This document shows positions 1 to 64,000 of a stretch of DNA of 64,000 nt, piece by piece. Under the pieces are notes generated by a model. It was not told where the DNA came from. It did not search any database and was given only the letters and a program-made list of their open reading frames with translations. The translations under genes and the position numbers were made by a program. Positions within the stretch are counted from its first letter, which is position 1; every line of letters starts with the position of its first letter. The stretch spans positions 4,110,501 to 4,174,500 of the forward strand of contig NC_019676.1 of the NCBI RefSeq assembly GCF_000316625.1, written 5' to 3'. This stretch comes from Nostoc sp. PCC 7107 (lineage in GTDB: Bacteria > Cyanobacteriota > Cyanobacteriia > Cyanobacteriales > Nostocaceae).

Positions 1-1
1 A

Positions 2-124
2 AGTTCCAAAAAAGACAATTTTGATATTTATCTTCCAAGTTGGTTAGCCAAATATACTAAATCGATTTATACATCTATTTTTGCAATTATTCTTATCATT
101 ACAATCTATCAAATTTTGAATTAA
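2..124 (+). CDS. 3' end of a membrane protein gene (partial)
   Basis: An open frame runs in from the left edge and stops with TAA at 122-124. The visible 40 residues are polar and then end in one hydrophobic stretch of about 20 residues rich in Ile and Leu, consistent with a C-terminal membrane segment. The next gene begins 17 bases later on the same strand, so the two may be cotranscribed. The family cannot be identified from this fragment, and it could be a chance open frame. Confidence 0.5.
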   Translation, partial: SSKKDNFDIYLPSWLAKYTKSIYTSIFAIILIITIYQILN

Positions 125-141
125 AAATACTGGTGGTAATA

Positions 142-888
142 ATGACTAAACAGATTTCTCTCAATACGCTCTGGGATTTAGCGATATCTAAGGATCGTGT
201 ATTTGATTCAGACGAATTCGCTCATTTACCAGAAGCAGCAAGACGATATCTCGAACACGCGATCGCTCCTGGAACCAAAATTGCATCTGCGGTGCGATTG
301 CAGATGCACGGCGAAATCAAATTGAAGAGTTGGATTCCATTCAAAGCAGAGCAAGTTATTTGCTGGGAGCATGGACTGATTTGGAGTGCTACAGCATGGA
401 TGAATGGTTTGCCAATCGTGGGATCGGATCGGATTATAGACGGTGTAGGTGCTATGCAGTGGAAGCTTTTAGGAATTTTCCCTGTGATGATAGCTTCGGG
501 TTCCGATATTACACGGTCTGCTGTTGGTCGTCTCCAGTCAGAGTCAATCTGTTTACCATCTGTGTTCTATGGTGATGATGTGACCTGGACAACAATAGAT
601 TCATCACATTTACATTCGAGTTTCGTACTACAGGATGAGAGAGCAGAACTTGATTTGACTATTGATCAAACAGGTCGGCTCAAAACCGTCAAGTTACCGC
701 GCTGGGGCAATCCAGAAGGTGCTGAGTTTCATGATGTGGACTTTGGTGCAATTATAGACGATGAAGGTACATTCTCTGGCTACACAATTCCCACACGTCT
801 GCGAGTTGGATGGTACTTTGGCTCTGAAAGGTTTGAGTCAGAGGGCGAATTTTTCCGAGCCACAATTGATAATGCAATCTATCGCTAG
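142..888 (+). CDS. DUF6544-family protein
   Basis: A 248-residue protein with no signal peptide or obvious membrane segment. Features typical of the family as I know it are the early YLEHAIAPGTKIASAVRL stretch, the PVMIASGSDITRSAVGRL block in the middle, RWGNPEGAEF, and the closing GYTIPTRLRVGW plus GEFFRATIDNA. The ATG at 142 is preferred over the in-frame GTG at 133, which would add only three residues. The function of the family is not established. It may form a unit with the truncated membrane protein gene just upstream. Confidence 0.8.
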   Translation: MTKQISLNTLWDLAISKDRVFDSDEFAHLPEAARRYLEHAIAPGTKIASAVRLQMHGEIKLKSWIPFKAEQVICWEHGLIWSATAWMNGLPIVGSDRIIDGVGAMQWKLLGIFPVMIASGSDITRSAVGRLQSESICLPSVFYGDDVTWTTIDSSHLHSSFVLQDERAELDLTIDQTGRLKTVKLPRWGNPEGAEFHDVDFGAIIDDEGTFSGYTIPTRLRVGWYFGSERFESEGEFFRATIDNAIYR

Positions 889-976
889 ACTGAGCAAAAA
901 GCAAAGATGTTGTTACGACTAGCAAAATCTGGCTTATGTAGGAATTGCTATTTGCTCTCACTATAGAATCCACTTT

Positions 977-1483
977 ATGAAAAAAGCATTTTTCTGGACA
1001 CAACCCTTGTTTTTATTGGGAATATCTTTAGTTCTTTATATAATGGCACTTAGCTTGCCAGCACTGGCTTTTGAGATAGTCGAATACAAGACAATATACA
1101 CAAATTCAATTACTATCATGAAGGGGGCTGAAGTGACGATGTGGGGAGTACTTGGATTGTTATTTCTTCAAGCTCCTGCTATTGGTTGGTTAGCTAATCC
1201 ACTTTATTGGCTTTCTTGCAAATTTTTTGTCCAGAAGAAATACTATTTCTCAATAGCTTCTGCTTTTAGTGCAATTATTGTAGGCTTTACCGGCACAATA
1301 TCAACATATTGGTTTCCCTTACCCAATGGTAGTAATCCTGATAGTCAGCTTCTATTAATCAAGTTACTTCCTGGTTTCTGGCTATGGCTTGCGGCTCCTG
1401 CCTTTCTCATGATGATTACTAGTGGATTTGTTTATGGGAAATACAAAAATAGCCTTGAAAACAAAAGTGTAAAATTTCCCTAG
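977..1483 (+). CDS. hypothetical four-helix membrane protein
   Basis: A 168-residue protein with four predicted membrane helices at about residues 10-32, 55-80, 88-112 and 128-152, separated by short polar loops. The C-terminus is basic (KYKNSLENKSVKF). I recognise no family motif. It follows the DUF6544 gene on the same strand after 88 bases. The start is the first ATG of the open frame; no strong Shine-Dalgarno sequence precedes it. It is most likely an integral inner-membrane protein of unknown role. Confidence 0.55.
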   Translation: MKKAFFWTQPLFLLGISLVLYIMALSLPALAFEIVEYKTIYTNSITIMKGAEVTMWGVLGLLFLQAPAIGWLANPLYWLSCKFFVQKKYYFSIASAFSAIIVGFTGTISTYWFPLPNGSNPDSQLLLIKLLPGFWLWLAAPAFLMMITSGFVYGKYKNSLENKSVKFP

Positions 1484-1551
1484 ACTGAGTGAAAGCAATT
1501 GTTAGCATTTGTGGCAAAGTAATGAACTACAAAGCAGATTGTAGGTAAGTG

Positions 1552-1675
1552 TTCAGGAGTCAGAATTCAGGAGTCAGAAGGTTTGAAAAATCAAGAGAAA
1601 TATTTGATGAATTAATTTGCTAATCCTATAGATATTTCCAAATTCTGGCTTCTGACTACTGGGTGCTGAATTCTT
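1552..1675. repeat. 14-bp tandem repeat with degenerate inverted partner
   Basis: The 14-base unit TTCAGGAGTCAGAA occurs twice in perfect tandem (1552-1579). About 65 bases later, 1643-1674 holds a degenerate inverted copy that reads TTCTGACT and CTGAATTCT. This is the kind of dispersed intergenic repeat common in Nostocales. It fills most of the 1484-1867 gap, in which I see no gene. Confidence 0.6.
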
Positions 1676-1867
1676 ACGATTGTAGGATATAATTTACTCG
1701 CTATTTCCTAATATTTTGCTCAATTTACATCTCAAATACTGTGGCGTGTTGGCGCATTATGCTAATTGGCGATCGCCCAAAGTCAACTTGTGATGTTTTA
1801 ATAGCACATTATGAGTTATAGTGAATGTATAAACAGCGATAACGCTATACGTTGTGAGGCAACCAAT

Positions 1868-2155
1868 ATGGATGCCAATGAAGTTTTAAGACGATATGCC
1901 AACGGAGAAAGAAATTTTAGAGAGGCAGACTGGAGAGGAATCAGCCTAACTAACGCAAATTTGAGTGGAATAGACTTGAGTGGCGCACATTTGAGTAACG
2001 CAGATTTGAGCGACTCCGATTTAAGCAATGCTAATTTAAACTGGGCTGGACTCAAAGGAAGCAATTTCAATAGGGCAAATCTGCGGGGAGCAAAAATGCC
2101 TGATGGAAGAAAACACAATGATTTCTTGGAGTCTGCTAATTATTTCTTTAGTTAA
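1868..2155 (+). CDS. pentapeptide repeat protein
   Basis: From the ATG at 1868 the protein has 95 residues. After a short helical leader with the common DANEVLRRYANGERNF pattern come about eleven A(D/N)LXX pentapeptides (for example LSNAD, LSDSD, LSNAN, LNWAG), which form a right-handed quadrilateral beta helix in known members. The start at 1868 is chosen because GAGG lies at 1856-1859 with good spacing and because homologues usually begin with this leader. An in-frame ATG at 1811 would add 19 residues. Such proteins are abundant in cyanobacteria and mostly of unknown function. Confidence 0.8.
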   Translation: MDANEVLRRYANGERNFREADWRGISLTNANLSGIDLSGAHLSNADLSDSDLSNANLNWAGLKGSNFNRANLRGAKMPDGRKHNDFLESANYFFS

Positions 2156-2292
2156 CACCTGACAATAAATCTGCTATTGGTGAGCGATGTCTTTATCTCA
2201 AGACATCGCTTGTTTCTAGATATAGCAATATTTACAGCCAGGTAAAACACTATCAATAAATTAACCTAATTTCGTTCTGGAGATTTTGAAAA

Positions 2293-3252
2293 ATGTCCTT
2301 TACTATCGAGTCTGCGCGCTCTATTTTTCCCGACACTCTAGTTGCTAATGTGGTTCCGGCTACGGTTGAATCATGTAATCAACTCAGCGCTGAGGATCAG
2401 TTAGCTTTGCTTTGGTTTGCTTATACCGAGATGGGAGTTACAATCACCCCCGCTGCTATGGGAGCAGCCAATATGGTCTTCGCAGAAAAAACTCTGACGC
2501 AAATTAAGCAGATGTCTGCGGAGAAGCAAACGCAAATGATGTGCGATCTAGTGAACCATGCTGATACTCCCATCTGCCGTACCTATTCATCTTTCGGCAC
2601 AAACATCAAGTTGGGCTTCTGGTATGAGTTAGGCGAGTGGATGAAACTAGGAATCGTTGCCCCGATTCCAGAAGGTTATAAACTTTCTCCGCAAGCATCA
2701 GATGTTCTCGAAGCTATCCGTCAACTTGAAGGCGGTCAGCAACTCACTGTATTACAAAATATTGTCGTTAATATGGGGTATACCTCAAAGGTTAGCGCGC
2801 AAAACGTCAAACAACCTGTGGTTCCACCTCAAGATATCGCGCCAAGAGCTAAGGTCAGCATTGAGGGCATCGATAACTTAACAGTCCTCAGCTACATGGA
2901 GAATATGAACGCCTTTGACTTTCAAGGGGCTGTGGCTTTATTTACTGAAGATGGTGCCTTGCAACCGCCTTTCCAGGAACCGATTGTGGGTCAGAAGAAC
3001 ATCCTCGCTTATATGCGTGAAGAATGCTACGGACTCAAGCTCATACCAGAGCGAGGGGTAACTGAATCAGCAGCAGGAGAATTTACTCAGACTAAGGTGA
3101 TGGGTAAAGTCCAAACTCCTTGGTTTACTGACAGTGTTAGCATAAATCTAGCATGGCGGTTTTTGCTCAACCCGCAAGGACAGATTTTCTTTGTGGCAAT
3201 TGACGTGCTGGCATCTCCTCAAGAACTTATGGAACTGGGCTTGATCCGATAG
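2293..3252 (+). CDS. orange carotenoid protein (OCP), Gln155 variant
   Basis: A full-length 319-residue OCP with the helical N-terminal carotenoid-binding domain (about 1-165), a linker, and an NTF2-like C-terminal domain (about 195-319). In the OCP family this water-soluble photoswitch quenches phycobilisomes after blue-light activation. The numbering aligns without gaps to the Synechocystis protein: Tyr44, Trp110, Asn104, Tyr201, Glu244, Trp277 and Trp288 are all present, so carotenoid binding and the Asn104-Trp277 contact should be intact. Position 155, normally the Arg that pairs with Glu244 and contacts the phycobilisome, is Gln. Positions 19 and 27, which form an intersubunit contact in OCP1, are Asn and Ser. 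It is probably a divergent paralogue and not a canonical OCP1. No FRP gene is nearby. Confidence 0.93.
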   Translation: MSFTIESARSIFPDTLVANVVPATVESCNQLSAEDQLALLWFAYTEMGVTITPAAMGAANMVFAEKTLTQIKQMSAEKQTQMMCDLVNHADTPICRTYSSFGTNIKLGFWYELGEWMKLGIVAPIPEGYKLSPQASDVLEAIRQLEGGQQLTVLQNIVVNMGYTSKVSAQNVKQPVVPPQDIAPRAKVSIEGIDNLTVLSYMENMNAFDFQGAVALFTEDGALQPPFQEPIVGQKNILAYMREECYGLKLIPERGVTESAAGEFTQTKVMGKVQTPWFTDSVSINLAWRFLLNPQGQIFFVAIDVLASPQELMELGLIR

Positions 3253-3323
3253 AACACCCTTGGGTAATTTGGCATATAGTCCTGACAAGTTCCTGAATAT
3301 CCCATCTGCATAATCCTCTGAAC

Positions 3324-3352
3324 CCCTGAAATAGCAGGGTTTCTTTGTTTTT
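3324..3352 (+). terminator. probable rho-independent terminator after OCP
   Basis: A CCCTG / CAGGG stem (3324-3328 and 3335-3339) with a six-base loop is followed by TTTCTTTGTTTTT. It lies about 70 bases past the OCP stop codon and before the separate promoter of the next gene. The stem is short, so termination may be partial. Confidence 0.55.
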
Positions 3353-3477
3353 ATTCTTGGGTGCAATATTAGTTGAAGATTGATAGACAAGACCCTATAT
3401 TTAGTGGGAACACAATTTTGGGAACTTTGACAAAAGTCTATTACACCAATAAAAGCCTAGAAACAATATCATAAACA

Positions 3478-3506
3478 TTGCAATTGTGTAAATACTTTGT
3501 TATGAT
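3478..3506 (+). promoter_or_regulatory. sigma70-type promoter for the Ssl1498-like gene
   Basis: A -35 box TTGCAA at 3478-3483 and a -10 box TATGAT at 3501-3506 are separated by exactly 17 bases. Transcription should begin near 3513, which coincides with an upstream ATG and so argues that translation starts at the downstream ATG (3540). Confidence 0.6.
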
Positions 3507-3539
3507 ATTTATATGGAACTTAAAAATGAGGTCAAGCCC

Positions 3540-3968
3540 ATGCTCTACACCGATAAAGAAGGGAAGACCCTCAACTCAGAGAATTGTATAACTGCTAACA
3601 GCTTCTTTATTGAATCTGAGGTGTACATCTGTGAACCATTGGAAATGCACTTCAATCAAGCAGGGGATTTAAAAGCGGGGAAAAAACCGAAGAAAGCAAT
3701 TGCAAATCTTCGTAGTGATGGCAGTGAACTAATCCCAGCTGAAGTTCAAGGGCATATAAATAAAGAAGGCAATCAATTGCTGAATGTGCCTCTTGCAACT
3801 GGCTACACAGTAGATGATGAGGGAATGATGAATACCTACGCTATTCAACCCGTGATGTCTTTGGCAGAGTATCCCTCACCAAAACAACAACAGCGCTACG
3901 TCGTCCAGGGGATAGTAGCTATCTTGTTTGTTGCTCTGACACTGATGACTGCATTTGCTGTCAGCTAG
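3540..3968 (+). CDS. Ssl1498-family light-harvesting-like membrane protein
   Basis: A 142-residue protein. Its C-terminal half matches the small cyanobacterial Ssl1498 type: a DDEGMMNTYAIQP stretch, AEYPSPKQQQRYVVQG, and then one membrane helix ending AFAVS at the C-terminus. The N-terminal half is an extra soluble segment that begins with a second YTDKEGK-like motif. The ATG at 3540 is preferred over 3513 because GAGG precedes it with good spacing and because the likely transcript start falls at 3513. The known family is thylakoid-associated and poorly characterised. Lying directly downstream of an OCP gene it may have a photoprotective role, but that is inference. Confidence 0.75.
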   Translation: MLYTDKEGKTLNSENCITANSFFIESEVYICEPLEMHFNQAGDLKAGKKPKKAIANLRSDGSELIPAEVQGHINKEGNQLLNVPLATGYTVDDEGMMNTYAIQPVMSLAEYPSPKQQQRYVVQGIVAILFVALTLMTAFAVS

Positions 3969-4012
3969 GGTAACAATATCTCGGTATTTAGGTTCAGATA
4001 GAAGATAGATAT

Positions 4013-5401
4013 CTAGCGCGAGGCTCTAGCACTAACGGCGCGTTGGAGATTAGCCAAAGCCCGATTGTAATCTAAAATTGCCGTAACTCGATTACCTTCG
4101 GCTCTGGTCAAGTCGTTTTCTGCCTCGATGACTTCTGTTTGCGTACCTACGCCAGCTTGATATCTAATTCTGGCAATATTCAAGGCTTCCCTAGCTTGTT
4201 CTAAACCCACACTAGAAGTCTGCACATTATCTAAATTAGAGCGTAGTTGAGCGTAGTATTGTTCCACATTAAAGCGAATTTGGTCACGCTGATTCGCAAA
4301 TTGAGTTTCGGCGATCGCAATATTAGTTCTAGCTTGCGCCGCTCTGGCGTTGGCTGCTCCCCCATCGAATAAATTAACGCTGGCTTGCAGTCCAATGGAA
4401 TAACCATCAGTAACGCTGACACTATCGTCAAAGCGATCAAGTAAGTTATAACTTGTGACTAACCCAACTTGCGGTCTTACCTGGGCTAACGCCTGTCGTC
4501 GCTGTTGTTCAGAAATATTTCTTTGGGCTATTTGTTGGCGCAATTCTGGGCGATTTTGAAAGGCTTCAACAATAGTTTGTTCTAAGCTTGGTTGCCAAAG
4601 TCCTGCCAGTGCAACTGTATCTGCTGCCGTGATATCTACTGACTGCGGTAAACTGAGCAGTGTACCAAACTGACGACGAGCAATTTGCTGATCTGACAGA
4701 GAATTAGTCAAGTCTTGTTGGGCATTAGCTAAATTTACCTGAGCTTGCAGCACATCAAATCTTGTCCCCACACCTGCGCGTTCTCTGGCTTGAGCATCTC
4801 GCAAACTGGCTTGAGCATTGGCTACCGCAGATTGATTAATTCTGACTTGTTCATCTGCTTGTTGTAAGTTGTAGTATTGAGTTTTGATATTGAGTTCAAT
4901 TTCTCTAGATTGATTTTCGACATCTAACTCATCTATCCGTAACTGTTCTTCAGCTTGTTTAATAATTGCTTGACGACTGCCAGATGTATAAAGGTCATAA
5001 TTTAGTTGTGCTGTACCGTTAAAAGAGGTACTAGGTTGAGAATCACTACTACTAAAGCCATTACCACTGTTAGTCACACTTCCATTAATATCAAGAGTGG
5101 GAAACAAAGCCGCTTGAGATTCTCGGAGTGCAGCGCGACTGCGTTCTAACTCTAAAATTGTGACTTGTAAATTGCGATTGTTGCGTCTGGCTAATTCTAA
5201 AGCCTGCGCCAAACTAATAGGGACAGTTTTTTGAATCTGCACCTCTTCTCTTTTCGTCGGAAATTGGAGAGGGTTGGCACTAGGATTTAAGTTTTGTGGC
5301 GGTGTCTGCGATGAATTTTGAGCATTAGCGTTTCTTGGCACAGCAGAAATTAATAGGGCGATCGCCACAACAACCCAGGTAGAATGCACAGAAGACAGCA
5401 T
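4013..5401 (-). CDS. TolC-family outer membrane efflux protein
   Basis: A 462-residue protein with an N-terminal signal peptide ending near residue 28 (NANAQ). The body holds two copies of the OEP repeat, rich in coiled-coil segments such as LELARRNNRNLQVTILELER and YQAGVGTQTEVIEAENDL. It should form the outer-membrane and periplasmic channel of a tripartite pump. It is the last gene of a minus-strand operon that runs HlyD adaptor, MacB-like permease, ATPase, TolC, so it is probably the dedicated exit duct for that pump. The gap to the ATPase gene is 110 bases. Confidence 0.92.
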   Translation of the reverse strand: MLSSVHSTWVVVAIALLISAVPRNANAQNSSQTPPQNLNPSANPLQFPTKREEVQIQKTVPISLAQALELARRNNRNLQVTILELERSRAALRESQAALFPTLDINGSVTNSGNGFSSSDSQPSTSFNGTAQLNYDLYTSGSRQAIIKQAEEQLRIDELDVENQSREIELNIKTQYYNLQQADEQVRINQSAVANAQASLRDAQARERAGVGTRFDVLQAQVNLANAQQDLTNSLSDQQIARRQFGTLLSLPQSVDITAADTVALAGLWQPSLEQTIVEAFQNRPELRQQIAQRNISEQQRRQALAQVRPQVGLVTSYNLLDRFDDSVSVTDGYSIGLQASVNLFDGGAANARAAQARTNIAIAETQFANQRDQIRFNVEQYYAQLRSNLDNVQTSSVGLEQAREALNIARIRYQAGVGTQTEVIEAENDLTRAEGNRVTAILDYNRALANLQRAVSARASR

Positions 5402-5511
5402 AAGGTTTAGATACTAATGAGAAAATAGGGAATGGGGAGTAAAACAGAGAGTTTACGATATTTGATTTTGTCTGACTTCACCTGAACGGAGGATATTCGC
5501 AATTGCCAAAT

Positions 5512-6183
5512 TTAACCGACAATCAAACCATCCTGTACGCGGATAGTTCTTTGAGTTTGAGCCGCAATATCTGGTTCATGGGTCACAATTATAATTGTGA
5601 TGCCTTGCTGGTTTAATTCTGTGAGTAAATTCATCACTTCATAAGAAGTTTCTGTATCTAACGCACCTGTGGGTTCATCTGCCAAAACTAATGCTGGCCG
5701 ATTAACTAAAGCACGGGCGATCGCTACTCGTTGTTGTTGTCCCCCAGAAAGTTGACTAGGACGGTTGAGAATGCGATCGCCTAGCCCCACTCTTGTTAAC
5801 GCATCCAAGGCTCTTTCGCGGCGTTTACTTTTGGGTAAGTTAGCATAAACCATTGGTAACATCACGTTTTCTAGTGCTGTTGATCGTGCTAATAAATTAA
5901 ATTGTTGAAAAACAAAACCTATCCTTTGATTGCGGATATATGCTAATTCATCATCATTAAAAGTAGTTAGGTTTCTGCCTTCAAAAATATAGTCGCCATT
6001 AGTCGGTCTATCTAAACATCCTAGAATATTCATCAGCGTCGATTTACCTGAACCTGATGCACCCATAATTGCCACATATTCGCCTTCTTCAATGGCTAAT
6101 TGAATTCCCTTGAGAATGGGAACACTCATTTCTCCTAATTTATATGTTTTAGTAATAGATTCCATCCAAATCATGTTTACCAT
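5512..6183 (-). CDS. MacB/LolD-type ABC transporter ATPase
   Basis: A 223-residue stand-alone nucleotide-binding subunit. Visible motifs are the Walker [10 protein letters not shown], the Q-loop at FVFQQFNLL, the signature LSGGQQQR, the Walker [14 protein letters not shown] and the switch histidine in VTHEPD. The length and the GALD ending of Walker B are typical of the MacB/LolD branch, which drives mechanotransmission and not classical substrate transport. It pairs with the FtsX-type permease encoded just upstream in the operon (82 bases apart). An alternative start at the second Met would remove three residues. Confidence 0.93.
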
Positions 6184-6265
6184 ATTATTTAATGCTGAGT
6201 GTTTAGTGAAAATATGAGTTATTAATTTCTTTCTAATAACTTTTAGCTCTAGTCTCTCTTCTCAA

Positions 6266-7555
6266 CTAATCGCTACGTAAAGCTGTAATAGGGTCTAATT
6301 TTGAAGCATTGCGAGCCGGAATAACACCAGCAACTAAACCGACAGATAATGAAAGTCCAAAACCTGCAATTACTGAAGCAAAAGAAATCACAAAAGGAAA
6401 TTTAAAAATATTGGCAGCCACAAAGGCAATTAGAATCCCACTACCCATGCCAATACCACCACCCACAATAGAAATGACGATCGCCTCTGCTAAAAATTGA
6501 TTGAGAATAGCCGCATTAGTTGCCCCTACGGCTTTGCGAATGCCAATTTCGCGCGTTCGTTCTACCACCGAAACCAGCATAATATTAGCAATACCAATTC
6601 CGCCGACCACCAGAGAAATTCCGGCGATCGCTACTATCATAATCGTAAATAACCCGACAACATTCGTGAATGTACTAACAATATCAGCTTGATTAGTAAT
6701 CCGAAAATCATCAACTTGCGGTGGATAAATTTCGTGGCGCAAGCGCAAAATATTGGTAACTTGAAATTGAGCCGCTTCTAACTTTTGAGAATTGCTAGAT
6801 TTAATTAAAATTCCACTGACTGACACACCTGTTAAAGCATTGTTTCCTACTAGTCTCCCTGACATACTTGTGAGGGGAATAAAAATTTGGTCATCTCTAT
6901 CCATTGGCCCTTGAGCGCCTTTCGGTTCTGTGATGCCAATTACTTCATAAGTTTCTCCCTGAATCCGAATTTGTTCACCAATGACTTTTGTACTATTGCC
7001 AAATAACGTTCTTTTAACTGTCGGCCCAATCACCGCAACTTGCTTACTAGAATCGAGTTCTTCTTGATTAAAAAATCGCCCTTCTTGAGGATAAGTATTA
7101 CGTGCGTCTGGATAATTTAAGTCTGTGCCGTAAATTGTCGTTGAAGTGTTTTCGCCAGCATATACTACTTGAGCATTTCTTTGCAGATAGGCCGAAACTA
7201 AATCTACTGATGGCGCTTGTTGCGCTATAGCTTTGGCATCTTCCCAAGTCAAAGTAGTGGTAGAACCCAAACCTTGGCGGACATTTCCACTTCTGGGCGC
7301 ACCCGCTAAAACTTGTAAAACATCTGTTCCTAATGCTTGGATTTGATTCTCAACGCTTTTTTGCACTCCTTGACCAACGGAGGTAATAGCTATGACGGAA
7401 GCAATACCAATAATCACCCCTAGCATAGTGAGTCCAGTGCGTAATTTATTACTCCACAGTGTCTCTACCGCCATTGATAATATTTCTGTCAACGGCACTG
7501 TAGACTTACTGGGAATTTTAGGAATTTTGGAAATTTTCTCTAGACTCTTCACCAT
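6266..7555 (-). CDS. MacB-like ABC transporter permease (FtsX fold)
   Basis: A 429-residue protein with one membrane helix near residues 38-60, a large periplasmic MacB_PCD domain to about residue 300, then three membrane helices of the FtsX domain. The VERTREIGIRKAVGA motif after the second helix is diagnostic of this family. It should dimerise and work with the separate ATPase, unlike E. coli MacB where the two are fused. The gene lies between adaptor and ATPase in the efflux operon. Exported substrates in cyanobacterial relatives include glycolipids, lipids and peptides; here the substrate is unknown. Confidence 0.92.
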   Translation of the reverse strand: MVKSLEKISKIPKIPSKSTVPLTEILSMAVETLWSNKLRTGLTMLGVIIGIASVIAITSVGQGVQKSVENQIQALGTDVLQVLAGAPRSGNVRQGLGSTTTLTWEDAKAIAQQAPSVDLVSAYLQRNAQVVYAGENTSTTIYGTDLNYPDARNTYPQEGRFFNQEELDSSKQVAVIGPTVKRTLFGNSTKVIGEQIRIQGETYEVIGITEPKGAQGPMDRDDQIFIPLTSMSGRLVGNNALTGVSVSGILIKSSNSQKLEAAQFQVTNILRLRHEIYPPQVDDFRITNQADIVSTFTNVVGLFTIMIVAIAGISLVVGGIGIANIMLVSVVERTREIGIRKAVGATNAAILNQFLAEAIVISIVGGGIGMGSGILIAFVAANIFKFPFVISFASVIAGFGLSLSVGLVAGVIPARNASKLDPITALRSD

Positions 7556-7604
7556 AGCAATTTTGGATTAACAGCCTGAATATATAAACCTTTTACTTTT
7601 GCCT

Positions 7605-9164
7605 TTAATTAGCATTACCACCAGAACGACCACCTCCACCAGAAGAACGACCACCCCCACCGCCGACACCAGGGAATACACCGCCCCGTGGTGTTGACTG
7701 TGGTCTGGAACCAGGCGGGAAACTCAGCAAGACTTTTTCGTTGCCTGTTAATCCCGACTTAACTTCTGTAAAATTATTGACGGTAACGCCTGTTTCAATC
7801 CGAGTAAATGTAGGTTGATCATCTGCGCCTAAAACATACACGCCTGTGGCACGTTCTCGCCTTACAACTGCCGCTGTGGGTACAACTAAAGCATTTTCTA
7901 CTTCACCAACTTGAAATTCCATATCTACGTTCATCCCAGACCGGAGTAAGTTTTGCGGGTCAGACAAAGAAGCTTTGACCTGAAAACTGGTAACGTTCTG
8001 CTCGACAGTTGCTTGAGCCGCAATTTGGCTGACTTTACCTGCAAAAACTTTACCTGGGTAAGCATCGGCTTTAATTGTCACTGGTTGACCAATGCGAATT
8101 TTGGCAATATTTGATTCTGATAAGTTAGCTACAACTTGATTTGTTGAGGCTAAGGCCAAAATTGAAGAAGATGTAGCTGAAGAAACGGCGCTACCTGAAG
8201 TTGTGGGAGTGACAAAAGCGCCAGGATCTGAGAATTTTTGCGTCACCAGACCATCAAAAGGTGCGCGGATGATAGTGTCATTAATTTGAGCTTGAATGTT
8301 TTGCAATGAGCCACGAGCCGATGTGACTTGAGCGCGGGCGACTTCAATATCTTCTTGACGGGTTCCAGCTTTTAACAAGGCTACAGCTTCTTGTTGCTGT
8401 TTAACTGTAGCCCTGGCTTGTTGAATATCTTCTGAGCGTGAACCTGCTTGTTGCAGTGCTAATGCTTGTTGTGCTTCATTGACTTGGGCTTGGGCGCTAT
8501 CACGGGTTGACCGTTTTTGAATGACTGTTTGCAGGGAAATAGCGCCAGAGTTGTATAGTTCCTGATTGCGGCGTAAATCATCTTCTGCTTGTACTAGAGT
8601 AGCTTGGGCGCTTCTTAAACGTGCTTGCGCTTGGGCAATATCTTGAGGGCGATTACCTGCTTCGACTTTTTGTAGATTTGCTTCAGCTTGGGCTAGTTGC
8701 GCTTGCGCTTGGGCAATATCTTGAGGGCGATTACCTGCTTGGGCTTTTTGCAGATTTGCTTCGGCTTGTGCGAGTTGTCCTTGGGCTTGAGTCAAATTTC
8801 CCCGCAGGTTGGAATCATCCATGTAAGCAAGAATTTGCCCTTGTTTGACAAAATCGCCTTCTTTAACTAGCAGTGTTTTGAGTACTCCCGAATTTTTGGG
8901 ACTGACGTTAATAGAACGTTCCGGCTTGACTGTACCATTAGCGGAAACTGCGATCGCTAAATTTTGTCTTTCTACTGACTGTGTTAAGGTTTTTTGTCTG
9001 GCTTCTTGGCGTGGCATTACGGCTACTCTGTAATAAATACCATAGCTAATCCCACCCAACAGCCCCAGTATTAGTAGCCACGGTAGCCAATTATACTTTT
9101 TTCTGGTTTTCGGCTCTGAAGGTAAAGCTGATGAATCTACAGGGGTTGATGTATCAAGTTTCAT
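7605..9164 (-). CDS. HlyD/MacA-type periplasmic adaptor protein
   Basis: A 519-residue membrane fusion protein. An N-terminal helix at about residues 27-46 anchors it, a lipoyl-like half-motif follows (SPKNSGVLKTLLVKEGDFVKQG), then a long coiled-coil hairpin with internal repeats, the second lipoyl half (IRAPFDGLVTQ), a beta-barrel and a membrane-proximal domain. The C-terminus is a Gly/Ser/Arg-rich tail of about 30 residues. It starts the operon HlyD, permease, ATPase, TolC and should bridge the inner-membrane pump to TolC. The coiled coil contains a nearly exact 26-residue tandem duplication. Confidence 0.92.
   Translation of the reverse strand: MKLDTSTPVDSSALPSEPKTRKKYNWLPWLLILGLLGGISYGIYYRVAVMPRQEARQKTLTQSVERQNLAIAVSANGTVKPERSINVSPKNSGVLKTLLVKEGDFVKQGQILAYMDDSNLRGNLTQAQGQLAQAEANLQKAQAGNRPQDIAQAQAQLAQAEANLQKVEAGNRPQDIAQAQARLRSAQATLVQAEDDLRRNQELYNSGAISLQTVIQKRSTRDSAQAQVNEAQQALALQQAGSRSEDIQQARATVKQQQEAVALLKAGTRQEDIEVARAQVTSARGSLQNIQAQINDTIIRAPFDGLVTQKFSDPGAFVTPTTSGSAVSSATSSSILALASTNQVVANLSESNIAKIRIGQPVTIKADAYPGKVFAGKVSQIAAQATVEQNVTSFQVKASLSDPQNLLRSGMNVDMEFQVGEVENALVVPTAAVVRRERATGVYVLGADDQPTFTRIETGVTVNNFTEVKSGLTGNEKVLLSFPPGSRPQSTPRGGVFPGVGGGGGRSSGGGGRSGGNAN
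8631..8786. repeat. 78-bp in-frame tandem duplication in the adaptor coiled coil
   Basis: The sequence beginning TTGGGCAATATCTTGAGGGC at 8631 recurs at 8709, a period of 78 bases (26 codons), with only scattered mismatches, several of them synonymous. At protein level the segment LAQAEANLQK...AGNRPQDIAQ appears twice. It lengthens the hairpin by a whole number of turns and looks recent. Confidence 0.75.
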
Positions 9165-9331
9165 AACTGTGTCCGTTGTCCAAAATGGCTACCGAGCTAG
9201 TTATCTAAGTCCCAGCACCTGAATGCTCGGACTTTAAATTGCTTAATCTTATATCATTGCTATAGTGACTATATAAGTCGAAAATTTCAAGTTTGCAATT
9301 TATTATCAGCTAAAACGGACTGTTTTCTTCT

Positions 9332-9379
9332 ATGACTAAAGTCACTAATAATTTCTGATTGCTCTATGACTAAAGTAAT
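9332..9379. promoter_or_regulatory. two copies of a palindromic operator-like motif upstream of the efflux operon
   Basis: ATGACTAAAGTCAC at 9332-9345 and ATGACTAAAGTAAT at 9366-9379 lie in the same orientation, 34 bases apart, about 170-215 bases upstream of the HlyD start. The consensus arms ATGACT and AGTCAT form an inverted repeat with a 2-base centre. The same word occurs at 55937, next to a NarL-type two-component system. Binding by that regulator is inferred. Confidence 0.5.
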
Positions 9380-9634
9380 TAAATGGAGACAAGGATGACA
9401 GGGTAGACAAGGGAGAAAGATGTTTATAAATCATTTAGGATTGCTATAGCTATATTATTTTTAATTTTCTATCTACTGCAAAAATTTTCTGGATTGATAT
9501 TACCCAAAAATATAGAAAAACCAAGAATATCTAAGAGCAAATAGATTAATTAATCAGTGCAATCACTGAATAGAAAATATAATATTTTTAGCTATAATAT
9601 CTCGGTAATTAAGACAAAATTGAGATATTAAAAC

Positions 9635-10099
9635 ATGAATAATTTACTTAGGTTGTTGACAATTTCATCTTTGCTACTGTCTACGGGTTTGCCATCTTTC
9701 GCCACCAATAAATCCTTTGTCACTGAGAAACACTTCCAAGGTGATGTGGAGCCAAAAAACTGTCCTCTCCAAAAAAGGAAAAAAGGTATTTTTATATATA
9801 ATCTTTGCCAAGTTAAGGGTAAGCCAATATCTTTATATATCCAAAGTGTTGAAGCATCTGATGGCAGTGAAAATGACGCTCTGGATGTTGCTGTATTAAA
9901 ATACAAAAATGGAAAGTTAATTCACGTCAGTGCTGAAGATTTTCACAGATATGGTTTCCGTAATCAAAAGTTAGTTGCAGCTTGGCATCTAGACAATACC
10001 ATTGAAAATGTATCATCATCTCAATATCGCGCTATAGAAAAGCGTTTTTTAGCAGAGTCTCGGAAAGGTTTAGAACTATTTGGTATTAAGCAAAAATAG
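9635..10099 (+). CDS. hypothetical secreted protein
   Basis: A 154-residue protein with a clear signal peptide (hydrophobic core LLTISSLLLS, likely cleavage after PSFA near residue 23). The mature part contains two Cys at about residues 48 and 63, which could form a disulfide, and a basic KKRKK cluster region. I recognise no domain. The upstream 450 bases (9165-9634) hold AT-rich sequence and the operator-like motifs but no other gene. The gene ends convergently with the beta-propeller gene, with a long inverted repeat between them. Confidence 0.55.
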   Translation: MNNLLRLLTISSLLLSTGLPSFATNKSFVTEKHFQGDVEPKNCPLQKRKKGIFIYNLCQVKGKPISLYIQSVEASDGSENDALDVAVLKYKNGKLIHVSAEDFHRYGFRNQKLVAAWHLDNTIENVSSSQYRAIEKRFLAESRKGLELFGIKQK

Positions 10100-10145
10100 C
10101 TGTAGAATCTAATTGATTTGTAAGTTGTAATTTACAACAATACAA

Positions 10146-10222
10146 ATGAAAAAGCATATAATTACTGGAGTTTAGACTAAATGGCAGACTATCAGTCTGA
10201 GAGGGTTTATATGCTTTTTCAT
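10146..10222. repeat. 77-bp perfect-armed inverted repeat with a nested hairpin
   Basis: ATGAAAAAGCATATAA at 10146-10161 is perfectly complementary to 10207-10222 (16 bp). Inside the loop, CAGACT (10185-10190) and AGTCTG (10194-10199) form a second hairpin with a 3-base loop. It lies between two convergent genes, so it could be a bidirectional terminator, a small structured RNA or a palindromic repeat element. Confidence 0.7.
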
Positions 10223-10302
10223 GCTTGGCGATGAAATTTATGTTATTGAGACTGCTTTCCTCATCAAACCCTTGGGTTTTTGACTGAAGACAAAACCTAA
10301 CG

Positions 10303-11613
10303 TTAATTAGCCACAATGCCTTGCGGGAAACTATTATTTACCGATGGTATTAATCGAGGTGAAGAAGATACTTCAGTCACAGTTCCATCATACTGATTCA
10401 CCTTCAGTACAGATATTCTATTATTCGCAGGCATAATATTTACAGCTGATTGAGAGACAACGTGTAGAAATGACTCAGTAGAATCTAGAGTTAGTTGAGC
10501 GCCACCAGTTCCCATTTCTCCTCTCAGTACAACCCTCTGAATTTCTACTGGTGAGCTTGGGTTTCGTCCGATATCATAGACAGTCACACTGTTGTCAAGA
10601 GGGTTTGTAGTATAGAGACGAGTTCCCGCGCGATTAGTAACCAGCCAGCAGATTGCTCTACCCGAATTAGGTACAGTTCTGAGGAGGTGTAAATCGCCAT
10701 CAGGCTCGTATGAGTAGACTCCTAGTTGATTGCTGAGTGTAAAGCCTACATACAAAATTGGTTGTCGGGGATGAACTTGGAGTCCTAGTGTGAGACCTAA
10801 TGGATTTGGCGGAAATGCTGCTGGAGGTAGCTGTTGTGGTGAATTTGGGCTTTGTTGCAAACGACCGTTAGGAAGAATTTGATAAGAGCGTAGTAAGCCA
10901 GTCCCGCCATCCATCCCAAATAGCAAACGTTTGTTAGGAGAGATGAGTGCTTGGGTTGGTAAAGAACCTCTGGGAACTGAAGCAGTAGAATTTGGAATGG
11001 GAATTAGTCTACCCCTTGGAGTTACGCGGAAGGTAGTATAGTTTGGCAGAGAATCGTTGGCTTCCTGGGTGGGAATCTGAGGTAATAAGTTTTGATTAAC
11101 TACAGTGAGAATATCGCCTGCTAAACCTAGACTAACTGGCGCTACTCCCCCACTAGGGAACGGCGATCCTTCTACAGGAGAAAGATTACCATCTTTGTTG
11201 ATGTTAAACACAGCGATAGTATTTGACCCAGAATTTACAGCAAAAAGCCGTGTTTTTTCAGGGTTAACAATCACTTCTTGGTCAGATGCAAAAGCTGTAA
11301 TAAAAAAAGGGCCTCTCCCAGTGATGGGAGCATTAGGAATACCTGCACCGCCAGTTGGAAAAGATGCTGTGGGTAGTGGTGTGAGTGTACCTAAAGCATT
11401 GCTGCGGAACCCAAGAATAGAGTTACCATTAGGAGTGGGAATGTTACTTTGGGTATAAACAATACCAGTGGAACGATACCATTGATACCAATGAGCATCA
11501 GCACTTTGAACTGCTAATCCTCCTGTCAGCACAAGGGTAGCCAAAGCACTGATTGTGAGACATTTTTTAGAAACCTGACGATTATTTCTACTAGTTTTAG
11601 ATAAAATATTCAT
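10303..11613 (-). CDS. secreted seven-bladed beta-propeller protein (lactonase/YncE-like)
   Basis: About 436 residues. After a signal peptide (hydrophobic core ISALATLVLTGGLAVQSADA) the protein consists of repeated blades of about 45-55 residues, seen in phrases such as RLFAVNSGSNTIAVFNINKDG and RLYTTNPLDNSVTVYDIG. These are typical of the 6-phosphogluconolactonase-like and YncE/surface-layer propellers. The start is placed at ATG 11613 because GAGG precedes it by eight bases; an in-frame GTG at 11634 would add seven residues ahead of the signal peptide. A catalytic role is not evident. Confidence 0.75.
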   Translation of the reverse strand: MNILSKTSRNNRQVSKKCLTISALATLVLTGGLAVQSADAHWYQWYRSTGIVYTQSNIPTPNGNSILGFRSNALGTLTPLPTASFPTGGAGIPNAPITGRGPFFITAFASDQEVIVNPEKTRLFAVNSGSNTIAVFNINKDGNLSPVEGSPFPSGGVAPVSLGLAGDILTVVNQNLLPQIPTQEANDSLPNYTTFRVTPRGRLIPIPNSTASVPRGSLPTQALISPNKRLLFGMDGGTGLLRSYQILPNGRLQQSPNSPQQLPPAAFPPNPLGLTLGLQVHPRQPILYVGFTLSNQLGVYSYEPDGDLHLLRTVPNSGRAICWLVTNRAGTRLYTTNPLDNSVTVYDIGRNPSSPVEIQRVVLRGEMGTGGAQLTLDSTESFLHVVSQSAVNIMPANNRISVLKVNQYDGTVTEVSSSPRLIPSVNNSFPQGIVAN

Positions 11614-11783
11614 AAATTTATCCTCGTAGATCACACAAATCTTTCTGTAGAGATATCACAGCTGATCCGAGAATTTATGCAAATTGCTTTAGGAGTCTAG
11701 AAAACTCATCAATGATAAATGACAACACAACAACTTAGATACATGAAAGCGTTACCCTAGATGGTAAAGCTACAATCTAGACT

Positions 11784-12347
11784 ATGACACCTGAAGAAAT
11801 TGCGGTAACATTGACAGAATTATTTAGTGAAGAAGCCGTGAATGCGATCGCACCTGGATCTTGGCAAATAGACTCATCGACTTTTCGGTTGTTAGTGTTG
11901 CTGTCAGAAGACCAAACTTGGTTGCGAGTATTATTGCCAATTATGCCGCTACAAGAAGCTGAAACGTTTTTAACACAGTTTTTAGAAGCTAACTTTGATG
12001 AAACTCAAGAAGTCCGCTACGCCATCTATGATGGGGTAGTTTGGGGAGTATATCACCACAATAGTGGTACATTAGCGAGTGCAGATTTGGCAAATGCGAT
12101 CGCCAGATTATTATCTCTACATAAATCTGGCTTAAATGATGTCTTCAATCACTTTATTGAAAACCGCCTCCGCCAAATTATTCAAGCTGCAAAACAGCAA
12201 GGACAATCTCTACAAGCCACAATGCAAAATTTAGATAGATTTTATGCCGAAGGCGTAATGGGTGAAATTAACCAATCTGTTGATGATCGAGAACAAGTAT
12301 TAGCAACTTGGCGATCTCAACTAGAACGGCTTTGGAATGAAGTGTGA
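11784..12347 (+). CDS. conserved hypothetical protein, possibly chaperone-like fold
   Basis: A 187-residue, acidic, soluble protein without signal peptide. The first 110 residues alternate helices and strands (FRLLVLLSEDQTWLRVLLPIMPL ... VRYAIYDGVVWGVYHHNSG) in a way reminiscent of the YbjN / type III secretion chaperone-like fold. The rest is helical, ending RSQLERLWNEV. The stop overlaps the extended open frame of the next gene, so the two are probably cotranscribed. No function is assigned. Confidence 0.55.
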   Translation: MTPEEIAVTLTELFSEEAVNAIAPGSWQIDSSTFRLLVLLSEDQTWLRVLLPIMPLQEAETFLTQFLEANFDETQEVRYAIYDGVVWGVYHHNSGTLASADLANAIARLLSLHKSGLNDVFNHFIENRLRQIIQAAKQQGQSLQATMQNLDRFYAEGVMGEINQSVDDREQVLATWRSQLERLWNEV

Positions 12348-12406
12348 AGTCTGAAGTCTCCTGCCTTATCTCTACAGCCAATATTAAAATAAAGTGCTTA
12401 TTGATT

Positions 12407-12790
12407 ATGGATATTATCGAAACTCTCAAAAATGACTATCAAAGATTTCCCGAAAATCAAACATATTCAATTTACGCAGAAAATGTTTATTTTCAAGACA
12501 TGGTTTTTAAATTCCGGGGCGTTAAACTGTATCAATGGATGATTAAATTTATCAAGACTTTCTTTTTAAATCCCAAAATGGATTTGCACAACATTCAACG
12601 TTTAGGAGACACCATCAAAACTGAGTGGACACTAAGTTGGAATAGTCCCTTACCTTGGAAACCCCGCATTGCTATTTCTGGCTGGAGTGAATTACTGCTC
12701 AATGCTGACGATTTAATTATTTCTCACATTGATTATTGGAACTGTTCACAGGTGGATGTACTCAAACAGCATTTTTTTCCAATCAAATAG
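12407..12790 (+). CDS. DUF2358-family protein
   Basis: A 127-residue protein that matches the DUF2358 type found in cyanobacteria and plant plastids: an N-terminal LKNDYQRFP helix, then YAENVYFQDMVFKFRGVKLYQ and the later WTLSWNSPLPWKPRIAISG. The fold expected for the family is a small cone-shaped NTF2-like domain. The ATG at 12407 is preferred over an in-frame ATG at 12344 that would overlap the previous gene and add 21 residues unlike the family. Function unknown. Confidence 0.8.
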   Translation: MDIIETLKNDYQRFPENQTYSIYAENVYFQDMVFKFRGVKLYQWMIKFIKTFFLNPKMDLHNIQRLGDTIKTEWTLSWNSPLPWKPRIAISGWSELLLNADDLIISHIDYWNCSQVDVLKQHFFPIK

Positions 12791-12805
12791 TGTGATAGCT
12801 TGCTC

Positions 12806-12838
12806 AGATACCCAACTTCTTCAAGAAGTCGGGTATCT
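12806..12838. terminator. hairpin between convergent genes, probable bidirectional terminator
   Basis: AGATACCC (12806-12813) pairs with GGGTATCT (12831-12838), and an inner ACTTCTT / AAGAAGT stem continues it after one mismatch, leaving a very small loop. TTGTTGTT follows on the plus strand. It sits between the DUF2358 gene (plus, ends 12790) and nadA (minus, ends 12864). Similar hairpins are dispersed in Nostoc genomes. Confidence 0.65.
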
Positions 12839-12863
12839 TGTTGTTCACGAATAATTGAGCGAA

Positions 12864-13904
12864 CTAAGCACTCATTTCTAACATCCGTTGCATAGGACGC
12901 AGCGCCGCCAATCGAATATCCTCAGACATGGTAATTTCGGGAGCGCGGTTTTTCATTGCTAAATACAGTTTTTCTAATGTATTTAGTCGCATAAAAGGAC
13001 ACTCGTTACAGTTACAGTTATTTGTCGGTGGCGCAGGAATAAACTGCTTATTGGGAGCAAGTTTTTGCATTTGGTGAATGATTCCCGGTTCTGTCGCCAC
13101 AATAAATTCTTGAGACGGGCTGGTTTGGCAATATTTAAGTAAAGCTGCTGTCGAGCCAATATAGCTGGCGTGGCGCAAAACGCTAGTTTCACATTCTGGG
13201 TGAGCGATCGCCTCGGCTTGGGGATGTGCTATTTTTAACTGAACTATTTTCTTTTCCGAAAAGGTTTCATGCACAATGCAGCTACCTTGCCACAGTACCA
13301 AATCTCTACCAGTTTGTTCCATCACATAGCGCCCTAAATTCCGGTCTGGCGCAAAAATAATTGGCTGGTCTTTTGGTATCTGCTGCACAATTTTGACCGC
13401 ATTAGAACTGGTGCAGATAATATCGCTCATGGCTTTGATATCAGCCGAGCAGTTGATATAGGAAATCACCAGATGATTGGGGTGCGCTGCTTTAAAAGCC
13501 GCAAATTCTTTTGGTGGACAGCTATCGGCTAAAGAACAACCAGCCGCTAAATCAGGTAATAGTACTAATTTATCAGGATTGAGTATTTTGGCGGTTTCTG
13601 CCATAAAATGTACACCCGCAAAGACAATTACATCAGCGTTTGTCTCTGCTGCGGCTTTCGCTAGTTGTAATGAATCACCAATAAAGTCTGCAATATCTTG
13701 AATGTCTGGTTCTTGATAGTAATGGGCTAAGATGACCGCGTTGAGTTCCTGTTTGAGATGCTCAATAGCCGCAAATAAATCGCGTGGTAGTTCACCCAGT
13801 TGGGTTTTGTCTGTTGGTGCAAATGCAGTTGTAAACACAGTTAGGGGTTGTTTTGGGTTGCAAATGTTTTGTCCAGTGGATTCAATTATAGTAGTTTTTA
13901 CCAA
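12864..13904 (-). CDS. nadA: quinolinate synthase
   Basis: A 346-residue NadA, which condenses iminoaspartate with dihydroxyacetone phosphate to quinolinate in de novo NAD synthesis. The three conserved cysteines that hold the [4Fe-4S] cluster are visible in [11 protein letters not shown], in WQGSCIVHE and in [10 protein letters not shown] near the C-terminus. The triplicated fold is suggested by the repeated [19 protein letters not shown]-type strand-helix units. Length and motifs are typical of the A-type long enzymes. It stands alone, convergent with the DUF2358 gene. Confidence 0.95.
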
Positions 13905-13976
13905 AAATAGGAGGCAAATAAATTAAAGACTCTATGAGGGTGCAAGGGTATAGAGGAGAAGATATGTAATCATTGA

Positions 13977-14627
13977 CTATAATTGCCAATTTACCAATCT
14001 GGCATAAACGTAGGCGATCGCTTCACTGATGACTACCCGCACGCCTTGGCTAGAATTCCACCATTTTTGAACATCATAGTCTTGAGGTTTGGCAGAAATA
14101 ATTCCGACTTGAATTTTGGGAGCAAATATCTTTTTAAATATCAACCAACTTCTACGAGCATGAGCATCAGTTGTAAATAAATTAATTGACTTTATCGGCA
14201 AATTTTTATCTGATATATGCTGCAATAATGCTACAGCAGAAGCATTAGTTCTATCCCTCACTACATTAAAAGCAGGAACAACAATCAATTTCTCTTCGGG
14301 TACGCCTAATTTAGATAATGTACTAGCAGCAATTTCAGCAAAATTATTATACTCAGACAGATAAAATCCTTGTTCTATTTTTGAGCCGATGGTAAATATT
14401 TGGTGATAAGAACCAGTGTGAAATTCGGCGGCGGCTTGTGCTAAAGCGTAATCTGATATCCAGCCATCAATAACTAAAGCATCGGCTGATTTTATTGGAG
14501 AATTTACGGCGAGGAATGGGTACAAATTATGAACGATAAAAAATATCGCAGCAGCCGAAACCGCCAAAAATAAAGCCCATCCCTGCGCCGTAAGTATCCA
14601 AATTTCTTGGCGTTGAATTAACCGCAT
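13977..14627 (-). CDS. YdcF/SanA-like (DUF218-type) membrane-anchored protein
   Basis: A 216-residue protein with one N-terminal helix (about 14-36) followed by a soluble domain. The pattern ADALVIDGWISDYAL, then FTIGSKIEQG, then VRDRTNASAVALL and FTTDAHARRSWLIFKKIF resembles the ElyC/SanA/YdcF family of envelope proteins, in which a first strand ending in a Gly-rich turn and a later (S)xHxxRA motif are conserved. It overlaps the DUF2301 gene by one base (TAATG), implying coupled translation. Function is not established. Confidence 0.6.
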   Translation of the reverse strand: MRLIQRQEIWILTAQGWALFLAVSAAAIFFIVHNLYPFLAVNSPIKSADALVIDGWISDYALAQAAAEFHTGSYHQIFTIGSKIEQGFYLSEYNNFAEIAASTLSKLGVPEEKLIVVPAFNVVRDRTNASAVALLQHISDKNLPIKSINLFTTDAHARRSWLIFKKIFAPKIQVGIISAKPQDYDVQKWWNSSQGVRVVISEAIAYVYARLVNWQL

Positions 14628-15283
14628 TAAACCTTAGCTGAACTTTGGGCTTTTAAATAAGCAAATACAGATTTGTCACCAATATCGGCGGGAATTGCTT
14701 GGAAGGTTTTTCGCAAAGCAAATACTAAAAATAAAGTCGCCCAAACTCCTAATAAAATCTGTTCTAACTGAATTGGTAAAACTCCGACAAGGTGTCCTAA
14801 CAAAAGTATGGGAACTGTGAAAGTTAAAGCTTTGGTTTCGAGACGGTTAAAACAAAATGCTTCTTTAAAATAAATGCCTGTCAACGCTGCGAAAGTAAAA
14901 CCTATACCTAAAATAGTCAATGGGTTTGTGTATACAGTCACCGCAAAAGGTTGACTGTCAAAATGAGCAAATATAAACGCCGAAATACTCCCAATTAACC
15001 AAAAAACTTGTAAAATTCGGTGCAGTGGAGCCATATATATATGGATAGTCAGCAAACTCACACCAAGAGCTAAACTAAAGCAAGTATATAACGGAGTAAT
15101 TGCTTGGATGGTAGTTGGGTTATTGTAAAACAATGTCAAAGCAGTACCTATAGCAAAGCTAAGTGCAGCTATCATTAAGCCAGCGCGATAGATAATTACA
15201 CTAGTGCGATCGCTTTGATTAATGGTAAATTCGCCAAACTGGCCTTGATACACTGGTGATGGAGATAAGGTTTGCGTAGTCAT
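14627..15283 (-). CDS. DUF2301 integral membrane protein
   Basis: A 218-residue protein with about six membrane helices and a short polar N-terminus. The pattern matches cyanobacterial DUF2301 proteins, including the central FTFAALTGIYFKEAFCFNRLE segment and a hydrophobic C-terminal third ending in ADIGDKSVFAYL. It is the first gene of a pair with the YdcF-like protein (overlapping TAATG). Function unknown; the pair may act in the cell envelope. Confidence 0.75.
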   Translation of the reverse strand: MTTQTLSPSPVYQGQFGEFTINQSDRTSVIIYRAGLMIAALSFAIGTALTLFYNNPTTIQAITPLYTCFSLALGVSLLTIHIYMAPLHRILQVFWLIGSISAFIFAHFDSQPFAVTVYTNPLTILGIGFTFAALTGIYFKEAFCFNRLETKALTFTVPILLLGHLVGVLPIQLEQILLGVWATLFLVFALRKTFQAIPADIGDKSVFAYLKAQSSAKV

Positions 15284-15324
15284 ATAACAACAGTGGTGAG
15301 TGTGCAGTAATGCCTGTTTCTAGT

Positions 15325-16128
15325 CTAATGATTAATCACTTCTAAAGTATCTTGCCAGTTGATCTGCAACTGTGAATTTGCATTCCCGCCATTAATGGCA
15401 ATTTCTACCCAGCCATGACTCCCCACTAGGGCGACAGCTGCGCCAACTTCGCCATCACTGTACGTTTCACACCCTGGTATTGTCAACCCAGCTATTTTTA
15501 CTAACCAAGTTTTACCTACGACGTAATTTCCCGGAATATTGCTAATTAAGTTACCAAAGTTATCTATATATTGAATCTGTCCCAAAACACCACAACTAGT
15601 GGTTTGACATTTGCCCATTCCTATCTGTAATAAAGTTGCGGGATTGATTTCTTTTCCCAGATATTTTAGGGGAACACCACTAGCAAGGTTAGCTCCCACG
15701 GGTGCAAAAATATCTCTACCGTGAAAGGTGCGGCTAGGTTGAGGTGTTCGCCAGTAATCAGTGTTTGTCAGTTCCACAGCAGCAATGGCGGGGTTTTGGC
15801 TTAATACTCCACTGAATATGCCATTATCAGGGCCGACTAAAAACCCACCTGCAAATTCTACAGCGATCGCCCGTCTTTTACCACCCACCCCCGGATCTAC
15901 CACTGCTATATGTACTGTCCCATCGGGAAAGTAGGGATACGCATTCATTAGGCAAAATCTAGCAGCCGCAATATTTTGTGGTGGAATTTGGTGTGTTAAG
16001 TCTACAACCCTTAACAGCGGGTTGATTTGGGCAATTATACCTTTCATTACTCCAACATAAACATCGCGATCGCCAAAATCGCTGAGTAACGTTAGGAGTG
16101 ATGCTTGATTGAGTTGACTCTTTAACAT
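15325..16128 (-). CDS. S-adenosylmethionine hydrolase (DUF62, SAM hydroxide adenosyltransferase)
   Basis: A 267-residue protein of the fluorinase/chlorinase superfamily. Family hallmarks are LLSDFGDRDVYVGVMKGII at the N-terminus, VHIAVVDPGVGGKRRAIAVE, GPDNGIFS, FHGRDIFAPVGANLASG and the C-terminal VALVGSHGWVEIAINGG. The Asp-Arg-His residues that activate water in SAM hydrolases are seen as D in DFGDRD, R in the GKRR region and H in FHGRD. The known reaction is SAM plus water to adenosine and methionine. The physiological role in cyanobacteria is unclear. It is followed 41 bases later by the DUF2301 gene in the same orientation. Confidence 0.88.
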   Translation of the reverse strand: MLKSQLNQASLLTLLSDFGDRDVYVGVMKGIIAQINPLLRVVDLTHQIPPQNIAAARFCLMNAYPYFPDGTVHIAVVDPGVGGKRRAIAVEFAGGFLVGPDNGIFSGVLSQNPAIAAVELTNTDYWRTPQPSRTFHGRDIFAPVGANLASGVPLKYLGKEINPATLLQIGMGKCQTTSCGVLGQIQYIDNFGNLISNIPGNYVVGKTWLVKIAGLTIPGCETYSDGEVGAAVALVGSHGWVEIAINGGNANSQLQINWQDTLEVINH

Positions 16129-16238
16129 CAGAAATTTATTAAAATATATATAAAGACATAATTTTCTGTAGCAACAGCTACAAAATATATGTTATGTTAG
16201 GATAAATAGACATAAAAAAGCTTAAAGAGGTAATCACT

Positions 16239-16394
16239 ATGAGTCAAAATAGATTACAAGCTGTGAGACAAACCAAAGAAGTCCACAGACAAAACCTGAG
16301 AAAAAATCTAGAACATCGTTTAGAAGTAGCTAGATCTCAAGGTGATCAAAGGTTGATTAATCAACTAGAAGCAGAAATGAGATACCTTGGCTAA
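16239..16394 (+). CDS. small basic conserved protein (51 residues)
   Basis: ATG at 16239 is preceded by AAAGAGG at 16224-16230 with eight bases of spacing, and the frame closes with TAA at 16392. The product is a highly charged single helix (RQTKEVHRQNLRKNLEHRLE ... NQLEAEMRYLG). A strong rho-independent terminator follows 50 bases later, so this is a complete small transcription unit. The helix is amphipathic, compatible with a small coiled-coil or nucleic-acid-binding protein. No function is known to me. Confidence 0.75.
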   Translation: MSQNRLQAVRQTKEVHRQNLRKNLEHRLEVARSQGDQRLINQLEAEMRYLG

Positions 16395-16443
16395 ATTCCC
16401 GAAAGCAAGAGTTGATTGTTTATAGTTTTGTTGTGTGGAAATC

Positions 16444-16463
16444 CCCGCTTCGGCGGGTTTTTT
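16444..16463 (+). terminator. rho-independent terminator of the small protein gene
   Basis: A CCCGC TTCG GCGGG hairpin with a stable UUCG-type tetraloop is followed by six T residues (16458-16463). Confidence 0.9.
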
Positions 16464-16526
16464 GTTGGGGAAGAGTCAGACAGCAGAAATTAAGGCAAAA
16501 GTTAAAGGTCAAAAGTAAAAAGAATA

Positions 16527-16704
16527 TAGGACTTACGCAATGTACAAAATAACTATCTTGTGTACCAACGTAAATACGTTGTTTCAGGCTTTTATCAATC
16601 ACCTTTAATTGAGTATGATCGCTAAAATCTTATTCAAAAGTCTAGCTATCAACCTTAAAACCTCTACCTGTTATTTTGGCTTTTCTGTCAATGCGTAAGT
16701 CCTA
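16527..16704. mobile_element. MITE, copy 1 (GGACTTACGCA termini, TA flanks)
   Basis: A 178-base non-coding element. The left end (TAGGACTTACGCAATG from 16527) is an inverted copy, with one mismatch, of the right end at 16689-16704. TA dinucleotides close both ends, as expected for insertion by a Tc1/mariner-IS630 type transposase. The interior encodes nothing. It sits in AT-rich repeat-like sequence between the small-protein terminator and the end of aspS. A second copy with the same termini is at 39553. Confidence 0.75.
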
Positions 16705-16741
16705 GAATATATCTTTATTACTTTTACCTTTTGACTTTTTA

Positions 16742-18529
16742 TTAAGCCTTTGGCTTGTAAGTCGAAGCAACGTGCAATTCTTTCAATTGCTTGATATCTA
16801 CCCCAGAAGGCGCATCTGTTAACAAGCAACGAGCTTGTTGTGTCTTGGGAAAAGCAATGACATCGCGGATAGATTCTTCGCCAGCAAGTAACATCACCAA
16901 ACGATCTAAACCGTAGGCGATACCACCATGTGGCGGTGTACCGTATTCAAAAGCTTCTAAGAGGAAACCAAATTTACTTTGTGCTTCTTCCGGTGACAAA
17001 CCAATGGTTTCAAACACCTGTTCTTGAATTTCTCGTTGATAAATTCGCAGACTACCACCGCCAACTTCAAAGCCGTTAAATACCAAGTCGTAAGCTTGGG
17101 CGCGGGCTGTTTTTAAGTCGTGGATGTCGTCGGGATGGGGTGCGGTAAATGGGTGGTGTAATGCTTCGAGGCGCTTTTCGTCAGCATTCCACTCGAACAT
17201 CGGGAAATCAACAATCCATAACAAATTGAGTTTTTCAGGATTGATTAAGCCAAATTCTTTAGCAGTAAATTGCCGTAATCTATCTAAAGTTTTGTTGACC
17301 GTACCAACATCACCAGCAGCAAACAATAACAAATATCCAGCTTTTGCACCTGTGCGGCCGAGAAGTTCGGCTTTTTGTTCCGCGGTGAGGTTGTCTTTAA
17401 TTGCACCGATGGTATCAATTTCGCCATCTTCTCTCACACGAATGTAAGCTAAACCCTTCGCCCCAGCTTCACTAGCTTCTCGGAAAATATCGCCACCTGG
17501 TTTAATGCGGACATTAGAAATTTGCTCGTTACCATTGGGAATGGGCAGAATTTTGACGATACCACCGTGGGCGACAGCATCCTTAAAGACTTTAAAACCG
17601 GAATCTTTGAGGATATCGGAAACATCGACTAATTCTAAATCATAGCGAGTGTCGGGTTTATCGCTACCGTAACGTTCCATCGCCTCAGCGTATGTTAAAC
17701 GGGGGAAGGGATGGGGTAACTCAATACCTTTAACGGTTTTGAAAATCTGACAAACTAACTTTTCGTTGAGTTCGATAATTTCTTCTTGAGACATGAAACT
17801 CATTTCCATGTCTAATTGGGTGAACTCTGGCTGTCTGTCGGCGCGTAAATCTTCATCCCGGAAACAACGAGCAATTTGATAGTATCTATCCATACCAGAT
17901 ACCATCAAGATTTGTTTAAATAGTTGCGGTGACTGAGGTAAAGCAAACCATTCGCCAGGGTTGACGCGACTGGGTAGAACATAATCCCGCGCACCTTCGG
18001 GAGTAGAACGGGTAAGCACTGGGGTTTCCACTTCGATGAAATTTTCCCCATCTTCTAAATAGCGACGCATCGCTTTGACGACTTGATGACGCAGTTGCAT
18101 ATTTTGTGCCATGCGATCGCGCCGTAAATCCAAATAACGGTATTTTAGTCTTAAGTCTTCCCGCACCGATTCAGTGTCAGCACTGGAAACCTGGAATGGT
18201 AGCTGCTTGCGGACAGCATTTAACAATGTAATTTTATCCGCGTAAATTTCTACTTCACCTGTGGGAATGCGGGTATTGAGAGATTCTTCGGGACGTTGCG
18301 TTACCCTACCTGTAATTTCGACGACGTATTCATTCCGCAAAGCATTGGCTTGCTCATAGGAGTTGGGGGTGCGTTGCGGATCGCTGACAATTTGGACTGT
18401 ACCAGAGCGATCGCGTAAATCCAAGAATATCACGCCCCCATGATCGCGGCGACGGTCTACCCATCCGTACAAGGTAACAGTTTCTCCAATATCTTCTTTT
18501 CGGAGTTCGCCGCAATAGTGAGTTCGCAT
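16742..18529 (-). CDS. aspS: aspartyl-tRNA synthetase
   Basis: A 595-residue class IIb synthetase. The N-terminal OB-fold anticodon-binding domain includes [21 protein letters not shown]. Class II motif 2 is visible at [20 protein letters not shown] and motif 3 at [13 protein letters not shown], with the bacterial insertion domain between them. The start is placed at ATG 18529 since bacterial AspRS proteins begin MRTHYCG; the open frame extends 12 codons further but unlike the family. It is probably non-discriminating if the organism lacks AsnRS, which cannot be judged here. Confidence 0.96.
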
Positions 18530-18729
18530 AGTAGTTAATGTGTTCTTCCGGGCTAGATGGGTCAATAAAAGTCAAAGCTTTCCCATTATCTAGCATCAAT
18601 AGTATCTGATTGAAGAACCGATGGCATAATATCTTAGCAGGAGGCTAGGGGTAAGTGGCAGATTGCTTGTGTTTCGCCCTGTTCTAGGGCTGAAATGCTT
18701 TATTGGTGAAAGTTACAGATTTAAACGTT

Positions 18730-19293
18730 CTAAGTTTTATAGCCATAACCCAACAAATCTAAAATTTCATTGCAAGTTTCCTGTGGTGTCTTATCTTTTG
18801 TGTATACAATAAACTTTGCCAGAAGATAATTTGAGGGATGGCTCAGAAAATGTTCATTAATGTTGGGACTGCCATCAGGGATATATTCGTTGCGATCGTT
18901 TAAAATTTGCAGCGACTCATGTAAATCAGGTGATGGTAGTAAAAGAACAACATTAGGATAAGATTCTAATGTTTTTTGCATTCTTTGGAATAGGGAAGTA
19001 TCTTCGTAGACAGAATGCCCTGCACCAAAATCTATCACACAGTTTTTATGTTCTGATAGTAATCTTTCTACAGCATAAGCTTCAAAAGGTTTCCAATATT
19101 GGTAAACACCTAATAAGCCTTCTATTTCACGTTTCTGTTTTGCTAATTCCTCATCATAGCCAATTTCTTGGTAATAGTTCCATCGGTATTCATCCATTGA
19201 GCATTGGGGAATACCAAGCTGATTAGCTAAAAGTTTGCTAACAGTAGATTTACCAGCACCCATAGGGCCAATAAAAATAATATCTGTTGTCAT
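18730..19293 (-). CDS. shikimate-kinase-like P-loop kinase
   Basis: A 187-residue nucleoside-monophosphate-kinase-fold protein. Walker A is GPMGAGKST at residues 9-17; a DEYRWNYY segment follows where shikimate kinase has its substrate Asp, and VIDFGAGHSVYED resembles the Gly-rich substrate loop. The lid region is short (LNDRNEYIPDG). The start at ATG 19293 is preferred; the open frame extends upstream into sequence without similarity. It may phosphorylate a small molecule other than shikimate, since the usual R-x-G-G pattern is not intact. Confidence 0.65.
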   Translation of the reverse strand: MTTDIIFIGPMGAGKSTVSKLLANQLGIPQCSMDEYRWNYYQEIGYDEELAKQKREIEGLLGVYQYWKPFEAYAVERLLSEHKNCVIDFGAGHSVYEDTSLFQRMQKTLESYPNVVLLLPSPDLHESLQILNDRNEYIPDGSPNINEHFLSHPSNYLLAKFIVYTKDKTPQETCNEILDLLGYGYKT

Positions 19294-19394
19294 AATTTTT
19301 CTGTTTACTACTATAAATTTTAGATTTGAGTTAAAAATAAAATGGGCAGGCTTTTCGGCCCACCCCACAAGAAATGTCTCAATAACCAAACTGC

Positions 19395-19802
19395 TTAATT
19401 GTGATTACGAGGGGCATTGAAGGCTTCCCAGGCGGCTTTGGCTGCGCTTTGGAAGCGATCGCCAAAATCAGCAAATTCTTTCCATAGTAAATGCCAGTTT
19501 TTATCAGCTTCTTCTTGGATGACAGCCCAAGCATTTTCCAGGCGATCGCGTTCAATGAGTTTTTCGCCTTCAATGGCTTCTCTGGCTTGGCGCACAGCAT
19601 TTAAATATGTTTCGCGGGTGAGGGTTCCGGCTGATTCAGCCTCAGCTTGGGCGCGTCTTTTGAGTGCTTCAATTAAAGCTTTGGTTTCATGCTTCACTTC
19701 ATCAGTTTCCCCAGCCATTTCAGCTTCTACCATTTCGTTCGTTTGAGAACTGATTTCTACAACTACAGTAGATTCAATTGATTCAAAATTATTACCAGTC
19801 AT
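19395..19802 (-). CDS. conserved hypothetical coiled-coil protein
   Basis: A 135-residue acidic protein. After a disordered N-terminus of about 35 residues it is almost entirely helical (KALIEALKRRAQAEAESAG, ERDRLENAWAVIQEEADKNW) and Ala/Glu-rich, ending in a short Asn/His-rich tail. It lacks a signal peptide. It lies between htpX and the kinase on the same strand, 45 bases downstream of htpX, so cotranscription with htpX is possible. Function unknown. Confidence 0.6.
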   Translation of the reverse strand: MTGNNFESIESTVVVEISSQTNEMVEAEMAGETDEVKHETKALIEALKRRAQAEAESAGTLTRETYLNAVRQAREAIEGEKLIERDRLENAWAVIQEEADKNWHLLWKEFADFGDRFQSAAKAAWEAFNAPRNHN

Positions 19803-19847
19803 AGTTACAATATCCTCTTAATTCAGTTTTCCACAAAAGACGAATGA

Positions 19848-20714
19848 CTAATATTTTGTTGACAGTTGTTGTTCTAATTTCAGCAACTGTTCAACCCGTG
19901 ATTCTGTATCAGGGTGACTCGAAAACAAGTTACCCAAAAACTTGCCAGAGATAGGATTGATAATTAACAAAGGTTCAAAAGCTGGGTTCGCATCTAAAGG
20001 TAACTGTCGTGCTGTGGCTTCTAATCTTTGCAAAGCGCGGGCTAAAGCGCGGGGATTACCTGTTAATTTTGCCGAACCAGCATCAGCAGAAAATTCGCGG
20101 GTGCGAGAAATGCCTAGTTGAATTACTGTTGCGGCTATTGGTGCTAACAATACAGTTAACAATATTCCTAACGGATTGCCGCCTCTGTCATCATCGCGGG
20201 AACCACCACTAAACCACAAACTGTAACTCACCATTTGTGCCAAGAAAGAGATAGCACCGGCGATCGTTGCAGCTACGGCTTGGGTTAAAGTGTCACGATT
20301 AATAATATGCGTTAGTTCGTGGGCAATTACACCTTCTAATTCGTCTTCTGGCAGGATACGTAAAATACCTTCAGTCACAGCCACAGCCGCGTGTTCTGGA
20401 TCGCGTCCTGTGGCAAAAGCATTAGCAGTTTGACCGGGAACGATGTAAACTCCAGGCATGGGAATGTTAGCGCGTGCAGCTAATTTCTCCATCATTCGAT
20501 AAAGTCCTGGTGCTTCGGCTGCACTCACTGGCTGGGCCCGATATGCGGCAAGTGCAATCTTATCTGATTGATACCAAGAAATTAAATTAGTGACTGCTGC
20601 TAAACCTATACCTATCATTAAGCCGCTAGTGCCACCAATTACCCAATAACAGATAGCAATTAATAAACCACTGAGCGCACCAAGCAAAGCAACTGTTTTA
20701 AATTGATTTCCCAT
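19848..20714 (-). CDS. htpX: zinc metalloprotease HtpX (M48B)
   Basis: A 288-residue membrane protease. The zinc motif HELTHIINRD (about residues 129-138) provides two His ligands; the third ligand is expected in the SRTREFSADAGSA segment near residue 210. There are two N-terminal membrane helices (about 8-42) and one or two after the catalytic motif. The family degrades misfolded membrane proteins under stress. The gene stands with a coiled-coil protein downstream and a 435-base regulatory gap upstream. Confidence 0.93.
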   Translation of the reverse strand: MGNQFKTVALLGALSGLLIAICYWVIGGTSGLMIGIGLAAVTNLISWYQSDKIALAAYRAQPVSAAEAPGLYRMMEKLAARANIPMPGVYIVPGQTANAFATGRDPEHAAVAVTEGILRILPEDELEGVIAHELTHIINRDTLTQAVAATIAGAISFLAQMVSYSLWFSGGSRDDDRGGNPLGILLTVLLAPIAATVIQLGISRTREFSADAGSAKLTGNPRALARALQRLEATARQLPLDANPAFEPLLIINPISGKFLGNLFSSHPDTESRVEQLLKLEQQLSTKY

Positions 20715-21149
20715 ATTTATGCTCTCCTATTAATGCTGTATGAAATTTTTTAAGCTTTGATCAATCACAGCATTACTTAAGCTATACAATGATTTTACCT
20801 ACCCAAACACATATTTATCAGGTAGGAATTGTGCGCCAATTTAGTACGGTTTTCCTACTCAAATTAGCAAATAATGACTAGCTTGAAAAGTAAAAAAATT
20901 AGGATTCAGCTAATCAATTCAGAGTTTTAAATTAAACTATCAATCTAGAAAAAAATAGTAATTAATACTCAGTCTAGATAATATTTGTTCCTGAATAATT
21001 AGTCTTCAACAGAGAAAAACAATTGCGGTAGGTAAGATTATGGTTTAGCGATCGCTCGGTTAATCCTGTTCTCTTCCATACTTATCAGAAGATTGTGTCC
21101 AAATTTGGCTGAGTTTCATATCCTGGAGATAGACAGCAAGGAAAGCGGC
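20715..21149. other. divergent intergenic region
   Basis: A 435-base AT-rich gap between divergently transcribed htpX and the TIGR04168-type phosphoesterase gene. It contains one GCGATCGC octamer (21048-21055). I see no gene, hairpin or known RNA in it. Confidence 0.5.
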
Positions 21150-22070
21150 ATGACCAGTCAAACAAAACCATCAAAAACTCTCAAAATTGCTGTAGTTGGA
21201 GATATTCACGACCAATGGGAAGTGGACGATGCCATTGCACTCAAACATTTGGGTGTGGATTTGGTGCTATTTGTGGGAGATTTTGGCAATGAATCAGTGG
21301 AAGTGGTAAAGGCGATCGCTTCCATTGATATCCCCAAAGCAGCAATCATGGGCAACCACGATGCTTGGTACACTGCTACAGAATGGGGACGAAAGAAATG
21401 TCCCTACGATCGCTCTGTTGAAGACTGGGTGCAAGAACAACTAGATTTATTGGGTGCAGCCCATGTCGGTTACAGCAAGCTAGATTTTCCCGAATGGAAT
21501 TTAACAGTGGTTGGCGGTCGTCCTTTTAGTTGGGGTGGCCCAGAATGGAGATTTGCAGACATCTGCAAAGAACGTTACGGTGTCACAGATTTGTCAGAAT
21601 CAGCAGCTAAAATTACTAATGTGGTCAAAAGTGCTGCTGGTGAAGCAATTATCTTTCTTGGACACAACGGGCCGAGTGGCTTAGGCGATCGCCCCGAAGA
21701 CCCCTGTGGTAAAGATTGGCATCCCATCGGCGGCGATTTTGGTGATCCAGATTTTGCCGAAGCTATTTCTCAGACAATCAACATTGGTAAAACCATTCCC
21801 CTAGTTACCTTTGGACACATGCACCACACTCTGCGGCACACCAAAAAAGTGTTGCGTACATCAGTGTTTAGAAGTCCAGAAGGAACTATTTATTTGAATG
21901 CAGCCAGCGTCCCCAGAATTGTTAAAAATGACGGATACAAGCAGCGGAATTTCTCCATTGTCAACTTAGAGGCAGGCCTAGTCACAAAAGCTGCCTTAGT
22001 TTGGGTAGGCAAAGATTTACAGGTGATCTCAGAGGAAATTTTGTATGAGCTTTCCCCTAGTAAGTTGTAG
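21150..22070 (+). CDS. TIGR04168-family metallophosphoesterase
   Basis: A 306-residue calcineurin-like phosphoesterase. The metal motifs are in order: VVGDIHDQW, FVGDFGNES, IMGNHDAWY, a later FLGHNGPSGLG, and VTFGHMHH. This arrangement matches a cyanobacterium- and plastid-associated family. The start at ATG 21150 is chosen because GGAAAG precedes it; the frame runs 19 codons further to a weak TTG. The substrate is unknown. It is followed by a tRNA gene on the same strand. Confidence 0.88.
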   Translation: MTSQTKPSKTLKIAVVGDIHDQWEVDDAIALKHLGVDLVLFVGDFGNESVEVVKAIASIDIPKAAIMGNHDAWYTATEWGRKKCPYDRSVEDWVQEQLDLLGAAHVGYSKLDFPEWNLTVVGGRPFSWGGPEWRFADICKERYGVTDLSESAAKITNVVKSAAGEAIIFLGHNGPSGLGDRPEDPCGKDWHPIGGDFGDPDFAEAISQTINIGKTIPLVTFGHMHHTLRHTKKVLRTSVFRSPEGTIYLNAASVPRIVKNDGYKQRNFSIVNLEAGLVTKAALVWVGKDLQVISEEILYELSPSKL

Positions 22071-22178
22071 ATATTTACTTCCAGTAGTGCAACCTGCGTA
22101 GATGTAAGATATATTATTATCTGTCAGCTTTATTGCTCACCAAAAAAACACGGTAAGCAGTCGCTCGACAGTTTTACT

Positions 22179-22263
22179 GGAGAGGTGGCAGAGTGGTCGA
22201 ATGCGTCCGACTTGAAATCGGATGAACCGAAAGGTTCCGGGAGTTCGAATCTCCCCTTCTCCG
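22179..22263 (+). tRNA. tRNA-Ser (anticodon TGA)
   Basis: An 85-base class II tRNA. The acceptor stem GGAGAGG pairs with CTTCTCC with one G-T pair, the discriminator is G, and no CCA is encoded. The anticodon loop reads CTTGAAA with anticodon TGA. The variable arm is long (around AACCGAAAGGTT), and the T-loop is GTTCGAATC, all as expected for serine. Confidence 0.97.
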
Positions 22264-22282
22264 TTGTGATATCAAACTAGCC

Positions 22283-22328
22283 AAAAAAAAGATTAGGGTA
22301 GCAACCAGTATCATGTTCGCTACCCTAA
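22283..22328 (-). terminator. rho-independent terminator of the secreted-protein gene
   Basis: A perfect 10-bp stem (TTAGGGTAGC at 22293-22302 with GCTACCCTAA at 22319-22328) precedes, when read on the minus strand, eight T residues (complement of 22283-22290). It fits the minus-strand gene ending at 22362. Confidence 0.85.
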
Positions 22329-22361
22329 AATTTATTTATATTACTTAATTACTACAAAAAA

Positions 22362-22739
22362 TTACTTAACTTCGTTGGCTGGAAACTTCTCAACTTTACC
22401 TTTTTTCACAGCTACAACTACATCAAAAGTAGAACAGTAAGAAAATGTCACATCGTTAGCTTTGTTGTAGAGATTAACTACATGACCTGCACCACCAGGT
22501 TGAATTCCGATAGGTTCAAGGTCACCAAAGAAGAAGCGACGTAGCTGATCACCATTACCAAAAACACCCTTGTTCTTGGTGATCAAATCAATTTTTTGTT
22601 GAGCAGACAAACCTGTAGCATCAGCAGCTGAGGCTGGAAGTAATGAAATTGAAGGTTTTACAGCCTGAAATGAAACATTTCCAACTGACAATAAACCAGC
22701 TATAGCAACACCTGTAAGTAATGAAGGGGCGAATTTCAT
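22362..22739 (-). CDS. hypothetical secreted protein
   Basis: A 125-residue protein with a signal peptide (LLTGVAIAGLLSVGNVSFQA; likely cleavage near the PASAADA segment at about residue 40). The mature part contains the stretch DLITKNKGVFGNGDQLRRFFFG and a single Cys. It has its own terminator downstream. I know of no functional assignment. The long signal region suggests export to periplasm or thylakoid lumen. Confidence 0.6.
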   Translation of the reverse strand: MKFAPSLLTGVAIAGLLSVGNVSFQAVKPSISLLPASAADATGLSAQQKIDLITKNKGVFGNGDQLRRFFFGDLEPIGIQPGGAGHVVNLYNKANDVTFSYCSTFDVVVAVKKGKVEKFPANEVK

Positions 22740-23000
22740 GGGTTAATTCCTTATGTTTGAGCTTCGTAGCTATTCAGAGCATCTCAGATACTACTGAAGC
22801 TCATCTGAAACTAAGCCATGAATTGTCTGAATTTATTCCTTAATAAGATTCAGTTTAAACTCAGCATTTTCTCAGGTAATTATGATTTCAAAAATCTCAG
22901 CTAATTTTTAAGGCTGTTTCAGGCTGTTCTCACCTGGACTTAAGCTAAGATTTTTAGTATTGTTGACGTTACTTCTATTGCAACTGCAAGTGGTATTGCT

Positions 23001-24056
23001 GTGACTAGCCTGAGAAGATGGCATCGTTTAATTAACAAAATTCCTAACCAAGCCTATCTCTGGGTGGCAATCCTCATTTTTGGAGCATCTGGTGCAGTTA
23101 CTCGAAAATTAACAGAAATTGGTTCGCAAAACTTAATAAATGGTAGAAACCCAATTTCGCTGTGTAATGTTTTGTTTGTTGGCAATATCTGTGCCTTGAT
23201 GGTGCTGTTCATCATCTATAGGCGACAGTGGAACAAAACAATAATAAAGCAAATATCTGTCCAGAATTGGCTAGTGTTATCGGTAGTCTCGATCCTATCA
23301 GGAGCTTTAACTCCTGGTTTAATTTTCCAGGCACTAGCACTTACTAATGTTAACAATGTGATTTTAGTTGGTAGATTAGAACCGCCACTGGCTTTAGCTT
23401 TATCAATCTGGTTATTAAGAGAACGGGTAAATATTTGGGAAATTATTGGTGCGATCGTTGCTTTTGTTGGCGTTACACTAACTGTCTTACTCCAACCGCC
23501 TGGACATGCCATGATGAATATGCCAGGGTTTCATTTAGGTACTGGCGAAATTCTTACAGCAGTCGGAGCAGTAGCAGCAGCAGTAGCTACAGTGCTTGGT
23601 AAAAAATATGTCTCCCATATTCCTTTAGGAATTTTTACCATCTATCGCACTGCTCTAGGAAGTGTAGTATTTTTCTTTCTGGCTTTACGCTTATATGGAC
23701 AACATCATTTTGCCGAAGTATTTTCACCTTTTTTGTGGCGATGGATGTTGCTTTATAGTGTGGTAATCGTCGTTTTAGGTCAGTCCCTGTGGTTTAAAGG
23801 CTTGAGAGCTACTACGGTTTCTGTCGCTTCCTTAGTTGGTTCATTTACTCCAATTGCAGGTATTGTATCTGCTTATTTCATCTTAGATGAAGCTCCGACT
23901 TTACCTCAATATATAGGTGGTAGCTTGATTATAGTTGGGATATTAATCAGCCAACTAGGAGTTATGCGGCAAACTCGTCTTCTCACTGTTGCCGATCAAG
24001 TAGAATCTACACAAATACAACAAGTAGAAGCCGAAATGGGATTTAAAGGCATTTAA
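23001..24056 (+). CDS. EamA/DMT-family transporter
   Basis: A 351-residue protein with ten predicted membrane helices in two repeated EamA halves. Typical helix-four signatures are LERVNIWEIIGAIVAFVGVTL in the first half and DEAPTLPQYIGGSLIIVGI in the second. It starts at GTG 23001. Such proteins export or import metabolites; the substrate cannot be predicted. The C-terminal 30 residues are polar and cytoplasmic. Confidence 0.85.
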   Translation: MTSLRRWHRLINKIPNQAYLWVAILIFGASGAVTRKLTEIGSQNLINGRNPISLCNVLFVGNICALMVLFIIYRRQWNKTIIKQISVQNWLVLSVVSILSGALTPGLIFQALALTNVNNVILVGRLEPPLALALSIWLLRERVNIWEIIGAIVAFVGVTLTVLLQPPGHAMMNMPGFHLGTGEILTAVGAVAAAVATVLGKKYVSHIPLGIFTIYRTALGSVVFFFLALRLYGQHHFAEVFSPFLWRWMLLYSVVIVVLGQSLWFKGLRATTVSVASLVGSFTPIAGIVSAYFILDEAPTLPQYIGGSLIIVGILISQLGVMRQTRLLTVADQVESTQIQQVEAEMGFKGI

Positions 24057-24181
24057 AAACAAAGAGTTCAGCACTTGTATTTATACGACTGATGTTGGTA
24101 AAGCAGTATCGAATCTTCAAGTATCAGCGTAGTGGTCTTGAGAGTAATTTAAAGCTTTTGTTCTGACCGCTGAACTCTTCT

Positions 24182-25279
24182 TCAAGCAGATGTAGATTCT
24201 TGTGGAAGTATTTCTGCATCTTCACCTGCCACCGTAGTATTAGCATCATGAGATATAGCAAAGCCATCTGTAACATCTTTAATAAAACCAGCCACTGGTA
24301 CAGCAATAATTAATCCTAAAACACCACCAATGTAAGTTCCCACCAATAAAGAAATTAACACCCAGATGGGTCTTAGCCCTGTAAAACTACCTAACAATCG
24401 AGGTGCGATCGCTTGATCAATTAACTGATCAATAATCACAGCTACTGCCAGTACTTTTACTGCTAACCAAAAATCATGGGTAGCTATAATTAAAGTGATA
24501 ACAATCAAACTCAACACATCTCCGAAGGGAATCAAGCTGAAAATTCCTACCCCCAAACCAAATAACAGGCCAAACTGGACTTGAAACAACAAAAACATGA
24601 ATGTTTGGGCAAGCCCCATCAGTACAGCTAATGTTCCTTGACCGATCAAGTAATTTTGAAAGTTTTGCTGAATAGATTTACTTATTTGTTGGGTAAAATC
24701 ACCAGGCATCTTCTTAAAGATACCATCCCAAAGTCTTGACCCATCTAACAACAAGTAAAAACTTAAAACTACTGTAATTAATGCTCCCGAAACACTATCA
24801 ATTGTATCGATAATAATGCTTAAAAGTTTATCTGACAGATACTCCAATTCATCGGGAATTTTATCAGTAATCTTAGTAAAAGTTTGACTAAAATCTATGT
24901 TGCTTCTCTGACTAAAAGCCCAATCATTTAAACCCTGCAATTTTGTTTCAGTCGAATCAATCCATTGAGGCAGTAATTTAACCATTTCATTAAATTGCTC
25001 AGAAACTATGGGTAATAATGTAATTCCCAAAGTCACCAAAATCAAACTTGCTAATATGAAAACAAGTGTAACTCCATAGTTGCGTTTAACTCCCTTTCCT
25101 TCCAATAATGAAACAGGATAATTTAAAATAAACGCAAATAAAGAAGCTAAAACAAGAATAGTAACTAAAGGTTGAAAATATTGAAAAAATCGCAACAATA
25201 ACCATCCATTAAGAAAAAATAAGGGAAATAACAAAATTAAAATTAGCCATGTTAAGAGTCGATTAACTGATAAATTCAT
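24182..25279 (-). CDS. AI-2E family (PerM-type) membrane protein
   Basis: A 365-residue protein with two N-terminal helices, a central amphipathic helical region (about 95-150), and five or more C-terminal helices, the common layout of the AI-2E/PerM family. The late segment LIDQAIAPRLLGSFTGLRPIWVLISLLVG is characteristic. Members include autoinducer exporters and sodium-proton antiporters, so the name is not evidence for AI-2 transport. It lies eight bases downstream of pyrF-pyrE and is likely cotranscribed. Confidence 0.87.
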   Translation of the reverse strand: MNLSVNRLLTWLILILLFPLFFLNGWLLLRFFQYFQPLVTILVLASLFAFILNYPVSLLEGKGVKRNYGVTLVFILASLILVTLGITLLPIVSEQFNEMVKLLPQWIDSTETKLQGLNDWAFSQRSNIDFSQTFTKITDKIPDELEYLSDKLLSIIIDTIDSVSGALITVVLSFYLLLDGSRLWDGIFKKMPGDFTQQISKSIQQNFQNYLIGQGTLAVLMGLAQTFMFLLFQVQFGLLFGLGVGIFSLIPFGDVLSLIVITLIIATHDFWLAVKVLAVAVIIDQLIDQAIAPRLLGSFTGLRPIWVLISLLVGTYIGGVLGLIIAVPVAGFIKDVTDGFAISHDANTTVAGEDAEILPQESTSA

Positions 25280-25287
25280 AATTATTC

Positions 25288-26721
25288 CTAGCTTTCAGTA
25301 AAAGCTAAAAGTTGCTCATCATTGATTCTTCCTGCTTGGTACAAAGTTTTGACGATTTGGGAAATAGTGAAAACTGCATAACTTCGATAACCATTTTCGC
25401 GGAGTCTGGCTTGCACTCCTTGTTCATGGTCAATTAAAACTACAATATCATGCACATTTAAGCCAGCAGATTTCAATTTTTCTGCTCCCTGCATCACACT
25501 TTTACCACTAATGAGAATATCATCTACTACCACTACTATTTCACCAGCCAAGAAATTGCCTTCAATTACCTTGCGAGTTCCATGTGCTTTCACTTCTTTA
25601 CGAGGAAAAACCATTGGACAATTTAAACGCAAAGCTAAACCAGTCGCCGTTGGCAAAGAACCATAAGGAATACCAGCCAATCTATCAAAAGTCAGATTTC
25701 TGATAATTTTTTCATAAGCATTAAGAACTTGATTAAAAACTTGCGGATTAGAAATAATTTTGCGTAAGTCTATGTAATAAGGAAACGTCGCTCCTGATGC
25801 TTGCACAAATTTACCAAACATAATGCAACCAATATCATAAAGTTGCAAAATTAAATCATTTTGGAGTTGCTGATCCTCAAAACGAACATCAGGTAGCCAT
25901 AAAGAACAGCTAGAAGCATCAGCTGTAATTTGACTTTTTATTTGATTAATTTCGGCACGTAAAGATTGAATTTCTTGGGATAAGTTTGGGTTTGACAGCA
26001 TATCTTGAGGTACAGGAATTAGCAATCCATCACCATGACTATTTAAGCCAGCTTCTAAAATTTGCTTAAGACTACTACCCTCAGCCCAAATGCTACGTGC
26101 CATTATGGTTCTTTCTGGTGCCACTGCGCGAATTAAACCCAAAACTTCAGGATTAGTCGTTCCCACTTCTAAAGCTAATTCTTTGGGTGTTCCCCAGTTT
26201 TTTGCTTCTTTGACCACTTGTAAATAAAGGGGTGAATCATTAGCCGGATATTTTTGTAGAGTTTCGGCTCCAGGATTAGAAGTACAGCATAAAATAAACA
26301 CTGCTTTATCAGGATAAACCAAAAACGGCGCAACATGATCTTGCCCTGGATATGGGCTGAGAGTAATTGCATCCACATGCCATTCTGCAAATACAGTGTG
26401 GGCAAAAATACTACTAGTATTTAAATCACTATGTTTGGCATCTAAAATAATTGGAATATGACTGGGGATAGTCGCTAAAGTTTTGTATAACAGTTCCAAA
26501 CCAGGAATGCCTAAAGCCTGATAAAAGCCGAGTGTTGGCTTATATGCACAAACAAAATCCGCAGTTTCTTCAATAATAAATTGCAACCAATTCTCCAAAC
26601 CAGTAATCACGTCTTGAGATCGATAACGACTAGGCATCATCTCTGGATTGGGATCAAGTCCTACAAATAGTAAGCTTTGATTTTGGGCGATATTTATGTA
26701 TAATTTATCAAAAAAGTGCAT
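25288..26721 (-). CDS. pyrFE: bifunctional orotidine-5'-phosphate decarboxylase / orotate phosphoribosyltransferase
   Basis: A 477-residue fusion for the last two steps of UMP synthesis. Residues about 1-270 are a type 2 OMP decarboxylase (FVGLDPNPEMMP, ILDAKHSDLN with the catalytic Lys, and the late TIMARSIWAEGSS region). Residues about 285-477 are an OPRT with the PRPP-binding loop VVVVDDILISGKSV and the LNCPMVFPRKEVKAHG segment. The order is the reverse of animal UMP synthase. This arrangement is known in cyanobacteria. AI-2E follows eight bases downstream. Confidence 0.93.
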   Translation of the reverse strand: MHFFDKLYINIAQNQSLLFVGLDPNPEMMPSRYRSQDVITGLENWLQFIIEETADFVCAYKPTLGFYQALGIPGLELLYKTLATIPSHIPIILDAKHSDLNTSSIFAHTVFAEWHVDAITLSPYPGQDHVAPFLVYPDKAVFILCCTSNPGAETLQKYPANDSPLYLQVVKEAKNWGTPKELALEVGTTNPEVLGLIRAVAPERTIMARSIWAEGSSLKQILEAGLNSHGDGLLIPVPQDMLSNPNLSQEIQSLRAEINQIKSQITADASSCSLWLPDVRFEDQQLQNDLILQLYDIGCIMFGKFVQASGATFPYYIDLRKIISNPQVFNQVLNAYEKIIRNLTFDRLAGIPYGSLPTATGLALRLNCPMVFPRKEVKAHGTRKVIEGNFLAGEIVVVVDDILISGKSVMQGAEKLKSAGLNVHDIVVLIDHEQGVQARLRENGYRSYAVFTISQIVKTLYQAGRINDEQLLAFTES

Positions 26722-26913
26722 AATCTATTTGTCAAGATTTCCAATAAGAGGTTGTTGGCAAAGTCTAATTGATTACTTACCTTATTTTATTTTCATCTTG
26801 CTCAAGTATAAAATAGTTATCCTCAAGCCTATCTCTAGGTAGAGAAACTTCATTCAACGCCAAAAAATATGATTTATTTTTTCCGTATGCGGATATTTAG
26901 TGGTACACATATT

Positions 26914-26944
26914 TAGGGGCGCAACATATTATATTGCGCCCCTA
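26914..26944. repeat. 11-bp perfect hairpin between pyrFE and the M61 peptidase gene
   Basis: TAGGGGCGCAA at 26914-26924 pairs exactly with TTGCGCCCCTA at 26934-26944 around a 9-base loop. There is no T-tract on either strand, so it is a candidate weak terminator of the minus-strand peptidase gene or a dispersed palindromic repeat. Confidence 0.5.
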
Positions 26945-26987
26945 TTTAGTTGTTACTCAGTAACTAAAATATTTAAGAGTAGCAGTA

Positions 26988-28772
26988 TTAACGCAGAGTC
27001 GTTATTGGTACACCTAACCAAGCAGCAAAATTTTCTTTTTGTATAGCATCAGGATTGTTGATTGGAACTACCTGATACTTACTAGGACGTGGTGCAGTCA
27101 GGGTGACAGAACAAGTGCGGAGTTCATCTTGATGAAAGACGGTAACTTGAATGATGTCGTTTGGTTGGTAATCTTTTAAGCGATCGCTTAGTTGATGAGA
27201 TGTTACTCGTATGCCGGCAATAGCCAGCAACTCATCCCCTGCATCAATTCCCGCCAATTGTGCGGGTGAACCAAATTCAACAAATTTCACAATCTCTCGT
27301 CCATTCTCGCTGTTTAACCTCAAACCAAAGTAAGGTTCTTCTTCTCTATCCGCAATCACCTGTAAGCCAAAAGGTTCTAGGTACTGATTAAAAGGCAATT
27401 CTTCCGTGCCATTAATGTAGCGATTAAAGAAGTCAGTCAAATCCATTTCTGCAACAGATTCAATTACTTCTTGCAATTCTTCGGGTGTGTAACCAATTTC
27501 TTGTTTGCCAAATTTGCACCACATCAGCCGCATCACGTCATCTAGCGATCGCTGATTTTTCGACCGCTGTCTAATTAGCAAATCTAGCAATAAAGAAACC
27601 ATTTCGCCCTTCAGATAGTAGGAAACTTGTGAATTATTGCTATTAGCATCTGGGCGATAAAGTTTAATCCAAGCATCAAACCCTGACTCAGCCAGTGATT
27701 GCACTTTCCGCCCTGGTGTAGTTAAAAACCGCGAAATTTCTTTACTCCAATTATGAAAATATGACTTGGCATCATAAATTCCTGCCCGCAAGGGAATTAA
27801 CAAATCGTAGTAACTCGTAGTTCCTTCACAAAACCACAAAGAAGATGTATAATTTTCACGGTCGTAATCAAAAACTTCTAAAGCTTTTGGGCGAATCCGT
27901 TTAACATTCCACAAGTGAAAGAACTCGTGTGCCACCAGTTGAATGAAGCGATCGTATTTATCTGGTGAGCTAAAACCAAAACGCTGATAAATTAAGGAGC
28001 AACAGTTTTTATGCTCTAAACCGCCATAAGCTTGGGCAAACAAATGCAGTAGAAACACGTATCTGTCGTAAGGCAAGCCGCCAAACATCTGGGCTTCTAC
28101 ATGAATGATTTTTTGAATATCAGCAATTATTTGTTGTGCTTGGTAATTTCCCTGACCCCAAATAGCTAGTTCATGAGGTTTTCCCAATACCTCAAAGTGA
28201 TACAACTCGTGATAACCAATTTCAAAGGGGCTATCCACAAGAGTATCAAAATCAGCTGCATAAAAAGTAGAAGACTGTCCATCAACTGATGGCAAGGCAG
28301 TAGTTACTCGCCATTCAGGATGGGGCGGTACAATAGTCACTTGAATTGGCAACCCTTCACAGCCTCGTAATCTAAAAAACAGGGCTGCACCGTTAAGATA
28401 ACCATGAGTACTATCCAAATGGTTTGTGCGTACCGATAACTCATTGGCAAATATGCGGTAACGGACTGTTAATTCAGAAATACCGTTTGTGTTTACCTGC
28501 CAGTGGTTTTTACTGATTTTACGCCAAGGCAAGGGCTGATCCCCAGCAAAAACGGCAAAATCTTGTAAATTTTTTGCATATTCCCGCACTAAATAGGAGC
28601 CTGGTGTCCAGACGGGCATTTTCAAGTCGAGTGTTGGGGATGAGTGATTAACCAGCAGCAAGCTCACCTCAAACAGATGGGTTTCTGGTTGGGGCATTGC
28701 TACCAGGTAGTGAATCGCCGGTACGGTTTCCTTAACGCCAATTTCGAGACGAGGTGCTGTTGCTTCAGTCAT
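26988..28772 (-). CDS. M61-family (glycyl) aminopeptidase with PDZ domain
   Basis: A 594-residue protein. The N-terminal beta domain (about 1-190) leads to the catalytic domain with the zinc motif VAHEFFHLWNVKRIRP and the downstream LWFCEGTTSYYDLL that supplies the third ligand Glu. A PDZ domain follows at about 480-570 (YFGLRLNSENGREIVKFVE, AGDELLAIAGIRV). ATG 28772 is preferred since homologues start here; the frame extends 17 codons upstream without similarity. No signal peptide is seen, so it is probably cytoplasmic. Confidence 0.9.
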   Translation of the reverse strand: MTEATAPRLEIGVKETVPAIHYLVAMPQPETHLFEVSLLLVNHSSPTLDLKMPVWTPGSYLVREYAKNLQDFAVFAGDQPLPWRKISKNHWQVNTNGISELTVRYRIFANELSVRTNHLDSTHGYLNGAALFFRLRGCEGLPIQVTIVPPHPEWRVTTALPSVDGQSSTFYAADFDTLVDSPFEIGYHELYHFEVLGKPHELAIWGQGNYQAQQIIADIQKIIHVEAQMFGGLPYDRYVFLLHLFAQAYGGLEHKNCCSLIYQRFGFSSPDKYDRFIQLVAHEFFHLWNVKRIRPKALEVFDYDRENYTSSLWFCEGTTSYYDLLIPLRAGIYDAKSYFHNWSKEISRFLTTPGRKVQSLAESGFDAWIKLYRPDANSNNSQVSYYLKGEMVSLLLDLLIRQRSKNQRSLDDVMRLMWCKFGKQEIGYTPEELQEVIESVAEMDLTDFFNRYINGTEELPFNQYLEPFGLQVIADREEEPYFGLRLNSENGREIVKFVEFGSPAQLAGIDAGDELLAIAGIRVTSHQLSDRLKDYQPNDIIQVTVFHQDELRTCSVTLTAPRPSKYQVVPINNPDAIQKENFAAWLGVPITTLR

Positions 28773-29246
28773 TTGTAGTAGTAGACAGGAGTGATAAGTT
28801 ATGAGTTTATAGTTATTAGTCAATAATTAATAGTCAATGGAAGGAGTTTGTAAAGAACTAGGAATAAAATAGTCTGAACTTGGGATTGGGAAAAATTCAC
28901 AATTAATTAATATTCTATAGTTGATGTCAAATCTTCAGGTCTTTTTATCCATAATTAATTAATTTTTCCTACCAAGCATGTGTTTCCAGCATTTTTGATG
29001 CTTAGAAGTTGGTCATCCACAATAGTCAATAGAGATGATTTCAAAACTTGTAACTCAATATCTTAATGCTCAACACCATTGCCAAAATTTGCATCTGCGG
29101 TCTATGCCGTTGATAACTTACGTAAAGGCTTTTTGACAAAAATATCCGCCGTTAGTGCGACTGTTAGCAAGTCTGTGAGTTGGAGAACTGATATACATTA
29201 ATTGTCGCAGTATCTGAAATTGTGGCTACCCTACACTCAACTCAAA
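28773..29246. other. intergenic region without recognised gene
   Basis: A 474-base AT-rich gap between the M61 peptidase gene and the Crp-type regulator gene, both on the minus strand. It contains repeated AATTAATTAAT-like runs. I see no convincing small gene or structured RNA. Confidence 0.5.
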
Positions 29247-29930
29247 TTAGACTTTGCCAGCCAAATTCATCAATTGCTTGAAGTTAAGCAAGTAAATGAT
29301 GTTATTAACATTATCAATTGTAATCCATCCTTTTTCATGTAATTTTTCCATGATTTTGGTGGTTTCCTCTACTCCGATTTCTGTTACTTCTGCCAGATCT
29401 TTAAAGGGAATATTAAAAATTTCTTTACCTTGCTCTGATTCTTGTCCATAGCTTTCACCTAAACTGACTAAGGTGTGCGCCAGTTTTACAGCAGGTGGTG
29501 AAGAGCGAATCTGTAAGCGTTGGTTAAATTGCCGGATTCTTCGCACCATCAGTTGAAGCATCCGATGATGCAATTGTGGATCTTTAAACAAGATTTGAAT
29601 AAAACGCTCACGAGAAATGCTGAGTAACTTCACAGGCGAAAGAGCAATGACATCAGTTGAACGCGGAGATTCATCTAAAATCGCCATTTCTCCAAAAAAA
29701 TCGCCCCGACCTAAAATCGCTATGGCAACAGAATCTTCGCCAGAAGTACGGCGGACTTTCACCCACCCAGATACCACAAAGTAAACTGCGTTACCCCAGG
29801 CATCTTCCATTAATACGGCGCGTCCTACGGGATACTCGTGATCAATTGCAACATTGAGCAGCCATTCTAAAGTTTGGGGGTTGGCTGTACTCAGCAAGGG
29901 GAAAAGTTCACTAAAAACCTCAGTCTGCAT
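29247..29930 (-). CDS. Crp/Fnr-family transcription regulator
   Basis: A 227-residue protein with an N-terminal cyclic-nucleotide-binding beta roll (about 20-135), a long dimerisation helix, and a C-terminal winged helix (about 165-220). The phosphate-binding cassette FFGEMAILDESPRSTDV keeps the Glu and the Arg that contact the cyclic phosphate in cAMP-binding members. The recognition region reads FKDLAEVTEIGVEETTKIMEKL, which differs from E. coli Crp. No Cys cluster of the Fnr kind is present. Targets are unknown; the promoter region is shared with no divergent gene. Confidence 0.85.
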   Translation of the reverse strand: MQTEVFSELFPLLSTANPQTLEWLLNVAIDHEYPVGRAVLMEDAWGNAVYFVVSGWVKVRRTSGEDSVAIAILGRGDFFGEMAILDESPRSTDVIALSPVKLLSISRERFIQILFKDPQLHHRMLQLMVRRIRQFNQRLQIRSSPPAVKLAHTLVSLGESYGQESEQGKEIFNIPFKDLAEVTEIGVEETTKIMEKLHEKGWITIDNVNNIIYLLNFKQLMNLAGKV

Positions 29931-30133
29931 GAAATATCTGTAAAAATGAATTCAATAATGGAAAATTAAGTTGACTAATATAAGTTTTAAAACCGCTACC
30001 ATAGTATTAATACAGTTAAAATATGTAATAATTAATACTTAAAAATATGGTGATTCGGTCTAATGTTCCTTTACAACATAGCAATTATGTCAGGGATCGA
30101 AATCAGCGGTTTTACTGACCCAATTGTGATTTA

Positions 30134-31264
30134 TTATTTGCCCATTGTATCGCTATTTGCTGTGAGTATTTTGACTTGTTGGTCTAAATTTTCGACTATG
30201 CGATTTAAGCTCTCTAAAGCATCTGATTGCTCTGATGTCAGGTTAGAGTTAAGTATTAGTCGTTGATTTAGTTCCTGTAATTTATAGCTGAGTTGTTGAG
30301 AAATACCCAAAACATCTCGGCTGAGACGGGCTAATTGTTGTTGTTGATGAAACTTTAAGGCGGCTCCCCGCAATACTTGAAGTGTAGCTTCTTCACCGTA
30401 AATACCTGGCATCACTCGCAGACGTAATAATACACGGTTTTGTTGATATACACATTCTTTTTCTATTTGTTTTGGTTCTGTAATGGTGGTAATAGGTAAG
30501 CTGGCAAATCGCTTTAATTCATTCAGTACGCCTTGAAACACCGACAACGGTAAATTCTCTAATACTGATTGCACAACACCATTATCGCTCCAGAGTATCC
30601 TACCTTTGTAAGGTTGTCTTTCTAAATACAAGCGACCAATTCCGCCACCAAGCACTCGACCGAGTAATTCTTCTAGTAGTTTTTTGGGTGGGAGTAATGC
30701 TAACACTTCTACAGGAGTAGATAGTTCTGGTGCAGGGACTGGCAGGATAGTTAAATTATTTGTGAGTACTGCTTCGGTGATCTCTTCTCTGAGCTTTTTG
30801 GCTAAAACCGAAAGATTGGGTTCTGGAAGCGGGGGAAAATCTGTTAATTTTTGAGTATTTTCAGGGGTTTCTATATTTGCCACCATTGATGCTGGTGGTT
30901 GCTGCTGATTTTGAGATGAGCTAAAGGTATTTTTATAGTTGAGGTAGGCTGAGAGGATGTGGCGGTGGCTGTCAGTGGCAATTTCTTGACTCACCATTGT
31001 GCAGTTGATATAAGCTAAGATGCGATTCACATAATCTAGGGCGCTGCCGTCCTGTGGATGCACCATACCCAGGAGTAATTTGTTACTTTCTAATCGAAAG
31101 GGCAAAATTTGATGGTACAGACAAGCTTCAAAGGACAGGAGATGATCAATTAGCTGGAATATTTGTTGGCGATCGCTTTCTCGCTCTAAGTTTATCGATA
31201 TGTTTGATAGTACCTGCTGCTTACTAGCTGCGGTATCAACTGGCTTGTCCTCTGAAGACAACAT
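30134..31264 (-). CDS. PilB/GspE N-terminal-like protein lacking the ATPase domain
   Basis: A 376-residue protein. Its first 120 residues resemble the MshEN-type N-terminal domain of cyanobacterial PilB (FEACLYHQILPFRLESNKLL, ALDYVNRILAYINCTMV). A second region at about 195-320 resembles the domain that precedes the PilB ATPase (PPKKLLEELLGRVLGGGIGRLYLE, RLRVMPGIYGEEATLQVLRG). Then the protein ends in a coiled coil; no Walker A or B motif is present. It is therefore a stand-alone PilB-like partner or c-di-GMP-binding module. It lies downstream of the HetZ-like gene on the same strand. Confidence 0.65.
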   Translation of the reverse strand: MLSSEDKPVDTAASKQQVLSNISINLERESDRQQIFQLIDHLLSFEACLYHQILPFRLESNKLLLGMVHPQDGSALDYVNRILAYINCTMVSQEIATDSHRHILSAYLNYKNTFSSSQNQQQPPASMVANIETPENTQKLTDFPPLPEPNLSVLAKKLREEITEAVLTNNLTILPVPAPELSTPVEVLALLPPKKLLEELLGRVLGGGIGRLYLERQPYKGRILWSDNGVVQSVLENLPLSVFQGVLNELKRFASLPITTITEPKQIEKECVYQQNRVLLRLRVMPGIYGEEATLQVLRGAALKFHQQQQLARLSRDVLGISQQLSYKLQELNQRLILNSNLTSEQSDALESLNRIVENLDQQVKILTANSDTMGK

Positions 31265-31496
31265 AATTTTTGATTATTTAAAGTTTCCTTATATTTTATT
31301 TTGCTCTAAGTTGATTGGCAGTAAATAAAGATACTTTGTTATCTTGGTAAAAATTAAATTAATTACTTTCTGTACGATGATACTTAGTTAAATGGATAGA
31401 GGAGCAGGGGAAAGGTTGCTAGGTTTAAACACCCTCCCAATTGCGTCCCGCAAAGTCCCCAATTTATTTATGGGTAGGAATTGCAGTGATCGCTGA

Positions 31497-32684
31497 TTAT
31501 GCTCCTGATTCTTCGGTTCTCAACGATTGGGCTATGAGATAAATTTTTGTCCATTCTCCCATTACCTGATGGCTTTTGAGGTTTAATTGTTGGGCGATCG
31601 CTTCCAGGGAATTACCTGCTTTGCGTAAATCTAGTACTTGCTGCCCCAGTGGGGTTAATTTTTGATAAAGTTGCTGCCATTGACTAGGTGTAAGTCCCAA
31701 GTTATGTTCTTCTAAAGAAATTGATAGCCAGCTATTGACGAGTTCGGGTTTGCCTTTAAGGGCAAAGACACGAACTGCATGGTAGCTGATTTTTTCCCGC
31801 AGGCGGTAGATTTCCCGAATCGGCCTTTGCAGTTGCTTGGCAATTTCATCTTGAGATTTGCCTTGAAGATATAATTTCAGCCAATCGACTGCTTCTTGTC
31901 CGAGATTTTCTTGTAAATAATCAGCAAATTCTGTTTGCACAGATTGGCGCAGTGATTGTTGTTCTTCTAGTTGTTGTGCTTCTTGATATTCGGCGATCGC
32001 TTGCGTATCTACCAAATTAACGCGATTATCATTGTCATCGGTGAGAATTTCTTCGGAAACCAGTCTCACTATGTCACTACCTGGTACTTGAGTTAAGCCA
32101 CCACGCTGAGTCCGACGCAAGTAGTTGACAAATCTGTAAACGAGTAGAGGTTGATTGCGGACTGGGCGCAAAGCATACTCTTCTACACTGGCAAACAAGA
32201 GTGTATCTTGTAGTCGTCTGTCGTTAGTAAATTCGACGATACAAGCCATTTGCTGCTGCATATAGCTGTCGCTTTGTAGTAATTCTTGGATAACTTCTTG
32301 TAAGACATCTATGACACTGCGTTGGCGATCGCGGCTTAATGCTACCCAAGTTTGAATTTTATGGCGTAAGCTGACTAAACTTCCTAATCGTGTGATTAAG
32401 TTACGATACGCACGTTCTCTGCCAATACCCAAGTAGCGTTGACGTAAAATTTTCCAGCGATATTCCATCGCTTGCTTGGCAATTTCCAGTTCTTTGGGAT
32501 TTAATAGTTCAAATCGATTTAAGTCTTTTCCCAAAAGCCACAGAACAATACTCTCCCTCACAGATACGTTTTGTTCTGGAATCTCTACAGCTAGACGTTT
32601 ACGCCAATACTGTGCCAGTTTTTCTCCATCTTTTGCCATAGTGAGATTGTATTCTTCAAAACCTTGCCTTAAAGTTTGCATCAC
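31497..32684 (-). CDS. HetZ-related helix-turn-helix protein
   Basis: A 395-residue, soluble, Gln/Leu/Arg-rich protein. The C-terminal third holds two sigma70-region-4-like helix-turn-helix units: KSQDEIAKQLQRPIREIYRL at about 275-295, and NSLEAIAQQLNLKSHQVMGE at about 355-375. The N-terminal part (LAQYWRKRLAVEIPEQN, YRWKILRQRYLG) resembles proteins annotated as HetZ-related in heterocyst-forming cyanobacteria, which act in early heterocyst differentiation. The assignment is from memory of the pattern and is moderate. The start could also be the second Met. Confidence 0.5.
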   Translation of the reverse strand: MMQTLRQGFEEYNLTMAKDGEKLAQYWRKRLAVEIPEQNVSVRESIVLWLLGKDLNRFELLNPKELEIAKQAMEYRWKILRQRYLGIGRERAYRNLITRLGSLVSLRHKIQTWVALSRDRQRSVIDVLQEVIQELLQSDSYMQQQMACIVEFTNDRRLQDTLLFASVEEYALRPVRNQPLLVYRFVNYLRRTQRGGLTQVPGSDIVRLVSEEILTDDNDNRVNLVDTQAIAEYQEAQQLEEQQSLRQSVQTEFADYLQENLGQEAVDWLKLYLQGKSQDEIAKQLQRPIREIYRLREKISYHAVRVFALKGKPELVNSWLSISLEEHNLGLTPSQWQQLYQKLTPLGQQVLDLRKAGNSLEAIAQQLNLKSHQVMGEWTKIYLIAQSLRTEESGA

Positions 32685-33518
32685 AACCCCCGTTTATCGT
32701 CAATCACTCTTAACATCTTGGCTGGCAGTTGTCCATGAATCGGTCGCTTTCATGAAGACATTTCAGCGATTCTATTCTTATTACGTTTTTATTCCCAAAC
32801 TTTATGCAGAAGTTTTCAGAATTGTAGTTTTGGCTTTTATTCTCTGAATCATATAAATTTCAGGATTCGGAAATTTTGTTTCTATCTCTGAAGAATTTTA
32901 ATTTTTGTAAACTTATCATCAAGACACTTTAACAGCAGATTTATCCCAAACCAAACTGATCAAGAAAAATTGCGATTAAAGTTCTTCAGTTAGTAAAAGC
33001 TAGAAAGTTGACCCTTCTGCAAAAGAAGTAGTGGGATTTACCCATTTCAAAGACGTTATTCTGGGTAGATAAGTTTCACACCGTAAAGTCTTTTTTAGCC
33101 ATTGGGTAATTATGTAATTTTTCTTATTAATCTTTACTAGTTCGCCTATAGATTTCATGGTTGAAAGCTATAGTTTATAGTTAACTCCTTGATTTTTTAT
33201 AGCTATTGACAGGTTTTTTGAAGTAGGGAAGCGATCGCTAACACTACAATTTTCTTAAAATCTAATACTGTTGTTAAGGAAATTTTTTTAATTATATGCA
33301 AATTTGACAACTAGTCGTACAAGTAATTTGTTTCTCTTAAGAGTTACTTGTCAGCCGAGTCAAGGTGATAATTATGGCTAACATCTATTTCAATTAAATT
33401 GAAACAACATATCTAGCAAAAAGTCAATAGTCTAGTCTCAATTATTAATCATCAATTAGCAATTAGACTGAGAACTTTTGACTTTAGCTGTTGAATGAAT
33501 ATGCTAATGAATCTAAAT
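32685..33518. other. 834-base intergenic region
   Basis: An AT-rich gap upstream of the HetZ-like gene and downstream of ccmK4. Several short open frames exist but none has a ribosome binding site plus coding character. An imperfect set of TTTCAGGATTCGG / CTGAAG words near 32860-32890 is the only local symmetry noticed. Its length suggests long regulatory leaders or an unrecognised small RNA. Confidence 0.5.
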
Positions 33519-33872
33519 CTATCGTCCGTTACGAGACCTACCAATGATGGGATTTTCTACAGAGTCTCGATACTCTTGCACTTCTTCAGTATAAGCAATT
33601 GGTAAAACAGCCTCAACGTTTTCATGGGGACGGGGAATAATTACCCAAGATTCTAATGTTCCACCATAAACATTTGCTGCTGCTTCTACACCGGCAGCCA
33701 TCGCGGTTTTGACTTCCGATACATCTCCTCGAATATTTACTGTAAAACGTGCGCTACCAACTCTGATATAACCAACGAGGGTAACTCGTCCAGCTTTTAC
33801 CATTGCGTCTGCTGCTGCAAGTACAGCAGGAAAACCTTTAGTTTCCAGCGAGCCAACGGCTTGTAATGACAT
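33519..33872 (-). CDS. ccmK4: carboxysome shell protein CcmK4
   Basis: A 117-residue single-domain BMC protein that forms hexamers in the beta-carboxysome shell. The signature [44 protein letters not shown] continues into [16 protein letters not shown]. The GYIR-x-GSARF pore segment and the PRPHENV ending are CcmK4 features. ATG 33872 is chosen because AGGAG precedes it by seven bases; an upstream in-frame TTG adds two residues. It follows ccmK3 in a two-gene satellite locus apart from the main ccm operon. Confidence 0.93.
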
Positions 33873-33960
33873 TAGCAATCTCCTGTATAAATCAATGTAT
33901 GTGGTAACGCTACAAATTAATTGTAGAAAGCTTCGTTACAGATTTTAATGGCAAAATCTT

Positions 33961-34272
33961 TTAGAAGATACGGAAAGGTTCTGATTTGGCGGTGAAGTGG
34001 ATTGGTAGTATTGTTTCCACATTTTCCGGGGGATTAGGAACTATATAATGGGTGATTACTGTTTCAGCCTTTACTTGCTCCCCAGCATTTATACCTTGTT
34101 CAACAGCTCTGTTTACTTCAGCAACATGTCCTCGGACAGCAACAATAAAGCGGCCACTTTCCGCTAGGCCATAATACACTAGCGTGACTGCGGCAGATTT
34201 CACCATTGCATCTGCCGCGGCTAACACAGATGGAAAACCTAAAGTTTCAATTACGCCAACAGCCATTGGCAT
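33961..34272 (-). CDS. ccmK3: carboxysome shell protein CcmK3
   Basis: A 103-residue BMC protein. The features [40 protein letters not shown] and HYIVPNPPENVETILP identify the CcmK3 type, which in characterised cyanobacteria does not form homohexamers but joins CcmK4 in heterohexamers to tune shell permeability. ATG 34272 is chosen because AGGAG lies eight bases upstream and homologues start MPMAVG; the frame runs 23 codons further. It is the first gene of the ccmK3-ccmK4 pair, 88 bases before ccmK4. Confidence 0.92.
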   Translation of the reverse strand: MPMAVGVIETLGFPSVLAAADAMVKSAAVTLVYYGLAESGRFIVAVRGHVAEVNRAVEQGINAGEQVKAETVITHYIVPNPPENVETILPIHFTAKSEPFRIF

Positions 34273-34424
34273 GGCATTAGCTCCTGAGACACTAAAATAA
34301 GTAATCTTTATTTTACGAGGGTTTGGCTCCAATTGTGACATTCAGTACTGTTTTTTCAGTACACTAAGTCATCATCAGGCAAATCAGTATTATTTTGGTA
34401 ATGGGGTGCTGTAAATTATCAGTT

Positions 34425-35318
34425 ATGTTTCCCAGCTTTTTACCTACCGCAGTTAGTCAATTAACAGAGCCAGAATCGATCGCCCTAGCGCGGAGTATTC
34501 AAAGTCACGCGATCACTACTCCTTTATCTGATCAAGCGATTACCACAACCTATGCACAACAAGGTAGTGGTAGTACACCAATTTTACTAATTCACGGCTT
34601 TGATAGTTCTGTATTAGAATTCCGCCGACTGTTGCCACTGTTGGCAGAAAATAATGAAACTTGGGCAGTTGATTTACTGGGTTTTGGCTTTACCGACAGA
34701 CTCGCAGGCATACCATTTAGCCCTGTCACCATTAAAACCCATCTATATTATTTCTGGAAAACCTTAATTAACCAACCTGTAATTTTAGTAGGTGCATCAA
34801 TGGGAGGTGCAGCCGCCCTTGATTTTACCCTCACTTACCCAGAAGTTGTTAAAAAACTGGTATTAATTGATAGTGCTGGGTTAAAAGCGGGTTCACCCTT
34901 AGCGAAATTCATGTTTCCGCCCTTAGATAATTGGGCGACGCAATTTTTGCGTAATCCTAAAGTGCGCGATCGCATTTCTCGGACTGCTTATAAAAATCCC
35001 AGTCTGATTTCCCTAGATGCAGCATATTGTGGCGGATTGCATCTAGAAATGCCTAGTTGGCATTTAGCTTTAATTGCTTTTACCAAAAGTGGTGGTTACA
35101 GTGCTTTTAGATTTAAACAACTGGCACAAATTTTGCAACCGACATTAATTCTTTGGGGCGACTCAGATAAAATTTTAGGCACGACAGATGCCAAGCGATT
35201 TAAACGGGCAATTCCCAACAGTAAACTGATTTGGATTCAAAATTCAGGCCATATCCCGCATTTAGAACAACCACAAGTCACAGCTAAAAGCATTCTAGAA
35301 TTTCGAGAGGAATCATAA
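34425..35318 (+). CDS. alpha/beta hydrolase
   Basis: A 297-residue alpha/beta-hydrolase-fold enzyme. The oxyanion region is LLIHGFDSSVLEFR, the nucleophile elbow GASMGG (Ser), the acid probably D in LILWGDSDKILG, and the base H in SGHIPHLEQP. The start at ATG 34425 is preferred over a TTG at 34395. The substrate is unknown; close cyanobacterial relatives are often annotated as haloalkane-dehalogenase-like or prolyl aminopeptidase-like without evidence. It is divergent from ccmK3. Confidence 0.87.
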   Translation: MFPSFLPTAVSQLTEPESIALARSIQSHAITTPLSDQAITTTYAQQGSGSTPILLIHGFDSSVLEFRRLLPLLAENNETWAVDLLGFGFTDRLAGIPFSPVTIKTHLYYFWKTLINQPVILVGASMGGAAALDFTLTYPEVVKKLVLIDSAGLKAGSPLAKFMFPPLDNWATQFLRNPKVRDRISRTAYKNPSLISLDAAYCGGLHLEMPSWHLALIAFTKSGGYSAFRFKQLAQILQPTLILWGDSDKILGTTDAKRFKRAIPNSKLIWIQNSGHIPHLEQPQVTAKSILEFREES

Positions 35319-35409
35319 AAGACAAAAATAGGGTGAAAGGAATTCTACAAACATATCCTTACACCCCAACATCTTGATTAATTGCTAACAAACCAAAATA
35401 AACGATCGC

Positions 35410-36177
35410 CTAGACGTTAACTTTTTCCTTTGACCAAACCCCGTTTTGATCTTCATCAAAGCGCTGATGTACAGCTTCCCAAGCAGCTTGTTCAGCATTA
35501 AACTCATCACTGGTTTCATTCAAGACCGCATTGTAACGCTCAATGAATGTCCGTTGAGCTTCTTCAGACAGATGTGAACGGACTTCAGGAGACAAATCCT
35601 CTGGGCTATTACAAGGGCCAGGACAAGGATGAGCTAATGTTTTATCAGTTGTGTGAATTTCTTCAGCACCAGCACTTTCTAAAAGTAATTGAAATTCGCC
35701 AGTGCGATCGCTAGGGATTTCTGCCATTAAGAGAAATTCGCCAGCTTGTAAGCGGGTTTGGTAGATTGCAGCTTTATCTTCAGGCATTCCCCAGGCTGTG
35801 AGAGCTGAGACTAAACCAGCACCAGCACTACCTGCGATCGCACCACTAGCAGCACCTAATAGTAATGCACTGATTGGCCCCGCCGCGACAATTGGGCCAA
35901 CAAAGGGGATGAACAATACACCTACACCTGTGAGCAAACTTAGGAAAGAGCCAAACAGAGAACCAAAAATCGCCCCTGTTCGCAACCCACCTAAAATTAC
36001 ATCCCTCTTAGTAATAAAGCCAGCAATTCGCGTTTCCGACTGAAAATTCCGTCCCATAACCGAAATATGATCTCTGGGTACGCCTCTGTCTAGTAAACGT
36101 CGAATTACATCATCAATTTGCTTCTGTTCTTTAATTACAGCCGAGATAGTACGTTCTGCTTGATAGACTTCTGGCAC
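35410..36177 (-). CDS. stress protein: GSP17M-like glycine-zipper domain fused to ChaB
   Basis: A 255-residue fusion. Residues about 1-70 ([32 protein letters not shown]) resemble the general-stress-protein 17M-type domain. Residues about 75-135 are Gly/Ala-rich hydrophobic, a glycine-zipper-like hairpin. After a linker with the CPGPC motif, the last 65 residues ([32 protein letters not shown]) are a ChaB domain. It lies 126 bases downstream of dps on the same strand, supporting a stress role. The ChaB gene name derives from cation transport but its activity is uncertain. Confidence 0.8.
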
Positions 36178-36303
36178 TTGAATACTCCTGAAAATTGGCT
36201 TTTTTATAGTTGACTGGTAAATAGGTAAAGGCGGGAGATAAGTTCTTCCCGCAGCTTAGTATGTTCAGTCGGACTCTAAATTTAGGGATAAATCTGTGTT
36301 CAA

Positions 36304-36843
36304 CTACACACCCACAGGAGTTTTTGATCCTGTTGCTGGCTTATTTCCATCTGGCTGCAATTCTTGTCCTTCAATAAAAGAGCGCAGCATCCAAGCCATC
36401 TCTTCATGTTCTTCCATCAGTCCAGTTAAAAAGTCAGCAGTTCCTTCATCATGAAACTCTTCACTGGACTGATCTATATGCTCTCTGAGATTGCGAATAA
36501 CCTGCTCATGATCTTCCACAAGATTGGCTACCATACCTGTAGCTGTGGGAACATCACCTGAATGTTCTTTGAGGGTAGCAATTTGCAGAAATCCTTCCAT
36601 TGTTCCAATAGGGTAACAACCCAAAGCACGAACCCGTTCGGCTAGTGCATCAATATTGAGAGTTAGTTTTTCGTAGTGTTCTTCCCAAAGCTGGTGCAGA
36701 CTGCGAAACTGAGGGCCGACGACATCCCAATGATACTTTTTGGTTTTTACTAAAAGTAAATAGGCATCTGCTAAATCTTGATTTAACAGATTTGCTACAC
36801 CTTGACGCTGTTCTTCTGTCAAACCAATGTTAATCGTACGCAT
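36304..36843 (-). CDS. dps: Dps-family ferritin-like protein
   Basis: A 179-residue ferritin-like protein. The intersubunit ferroxidase residues are in KKYHWDVVGPQFRSLHQLWEEHYEKL (His, His, Asp/Glu) followed by IDALAERVRALG. The family protects DNA by oxidising Fe(II) with peroxide inside a 12-mer. The C-terminal tail is short and polar. Cyanobacteria carry several Dps paralogues; which one this is cannot be stated. The promoter region borders the IS630 insertion, whose left end lies 264 bases upstream. Confidence 0.93.
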   Translation of the reverse strand: MRTINIGLTEEQRQGVANLLNQDLADAYLLLVKTKKYHWDVVGPQFRSLHQLWEEHYEKLTLNIDALAERVRALGCYPIGTMEGFLQIATLKEHSGDVPTATGMVANLVEDHEQVIRNLREHIDQSSEEFHDEGTADFLTGLMEEHEEMAWMLRSFIEGQELQPDGNKPATGSKTPVGV

Positions 36844-37106
36844 TGAGCTTAATTCCTAAATAGACTTATTTATAAGTTCACAAAATTCAAACCTCATTTA
36901 CATCAACCAGAGGAAAGATTAACAGAGGAAGATTATTTATAACTTAAGGTTAGAGTGTGTTTGAAAACTGGTTAGCTGTAATTTTAAGCACTAGTTAATC
37001 TCGCCTAGCTCCAGGGCAAACGTATCTAAATTACTTTTGATCAAAACCAAAGCTGACCCTCAAAGAAAAAATCAGCATCGACCAATTTGATTTTATGTCA
37101 AAGATA

Positions 37107-38228
37107 AGTAGCTGGTTGCAATTAAATATAAGATAAAGTGAGTTCAAAAACAGATGCGACTAGATGCCTGCTCCATTACGAGTGACATTAACAGATTTAG
37201 AAGATTTGACACTGGCTCAGTTGCGAGAAGCGACAACCGTTCCTCAACGCACACGAGATCGCGCCCACATGATTCGATTAAATGCTCAAGGATGGAATGT
37301 ACCAGCAATTGCCCAGATTTTTGAATGTCACGAACATACGGTAAGAGCAACACTGCGGCGATGGCAGAGCTTGGGATTGGGGGGATTGTGGGAAAGAGCA
37401 GGACGAGGAGCAAAGCGTAAATGGCTGGAAGCGGACTTAGCATACTTAGAGCATTGTTTAGAGGTAGAACCCCGTACCTATAACAGTTTGCAGTTATCAC
37501 AAAAGTTGGCTCAACAGAGAAATGTACAGCTCAGTCCAGACCGTCTGCGACGTTTGCTCAAAAAAAAGGCTGGAGATGGAAACGCACGCGTCATAGCCAT
37601 AAAGGGAAACAAGATCCAGACAAACGAGAACTTAAACAAGCAGACCTAGATATCTTGAAGCAAGCGGCAGCAGATGGTTATGTTGAACTGAAATACCTTG
37701 ACGAATCTGGATGTTGTCGTTGGAGTCCTGTCAGCTATAGTTACAGCCGTATTGGTAGCCAAAAACTCATGCCACAAGTAGGTAGTCGTGGTGGTCGTAT
37801 TAGCATTTTGGGTTTATGGGAACCTCAAACCAGTTTTGAGTATGCCTTAGTTCAAGGTGGGTTCAAAACACCGCGTTACATTGAAGTGATGGATTTGGTT
37901 GCAGCTAAAGCACAACAAACTTTAGATGAAACTGGTCAAATCACTGTGGTTGTTCAAGACAATGGCTCCTTGCATCGGAGTAACAAAGCAAAACAACGAT
38001 GGCAACAATGGCAAGAACAAGGACTATACTTGTTTTTCTTACCACCCTATTGTTCTCAAATGAATCGAATTGAGGAGGAGTGGCATCAATTGAAGACTCA
38101 TGAAATTGCTGGACAGATGTTTGATAATAATTATGATTTAGCGATGGCTATTATTGATGGCATTGAAGCCAGAAGCCTTAAGGATGGATATGCTCTTGAG
38201 CGTTTTATATTTAATTGCGCCTAGCTAC
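37107..38228 (+). mobile_element. complete IS630-family insertion sequence
   Basis: An 1122-base element bounded by 25-bp terminal inverted repeats (37107-37131 and 38204-38228, 22 of 25 matching) and flanked on both sides by the dinucleotide TA (37105-37106 and 38229-38230), the target duplication expected of this family. It carries one transposase in two frames. It lies between dps and a secreted-protein gene and interrupts no recognised gene. The terminal repeats and both frames appear intact, so it may be active. Confidence 0.92.
37164..38224 (+). CDS. IS630 transposase, two frames joined by programmed -1 frameshift
   Basis: The first frame (37164-37649) begins MPAPLRVTLTDL and contains a helix-turn-helix (NVPAIAQIFECHEHTVRATLRRW). 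At 37562-37568 the 0 frame reads A AAA AAG, the canonical -1 slippery heptamer. Slipping continues into the second frame, GWRWKRTRHSHKGKQ and onward to TAG at 38224, giving about 353 residues. The DDE catalytic residues lie in the second frame: D in YLDESGC, D in VVQDNGS and E in NRIEEEWHQLK. Without the shift the first frame ends 21 codons later. This is the usual layout of two-frame IS630 members. Confidence 0.88.
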
Positions 38229-38294
38229 TTAAATAAAAAGATGAATTAATTTAGTGTGATTCTGTGAATCGCTTCCACAGTCACAGTCTTAAAT

Positions 38295-38337
38295 GCGATC
38301 AGCTACGCTGGGCGTTTACGCCATCGCTCTTTTGGTC
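38295..38337. repeat. dispersed palindromic repeat fragment
   Basis: The stretch runs from GCGATCAGCTACG to TTTACGCCATCGC and contains GGCGTTTACGCC, so its ends and centre are self-complementary. It matches the GCGAT...ATCGC palindromic repeats scattered in Nostocales. It lies in the 395-base gap between IS630 and the next gene, in which I see no coding sequence. Confidence 0.5.
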
Positions 38338-38619
38338 AGTGCTGGTAAGAAAAAACAATTATGATGAACCTTTCCATCCCGTACATTGGGTATTAATGGA
38401 AAATTTCGTATGATCTTCAAAAGAAAAATAGACACCTTAATTATTTTTATCAAGGTGTCCAGATTGAGTAGAAAGTATAGAGAATGGAGGAGGAGTATTT
38501 TCCCTAACTAGCAGTCAAAGTATTCGCTTGGTAAACGATTCTTATTCAAGTATGAATCAGAACTACCAAATATGCTTACTTGGATTACTTTTGAAGCTGC
38601 TTATTAGTTTCATTAATTC

Positions 38620-38982
38620 TTACTTCTTATTACCTGTGACTTTTTCCAACAAATTTTTAACTTCATCTTCAACAGTAGTTGCTGCTTGAGAATTTTCAGG
38701 ACGCTTCATTTTATCAATGTCAGCATCTCCTTGAACTTCGTTGAGTCCTTTATTAGACTCTTCTTGCACCTTTTTCAATCCCGGAGGTGCGGATCTACTA
38801 ATTTCATCAGTTTTCTTTTGAGTTTCTAGCAGTTGTGTTGTAGCTTCCGTCGGGTCGCTTTTATAGCTTTCAATCGCAAAAGCCGGAAAAGCATTAGACA
38901 CTGATATTAATGCACAGGTAAAAGCTACAATGAGAAAACGTACTGGACGCAGTAGAGATAAAACAGAAGTCATATTCTTCAT
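38620..38982 (-). CDS. small secreted protein, low-temperature-induced-like
   Basis: A 120-residue protein with a signal peptide (RFLIVAFTCALISVSNAFPAFA, cleavage after about residue 36). The mature part is hydrophilic and helical (TEATTQLLETQKKTDEISRS, GLNEVQGDADIDKMKRPENS, VEDEVKNLLEKVTGNKK). The pattern resembles cyanobacterial proteins annotated as low-temperature-induced, but I recall this only by sequence style. It could have been linked to the dps/ChaB stress genes before the IS630 insertion. Confidence 0.55.
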   Translation of the reverse strand: MKNMTSVLSLLRPVRFLIVAFTCALISVSNAFPAFAIESYKSDPTEATTQLLETQKKTDEISRSAPPGLKKVQEESNKGLNEVQGDADIDKMKRPENSQAATTVEDEVKNLLEKVTGNKK

Positions 38983-39552
38983 TTGAATTCCTCAAAAACA
39001 ACGTTAACAACACATAAGTTATATTTTTCTAGCAAAGCCATATAGAGCCATCATTAGGTAAAATGTTGGCAGCAATAATTAATCAATGCTTTAACTAGTG
39101 AGTTTTTTTAGGTAAATATTTGCCATGAACTCTTGCTGTGAATTAATTTAAATGTGGCTAAATAAAATTTAAGATAGCCATCAATTATATTTACTTTCTT
39201 CACAACAATTTTTCTAGCGAATTTCACCTAACTTATATTTACTTTGATTCATCCTACTTTGGGATCGACCTGTAGAGTGAAGTTTATCGCTTCTGAATTA
39301 GGGAGAAAATCAACCTGTAGGTAGAGTAGCTGAATATGGGGAAATTTGGCTGTTTATTACTTTTATCTGGGGTTGGTGCGATTGTGTCGCTAGATTGATT
39401 AGCCTGGATTACCGTATCGAGGGATTACAGACTAAAACAAATAGAAGAAGTAGTAAAGATTTCTCTGATAGTGCTATTGATAAATAATTAAATAACTTTC
39501 ATCACATTAGCGATGTCTAACGACAAGCCGCTTTGTGTCTACGCAACTATTA
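38983..39552. other. intergenic region upstream of the MITE
   Basis: A 570-base gap with no open frame that has a ribosome binding site. The first part is the promoter region of the secreted-protein gene. The rest is AT-rich. I see no RNA gene. Confidence 0.5.
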
Positions 39553-39707
39553 TAGGACTTACGCAACGCCGATAATGTCATTGCGACCGAAACGAAGTGT
39601 AGGGAAGCCATCTCAGCGTCAGGGGAGATTACTTCGCTATCGTACCCTACGGGAAGGCTAACGCCTACGTAATGACGGAGTTACGTTACTTTTGCGTAAG
39701 TCCTGTA
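39553..39707. mobile_element. MITE, copy 2 (GGACTTACGCA termini, TA flanks)
   Basis: A 155-base element with 12-bp perfect termini (GGACTTACGCAA at 39555 and its inverse at 39692-39703) and TA near both ends. The interior differs from copy 1: it carries a long imperfect palindrome with GTCATTGCGACCG on the left and CGTAATGACG on the right, like the TCATTGCGA-type repeats common in bacteria. It lies directly upstream of endonuclease V and places the word GCGTAAGTCC inside a possible N-terminal extension of that gene. Confidence 0.78.
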
Positions 39708-39734
39708 TTAAACTGGATTTTTCCTCCATACATT

Positions 39735-40400
39735 ATGAAGATTTATCAACCTCATACTTGGCCTCAAACCCTAGAAGCCGCTATCACTATTCAAGAAAGT
39801 TTGAGTCAACAAGTAATCATAGAAGATCAATTAAGAGAACCTATCAGTTATGTTGCTGGTGTAGATATGGGTTTTACAGCCGATGGGACAATTAGCCGCG
39901 CCGCTGTAGCAGTGCTGAGTTTTCCTGATTTGCAAGTTATAGAAACAACCCTCGCACACCGTCCGACTTCATTTCCTTACATTCCTGGGTTTCTCTCCTT
40001 TCGAGAAATTCCGGCGGTACTTGATGCCTTAGAAAAAATCCAGACAGTACCGGATATTATTCTTTGTGATGGACAAGGCATTGCTCATCCCCGCAGATTT
40101 GGGATAGCCAGTCATTTAGGGGTAATTTTGGATATGCCGACAATTGGTGTAGCTAAATCACTATTTATTGGCAAGCATAAGGAACTGCCAGAAACTAGAG
40201 GTAGTTGGCAACCACTCATACACAAAGGTGAAACCATTGGTGCAGTTTTACGGACTCGCATTGGGGTTAAACCTTTGTATATTTCTAGTGGTCACAAAAT
40301 TAGCTTGACTACAGCCATTGATTATGTATTGCGCTGTACACCCAAATTCAGGCTCCCAGAAACTACCCGTGTAGCTGATAAGTTAGCTTCTAATAGATAA
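39735..40400 (+). CDS. nfi: endonuclease V (deoxyinosine 3' endonuclease)
   Basis: A 221-residue enzyme that nicks DNA or RNA near inosine. Catalytic Asp residues are visible in VAGVDMGF and ILCDGQGIAHPRRFGIASHLG; the PYIPGFLSFRE wedge segment is also present. The ATG at 39735 gives a family-typical start (MKIYQPHTWP). The open frame extends back to 39672 but those 21 codons are the right end of the MITE, so they are not part of the ancestral gene. Confidence 0.93.
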   Translation: MKIYQPHTWPQTLEAAITIQESLSQQVIIEDQLREPISYVAGVDMGFTADGTISRAAVAVLSFPDLQVIETTLAHRPTSFPYIPGFLSFREIPAVLDALEKIQTVPDIILCDGQGIAHPRRFGIASHLGVILDMPTIGVAKSLFIGKHKELPETRGSWQPLIHKGETIGAVLRTRIGVKPLYISSGHKISLTTAIDYVLRCTPKFRLPETTRVADKLASNR

Positions 40401-40513
40401 TCGGCGTAATTCAGAAAAGTTAATATTGCAGCATCAATGACAAAAAAGATACGTTGGAATAGTGTAGAAATGTATAGAATCTTGTAAAGATATAAAATAT
40501 AGTCTTTTTTAAG

Positions 40514-41233
40514 ATGCAAACATTACAAGCTCTTTCTTCAATGCAACTGTCTTTACTCCCAAATCAATGTCAGTCTTTGAAGATTGTCGCTCTTGGAGAC
40601 AGCATAGTTTACGGTTTTGGTGATCCTGAACATGGTGGTTGGGTGGAACAACTGCGCCGATGGTGGATGTTGCCCGGTAGTGCTGGTCATGTTTTATATA
40701 ATTTAGGTGTCAGAGGCGATCGCACACAACAGGTAGCCCAAAGACTAGAAGTAGAATTTCGCCATCGAGGTGAACTCCGCAACCGCGTTCCAGATTTAAT
40801 TATTCTTTCCGTCGGGTTGAATGATTCAGCACGGTTAGGTCGTCCCAATGGGAAAAATTACACAGATTTTGCCATTTTTGAGACAGATATAGCCCATTTG
40901 CTAGATTTGGCACAACAACTTTGCCCAGTTTTGTTTGTGGGTATGACACCCGTGGATGAAACCAAGATGCCATTTCTTGATTGTTTTTATTTTAATCACA
41001 GTGATCAACACCGTTACAAAGAAGCTACACGCCTAGCTTGTCAGCAACGCCAAATTCCTTACTTGGATATTTTCGACCAATGGATGGGACGCGGTGAAAC
41101 TTGGTTACAGCAAAGAATGAATGTTGATGGTCTACATCCCAATACATTAGGCTATCAAGCTTTGCTAGACGACGTGCTGAAATGGGATGCTTTAGCACCA
41201 TATCATTCTCAACCAGAATACCAATTGAGATAA
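40514..41233 (+). CDS. SGNH/GDSL-family esterase
   Basis: A 239-residue hydrolase. Block I is ALGDSIVYGFGD (nucleophile Ser), block II Gly is in LGVRGDRT, block III Asn is in LSVGLNDSARLG, and block V is DGLHPNTLGYQ (Asp and His). No signal peptide is seen, so it probably acts in the cytoplasm. The substrate is not predictable. It stands alone, 113 bases after endonuclease V on the same strand. Confidence 0.9.
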   Translation: MQTLQALSSMQLSLLPNQCQSLKIVALGDSIVYGFGDPEHGGWVEQLRRWWMLPGSAGHVLYNLGVRGDRTQQVAQRLEVEFRHRGELRNRVPDLIILSVGLNDSARLGRPNGKNYTDFAIFETDIAHLLDLAQQLCPVLFVGMTPVDETKMPFLDCFYFNHSDQHRYKEATRLACQQRQIPYLDIFDQWMGRGETWLQQRMNVDGLHPNTLGYQALLDDVLKWDALAPYHSQPEYQLR

Positions 41234-41333
41234 TTTTAGGGATTCCTTGGGACTAACTTCTACTTCAGCTTGTGCTTGTTGTGATAATTGCTGTCTCTAC
41301 AGATTATGTAGGCGATCGCATATCAAATTAAGA

Positions 41334-41558
41334 TTAAGCTTTTGCTTCGCCGTTATTATCTACGGCTTGCATTTTTTCCATAATTGCTGCTTGAATCTTG
41401 GCATCAAAATCAGGATCGTCTACATTTGTAATTATCTTGCGTGGATGCTCATTTAATCTATCCAGATAAGCCCGAAGAGCCAGCTTGTCATTACGATGTT
41501 GCAGAAAGTATCGTCTCAGTTCTTCATCAGACATAGCCGCATAATCAACCTGACTCAT
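41334..41558 (-). CDS. DUF6887-family small protein
   Basis: A 74-residue protein: MSDEELRRYFLQHRNDKLALRAYLDRL helices followed by KIITNVDDPDFDAKIQAAI. This matches a small cyanobacterial family annotated DUF6887. The ATG at 41558 shares bases with the stop codon of the upstream partner (TGATG), so the two are translationally coupled. The pair recurs in many copies in Nostocales. A toxin-antitoxin-like or regulatory function is possible but unproven. Confidence 0.75.
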   Translation of the reverse strand: MSQVDYAAMSDEELRRYFLQHRNDKLALRAYLDRLNEHPRKIITNVDDPDFDAKIQAAIMEKMQAVDNNGEAKA

Positions 41559-41734
41559 CAAAACACCTCACCGTTTGGTGTAATCTGGAACTCTAGATTT
41601 TCAGCGTTTCCAGCCAAAATATACAAGTTATTTGTGCGCTCATCAATGCAAACAAGATGTATAGGCTGAAGCAAAATATAAGTTAGCCAATAGCTAAGAC
41701 GATATAAACCTCTCAATTGGGCATCTGTTGGCAT
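41558..41734 (-). CDS. DUF6888-family small protein
   Basis: A 58-residue protein found by reading the minus strand: it starts MPTDAQLRGLYRLSYWL, continues through PIHLVCIDERTNNLYILAG, and ends ITPNGEVF. This fits the DUF6888 partner of DUF6887. Its TGA overlaps the ATG of the downstream gene. A GGAG lies 12 bases upstream of the start. The YRLSYWLTYILLQPIHL segment is amphipathic to hydrophobic. Confidence 0.7.
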   Translation of the reverse strand: MPTDAQLRGLYRLSYWLTYILLQPIHLVCIDERTNNLYILAGNAENLEFQITPNGEVF

Positions 41735-41965
41735 TCAAGGTACTCACTCCACACACCGCTTATTCTACACTTAGTTTGTGGATGGCTGAGCAACCTGAGT
41801 AGTTTGGCTTTAGCCTTAATTTAACCTAATATTCACGTTTGCTGAGCGATCGCATATTCAATTGAATTGCAAGAGGTTTAACTTTGTGCTTTTAACTAAT
41901 GATTGTAACTGCAAAAGCCAGCAGTGGTTTCAATTCATCCTCTGCGCTTGATGAGGCAACAATCT

Positions 41966-42652
41966 TTACCTACTAGCTGCCCATTTACGAAGCACCTGCT
42001 CAAGATACCTCACAAAACGCTGTTCAGAATCTGGATTAAGAGGCGTTAAATCGAAAAATGGTTCTGGAGAATTGGTTTTTGATAGAAATCTTTCTATGCC
42101 TGCTGAACTTCTGTTAGAAACAAAGGCTTTAAACTTATTACTCACGCAATCAGTAGCTAAACCCACAAATGTTCTAGCCAGTTCAACACCAGGTTGCGCC
42201 GTATAAAATTTGCATTCAATCGCAGCAATCAAGGATTTATTCGCTCTAGGTGAACGCCTAGTTGCCCTAACATTTTGTGCTGCTTGAGCATCGTATATTG
42301 AAACATCAATTTCATGGGTTGCACCTGACTGACCAACATACTCGATGTCAGCGTGAATTTCAAAAGTTTTGTTCCTTAACCTACAGTCAGCGTAACAGAA
42401 ATTTTGGTTTGTAGAACTCATAGACCCAGGGCCACCTCTAAAGATAATTGGTGAAGGGTTAGCCCCACTGTTTATACCTGTGATTGTTGCCTGTCCTCCC
42501 TGTATATTATGCACTGCTTCACAACAGAGAGATAAAATATACGCTTCGTATGCACGCTCCTCGGTATTTGAATTTAATTGTAGCAATCTCAGTGCTACAC
42601 AGAGATTAAGAAGCTGATCAATTGCATTATGTAAATCGTTGAAAGTTGTCAT
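41966..42652 (-). CDS. PD-(D/E)XK nuclease-like protein
   Basis: A 228-residue protein. A helical N-terminus (about 1-50) is followed by a core with the probable catalytic signature: E98 in TFEIHADIEY, D116 in HEIDVSIYDA, and E146-x-K148 in AAIECKFYT, then a helix (ELARTFVGLATDC) as expected for the restriction-endonuclease-like fold. No name-giving family is recognised. It overlaps the upstream gene by one base (TAATG), so the two are coupled. The gene pair may be a small defence or DNA-processing module; this is inference. Confidence 0.65.
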   Translation of the reverse strand: MTTFNDLHNAIDQLLNLCVALRLLQLNSNTEERAYEAYILSLCCEAVHNIQGGQATITGINSGANPSPIIFRGGPGSMSSTNQNFCYADCRLRNKTFEIHADIEYVGQSGATHEIDVSIYDAQAAQNVRATRRSPRANKSLIAAIECKFYTAQPGVELARTFVGLATDCVSNKFKAFVSNRSSAGIERFLSKTNSPEPFFDLTPLNPDSEQRFVRYLEQVLRKWAASR

Positions 42653-43113
42653 TATTGGTCTTCAAGCAGATTTTTAAGCCTTTTTAAAACTGATTCAACT
42701 TGCTCAATTTCACTTTTTTTCAACGTAAACTCAAAAGCTGAGAAAGAGCCTCGTTCAGAGATTTGATCACGTTCTGATACGTCGGGATACCACTGAATAT
42801 CTAACGTAGCACAATTAAATTTCTCAGATACCCTCTCTGCCAATGCAGGGACTTCGCGCAGCCGAGTATTCAAAACTCCAATTGCTGCTGTAAAAGCCTC
42901 ACGAGGTGTTGGTGCTCTGAATCGAATCGGATCTAGATCCTCGCGAGATTCTCTACTAAATCTCTTGATAATATCGCTATCTTCGTTTATATTCTCTTCA
43001 ATTCTTGCTGATGCAGCACGTTCAACGTCAAGAATCAGTGAGCTATCAGCAACATCGCGTAACTTTAGCAATAGGTGTCTATAAATTTCAATCCACTCTG
43101 AATCACTCAACAT
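42652..43113 (-). CDS. unknown partner of the PD-(D/E)XK nuclease
   Basis: A 153-residue, acidic, largely helical protein (SEWIEIYRHLLLKLRDVADS, PREAFTAAIGVLNTRLREV) with a strand-rich middle (CATLDIQWYPDV, FSAFEFTLKK) and a C-terminal charged helix. No family is recognised. It is the first gene of the pair and is likely made in stoichiometric amounts with the nuclease through TAATG coupling. It could be an immunity or specificity subunit. Confidence 0.5.
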   Translation of the reverse strand: MLSDSEWIEIYRHLLLKLRDVADSSLILDVERAASARIEENINEDSDIIKRFSRESREDLDPIRFRAPTPREAFTAAIGVLNTRLREVPALAERVSEKFNCATLDIQWYPDVSERDQISERGSFSAFEFTLKKSEIEQVESVLKRLKNLLEDQ

Positions 43114-43232
43114 TTATTCTTTTACGGGTAACTTTAAAGCTATGCCCCTATCAAAGAGTCAAGCCACTTAAGTACTAATTATACAATATTTATAAATATA
43201 AATACCCAAAATTTATCATTATTGCTATGGAT

Positions 43233-46200
43233 CTACATATTACGTTGGGCTAAATATTGATACATTTGCCAACGGGCATCGACTTCGGCTTGTGCTTGTT
43301 GTAACAACTGCTTGGCGATTTCTGGCTTACTCTTGGTGAGCATTTTGAAGCGATTTTCTAGATACATTGATGCTTCTACAGATTGCGTCGGAGAGCGCAT
43401 ATCTAATTGTAAGGGATTCTTACCTTGTTCTTTTAATAGGGGATTGTGGCGATACAACAACCAACGTCCTGATTCTACCAAGGTTTTTTGGTGATTCATC
43501 CCGGTGGTCATGTTGATGCCGTGAGCAATGCAATGGCTGTAGGCAATAATTAATGATGGGCCGTCGTAAGCTTCGGCTTCTAAAAATGCTTTGAGAGTAT
43601 GTTCATCTTTTGCACCTAAAGCAACACTGGCTACATAAACATTGCCGTAGTTCATCGCCATTAAGCCTAGGTCTTTTTTTGGCGCTGGCTTACCACTGGC
43701 GGCAAATTTCGCTACGGCGGCTTTTGGGGTGGCTTTGGAAGATTGACCGCCAGTATTAGAATATACTTCTGTATCCATGACTAAAATATTGACGTTGCGA
43801 TCGCTCGCTAACACATGGTCAATCCCACCAAAGTCAATATCATAAGCCCAACCATCACCGCCAACAATCCACACGCTTTTTTTAACTAAATAATCAGCGA
43901 GGGATTTGAGAATTTTGGTTTTAGATATTAAATTAGCGTCTATTTCGGAAGTAAGAATTTTATCTAATTTTTCTTTTAATAAAGCTACTCTTTCTCGTTG
44001 TTCCCAAATATCGGCTTCGGTTTTTTGTTCAGCTTTGAGTATGGAATGAACTAAATTATCACCTAATTCACTGCCTAATTGTTGTAATAATTCGGTAGCA
44101 AATTCTGTTTGTTTATCTATAGATAAGCGATAACCAAAACCAAATTCGGCGTTATCTTCAAATAAACTATTTGACCAAGCCGGGCCTCGTCCGTCGGCGT
44201 TGGTTGTCCAAGGGGTGGTGGGGAGGTTTCCGCCGTAGATGGAAGAACAGCCGGTGGCGTTGGCAATAACTGAGCGATCGCCAAACAATTGTGTTAATAA
44301 TTTTAAATAAGGTGTCTCACCACAACCAGCGCAAGCACCAGAAAATTCAAATAAGGGTTCTTGCAGTTGTTGTTGGCGAATTTGGTTTAATTTTAAATTT
44401 CTGCGATCGGGATTGGGTAAGTTTAAAAAGAAATCCCAGTTTTTCTTTTCTTGTTCTCTTAAAGGTAGCTGTTGCGCCATATTAATGGCTTTTTGTCCAG
44501 GTTCAGATTTATTTTTAGCAGGACAAATATCTACACAAATAGCGCAACCTGTACAATCTTCGGGAGCAACTTGAATAGTAAATTTTTGATTAGTAAAATC
44601 TTTATCTTTAGCATTTATAGATTTAAAAGCCGAGGGTGCATCAGCTAACTCGCTTTCTGCATAAGCTTTAGCACGAATGGCGCTGTGCGGACAAACCATC
44701 ACACATTTACTGCATTGTACGCAGACATCCGGTTCCCAAACGGGGATTTCTTGGGCGACGTTGCGTTTTTCCCATTTGGCTGTCCCTGTGGGAAAGGTTC
44801 CATCGGCTGGTAAGGCGCTGACAGGTAAATCATCACCTTGCCAAACCATGATTTTACCAAGGACTTCTTGAATAAATTCCGGCGCAGTTACAGGTAAGGA
44901 AGTTGTAGAGAATAATTCTTCATCTAGCCATTTACCTTGTTCGGCGGTGGGTATATGTACTTGATGCAGATTATCCAGTGTCATATCCACCGCCTGCATA
45001 TTCATGCGGACAATATCTGCACCTTTCTTACTGTATGTTTTTTCGATCGCCTTTTTAATTTTGGCGATCGCTTCTGCTTGTGGTAATACCCCAGCTAAGG
45101 CAAAGAAGCATACCTGCATAATTGTATTGATGCGTCCCCCCATTCCACTGTCACGGGCGACTTGGTTGGCGTTAATGACATACAATTTCAGCTGCTTATC
45201 TAAAATTTGCTGGCGCACTTTTGGGGGGAGATTTCGCCAAACAGTATCCTGATCAAAGGGACTATTTAATAAAATTTTTGCCCCAGTTGCCGCCGTTTGC
45301 AGTACATCTATCTTTTCTAAAAATACCCAATGGTGACAGCCAATAAAGTTGGCTTTGTCTATCAGGTAGGTAGAATGAATGGGCTGCGGCCCGAACCGCA
45401 GGTGAGAAACGGTCATCGAGCCGGATTTTTTCGAGTCGTAAACAAAGTAACCTTGGGCGTAGTTATCGGTTCCCTCACCGATAATTTTGATGGAGTTTTT
45501 ATTCGCCCCCACCGTACCATCGGAACCCAACCCATAGAACATCGCCCGAACAACGCTATCAGGTTCGATGGAAAAGTTGGGGTCGAAGGAAAGGGAAGTG
45601 TGGGTAACATCGTCGTGAATACCCACAGTGAAATGATTTTTTGGTCTTGCTTGGGCGAGGTTGTCGAAGACGGCCTTCACCATCGCTGGAGTAAACTCCT
45701 TGGAGGAAAGGCCGTAACGACCACCAACAATTACAGATGGAAGTTTATCTCTACCACTACCACGACCATCAGCGGTAATCGAAGGAACTTTGTCTCTACC
45801 ACTACCGCGTTCAGCCCGGATTTCATGGATAGCTGCGACCACATCGAGATATAGTGGTTCACCGGCGCTACCCGCTTCTTTGGTGCGGTCTAAAACCGCG
45901 ATCGTTTGCACACTTTCTGGTAACATTTCCACAAACCTTTGGATATCAAAGGGACGGTAGAGGCGTACTTTCACCACGCCCAATTTTTCCCCACGCGCAT
46001 TGAGATAATCAACGGTTTCATGGACGGTTTCACAACCAGAACCCATGATGACAATTACCCGTTCTGCGTCCTCCGCACCGTGATATTCAAAAATGCGGTA
46101 ATATCTACCTGTGCGATCGCCAAATTGATCCATAATGTGCTGCACAATCTCTGGACAGGCGTTGTAGTAAGAGTTAGCGCCTTCTCTTGATTGGAAGTAA

Positions 46201-46871
46201 ACATCAGGGTTTTGGGCTGTACCGCGTAACACAGGACGGTCTGGGGTTAAAGCACGGGCGCGGTGTTCTAAAATTAATTCGTCGGGAATCAGCGATTTAA
46301 TCTCGTCGTCGGAGAGTAATTTCACCTTCTGCACTTCATGAGACGTGCGGAAACCGTCAAAGAAGTGCATGAACGAGACGCGAGTTTCTAAGGTGGCTGC
46401 ATGGGCGATAAGGGCTAAGTCGTGACTTTCCTGTACCGAAGCGGAACACAACAAAGCAAAACCAGTCGCCCGCGTCGCCATTACATCACTATGGTCGCCG
46501 AAAATGGATAAAGCGTGTGTAGCCAAAGAACGTGCAGCGACATGAACAACTGTGCTAGTGAGTTCCCCAGCGATTTTGTAGAGGTTGGGAATCATCAACA
46601 ACAGCCCCTGAGAAGCTGTAAAAGTCGTACTCAGAGAACCTGTTTGTAACGCCCCATGCACTGCACCAGCCGCACCACCTTCACTTTGCATCTGCACAAC
46701 GCTGGGAACCGTACCCCAAAGATTCGGGCGGCTTTCCGCTGACCAAGCATCCGCCCATTCGCCCATTGCCGAAGAGGGGGTGATAGGATAAATAGCAATT
46801 ACTTCATTTAATTTGTAAGCAACACGGGCTACAGCTTCATTCCCGTCGATGGTTGCAAAGGTTTGACTCAT
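43233..46871 (-). CDS. nifJ: pyruvate:ferredoxin (flavodoxin) oxidoreductase
   Basis: A 1212-residue single-chain PFOR that converts pyruvate and CoA to acetyl-CoA, CO2 and reduced ferredoxin or flavodoxin. Domains in order: pyruvate-binding N-terminal domain (IYPITPSSAMGEWAD), the central gamma-type domain, two [4Fe-4S] motifs (CVQCSKCVMVCP and CTGCAICVDICP), an additional cluster Cys in SGACAGCGETPY, and the TPP domain (GGDGWAYDIDFGG, SNTGGQ). In cyanobacteria it works in dark fermentation and in some strains supplies nitrogenase. Unusual is a 15-residue tandem duplication at residues 356-385. Confidence 0.97.
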   Translation of the reverse strand: MSQTFATIDGNEAVARVAYKLNEVIAIYPITPSSAMGEWADAWSAESRPNLWGTVPSVVQMQSEGGAAGAVHGALQTGSLSTTFTASQGLLLMIPNLYKIAGELTSTVVHVAARSLATHALSIFGDHSDVMATRATGFALLCSASVQESHDLALIAHAATLETRVSFMHFFDGFRTSHEVQKVKLLSDDEIKSLIPDELILEHRARALTPDRPVLRGTAQNPDVYFQSREGANSYYNACPEIVQHIMDQFGDRTGRYYRIFEYHGAEDAERVIVIMGSGCETVHETVDYLNARGEKLGVVKVRLYRPFDIQRFVEMLPESVQTIAVLDRTKEAGSAGEPLYLDVVAAIHEIRAERGSGRDKVPSITADGRGSGRDKLPSVIVGGRYGLSSKEFTPAMVKAVFDNLAQARPKNHFTVGIHDDVTHTSLSFDPNFSIEPDSVVRAMFYGLGSDGTVGANKNSIKIIGEGTDNYAQGYFVYDSKKSGSMTVSHLRFGPQPIHSTYLIDKANFIGCHHWVFLEKIDVLQTAATGAKILLNSPFDQDTVWRNLPPKVRQQILDKQLKLYVINANQVARDSGMGGRINTIMQVCFFALAGVLPQAEAIAKIKKAIEKTYSKKGADIVRMNMQAVDMTLDNLHQVHIPTAEQGKWLDEELFSTTSLPVTAPEFIQEVLGKIMVWQGDDLPVSALPADGTFPTGTAKWEKRNVAQEIPVWEPDVCVQCSKCVMVCPHSAIRAKAYAESELADAPSAFKSINAKDKDFTNQKFTIQVAPEDCTGCAICVDICPAKNKSEPGQKAINMAQQLPLREQEKKNWDFFLNLPNPDRRNLKLNQIRQQQLQEPLFEFSGACAGCGETPYLKLLTQLFGDRSVIANATGCSSIYGGNLPTTPWTTNADGRGPAWSNSLFEDNAEFGFGYRLSIDKQTEFATELLQQLGSELGDNLVHSILKAEQKTEADIWEQRERVALLKEKLDKILTSEIDANLISKTKILKSLADYLVKKSVWIVGGDGWAYDIDFGGIDHVLASDRNVNILVMDTEVYSNTGGQSSKATPKAAVAKFAASGKPAPKKDLGLMAMNYGNVYVASVALGAKDEHTLKAFLEAEAYDGPSLIIAYSHCIAHGINMTTGMNHQKTLVESGRWLLYRHNPLLKEQGKNPLQLDMRSPTQSVEASMYLENRFKMLTKSKPEIAKQLLQQAQAEVDARWQMYQYLAQRNM
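45717..45806. repeat. 45-bp in-frame tandem duplication within nifJ
   Basis: Two adjacent 45-base units (45762-45806 and 45717-45761, 35 of 45 bases identical) encode GSGRDKVPSITADGR and GSGRDKLPSVIVGGR. They sit at the start of a normally short loop before the conserved GGRYGLSSKEF. Confidence 0.75.
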
Positions 46872-47433
46872 AATTGTAGTCCTAGCCTTTAAACGGCACT
46901 ATCAGACAGCGTTGTGATACTAATTAGAAATAGTTAAAGCCTAGAAGTTGGTGGTTGATGTTATACCATTTGGAAAAATGATTACGAAAAATGGATAGCT
47001 GAAAAGCTCACAAATAAGCCAGTTCAAAATCCAAAATCCAAAATCTAAAATCCAAAATGGTATGAGTTGCATCCAACTGGAAAATCCAATATATGTAGGT
47101 AGGATTATCCCTGGTTAGGATAATATTTGATTGACCACTTGCGGGCTTTGAGGTTGACTCTAAATAGTGAATGTAAGCTTTAGTATCTCATCCGAAATAC
47201 TTTATTTATTTATATCTATTAACGATGTACTCAATAGCCAAAACAATATCTAGCAAAGGTTTTCAATCAATTAATTTTCATTCGTTGGGGTACAGGTTCG
47301 GGATTTGATTCTAATGTAAAACCAGCTTTATTTTATTGTTTAATCTATTCTAAAATTTTAGCTGATTATATTTAAAAGCACAAAATTAAATTTTTAAATA
47401 TGCCTTAATCTATGAATTAAATACTAATTACTA
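46872..47433. other. intergenic region upstream of nifJ with a short tandem repeat
   Basis: This 562-base gap separates nifJ from the end of the MNIO operon. It holds the heptanucleotide repeat at 47025-47059 and otherwise AT-rich DNA. I see no gene. Confidence 0.5.
47025..47059. repeat. heptanucleotide short tandem repeat (CAAAATC)
   Basis: Five 7-base units: three CAAAATC, one TAAAATC, one CAAAATG. These STRR-type repeats are typical of heterocystous cyanobacteria. Confidence 0.85.
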
Positions 47434-47865
47434 TTACCTAATATTTTTCGTTTGTGGCTGAGGCGACATTAAAGATGGACGCGGCGTAACATGATTGCGT
47501 AAAAATAGTAAAGGAATACTCAGCAAGCCTAAAATCATCACAACTGCGGTGAGAATCCAAACAGGTAAACGATTAGGGCGATAGTCACCGCGTTCAATTT
47601 GCCAGAACACCTGATTATATCGCCAAGCAGCTAAAGCGATCGCACCTACTCCCACAATCACTAAAGCAACTCCTAAATTTTCCGAGTTAAATAGCGGATG
47701 TACTGTTGGTTCTTGTTGCGTAATTGCCGTATTTAATTGGCGTAAAAATAGACCAAACCTTGCAATGGCAAAACCAAAACCAATTAAAGCGATGGAAGTT
47801 CTCAACCAAGCTAAAAAAGTTCTTTCATTGGCTTGATGTTCCCGTTGGCGGTCTATTTTATTCAT
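47434..47865 (-). CDS. DUF202 (YidH-like) membrane protein
   Basis: A 143-residue protein with three membrane helices. The N-terminal REHQANERTFLAWLRTSIALIGFGFAIARFG is the DUF202 hallmark. Helix two is around residues 68-85 (LGVALVIVGVGAIALAAW) and helix three near 103-123. It is the last gene of the MNIO operon, 12 bases after the partner gene, so it may help anchor or transport the modified proteins. The biochemical function of DUF202 is unknown. Confidence 0.88.
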   Translation of the reverse strand: MNKIDRQREHQANERTFLAWLRTSIALIGFGFAIARFGLFLRQLNTAITQQEPTVHPLFNSENLGVALVIVGVGAIALAAWRYNQVFWQIERGDYRPNRLPVWILTAVVMILGLLSIPLLFLRNHVTPRPSLMSPQPQTKNIR

Positions 47866-47877
47866 GAGTAAACTAAT

Positions 47878-48468
47878 CTACAACTCCTGATACTCTCCGC
47901 GCCTCTGCGACTCTGCGTGCGGTAATATTATATGACGTAAGTGCGATCGCCCCGATAAACGCCACCAGATTGCCAAAGTTGGTTTTGCCGTAAAATCATG
48001 ATGTACCGCGAAACGCAACCAACAAAATTTTAAACAAACTCCAGGTTCATAAGCTAACAGCCAAGTTTGTTCATACCTGGCTAAATCACCTATCCAAGCA
48101 GGTGCTAAATTTTCATTGTGCGCCACCTTAATCATAAAGTTAGCAAAAGCGATCGCATCATCCCGATGTTTTTTAATTCCCGTGGGTAAATAAGTCTCTG
48201 CATATCGCCAAAACAAAGAATTAAAATTTTTCCCCAACGCCTTAGCTGTTCTGGGTAAAAGTTCCCGTATTTCCCCTAACCGTTTCCACTTCAAAGAATT
48301 AGCGAATATATTGACTTCCTGTGATGAAACTTCTGCTAACTGCTGCGCCTCATCACTACTCAAACCCAACTCCACACCCACAGCTTGGGGGTTGGCAAAA
48401 AAACGCTCTCGAAATTCAGTATTAGTATAAAGCTGGGCTAAAACTTGCTGGGTTTGTGCTAACCCCAT
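47878..48468 (-). CDS. MNIO partner protein (HvfC/BufC-like role, SCO6045-like)
   Basis: A 196-residue protein. Residues 1-50 (FRERFFANPQAVGVELGLSSDEAQQLAEV) resemble RiPP leader or recognition modules. A helical region follows (KRLGEIRELLPRTAKALG, FWRYAETYLPTGIKKHRDDA) of the type seen beside DUF692 genes in actinobacteria, then a C-terminal strand region. Partner proteins of DUF692 enzymes bind the precursor and present it to the enzyme. It overlaps the DUF692 gene by 10 bases. The last 13 residues (HAESQRRGEYQEL) are encoded by a dispersed genomic repeat and are probably a late addition. Confidence 0.65.
   Translation of the reverse strand: MGLAQTQQVLAQLYTNTEFRERFFANPQAVGVELGLSSDEAQQLAEVSSQEVNIFANSLKWKRLGEIRELLPRTAKALGKNFNSLFWRYAETYLPTGIKKHRDDAIAFANFMIKVAHNENLAPAWIGDLARYEQTWLLAYEPGVCLKFCWLRFAVHHDFTAKPTLAIWWRLSGRSHLRHIILPHAESQRRGEYQEL
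47884..47925. repeat. dispersed CTCTGCG-type repeat forming the 3' end of a gene
   Basis: The stretch carrying CTCTCCGCGCCTCTGCGACT and then CTGCGTGCGG is the common Nostoc CTCTGCG heptad repeat. It lies inside the partner gene and encodes its final residues. Confidence 0.6.
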
Positions 48469-49295
48469 CTTTGATAACTCCTACCAATTTTTCGTGCTAT
48501 CTCCAATTCTTGGGCTATTTCTGAAAACGGAGGTAAATTTTCATCCCGTTCTAAAACTATCCCTTTGACGGGAATGCGGGCTACAACTTCCTCTATTATT
48601 TGCCAAACTTCCGGCGGTGTAGACTGGGAATGACTATCAATTAATACACCATCATGCCAATGTCCACCAACGAAATGCAACTGTACAACACGTTCCCACG
48701 GTAATTCTTTGAGAAAATCATGCACATCATAACCATAATTCACCGCATTGGTATGTAAATTAGTTACATCCAACAGCAACCCACAGTCAGCACGTTCTAC
48801 CACTTCTGCCAAAAATTGGGCTTCGGTCATCTCTGCACCAGGAAGTTTTACCATATAGGTAATATTTTCCAGAATTAACGGCACATCAACAAAGCGCCGC
48901 ACTTCAGCAATATTGCGACAGAGTATATCTACCGCCTCTTTGGTGTAAGGTAAGGGTGACAAATGCCCAATATCCACACCGCCAGCTTTAGTAAAACAAA
49001 TATGTTCACTCCACCAAGGCGGGTTAAGTTGTTTAATTAAGGTTGCAAGTTTGCGTAAATAATCTGTATCTACACCTTCCGCACTACCCAACGACAAATT
49101 AATGGCGTGGGGAATTATCGGGAAATGTGCAGCTAGTATTTCTAATTCCTGTTGTTTTTGTACAGGTACATCCAGATAATGTTCTGCGACAATTTCGAGA
49201 AAGTCCACTTGTTGACGGTTGAGAAACAAATCACTTTTGAATGGTTCTCGAAAACCCAACCCGACACCCAAAGTAGGAAGTTGAGATAACATCAT
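48459..49295 (-). CDS. DUF692 multinuclear non-haem iron oxidase (MNIO)
   Basis: A 278-residue TIM-barrel enzyme of the MbnB/TglH/BufB family, whose characterised members oxidatively modify Cys or nearby residues of ribosomal peptides. Metal-ligand motifs are complete: H63 in HAINLSLG, E97-H98 in WSEHICF, E143 in ENITYM, D176 and N179 in LLLDVTNLH, H207 and H212 in LHFVGGHWHDG, D220 and H222 in DSHSQSTPPEVW, E249 in VLERDENLP. It follows the third tail protein by three bases, with GGAG inside that tail's last codons as its ribosome binding site, and overlaps the partner gene. Confidence 0.93.
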   Translation of the reverse strand: MMLSQLPTLGVGLGFREPFKSDLFLNRQQVDFLEIVAEHYLDVPVQKQQELEILAAHFPIIPHAINLSLGSAEGVDTDYLRKLATLIKQLNPPWWSEHICFTKAGGVDIGHLSPLPYTKEAVDILCRNIAEVRRFVDVPLILENITYMVKLPGAEMTEAQFLAEVVERADCGLLLDVTNLHTNAVNYGYDVHDFLKELPWERVVQLHFVGGHWHDGVLIDSHSQSTPPEVWQIIEEVVARIPVKGIVLERDENLPPFSEIAQELEIARKIGRSYQRWG

Positions 49296-49298
49296 TTT

Positions 49299-50351
49299 TT
49301 AGTCTCCACCGCCACAACCACCACAGCCGCCACAACCACCGCCACCGCAGGAACCGCTACAACCGCCACTACAGCCACCGCCACTACAACCGCCAGAACT
49401 ACTATTTTGCCAATTGGCGGTATTTATCACAGGTACAAAAATATTTTGATATCTGTCGTAACGAGTTCCTGCAAATAAATCAAAACCATAGAGTGCTACA
49501 GCCAAGTTATATTCAAACTCGGAAGGAATACCAATTTCTGCTTTTTGTTTTAACTGGGCGAAAGTTGCTTCAGGGATATCAGCTTGAATTTTCGGTTTTA
49601 ATTGCTTGAATGTTGCTTCCAGTTGGTTTAAATACTCTCCCCCCAGACTACTGCGACGAGATATCTCACAGGTACTCTGAAGAAAGTAAAACGAGAATAT
49701 TCCCATCAGCACGAGATAACCCACATTATTGCGACTATGTAACGAAGTTACTACCAACTTAAAGCCGCCCAAACCGACAATGATAGAAATTCCTATCCAT
49801 TTGATTAACTCTGTTCTAGCTTTCAGGCTGTCGGAAGTTAGCAGTTGTTCATTTAGGAGTTGCTGTTGATAAACTGTGCAGTGTGGCTGTAATTGTCTAG
49901 CTAATAACCATCCAGATGTTCTTGGTGTTGTTGGCGTAGCAAACCAATCAAATGCTTCACGCTGTATGGTTGTTAGCAGAGATACATCAGGATGATTTTC
50001 CGCTTGCTGGATAGACTCTTCTGTGATTTGTAAATAACCGCGCTGTGACAAGTCCATCACTGCTACCTTAGCGACTCCGATTTCTTGAGAACGCAGGTAA
50101 GCAATTTTGTAAGAATCTGGTTCAAGAGGAATTAACGGTAAAGGTTGATTTTGTGTGGGATCTTGCACTAGCCAACTACTAACTAGCACTGTGATAGTCA
50201 CAATAGCACCATAGAAAAGCAGAAAATCATGATCAGGCATATCTGGTACTATTGTTGCGATCGCCACTACTGAACCTATCGCCACTGAAATAATCAGTAA
50301 CTTGAGTATTACCGATTTTGTGACTGTGCTTGGTACAGGTTTATCTAACAT
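49299..50351 (-). CDS. TIGR04222-type membrane protein with Cys-Gly tail (tail protein A)
   Basis: A 350-residue protein: one N-terminal helix pair (about 12-60), a soluble segment containing EPDSYKIAYLRSQEIG shared with its two neighbours, then two helices (about 190-235), a second soluble region ending near DLFAGTRYDRYQNIF, and a 34-residue tail (317-350) made only of Gly, Ser, Cys and a terminal Asp, with seven Cys. The tail ends with three CGG units. Predicted to be an MNIO substrate because it lies three bases from the enzyme gene. Confidence 0.82.
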   Translation of the reverse strand: MLDKPVPSTVTKSVILKLLIISVAIGSVVAIATIVPDMPDHDFLLFYGAIVTITVLVSSWLVQDPTQNQPLPLIPLEPDSYKIAYLRSQEIGVAKVAVMDLSQRGYLQITEESIQQAENHPDVSLLTTIQREAFDWFATPTTPRTSGWLLARQLQPHCTVYQQQLLNEQLLTSDSLKARTELIKWIGISIIVGLGGFKLVVTSLHSRNNVGYLVLMGIFSFYFLQSTCEISRRSSLGGEYLNQLEATFKQLKPKIQADIPEATFAQLKQKAEIGIPSEFEYNLAVALYGFDLFAGTRYDRYQNIFVPVINTANWQNSSSGGCSGGGCSGGCSGSCGGGGCGGCGGCGGGD

Positions 50352-50397
50352 TCTCTACGTCTCAATTTTTCAGACAGCCTGTTGTATGACATTCTCT

Positions 50398-51339
50398 CTA
50401 ACCGCCACAACCACCGCAACCACCACCACAAGAACTACCGCAGGAACTCCCACTACTGCATGAACTACTACTGCATGAACTACCGCCAGAACCACTACTA
50501 CAGGAACTACTGGACGAACTACTGCGGCTACTTGTCGTAGAATAAGCTGGCGGAAAGAACGCTTTATAGTAAGCATTGTAAGGAGTTCCAGCCAAAGACT
50601 CAACACCAAACAGTGCTAATACCAGTAAGTTGTTGTTGACTATGGAAGTTTCCCGCAGTTGGTTGAAGGTGCTTTGAAGTTGTTGCAGATACCTGTTTCC
50701 GAGATGACTTAGGGAGGGATGGGGCTGACTCACAAACCACAGCAGGTAAATAATAGACGACACACCCATAATTATCAAAAAACCAACGTTATGGTGTCCT
50801 TTACCCAAAGCTATCAGCAGCTTATAGCCACCCAAGCCAAAAATCAGCATCGCCCCAACTAAGCCCACTTGGATATTCCATTCTTTCCACTTGACTGCAT
50901 ACAGTAATTTTTCATCTTCCAACTGTTCTTGATAAGTATTGCAGAATGGTTTTACATACTCGGTAGCCAACCACAAAGATGTTTTAGCCGTAGCAGGTTC
51001 AGACAACTTCTCAAAAACTTGTTGTTCGGCTGGTTGTAAATTTGATATGTCAGGATAGCTGGGTATTTTGCTAATAGTCTGTCCGCTAACTTGCAAATAA
51101 CCTTGTTGAATCAAGTTGAATAATACTAAATGAGCAATTCCTTTTACTTGAGAACGCAAGTAAGCGATTTTGTAAGGATCTGGTTCAGCCGGAATTAACG
51201 GTAAAGGTTGATTTTTTGTGGGATCTTGGACTAATCGCCCACACAATAACAAAGTTGCGATGATAACAATACCATACAATAGCAGAAAGTTTGGCCCATA
51301 CATATCTGCAACTGGATTATGCAGTAATGTATCCATCAC
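50398..51339 (-). CDS. TIGR04222-type membrane protein with Ser/Cys tail (tail protein B)
   Basis: A 313-residue paralogue of the genes on both sides: an N-terminal helix, EPDPYKIAYLRSQVKG, two central helices (about 165-210), and LFGVESLAGTPYNAYYKAFF before the tail. The tail (about 270-313) starts with an uninterrupted Ser run, then has seven Cys spaced by Ser and Gly, ending CGGGCGGCGG. The Ser-rich start distinguishes it from tail protein A although the Cys count is the same. It is separated from A by 46 bases. Confidence 0.82.
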   Translation of the reverse strand: MMDTLLHNPVADMYGPNFLLLYGIVIIATLLLCGRLVQDPTKNQPLPLIPAEPDPYKIAYLRSQVKGIAHLVLFNLIQQGYLQVSGQTISKIPSYPDISNLQPAEQQVFEKLSEPATAKTSLWLATEYVKPFCNTYQEQLEDEKLLYAVKWKEWNIQVGLVGAMLIFGLGGYKLLIALGKGHHNVGFLIIMGVSSIIYLLWFVSQPHPSLSHLGNRYLQQLQSTFNQLRETSIVNNNLLVLALFGVESLAGTPYNAYYKAFFPPAYSTTSSRSSSSSSSCSSGSGGSSCSSSSCSSGSSCGSSCGGGCGGCGG

Positions 51340-51458
51340 TTTTACTCCTTATAAGGAAATTCCTAAAGTTAGGAAAAATTAATTGTCAAAATTTTGGCAG
51401 CGGTTTTTTAATACATCTCGCTTTTTTAACTCTGCAAAGTATTATATCACACTAAGTT

Positions 51459-52442
51459 TTAGCCACTACCACCGCAGCCACCGCAGCCACCACCACCGCC
51501 ACCTCCGCCACCACCACCGCAGCCACCGCAGCCACCACCACTACTTCCTCCTGCATTATGGCTAGTGACTAATGGCGCGAAAATGTTGGCAAAATCCGTG
51601 TAGGAAGTTCCATGTAAGATTTCTACACCAAAAATGGCTACAGGCAACAACATATTCAAATCTGTGTCATTTCTGTCATCGGATATGGTGCGAATGATTC
51701 TGTTTTTAAGTTGTATAAAACTTTGCTGAAGTTGTTTTATATATCTTTCTCCCAGTTGAGTTCGTCTGGATGGATAAGAGAGCAGTATAAAAATAATCCA
51801 ATAAACTAGACCTATAATAATGAGAAATAAAACATTGTTATATCCTTTAAGCAATGCTATTGAAAGCTTATAACTACCCAAACCCAAAATAATACAACTT
51901 CCCAAAGTACTGATTGTCTTTGCTAAGTCTCTGGCAGTTTTGGGTAGTAAAAGTTGCTCATTTAATAGCGATTCTTCGTAAGTTTCACACCAGAATTTGT
52001 GGATAATGGTGTTTGAGATGGTGTCACTGAGTGTTTGATTAGCTAATTTTGGAAAAACAAAATAGTCAAATACGTGTCGCTCTATGATGGATAAATTATC
52101 TGCATAAGAATATGTGGTTGACTGCTCTATGGTATCTTTATTAATTTGCAAATAACCATCCTGAAGCAGATTAAATATTACTAAGCGTATAACCTCACTT
52201 TCTCCACCACGTAAATATGCAATTTTATAAGGATCAGGGTTGCTAGGAATTGATGGTAAAGGTAATTGTGCCGTTGCGTCAAACTTTAAATTATAGTAAC
52301 TCGCCAATAAAGTTACAGTAATAATGCCAGCATAAAAAACCAAAAAGTGCGGCCCATACATATTTGCAATGGGGTTATTCAAGGGGCTACGAATCGTCAC
52401 TATCAGCAACATACTTATAATCGTAAGTAATAATTTATCCAT
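51459..52442 (-). CDS. TIGR04222-type membrane protein with Gly/Cys tail (tail protein C)
   Basis: A 327-residue paralogue, the first gene of the operon: one or two N-terminal helices, NPDPYKIAYLRGGESE, two central helices (about 180-230), LPVAIFGVEILHGTSYTDF, and a 30-residue Gly tail (298-327) carrying two CGGC motifs separated by eleven Gly. It has only four Cys. It has the longest upstream spacer (119 bases before gene B), so B and A may also have their own promoter. Confidence 0.82.
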   Translation of the reverse strand: MDKLLLTIISMLLIVTIRSPLNNPIANMYGPHFLVFYAGIITVTLLASYYNLKFDATAQLPLPSIPSNPDPYKIAYLRGGESEVIRLVIFNLLQDGYLQINKDTIEQSTTYSYADNLSIIERHVFDYFVFPKLANQTLSDTISNTIIHKFWCETYEESLLNEQLLLPKTARDLAKTISTLGSCIILGLGSYKLSIALLKGYNNVLFLIIIGLVYWIIFILLSYPSRRTQLGERYIKQLQQSFIQLKNRIIRTISDDRNDTDLNMLLPVAIFGVEILHGTSYTDFANIFAPLVTSHNAGGSSGGGCGGCGGGGGGGGGGGCGGCGGSG

Positions 52443-52536
52443 TAGTAACGTTCAACTCTTTTTGCTGTAAAGATTGATTGAGCGAATTATACAATTCCAT
52501 ATACTATTTTTACGGGAAATTAGAAAAATTTAATTC

Positions 52537-53325
52537 TCACTCGCCACATTTAATTCTCAATTTCGTCCCACATCTTTTACAAAAAGCCGCATCTAAATCA
52601 TGAAAAGCTAAACCACAACCTGAACATATCGTTTCTACCTGATTTACATTTTTTACCAAACGTTTAATTAAATCTCCCACTTGCCAAGGAATTAAGCCTA
52701 CACCTGTTAAAATCATCAATACAGTTAACAAACGACCGACTTCAGAAATTGGCGCGATATCCCCAAATCCGACGGTTGTCATAGTGACAACCGAGAAATA
52801 AAACGCATCTAAAAATGTAGTGTAGAGTGGATTTACAGGATGTTCAACTTGATAAATTAACCCCGAATAAATAAAAATAATGGCAAATAATGTAAATAAT
52901 ATCCGCACGAAGATTAAACTATCTTCACTACTGACACTGGCAAACAAAAACTTCTGATCAATAAACCGAATTAACCTTAAAATCCGAAACCATCTCAGTA
53001 GGCGAATAAAGCTAATATCTACTGCGCCGAGAAAAAATGGCAATATCGCCATTAAATCTAGAATTGCATAAAAGCTAAAAATATACTTAAGCTTGTTTTC
53101 AGCACTCCAGAGGCGAATTATATACTCTACCGCAAAAATTACCAGGATAGCAGTATCAACAAAATCAAGCTCCAATCTTATATTATAAGGAATATTATAA
53201 GTTTGAGCTACAAAAATACCTGACGAAATTAGTACTAAAGCGGCAATTGTCAGATTGATAATTTTACCTATAGGTGTTTCCAAGTCTGTTAAATAAAATT
53301 CTGTTTTTTCTCTACTTAACAACAT
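52537..53325 (-). CDS. voltage-gated potassium-type channel with C-terminal zinc ribbon
   Basis: A 262-residue six-helix channel. S4 is RLLRWFRILRLIRFID with regularly spaced Arg; the pore loop carries TTVGFGDI, the K-selective filter. After S6 the chain continues through a short basic segment into a zinc ribbon with CSGCG and CKRCG pairs (about residues 238-257). The zinc ribbon is unusual for a bacterial Kv channel and may be a sensor or assembly domain. It lies 94 bases upstream of the tail-protein operon on the same strand, so cotranscription is possible. Confidence 0.88.
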   Translation of the reverse strand: MLLSREKTEFYLTDLETPIGKIINLTIAALVLISSGIFVAQTYNIPYNIRLELDFVDTAILVIFAVEYIIRLWSAENKLKYIFSFYAILDLMAILPFFLGAVDISFIRLLRWFRILRLIRFIDQKFLFASVSSEDSLIFVRILFTLFAIIFIYSGLIYQVEHPVNPLYTTFLDAFYFSVVTMTTVGFGDIAPISEVGRLLTVLMILTGVGLIPWQVGDLIKRLVKNVNQVETICSGCGLAFHDLDAAFCKRCGTKLRIKCGE

Positions 53326-53410
53326 ATTTTTGTGACCTTTAAAATCTGTACTTACATCTCATAAATCATGAGATATGATTGAGCATGATTTTTCCCTGAT
53401 AATAACGAAA

Positions 53411-53842
53411 ATGAACCAAGAATATTTTATGCGTTTAGCTTTAGAAGCAGCAAAAAAAGGTGATTGGCCTTATGGTGCTGTCATTGTCAAGGATGACGAA
53501 GTAGTTGAGGTAGCATATAATACTGTGCAGCGAAATAATGATCCATCTGCCCATGCAGAAATGAATGTTATTCGCAGTTTAGCAAATAAACTAAAAAACC
53601 CTTCTTTGGAGGGTTACAGCATATATACGACTTGCGAACCTTGTCCTATGTGTACAACAGTTTGCATTTGGGCTGGTATATCAGAAATTACTTATGGTGT
53701 TTCCATCCAAGATTTAATCTCGATAAATCAGTCACAAATTCATGTTTTTTGTGAAGAAATTATCGCCAAGTCTTTTAGAAAAATTAAAGTAACAAAAGGC
53801 ATTTTAAAAGATGAATGCTTGGCTTTATTTATGGAAAATTAG
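53411..53842 (+). CDS. cytidine/guanine deaminase-family nucleoside deaminase
   Basis: A 143-residue zinc deaminase. The catalytic motif is SAHAEMNVIRS (zinc His and proton-shuttle Glu) with the second zinc motif PCPMCTTVCIWAG. NDPSAHAE is closer to guanine deaminase and tRNA adenosine deaminase relatives than to cytidine deaminase. The start is ATG 53411 because homologues begin near MNQEYFMRLAL; an upstream in-frame ATG adds 12 residues. The precise substrate is uncertain. Confidence 0.85.
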   Translation: MNQEYFMRLALEAAKKGDWPYGAVIVKDDEVVEVAYNTVQRNNDPSAHAEMNVIRSLANKLKNPSLEGYSIYTTCEPCPMCTTVCIWAGISEITYGVSIQDLISINQSQIHVFCEEIIAKSFRKIKVTKGILKDECLALFMEN

Positions 53843-53893
53843 CTAGTTTAAGACTAGACGTGAATAATAGTTGGTTTGGCTGGCTCAACTAGA

Positions 53894-54556
53894 TCAATCA
53901 GACTCATTTAGATAAAACAAAAATGTATTTGCAATAATAGCAGCCTGGGTGCGATCGCGCAAACTCAAGCGATTTAAAATATTAGTAACATGATTCTTAA
54001 CTGTACCTTCAGAAATATATAATTCTTTGGCAATTTCCCGGTTACTAGCACCTGTCGCAATTAACTTTAAAACTTCTTTTTCTCTGGGTGTTAGTTCAGT
54101 TAAACTAGGCGGTACAGGTTCTGATTGCGTTTGAACACCACTCGGAAATTGATTCAATAGTTTTTTAACTATTCCTGGGCCTAGTTGAGTATAACCTTTG
54201 TAAACAGCGCGAATTGCCACAGCTAATTCTTCTGAAGGTGTATCTTTGAGTAAATAACCCATTGCACCATGTTGTAATGCTGCGGAAACATATTCATCAT
54301 CGTCAAAAGTTGTGAGTATTAAAATCTTGATGTTACCAAAATTTTGATGAATTGCTTGTGTAGCTGCAACTCCATCCATAATTGGCATTCTAATATCCAT
54401 TAGCACTACATCTGGCTGTAATTTTGCTGCTAAATCTACAGCTATAGCACCGTTTTCTGCTTCTCCCACAATTTCTAAATCTGGTTCTAGTTTTAATAAT
54501 TCTTTGAGGCCTTGGCGAATTAAATTTTGGTCATCTACCAGTAAAACTCTAATCAT
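53894..54556 (-). CDS. NarL/FixJ-type response regulator
   Basis: A 220-residue regulator. The receiver domain (1-120) has D in LLVDDQNLIRQG and the phosphoacceptor in PDVVLMDIRMPI; the LuxR-type helix-turn-helix (about 150-215) contains LTPREKEVLKLIATGASNREIAKELYISEGTVKNHV. It is cotranscribed with the kinase gene, 11 bases after it. It probably binds the palindromic sites near 55937 and 9332. Family members with this HK type (HPK7) control envelope-stress, efflux and membrane genes in other bacteria. Confidence 0.92.
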   Translation of the reverse strand: MIRVLLVDDQNLIRQGLKELLKLEPDLEIVGEAENGAIAVDLAAKLQPDVVLMDIRMPIMDGVAATQAIHQNFGNIKILILTTFDDDEYVSAALQHGAMGYLLKDTPSEELAVAIRAVYKGYTQLGPGIVKKLLNQFPSGVQTQSEPVPPSLTELTPREKEVLKLIATGASNREIAKELYISEGTVKNHVTNILNRLSLRDRTQAAIIANTFLFYLNESD

Positions 54557-54567
54557 ACTCTGAAACT

Positions 54568-55758
54568 TTATAAAGGAATATCAACTATAATTTGACAGCC
54601 AGAATTTGGAGTAGTGTTAATTTTAAATTCACCGCCCAATGCTAAGGTGCGATCGCGCATACTGTGTAAGCCAAAACCAGTAGTGTTTTGCTGAAGATCA
54701 AAACCTATTCCATTATCTTGCACTATTAAACGTAAGCCTTTTTTTGTACTAGTCAGTGCGAGGATCACTTCTGTAGCTTTTGCATATTTAGAAATATTTG
54801 TCAATGATTCTTGAATGATGCGATACAGTGCAATATTAGTTTCTGGAGGAGGGGGATAATCCAGATTAATAAAACAACGTGGGCTAACGCCATTAGCTCG
54901 ATAAAAATCTTCTAAAAGTACCGATATCGCCTGCTCTAAAGTTTTTTCCTGTAAGGGATTAACCCGTATTGTTGAAACCGACTGGCGCACATCCTTTAAA
55001 GCTTTAGAACCAAGTTCTTTAGCCCTGGATAAAAATGTTTGGGCTTTCTCTGGATTAGATTGCCACAATTTTAAAGCAGTTTCTAGTTGTAAATTTAATG
55101 CTGTTAAAGAATGCCCTAAAGAATCATGAATTTCACGGGCAATGCGAGTACGTTCTTCTAGAGTGGCTTGATTTTCAATTCGTAAAGCATATCGGCGCAG
55201 TTTTTCATTAGCGATCGCGAGGTGTTCTCGACTTTTCCGTTCAGATAATACGGTATTCATTAATAATAAAACAAAAATTAAACTTAATCCAAATAATAGT
55301 GCCGTGTTGAACGTAATAAACCGGAAACGCTCTTGTGCTTGTGGGGGTAAAGCACGAGGTAAACGAGCGTTCAAAGTCATTAAAAATAAAGAGAAAGACA
55401 AACCTGTCACAACTAAGCGTCCAGGTAACTGAAAAATCAAACAACTGCGAGTTACTAAAATTAGGTAAATAAACGGGAACAATCGCGCAACTCTCCCACC
55501 AAACATCCCCGTAATAAATAGTAATAAAATTTCAATACTTGTGTAAATTATTTTATATATAGGTTTACCTGTGGGCAATCTTAAACCCATAAACCCAAAG
55601 ATAATTAAACAGCCAATAGTAAGTTCAGGAAATTGATTAGCAAATCGCGGCGAAGGATCAGGAAAAGTAGATGTGGAAATCGCGAGAGTTAGCAATATCC
55701 ATTCTAAATAAAGTAAAAACCGAAAGGGATGATTGTTGATTTGGATAGGTTGATTCAT
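54568..55758 (-). CDS. NarX/DesK-type sensor histidine kinase
   Basis: A 396-residue kinase with six hydrophobic helices over the first 170 residues and little periplasmic loop, suggesting membrane-state sensing. The HisKA_3 dimerisation motif is LEERTRIAREIHDSLGHSLTALN (phospho-His in EIHDS), then the ATPase N box (LYRIIQESLTNISKYAKA) and G box (DNGIGFDLQQ). It starts the TCS operon and is divergent from the Spy-like gene 284 bases away. No PAS or HAMP domain is evident. Confidence 0.92.
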   Translation of the reverse strand: MNQPIQINNHPFRFLLYLEWILLTLAISTSTFPDPSPRFANQFPELTIGCLIIFGFMGLRLPTGKPIYKIIYTSIEILLLFITGMFGGRVARLFPFIYLILVTRSCLIFQLPGRLVVTGLSFSLFLMTLNARLPRALPPQAQERFRFITFNTALLFGLSLIFVLLLMNTVLSERKSREHLAIANEKLRRYALRIENQATLEERTRIAREIHDSLGHSLTALNLQLETALKLWQSNPEKAQTFLSRAKELGSKALKDVRQSVSTIRVNPLQEKTLEQAISVLLEDFYRANGVSPRCFINLDYPPPPETNIALYRIIQESLTNISKYAKATEVILALTSTKKGLRLIVQDNGIGFDLQQNTTGFGLHSMRDRTLALGGEFKINTTPNSGCQIIVDIPL

Positions 55759-55936
55759 ATTAATTTGAAATTTTAGATTAAAAACTTTGATTAATGGCGA
55801 TGATAATGAGCATTAATTTATCATTACAGATTCATTGAGAGTTGTCCTAGAAAATGTACAGATTACAGATGATTCGGTATTCTGTTGCAACTATAATTTA
55901 CAAGTTATTGTTACTCAAATAACATAAAAAGAAAGC

Positions 55937-55994
55937 ATGACTAAAGTCATGGGTGTAACCGTGACTTTATCCTCATGTAATGACTAAGAGTAAA
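55937..55994. promoter_or_regulatory. cluster of palindromic operator-like sites between the kinase and Spy-like genes
   Basis: ATGACTAAAGTCAT at 55937-55950 is a perfect inverted repeat with a 2-base centre. A reverse-oriented partial copy, GTGACTTTATCC, lies at 55961, and an ATGACTAAGAGTAA at 55980. They are 50-105 bases upstream of the Spy-like ATG. The same word occurs twice near 9.3 kb upstream of the efflux operon. Confidence 0.55.
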
Positions 55995-56042
55995 TTCTTA
56001 TGATGATGACATCCTCAACAGGAAAAGAAAACAAGGTAACAA

Positions 56043-56573
56043 ATGAAACTGAAATCATTATCATTAATTGCTGGTGCGATCGCTCTTACTCTGACTACAA
56101 CCTCTCTCGCTGCTAAAGCTCAAGGCTTATCTCATTCACCTCTATTAGTTGCCCAAGCTCAAAAGGAAGGACAATGGCAAGGTAAAAAAGGCCCTTGGGC
56201 AGAATTAGGTCTGAGTGATGCTCAAAAGACCCAAATTCAGCAAATTCAACGCAACACCCGCAGTCAAATGGAAAATGTTCTTACCCCAGAACAAAAAGCG
56301 AAATTAAAAGCATCCTTTGAAGCACGTAGCGCCGAAAGACAAGCTAATCAAGGTCAACCAAGGCAACCTGGACAGCGTGCAGGCCGTCGAGGTGGTAAGG
56401 GTTTTGCCGAGTTGAATTTAACTGAAGCCCAAAAAACTCAAATGCGGCAAATACGTGAGTCTTCTAAACAACAAATTGAAGCAGTTTTAACTCCAGAACA
56501 ACGGACAAAACTTCAGCAATTACGTCAAAACGGCAAAGAGCGCCGTCAACAACGCCAACAACCCAATAGCTAA
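56043..56573 (+). CDS. Spy/CpxP-like periplasmic protein
   Basis: A 176-residue exported protein. After a signal peptide (SLIAGAIALTLTTTSLAAKAQ) come two copies of the LTxxQ unit: LSDAQKTQIQQIQ...NVLTPEQKAKL and LTEAQKTQMRQIR...AVLTPEQRTKL, separated by a basic Gly/Gln-rich linker. Spy and CpxP, which share these units, act as envelope-stress chaperones or as TCS inhibitors. Its divergent position beside the two-component system and the operator-like motifs supports membership of the same regulon. Confidence 0.8.
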   Translation: MKLKSLSLIAGAIALTLTTTSLAAKAQGLSHSPLLVAQAQKEGQWQGKKGPWAELGLSDAQKTQIQQIQRNTRSQMENVLTPEQKAKLKASFEARSAERQANQGQPRQPGQRAGRRGGKGFAELNLTEAQKTQMRQIRESSKQQIEAVLTPEQRTKLQQLRQNGKERRQQRQQPNS

Positions 56574-56634
56574 TTCTGCCCAACCAGCATTGAAGTTCAG
56601 AGCAAAAACTATCACCAATTAGAAGGTTATGTTT

Positions 56635-56934
56635 ATGAACCGCTTTGCATACATTGTTCTATGTGCAACTGCTATTTTTTTACCCACCGTAGCTTCTGCT
56701 GGGGAAATTCATCACCGCGAAGTTAATCAACAACAACGCATCTATCACGGTGTTAAAAACGGCTCAATTGATAGAGCAGAATTACGGCAATTAGAACGGC
56801 GTGAAGTATCTTTGGAAGCTGAAAGAAGACGGGATATTCGTAGTGATGGACATCTAACTCCTCAAGAAAGAAGACAACTCAACCGCCGCGAAAATCGTCT
56901 TTCTCGCACCATCTACCGAGTTAAGCACGACTAG
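56635..56934 (+). CDS. small secreted basic protein
   Basis: A 99-residue protein with a signal peptide (YIVLCATAIFLPTVASAG). The mature part is very rich in Arg, Glu and Gln and nearly all helical; the phrase HLTPQERRQLNRRENRLSR-x-IY-x-x-KHD recurs in small secreted proteins of many Gram-negative bacteria. The upstream in-frame ATG at 56629 would add two residues. It follows the Spy-like gene after 61 bases and is probably in the same unit. Confidence 0.7.
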   Translation: MNRFAYIVLCATAIFLPTVASAGEIHHREVNQQQRIYHGVKNGSIDRAELRQLERREVSLEAERRRDIRSDGHLTPQERRQLNRRENRLSRTIYRVKHD

Positions 56935-56945
56935 TTATTTAACCA

Positions 56946-56965
56946 GGGTGGGAATTAACCCACCC
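56946..56965. terminator. GC-rich hairpin after the secreted protein gene
   Basis: GGGTGGG (56946-56952) pairs with CCCACCC (56959-56965) around AATTAA. It sits 12 bases after the stop codon and 25 bases before the Coq4 start, so it could be an intrinsic terminator without a long T-tract or a leader hairpin of the next gene. Confidence 0.5.
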
Positions 56966-56989
56966 CACACAATTTCCGATCTAAAAATT

Positions 56990-57505
56990 ATGCAAACTGA
57001 TACTGCTTCCTCAAATTCTACGCCTCGTATCCAAAAATTTTTAGATACACTCGATCGCGTTGCTGAAGCACGTGGGAAAAATGTACCACAAATTGTGTAT
57101 TTAGAAAAATTGCGATCGCTCCCATCTGGCACTTTTGGTAAAGCTTGGTTTGATTTTCTCGATACACACAACCTCAAACCTTTTACTACAGGTCTTCGCC
57201 GCAAACAACTCCACGATGGCGTTCACATCCTCACAGGTTATGGTGCAGACCCCATTGGTGAAGCAGAAGTACAAGCATTTTTATTAGGTGCAAAATTTGG
57301 CTTGTTTAATCTCTTTATCGGACTAGGGCTATTAAGAGTTATTTATAAAAACCTCAATTCTCGTCAAGAATTTACTTGGAAAAGATTATGGCAAGCATAT
57401 CAGCGCGGTAATCACTCTAACTTTGACCCAGATACTTGGCAACCTGAATTAGTTTGGCACTTACCCCTAACGGAAGTACAAGCAATATTTTCTATTACCA
57501 AATAA
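56990..57505 (+). CDS. Coq4-family protein
   Basis: A 171-residue protein containing the Coq4 metal motif: H75-D76-x2-H79 in LHDGVHILTGYG and E91 in GEAEVQAF. Coq4 in eukaryotes and proteobacteria is needed for ubiquinone head-group modification; in cyanobacteria, which make plastoquinone, the substrate is unknown. It begins at ATG 56990 (an in-frame GTG at 56948 would add 14 residues containing the hairpin above). Confidence 0.82.
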   Translation: MQTDTASSNSTPRIQKFLDTLDRVAEARGKNVPQIVYLEKLRSLPSGTFGKAWFDFLDTHNLKPFTTGLRRKQLHDGVHILTGYGADPIGEAEVQAFLLGAKFGLFNLFIGLGLLRVIYKNLNSRQEFTWKRLWQAYQRGNHSNFDPDTWQPELVWHLPLTEVQAIFSITK

Positions 57506-57508
57506 ATT

Positions 57509-57529
57509 TTTTAACTTTTAACTTTTAAC
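57509..57529. repeat. TTTTAAC heptanucleotide short repeat
   Basis: Three 7-base units, TTTTAAC twice then TTTTTAC, just after the Coq4 stop codon. This is the STRR class common in Nostocales. Confidence 0.6.
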
Positions 57530-57695
57530 TTTTTACTTAATTTAGGCTTCCTTGCAGAAGATGGCGGGAGGGGGTAAGTTCCATCTCCTTTCGCATTCCC
57601 TAATTTCTTCCCAACTATATTTACTCTACCCAACAAAATTAGCAACCCCTTTAGGATAAAGTTAGGAGTTAATTCAAACTTCTAGCTTTTTTTAT

Positions 57696-57962
57696 ATGTC
57701 CAAAGAATTCGCTATTGGTAGTAAAGTCCGGGTTGTGGCGCTACCACCATACGTCAAAACAGCCGACCCTATGCCGATGTTACGTCCCCCAGATGTCATA
57801 AATCTTGGTGAAGAAGGTATAGTTCTTGACCGCCGTCCTGGAGGTTATTGGGGTATTCGCTTTACTAGAGGAGCTTTTCTTCTCGATAGCCAATACATTG
57901 AAAGCACAGATACCCCTAGTGAATCTGACCAGGGTGACAATAACAGTAACCAAGAATTATAA
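57696..57962 (+). CDS. sipA: SipA-like (DUF3148) small regulatory protein
   Basis: An 88-residue SH3-like protein. The central run ALPPYVKTADPMPMLRPPDV and RRPGGYWGIRFTRGAFLLD match SipA, which in other cyanobacteria binds the histidine kinase NblS/Hik33 and increases its activity in stress signalling. A 26-residue polar C-terminal tail is extra. It is 32 bases upstream of the peroxiredoxin gene and may be cotranscribed with it. Confidence 0.85.
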   Translation: MSKEFAIGSKVRVVALPPYVKTADPMPMLRPPDVINLGEEGIVLDRRPGGYWGIRFTRGAFLLDSQYIESTDTPSESDQGDNNSNQEL

Positions 57963-57994
57963 ACTTATGTAAAGTTGTAATTTTGGTCTACACC

Positions 57995-58552
57995 ATGATT
58001 TCTCGGCGTGATTTTTTGAGTATATTATTTGCCAGCTGTTTTGCCCTCATCAGCTGGTTAAACTTTTCCCCGACGGCTCAGGCACTTGGTGGTAAATTAC
58101 CAACAGTGAATCAACCTGCACCAGAGTTTACTTTACCTACCAACACAGGCGACGGCCAAATCTCTCTTACCGATTTGCGCGGAAAGTGGCTAGTACTATA
58201 CTTTTATCCCAAAGACTTTACAGCAGGTTGCACTATCGAAGCACGGCGTTTTCAACAAGACTTATCCAAATATTTAGCAAAAAATACCCAAATAATTGGT
58301 GTCAGTGCGGATGATGTCGATTCCCACGCCGAATTTTGCGATTCCGAGGGATTAAAATTTCCCCTATTAGCTGATACAACTGGCGCAGTCAGTAAAGCTT
58401 ATGGTTCTTGGATTGGTTTTGTCTCTATGCGCCACAGCTTTATCATCGACCCAGAAGGTATTTTGCGCGAGACTTTTGTCAAAGTTAACCCATCTGTTCA
58501 TAGTCAAGAAGTGTTAGCAAGATTAGAAAAATTACAATCCTCCGCTTCCTAG
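57995..58552 (+). CDS. PrxQ/Bcp-type peroxiredoxin with Tat-like signal
   Basis: A 185-residue peroxiredoxin. The first 30 residues have a twin-arginine-type SRRDFL motif, a hydrophobic core and a PTAQA cleavage site, predicting export in folded form. The peroxidatic Cys is C79 in FTAGCTIEA; the usual resolving Cys five residues later is R84, and C115 in HAEFCDSEG is the likely resolving residue. ATG 57995 is preferred over an upstream TTG. It reduces peroxides, probably in the thylakoid lumen or periplasm. Confidence 0.88.
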   Translation: MISRRDFLSILFASCFALISWLNFSPTAQALGGKLPTVNQPAPEFTLPTNTGDGQISLTDLRGKWLVLYFYPKDFTAGCTIEARRFQQDLSKYLAKNTQIIGVSADDVDSHAEFCDSEGLKFPLLADTTGAVSKAYGSWIGFVSMRHSFIIDPEGILRETFVKVNPSVHSQEVLARLEKLQSSAS

Positions 58553-58672
58553 ACTTTATATATCTGTCTTGGTGGTGAAATTGCAACCATCAAGACATAG
58601 ACACTAAAGATATTTGCGCGGCTCCCACTGATTAGTTAGGCTATTTGTATCCTCTTTTTTCTATAGCCTGCT

Positions 58673-59161
58673 ATGGATTTTGAAGGCGAAGCTACCGCCA
58701 CGACGGCTACAAAAAACACAGAATTTGCTCAATCAGTAACGGCACGTAAACCACTAGAATTGTTACGAGATACCGAGGCTTTGCTACGTCGGCCTACAGT
58801 AACAAAATTAGTGCCAATTTTACCCCCAAAATTGAGTAACAGAATGCAAGAAGTCTCAACTGTTGCAGAAACATCCTTGCAAAAATTGGCAGAAATTGAC
58901 CTAGAGCAAATTAGTGACTGGGAATTACAGCCTATACGTCTACGCGTAGGTTTAAGCTTTGTTGGTTTTGGCGCACTCATGATATTGCTACTGCTACTGT
59001 ACTTGAATACACTGCATCCAGAACTGAGTACAGTTGGACAGATTCGCCAATATTGGTATCAATATGTTTGGTTTGTTTGCTTGGGGATAGCGGGGATGTT
59101 TGTGATTGGTCGAGAAACTATGCGACCCACTATCAGGCCAAGAAAGCTCAAAAAAAGATAA
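58673..59161 (+). CDS. hypothetical two-helix membrane protein
   Basis: A 162-residue protein. A polar N-terminal half (about 1-90) contains RKPLELLRDTEALLRRP and a helix ending near QISDWE. Two membrane helices follow at about 93-112 and 130-147, and a very basic C-terminus (RPTIRPRKLKKR) should face the cytoplasm. No family is recognised; the pattern suggests a conserved cyanobacterial protein of unknown role. Confidence 0.55.
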   Translation: MDFEGEATATTATKNTEFAQSVTARKPLELLRDTEALLRRPTVTKLVPILPPKLSNRMQEVSTVAETSLQKLAEIDLEQISDWELQPIRLRVGLSFVGFGALMILLLLLYLNTLHPELSTVGQIRQYWYQYVWFVCLGIAGMFVIGRETMRPTIRPRKLKKR

Positions 59162-59281
59162 CATGAGCGATGTTTTATAGCAATTAAACTCAGGTGGGCA
59201 ATACCGAAAATTCAATCAAAATCTTATTTTGAATCTGTGAAAATTGCCCACTCTACACACCATAAATACTTGATACTTTAT

Positions 59282-60151
59282 ATGAATCACGATGCTTTTA
59301 TTGTGCCACCAGCTTCAAAGATTTCTCTGCTCAACAATTATGACCCTGCTTATACAGCTAATTATCATGACAGAAATGATGCAGCGCTTAAATTAAAGTC
59401 AGACATAGAAAGATTAGCCAAGTATCAAGATACGCTTTATGCTCAAAACAGCTATGCTTTGCTAATTATCTTTCAGGCAATGGATGCGGCTGGCAAAGAT
59501 AGTACCATTAAACATGTGATGTCTGGGATTAATCCCCAAGGCTGCCAAGTCTTTAGTTTCAAATCTCCTAGTCACGAAGAATTAGACCATGATTACCTGT
59601 GGCGCACAATGAAGGCTTTGCCAGAAAGGGGCAGAATTGGCATATTCAATCGCTCTTACTATGAAGAAGTGTTAATAGTGCGCGTTCATCCAGAAATTAT
59701 CCAAAAACAGCAACTTCCTCATTTACCAAAAGGTAATAAAATCTGGCAACAGCGATTTGAGGAAATCAATAATTTTGAAAAATATTTAGTAGATAATGGC
59801 ATTATTGTTTTGAAGTTTTTTCTTAATGTCTCAAAATCTGAACAGAAAAAAAGATTTTTAGCGAGAATTGATGCTCCAGAAAAAAATTGGAAGTTTTCGG
59901 CTAACGATGTTAAAGAAAGGGCTTTTTGGTCAGATTATATGGCTGCTTACGAAGAAGTTTTTCAACACACTAGCACCAAACATGCACCTTGGTATATTAT
60001 TCCTGCCGATCGCAAATGGTTTATGCGTATGGTAGTGGCTGATATCATCTGTTCTAAATTAGAGTCTCTAAAGTTAAAATATCCTACTGTCAGCGAAGAA
60101 GATAAGCAGCAACTTTTGCAAGCAAAGTATGCCTTAGAGCAAGAAGAATAG
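59282..60151 (+). CDS. polyphosphate kinase 2 (PPK2-type nucleotide kinase)
   Basis: A 289-residue PPK2-family enzyme that transfers phosphate between polyphosphate and nucleotides. Walker A is [15 protein letters not shown], the Walker B and lid region is [21 protein letters not shown], and [20 protein letters not shown] follows. The single-domain size fits class I or class III enzymes; the class cannot be decided here. The start is ATG 59282; the frame continues 15 codons upstream without similarity. Confidence 0.9.
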
Positions 60152-60474
60152 CTCATCATTGTATCAATTTAATCAATCTATATAAACTTTTCTAAATCTG
60201 CTCTACCTAGAGGCTGATCACAACTTTATGCAAATATGTCATTCTGGGCAAAGTGTAGATATTCAGAATTTGTCTACGTGTGACTGAATTAAAAGCCAAA
60301 TTAATTAGATATTTTTATGAATATAAATTAATCTCCTCTATTACATAGCTTCAGCTAGGTTTTATGCTGTAGTTCTTCACAACTTTCTCAAATTCTTTTG
60401 ATAATTTTAAGATAAAGTCCAAGCATTGATTGCTTGGGAATTTAATTCCTTGATCATAAACTAAGGAACCAGGT
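60152..60474. other. intergenic region upstream of the DUF4327 gene
   Basis: A 323-base AT-rich gap on the plus strand between the PPK2 and DUF4327 genes. I see no other gene and no clear terminator. Nothing notable was found. Confidence 0.5.
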
Positions 60475-60702
60475 ATGGACACTGCTGTTAAATACGACAT
60501 TGAACTAATTAAAGACGAAGCACATCAACTAGTTAAAAAGGGACTTATTAGTCGTCAGCGACCAATTTATGCTTTGTGCAAGTATATCCCTGAACGTGAC
60601 TGGGCTATTTTTGAACTAGAGCTTGAAAAAAATGAATTTTTGCTCCGAGATAGAATTATCGATCTATTGAGTAGTGAAAATTGGGAAGAAGATGGCAGTT
60701 GA
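60475..60702 (+). CDS. DUF4327-family protein
   Basis: A 75-residue protein with the DUF4327 pattern: IELIKDEAHQLVKKGLISRQRPIYALCKYIPERDWAIFELELEKN split over two helices and a turn. The family is restricted mostly to cyanobacteria and its function is unknown. GGAACCAGGT precedes the ATG. It is convergent with a possible small membrane protein frame on the opposite strand. Confidence 0.85.
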   Translation: MDTAVKYDIELIKDEAHQLVKKGLISRQRPIYALCKYIPERDWAIFELELEKNEFLLRDRIIDLLSSENWEEDGS

Positions 60703-60714
60703 TCATCCAAGTTA

Positions 60715-60816
60715 TTAATCTTGGGAGTGATTTGGCGGAAATAAATAGGCGATCGCCGCCCAGCCAGAGATAGTTAGTAAACTCACTAAACAAGAAGCCA
60801 GTACAAGAGTAGTCAT
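60715..60816 (-). CDS. possible 33-residue single-helix membrane protein
   Basis: The minus strand encodes a frame beginning MTTLVLASCLVSLLTISGWA and ending LFPPNHSQD: one membrane helix with a short polar end, like the small subunits of photosynthetic complexes. It stops before the DUF4327 gene ends on the other strand. The ribosome binding site is weak (TTGAG). No family is recognised, so it may not be real. Confidence 0.4.
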   Translation of the reverse strand: MTTLVLASCLVSLLTISGWAAIAYLFPPNHSQD

Positions 60817-60918
60817 CTCAAAAATGAATTAAAACTCTAGTTTGAATATCTTCAAACTATCAATTGAGTATGACAGTAATGCGACTAGCTTGTGTCAATT
60901 ATTTGTCCCCTGGAAATA

Positions 60919-62040
60919 TTAAGCTAAAGGTAGACAAAAACGAAATGTACTGCCAATTCCTAATTCGCTTTCTACCTGAATTATTCCACCTTGTAATTCC
61001 ACTAAATGCCGAGAAATAGTTAAACCAATCCCAGTTCCGCCCGAATGGCGATCGCGCGATTGATCGGCTCGCCAAAAGCGCTCAAATACATGAGGTAAAT
61101 CCTGTGCCGCAATACCAATACCAGTATCAATCACAGCAATCCAAAGTTGAGATGCTTCCGGCCAAAGTTGCACAGTGATTGAGCCATTGGTAGTGTAACG
61201 AACTGCATTTCCTACCAAGTTGACTAACACTTGTTCCGTACGATCAACATCCGCTAATACCAGAGGTAATGGTGTGGGGCAATCTAAACGTAGCACTGGC
61301 CCATCTTCTAACAGTTGTTCGCTAAATCTTTCTACTAAAGACTCTAATAAAGGAAGTAGATTTATCGGCCGTATTTTAATTGGTAAATAACCAGCTTCGG
61401 CCTTAGAAAGTTCTTGCAAATCATTCACTAATCTTTCTAAGCGTCTAGTTTCTCTGGCTAAACGCCGATAAACTTCCGGTGAAGGTTCTATTTCACCGTC
61501 TGCTAATTGTTCCAAGTAACCGCGCACAACTGTCAGTGGTGTCCGCAGTTCGTGAGTCATATCACCAATTAATTCTCGTCGCCGTGCTTCTACACCCTCT
61601 AAACTGGCAGCCATACGATTAAAACTAGCACCTAAGCGATTCAGTTCGGGAATCTCCGACAGAGGTAATCGCGCGTCTAACTCACCAACGGCAAACTTTT
61701 GGGTAATTTGTTCCATTTCAGTTAACCGCTGCATAATTCGTTTAGACACCCAGTAGCTCAATCCTCCTGCTGCTGTCGTACCAACGATAACTGACCAAAT
61801 CGTGCTGCGCCGCCAAGCTGTTTCAAAACCTTCCACTAGTTCAGTACGGACGTTAATTAAATCTAACCCCTGACTTTGTAGTCGCTCTAAGTGCAGCACA
61901 AAAAAACGGGGTGACGAGACTTTACTAATAGTCACAAAACTAGCTACCCCCACAATCATGACCACCAAGTGGGAGAAAAACAAACGTGATGCCAAAGGCA
62001 AGGATTTCGTCCAAGGCCAACTCATGTTCATCACGCTCAC
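60919..62040 (-). CDS. OmpR-partner sensor histidine kinase
   Basis: A 373-residue kinase: membrane helix at about 18-38, a short periplasmic loop, a second helix near 80-98, HAMP domain (about 100-150), HisKA with the phospho-His in IGDMTHELRTPLTVV, and HATPase motifs (LVNLVGNAVRYT, DTGIGIAAQDLPH, GTGIGLTIS). It begins with GTG 62040, overlapping the response regulator stop codon (GTGA). The signal is unknown. Confidence 0.92.
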   Translation of the reverse strand: MSVMNMSWPWTKSLPLASRLFFSHLVVMIVGVASFVTISKVSSPRFFVLHLERLQSQGLDLINVRTELVEGFETAWRRSTIWSVIVGTTAAGGLSYWVSKRIMQRLTEMEQITQKFAVGELDARLPLSEIPELNRLGASFNRMAASLEGVEARRRELIGDMTHELRTPLTVVRGYLEQLADGEIEPSPEVYRRLARETRRLERLVNDLQELSKAEAGYLPIKIRPINLLPLLESLVERFSEQLLEDGPVLRLDCPTPLPLVLADVDRTEQVLVNLVGNAVRYTTNGSITVQLWPEASQLWIAVIDTGIGIAAQDLPHVFERFWRADQSRDRHSGGTGIGLTISRHLVELQGGIIQVESELGIGSTFRFCLPLA

Positions 62041-62747
62041 GTTACAGCAGAGTCTTCAAATTTATAGCCAACTCCCACAACAGTTTTAATAAATAAGGGA
62101 TTAGCTGGGTCAGGCTCAATTTTTTTCCGCAACCGCGCTACATGGGTGTCAACAACTCGCTCGTCACCAAAAAAATCATCTCCCCAGAGTTTATCAATTA
62201 GCTGGGTACGGTTCCAAACTCGCCCAGGATTACTGACAAAGGTACTTAATAAGTTAAATTCCAAGTTTGTTAAATCTAAAGTTTCTGCTTCTTGAGAATT
62301 TAACTGGCGAGAAGCCGTGCGTTGTTCTACATCTACGATAAAGTTTTGTGTCCGCGTGACTTGATGTTGTCCGCCTTGGCGGAGACTACGCCGCAATAAC
62401 GCCCGCACTCTAGCTACTAACTCTCTAGGGCTGAAAGGTTTAACCATGTAGTCATCAGCACCAGTAGATAAGCCAATGACGCGATCGATTTCTTCACCCT
62501 TGGCTGTCAACATCAAAATATAAGGGTCTTTTGTACCTGGTTTTTGCCGAATTCTGGCACAAACCTCTAATCCATCCAACCCAGGAATCATTAAATCTAG
62601 AATGATTAAATCAGGCGGTTGCTCCTGAAACATCCGCAAAGCGTTCACACCATCGCGGCCAACACGACAAGAAAATCCTTCTTTTTCTAAAGACAGTTGG
62701 ATTAACTGAGCAATTTCAGATTCATCCTCAACAATTAAAATTTCCAT
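62037..62747 (-). CDS. OmpR-type response regulator
   Basis: A 236-residue regulator: receiver domain (EDESEIAQLIQ, phosphoacceptor D in PDLIILDLMIPGLDG, K in MVKPFSPRELV) and a winged-helix DNA-binding domain (LTNLEFNLLSTFVSNPGRVWNRTQL, DERVVDTHVARLRKKIE). It is the first gene of a pair overlapping by four bases with its kinase. It is not obviously RpaA or RpaB. Confidence 0.93.
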   Translation of the reverse strand: MEILIVEDESEIAQLIQLSLEKEGFSCRVGRDGVNALRMFQEQPPDLIILDLMIPGLDGLEVCARIRQKPGTKDPYILMLTAKGEEIDRVIGLSTGADDYMVKPFSPRELVARVRALLRRSLRQGGQHQVTRTQNFIVDVEQRTASRQLNSQEAETLDLTNLEFNLLSTFVSNPGRVWNRTQLIDKLWGDDFFGDERVVDTHVARLRKKIEPDPANPLFIKTVVGVGYKFEDSAVT

Positions 62748-62837
62748 CGCAATTCAAAATTTAGCGGAATACGCAGAGTTATTTCCTGGCTTGCAATTGT
62801 ACTCTAAAAATTGGCGATGGATGATAAGTAATGGAAT

Positions 62838-63548
62838 TTACAGTTGAGAATTAGACAGTGACCGATAGTTGTAACCCAAATGGGAATCTTTTTGAATTTC
62901 TTGTTTGATGCTATCGAGATCAAGAAAATAATCAGCTACATCAATTAAACTATCACTGGTCATCGGTCGCAAACTCACGACTTCAACTCGTCCACCTTTG
63001 CTAGTGACAGCTTCGACAGCATAGGCTAAAGCGCCATCGCCACTGACCAAAATAGCAGTATCATAATAAGGCGCTAAAGTGATCATATCGACAGCAATTT
63101 CTACATTCAAATTAGGTTTTTTTGTAGTGTCTGTCAGCTGTGCTTCTTTGGTAACTACTCGATAACCATTGCGCCGCATCCAAAACAAAAAGCCTTGTTG
63201 TTTTTCATTCGCCCGCGGGCGTGCTGGTGTTGGTCTTGTAACATCAACTATTGTGTAAAAGAAAGCCCGTAATAACCGCGAACCAGAGGTTAAACGGCAA
63301 AGTAATTTGAGATAGTCAATTTCAATGCCTAGTTGTAAAGCTGCATGAAATAGATTGACACCATCAATAAAAATTGCAACTCGCCCACGGTTTAATCCGT
63401 TGATTGTTGAACTGCTAGTTCTCGGTTCTCTATTGTGATAATGGTTGCTTTTTTCAGGATTCTTCAAGACAATTTTCCCTGATGAAGGTGATTCTTCTTC
63501 CAGAGGTTTATAGGCATTTCTGGGTTTGGTAAAATTAGTGAAAGTCAT
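62838..63548 (-). CDS. LabA-like NYN-domain protein
   Basis: A 236-residue protein. After an N-terminal disordered Pro/Ser segment the NYN domain begins RVAIFIDGVNLFHAALQ; further conserved Asp residues lie in VEIAVDMITLAPYYDTAILVSGDG. The NYN fold is a Mg-dependent ribonuclease fold. The cyanobacterial LabA family, including a circadian repressor, has this architecture. The start is ATG 63548 because GAGG lies five bases upstream. It is 90 bases upstream of the response regulator on the same strand. Confidence 0.85.
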   Translation of the reverse strand: MTFTNFTKPRNAYKPLEEESPSSGKIVLKNPEKSNHYHNREPRTSSSTINGLNRGRVAIFIDGVNLFHAALQLGIEIDYLKLLCRLTSGSRLLRAFFYTIVDVTRPTPARPRANEKQQGFLFWMRRNGYRVVTKEAQLTDTTKKPNLNVEIAVDMITLAPYYDTAILVSGDGALAYAVEAVTSKGGRVEVVSLRPMTSDSLIDVADYFLDLDSIKQEIQKDSHLGYNYRSLSNSQL

Positions 63549-64000
63549 TGAATCCTCGGAAATTTTAAATTTGTGAAGACTGTTGAGAAATGACCAAGAA
63601 AGCATCTGTGCTAGTTTATTTACATAGCAGCAAATGGTGTGAAGCTATTTGTGATTAAGCTGTTATCTGTCTAAGTTACACATCGGCTTGCAGAGTTTGT
63701 ATTGTGTCATTAGTCATTGATATTGATGAGAGCAAATTGACAAATGACTAATGCGTTTATACTTAGCAGCACTAGCTTAATACACAGGTATTGTGTTAAT
63801 TTTGCAGATTCCAAAAATAAACGCTCCAGAGTTATGAACTCTGATCAGAGCGAGTTTTACGAGATATTCCCTTTGCCTACAAATATAAGGCTCTTTCTCT
63901 ATTCCCTCTGCATCTCAACTTACCACAGGATGCTAACACTTGCTCAAAGGCAATTTGTTTTAAGGTGAATAGCGAAGAGCGATCGCATCTATATTTTATT
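63549..64000. other. right edge of the window, no gene assigned
   Basis: A 452-base AT-rich stretch upstream of the LabA-like gene. An open frame of 74 codons at 63744 lacks a ribosome binding site and coding character. The edge contains one GCGATCGC octamer near 63979. Nothing more can be assigned. Confidence 0.5.

Follow-up and report, generated by a model that had tools for sequence, protein, structure and literature searches.

TIGR04222 membrane proteins with Cys-rich tails have already been proposed as MNIO substrates (Antoine et al. 2025; PMC12452194), in clusters that resemble the one described here in both gene pairing and proposed substrate; the central idea is thus not new, and is in print as a prediction. 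That paper reports an MNIO gene directly ahead of >10% of TIGR04222 genes, no MNIO in 490 of 1372 TIGR04222 genomes, and PME-type 2 partners in at least 10% of the clusters; the sections consulted do not compare tail Cys between proteins with and without an MNIO. The terms NHLP, Os1348, DUF202 and cyanobact have no occurrence in its main text. What we add is a case from charge and homology for a cytoplasmic tail, an MNIO clade, a leader-like module and three tandem copies of the TIGR04222 gene.

The closest known systems also include TglHI (3-thiaglutamate), the bufferins (Buf1/Buf2, with the MNIO BufB and the DUF2063 partner BufC) and the Pfl/Pos clusters of Pseudomonas (PMC12636437), in which an MNIO domain, fused to a nitroreductase, acts on a precursor with an N-terminal NHLP leader. 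A cluster related to Pfl/Pos is found in strain Os17, and NF038399 bears the name NH_RiPP_Os17, presumably after the precursor of that strain. The premise of the initial annotation, that MNIOs in characterised systems modify peptides that are small and soluble, no longer holds: passages of PMC12636315 describe cyanobacterial ChrH/DybH-group MNIOs that act on precursors >34 kDa, as well as lipidated MNIO products, and set a precedent for an MNIO working on motifs at the C-terminus of a large protein.

The window, a stretch of 64,000 nucleotides from Nostoc sp. PCC 7107, contains a compact operon of this kind (Table 1). All three TIGR04222 proteins exceed the NCBIfam cut-off of 43 bits. Only 3 bp separate the third TIGR04222 gene from the MNIO gene, the MNIO and partner genes overlap by 10 bp, and 12 bp lie between the partner and DUF202 genes, a spacing that fits one predicted transcript. 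The gene set described in the initial annotation is real and closely packed, with three Cys/Gly/Ser-tailed proteins, MNIO, partner and DUF202 protein, and the tight linkage of TIGR04222 and MNIO genes is borne out.

Table 1. Features of the operon, in positions of the window.
Feature	Position	Strand	Evidence
TIGR04222 membrane protein 1	51459..52442	minus	NCBIfam 75.2 bits
TIGR04222 membrane protein 2	50398..51339	minus	NCBIfam 90.8 bits; GTG start as listed
TIGR04222 membrane protein 3	49299..50351	minus	NCBIfam 57.0 bits
MNIO (MbnB/TglH/ChrH family)	48459..49295	minus	PF05114 E 6e-91
MNIO partner, 196 residues	47878..48468	minus	gene overlapping MNIO
NHLP/Os1348-like module, partner residues 1-63	48280..48468	minus	NF038399 resemblance
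DUF202 membrane protein	47434..47865	minus	PF02656 E 2e-20

We propose, with a probability of roughly 0.55, that the MNIO and its leader-like partner oxidise Cys in cytosol-facing TIGR04222 tails, giving a membrane-anchored modified Cys tail that would most plausibly bind or sense metal (copper). A dedicated MNIO, aided by a small leader-like partner domain, would act on Cys in flexible Gly/Ser/Cys tails. The linkage, the MNIO clade, the conserved residues, the recurring partner module, the conservation of tail Cys and the charge bias are seen directly; from these we infer the tail as substrate, Cys as the modified residue, the side of the membrane on which the tail lies and metal binding by the product. 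No metal-related gene family was recognised among the families common to 16 compared loci.

The tails of proteins 1, 2 and 3 carry four, seven and seven Cys, respectively, in the last 60 residues, with protein 1 ending in GGCGGCGGSG and protein 2 in CGGGCGGCGG. Between protein 3 and its L031 orthologue all seven tail Cys are kept, with seven synonymous and three amino-acid differences over 37 aligned tail codons. Protein 2 has relatives at five more Nostocaceae loci, and a plasmid search with it gave no match. Its AlphaFold2 model has a mean pLDDT of 72.5 with a low-confidence tail, and a PDB fold search with the TIGR04222 model returned no match at E 0.001.

The MNIO is the sole PF05114 match in the genome (304.8 bits, cut-off 25) and aligns to the solved MNIOs 3bww, 8hci and 7dz9. 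Ten residues (H63, H98, E143, D176, N179, H207, D220, H222, E249 and D251) are invariant in all 15 aligned MNIOs, which upholds the claim of an enzyme with conserved candidate metal ligands. Its best NCBIfam match is MNIO_BufB, but at 245 bits it falls below the cut-off of 310, and, unlike in bufferin systems, no precursor with a signal peptide is seen in the operon. TIGR04222-MNIO linkage was found in cyanobacteria, Planctomycetota, Chloroflexota and one betaproteobacterial MAG. In a tree of 43 MNIOs (all 17 linked ones with a full PF05114 match, including L181, and 26 of the 41 unlinked matches), 16 linked MNIOs and L181 formed one clade (support 85/84); the AU test for the 16 as one clade without L181 gave p 0.08. 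L181 adjoins a Cys-tailed ORF that is weakly TIGR04222-like (domain E 6.6e-6 and 1.9e-5, whole-sequence E 0.25). Four genomes (G412, G404, G507 and G296; also G038 if L181 is counted) carry both a linked MNIO and another. That the MNIOs adjoining TIGR04222 genes form a single clade spanning four phyla is thus moderately supported.

The RiPP-leader-like N-terminus ascribed to the partner stands as a resemblance only: it matches NF038399 (Os1348 NHLP family) with E 5e-8 and 32.8 bits, below the cut-off of 40, as are the scores of six relatives (15.2-27.6 bits). A module of ~60 residues, occurring as a free partner or fused to the MNIO, is found in 17 of 18 linked loci, in 14 by profile (eight of which belong to the profile's build set) and in three by eye (L112, L117 and L118), the exception being L049; the match in L033 begins at profile position 28, and L117 and L118 align in the second half only. 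The partner model is helical up to about residue 140, with the remainder at low confidence, and searching PDB sequences with a profile of the partner gave nothing better than E 0.12; SonA, a RiPP precursor, and nitrile hydratase were among the weak matches. PME-type 2 partners are defined by a TglI/NGO1945-like fold, the lack of a DUF2063 signature and a gene located after the MNIO; DUF2063 (PF09836), present in BufC, matched neither the window partner nor any of the six linked partners tested. Judged from sequence, the module is possibly a leader acting in trans. In Pfl/Pos the precursor carries the module as its own leader, whereas here it is a separate partner or part of the MNIO and the proposed substrate lacks it. 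We therefore offer, tentatively and with more doubt than conviction, the idea that an NHLP-like leader domain of about 60 residues has split off from the substrate and now serves as a partner of the enzyme, joined in certain lineages to the MNIO C-terminus. The MNIO would then be able to decorate a Cys tail that has no leader, is anchored in the membrane and faces the cytosol.

If tails are MNIO substrates, their Cys might be expected to go with the enzyme. From 55 collected proteins, seven were omitted from tail counts: L121, L123, L124, L125 and L126, which were below cut-off; L122 (48.1 bits, above cut-off), a DUF2207 protein without tail Cys; and L120 (49 bits), in the wrong frame. L044 (34.3 bits) and L051 (21.8) were kept despite scoring below cut-off, L031, L033 and L036 were counted without a TIGR04222 score of their own, an N-terminal fragment (G511:C243, 56.5 bits) was left out, and L117 is truncated by a contig end. 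L049 was treated as linked from a fragment match (E 1e-4), though PF05114 found nothing in G053. The sample excludes Actinomycetota, the group with most TIGR04222 proteins in PMC12452194, and genomes from the other phyla come without completeness figures, which makes MNIO absence there less sure.

Median tail Cys was six beside an MNIO gene (n=20 proteins) versus four and three elsewhere (n=28), with at least two Cys in 20/20 linked and 22/28 unlinked proteins and at least five in 17/20 and 11/28 (Mann-Whitney p 0.001, uncorrected for kinship). Dropping the two below-cut-off rows and weakly linked L049 gave p 0.0004, likewise uncorrected, and dropping the Nostocaceae linked rows as well gave p 0.03. 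The linked proteins fall in several clades (five changes on the tree), with L117 and L118 among the unlinked. In one clade of 14, the 12 linked proteins have tail Cys and the two unlinked ones, L119 and L152, have none, L119 sharing its genome with linked L116. However, the tree offers four independent pairs, of which 2.7 on average show the same direction for at least five tail Cys (median p 0.25), so covariation of tail Cys and MNIO is not established beyond kinship.

The initial annotation had named Cys tails being equally frequent without the enzyme as the outcome that would count against it, and part of that outcome is what we found. Among 292 cyanobacterial genomes, 14 have TIGR04222, nine of these lack an MNIO match, and each of the nine has a tail with at least two Cys; in all genomes without an MNIO match the count is 15 of 19 proteins (14/17 without L044 and L051, 15/20 with L122). 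Linked proteins still have the higher counts, but a Cys tail belongs to TIGR04222 proteins as such and does not prove an MNIO substrate. As likely substrates the tails are favoured by linkage, by the MNIO clade, by the Cys tails of every linked protein and by the contrast with L119 and L152, against which stands the frequency of Cys tails without MNIO. A search for a substitute modifying enzyme beside ten MNIO-less Cys-tailed genes (BLAST E 1e-5; L049, afterwards counted as linked, was among them) found only one recurring direct neighbour, a gene resembling a methyltransferase, which two closely related loci share.

These observations leave appreciable room, perhaps one chance in a few, for tails that act unmodified, the Cys-Gly end being an intrinsic thiol- or metal-binding tail and the MNIO modifying only the extra Cys or another residue. 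CGGCG lies in the last 16 residues of 19/20 linked proteins and also of 9/19 in genomes without an MNIO match, which suggests a tail useful without the enzyme, and Cys counts upstream of those residues differ as well (median Cys three in linked proteins, n=21; one with MNIO elsewhere, n=9; zero without, n=19). Yet terminal Cys are also more numerous in linked proteins (p 0.002, uncorrected for kinship), both relatives away from MNIO in the clade above have no tail Cys, and a distinct MNIO clade adjoins TIGR04222 genes in four phyla, all of which count against this reading.

Which side of the membrane the tail faces bears on how the enzyme would reach it. Of 47 proteins, eight lacked the expected TM pattern; in 35 of the remaining 39, K+R after TM1 exceeded K+R before it (means 2.5 vs 0.46), and the 20 residues following TM3 had a mean of 4.4. 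The TM2-TM3 loop, often of 5-8 residues, also bears K/R (mean 1.9), and in short forms the stretch preceding TM1 is often <20 residues, which weakens the charge argument. The TIGR04222-set profile also matches DUF2207 proteins (L122, E 3e-20; L126, 5e-13; L124, 2e-11), which have a signal-peptide-like start, the DUF2207 N-domain, TM1 and then the TIGR04222-aligning region. These relatives share Gly-rich C-terminal tails, but the final 60 residues are free of Cys in the four examined (L122, L123, L124 and L126), and all three scanned have the N-terminal DUF2207 domain; a literature search on DUF2207 tails gave nothing relevant among the matches listed. Charge bias, the parity of TM segments across long and short forms, and homology to DUF2207 together suggest a cytoplasmic tail, on the same side as the enzyme, which would challenge the periplasmic topology that PMC12452194 states on the basis of TM topology and AlphaFold2 models. 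A substrate tail that is periplasmic as published, and would have to be modified ahead of membrane insertion or while it proceeds, as with bufferins, seems improbable to us given the same three lines of evidence. That TIGR04222 is instead a membrane anchor or exporter for a substrate encoded elsewhere is a long shot, accommodating the published figures (>10% of genes following MNIO genes, 490/1372 genomes without one), but no other Cys-rich ORF of at least 60 residues is listed within the operon on the same strand and no other Cys-rich family recurs in linked loci (BLAST E 1e-8), though small divergent peptides could escape.

With a cytoplasmic tail, the enzyme could reach its substrate after membrane insertion, without export. 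If our proposal is right, the MNIO acts in situ on a protein that stays in the membrane, not on a peptide in export, and the product acts at the cytosolic face. A leader-like domain in trans would account for enzyme action on a leaderless protein and could offer a means of modifying Cys tags of choice.

Two neighbouring genes were rejected as core components: DUF202, present among scanned loci in L031 only, and an upstream ion channel gene (52537-53325), absent at L037 and L038. In four of the six loci from Nostocaceae the ion channel gene adjoins the operon, accompanied by a two-component pair and a gene resembling a deaminase, probably an old gene order.

The TIGR04222/MNIO operon is a real, recurring system, for which sequence comparison establishes the linkage of the two genes, an MNIO clade, conserved residues, a leader-like module, tail conservation and a charge bias. 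In the window, family matches confirm the initial annotation: three TIGR04222 membrane proteins, the MNIO (DUF692/PF05114), its partner and a DUF202 protein lie in one tightly packed run, in which a 3-bp gap separates the third tail gene from the MNIO gene, which overlaps the partner gene by 10 bp. The genome is a single contig of 6.33 Mb, in which this MNIO is the only PF05114 match. The closest named relative in the comparison, Nostoc sp. LEGE 06077 (L031), has an MNIO of 96% identity, and ten MNIO residues are identical in 15/15 aligned relatives. A 43-member MNIO tree unites the 16 linked sequences (adjoining a TIGR04222 gene) with L181 in one group (support 85/84) that excludes the 26 other sampled members, and both sorts coexist in genomes G412, G404, G507 and G296. 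In G197, a genome of the window's taxonomic order, a 98-residue ORF upstream of a divergent MNIO ends in CPACGMG, the motif given for DybA in passages of PMC12636315.

Features of TIGR04222 and MNIO loci, by window or locus position
Feature	Locus	Position	Strand
Operon: three TIGR04222 proteins, MNIO, partner, DUF202 protein	window	52442 to 47434	minus
Ion-channel protein (Ion_trans, Ion_trans_2), directly upstream of operon	window	52537-53325	
MNIO-module fused ORF	L114	3470-4642	
MNIO-module fused ORF	L112	1249-2646	
MNIO-linked gene, Cys tail	L116 (G404)	7358-8299	
Sister elsewhere, no tail Cys	L119 (G404)	7477-8355	
ORF ending in CPACGMG	L160 (G197)	2713-3009	
Short Cys-tailed gene beside apparent MNIO fragment	L049 (G053)	4885-6227	

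That the Cys tails are MNIO substrates is already known as a prediction, since PMC12452194 proposes this for subsets of more than 1,000 Cys proteins without signal peptide whose genes precede MNIO genes, 40% of them TIGR04222, and name PME-type 2 partners. A passage of PMC5183585 mentions TIGR04222 once, as a predicted RiPP. A literature search, with subscription journals mostly outside its reach, found no product chemistry for the pairing among the papers listed.

The initial annotation had asked whether tail Cys count co-varies with MNIO presence; our counts indicate that an MNIO is not required for them, yet that tails are richer beside one. Among 292 cyanobacterial genomes, profile searches matched TIGR04222 in 14 (13 over cut-off), PF05114 in 17 (16 over cut-off) and both in 5; all nine with TIGR04222 and no MNIO match encode a protein with at least two Cys in the last 60 residues, G118 lying under the TIGR04222 cut-off and G053, which has no PF05114 match, being counted via the protein adjoining the apparent MNIO fragment. 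TIGR04222 matches were also found in draws of Planctomycetota (25/294 genomes, 12 over cut-off), Chloroflexota (39/301, 2 over) and Pseudomonadota (17/299, 13 over), with phyla assigned from centre-locus titles; all three low scorers scanned (L122 and L126, Chloroflexota; L124, Planctomycetota) were DUF2207 proteins. Across 48 proteins, at least two tail Cys occur in 20/20 beside an MNIO (at least five in 17/20; median 6), 7/9 with an MNIO elsewhere in the genome (4/9; median 4) and 15/19 without an MNIO match (7/19; median 3). Linked proteins still differ from the others when doubtful rows are dropped (p 0.0004), and more weakly once Nostocaceae linked rows go as well (p 0.03), but the TIGR04222 tree offers only 4 independent contrasts (median p 0.25).

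All 21 linked TIGR04222 proteins are short forms of at most 363 residues (L117 and L181 being cut or partial), and the 13 unlinked short forms carry 0 to 9 tail Cys. Twelve of 15 long forms (>430 residues) bear an N-terminal [VA]W[HQ]xH motif, which we take to be that of GRDP-like proteins; Pfam gave no GRDP-like domain in the seven long forms scanned. None of these 12 adjoins an MNIO, and 8 keep CGGCG near the end; L036, L043, L045 and L048 are among the motif-bearing long forms that retain a Cys-Gly end with no MNIO next to them. Within a clade of 14 short forms, each of the 12 linked members carries a Cys tail; L119 (G404) and L152 (G1077), its two unlinked members, lack tail Cys altogether. 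The G404 pair (6 tail Cys in the linked copy, 0 in its sister) amounts to a natural experiment.

Beyond the published prediction, the points of interest are the predicted cytoplasmic tail and a free or fused leader-like module. K+R is higher after TM1 than before it in 35/39 proteins with the expected TM pattern, and averages 4.4 in the 20 residues past TM3 vs 1.9 in the TM2-TM3 loop. Two TM segments precede the domain in 11/12 motif-bearing long forms, and most short forms have one, without K/R before it; both patterns agree with the domain and tail lying in the cytoplasm. DUF2207 relatives run from a signal-peptide-like start through the DUF2207 N-domain and TM1 to the TIGR04222-aligning region; by hydropathy L122 and L126 share the TM1, TM2, TM3 order, and L124 lacks the last TM at the threshold used. 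Charge bias, TM parity and this architecture together suggest a tail on the cytoplasmic side, in contrast to the periplasmic location published in PMC12452194.

The initial annotation had called the partner's N-terminus RiPP-leader-like; its best family match is the NHLP-family NF038399 (E 5e-8 in the window, though below cut-off), which also matched 6/6 relatives tested (E 0.017 or better, all below cut-off) and 0/4 partners of other MNIOs. LigA and Nif11 profiles give weak matches in some as well. The module (residues 1-63) is present in 17/18 linked loci, 14 called by profile (8 of them in its build set) and 3 by eye, L049 being the sole miss. It stands alone as a protein of 79 or 97 residues in L115 and L034, and the MNIO ORF runs on into a C-terminal copy in L114 (by profile) and L112 (by eye). 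The AlphaFold2 model of the window partner is helical to about residue 140 (mean pLDDT 66.5); a Foldseek search with it gave nothing significant, and once the hits were realigned TglI (twice) and NGO1945 ranked as the three best structural matches. PMC12636437 describes Pseudomonas Pfl/Pos, whose precursor bears an NHLP leader and is modified by an MNIO-nitroreductase fusion. Because of this resemblance we propose that the module, here on the partner or fused to the MNIO and not on the precursor, may act as a leader in trans.

In the proposed mechanism the TIGR04222 tail would be the MNIO substrate and Cys the residue modified, perhaps by chemistry like that of bufferins (thiooxazole, according to PMC12452194), and the product may bind metal. 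Large and membrane-tethered MNIO products have precedent in passages of PMC12636315.

The upstream ion channel has two CxxC pairs at its C-terminus with weak zinc-ribbon matches, and its counterpart adjoins the operon in 4/6 Nostocaceae loci.
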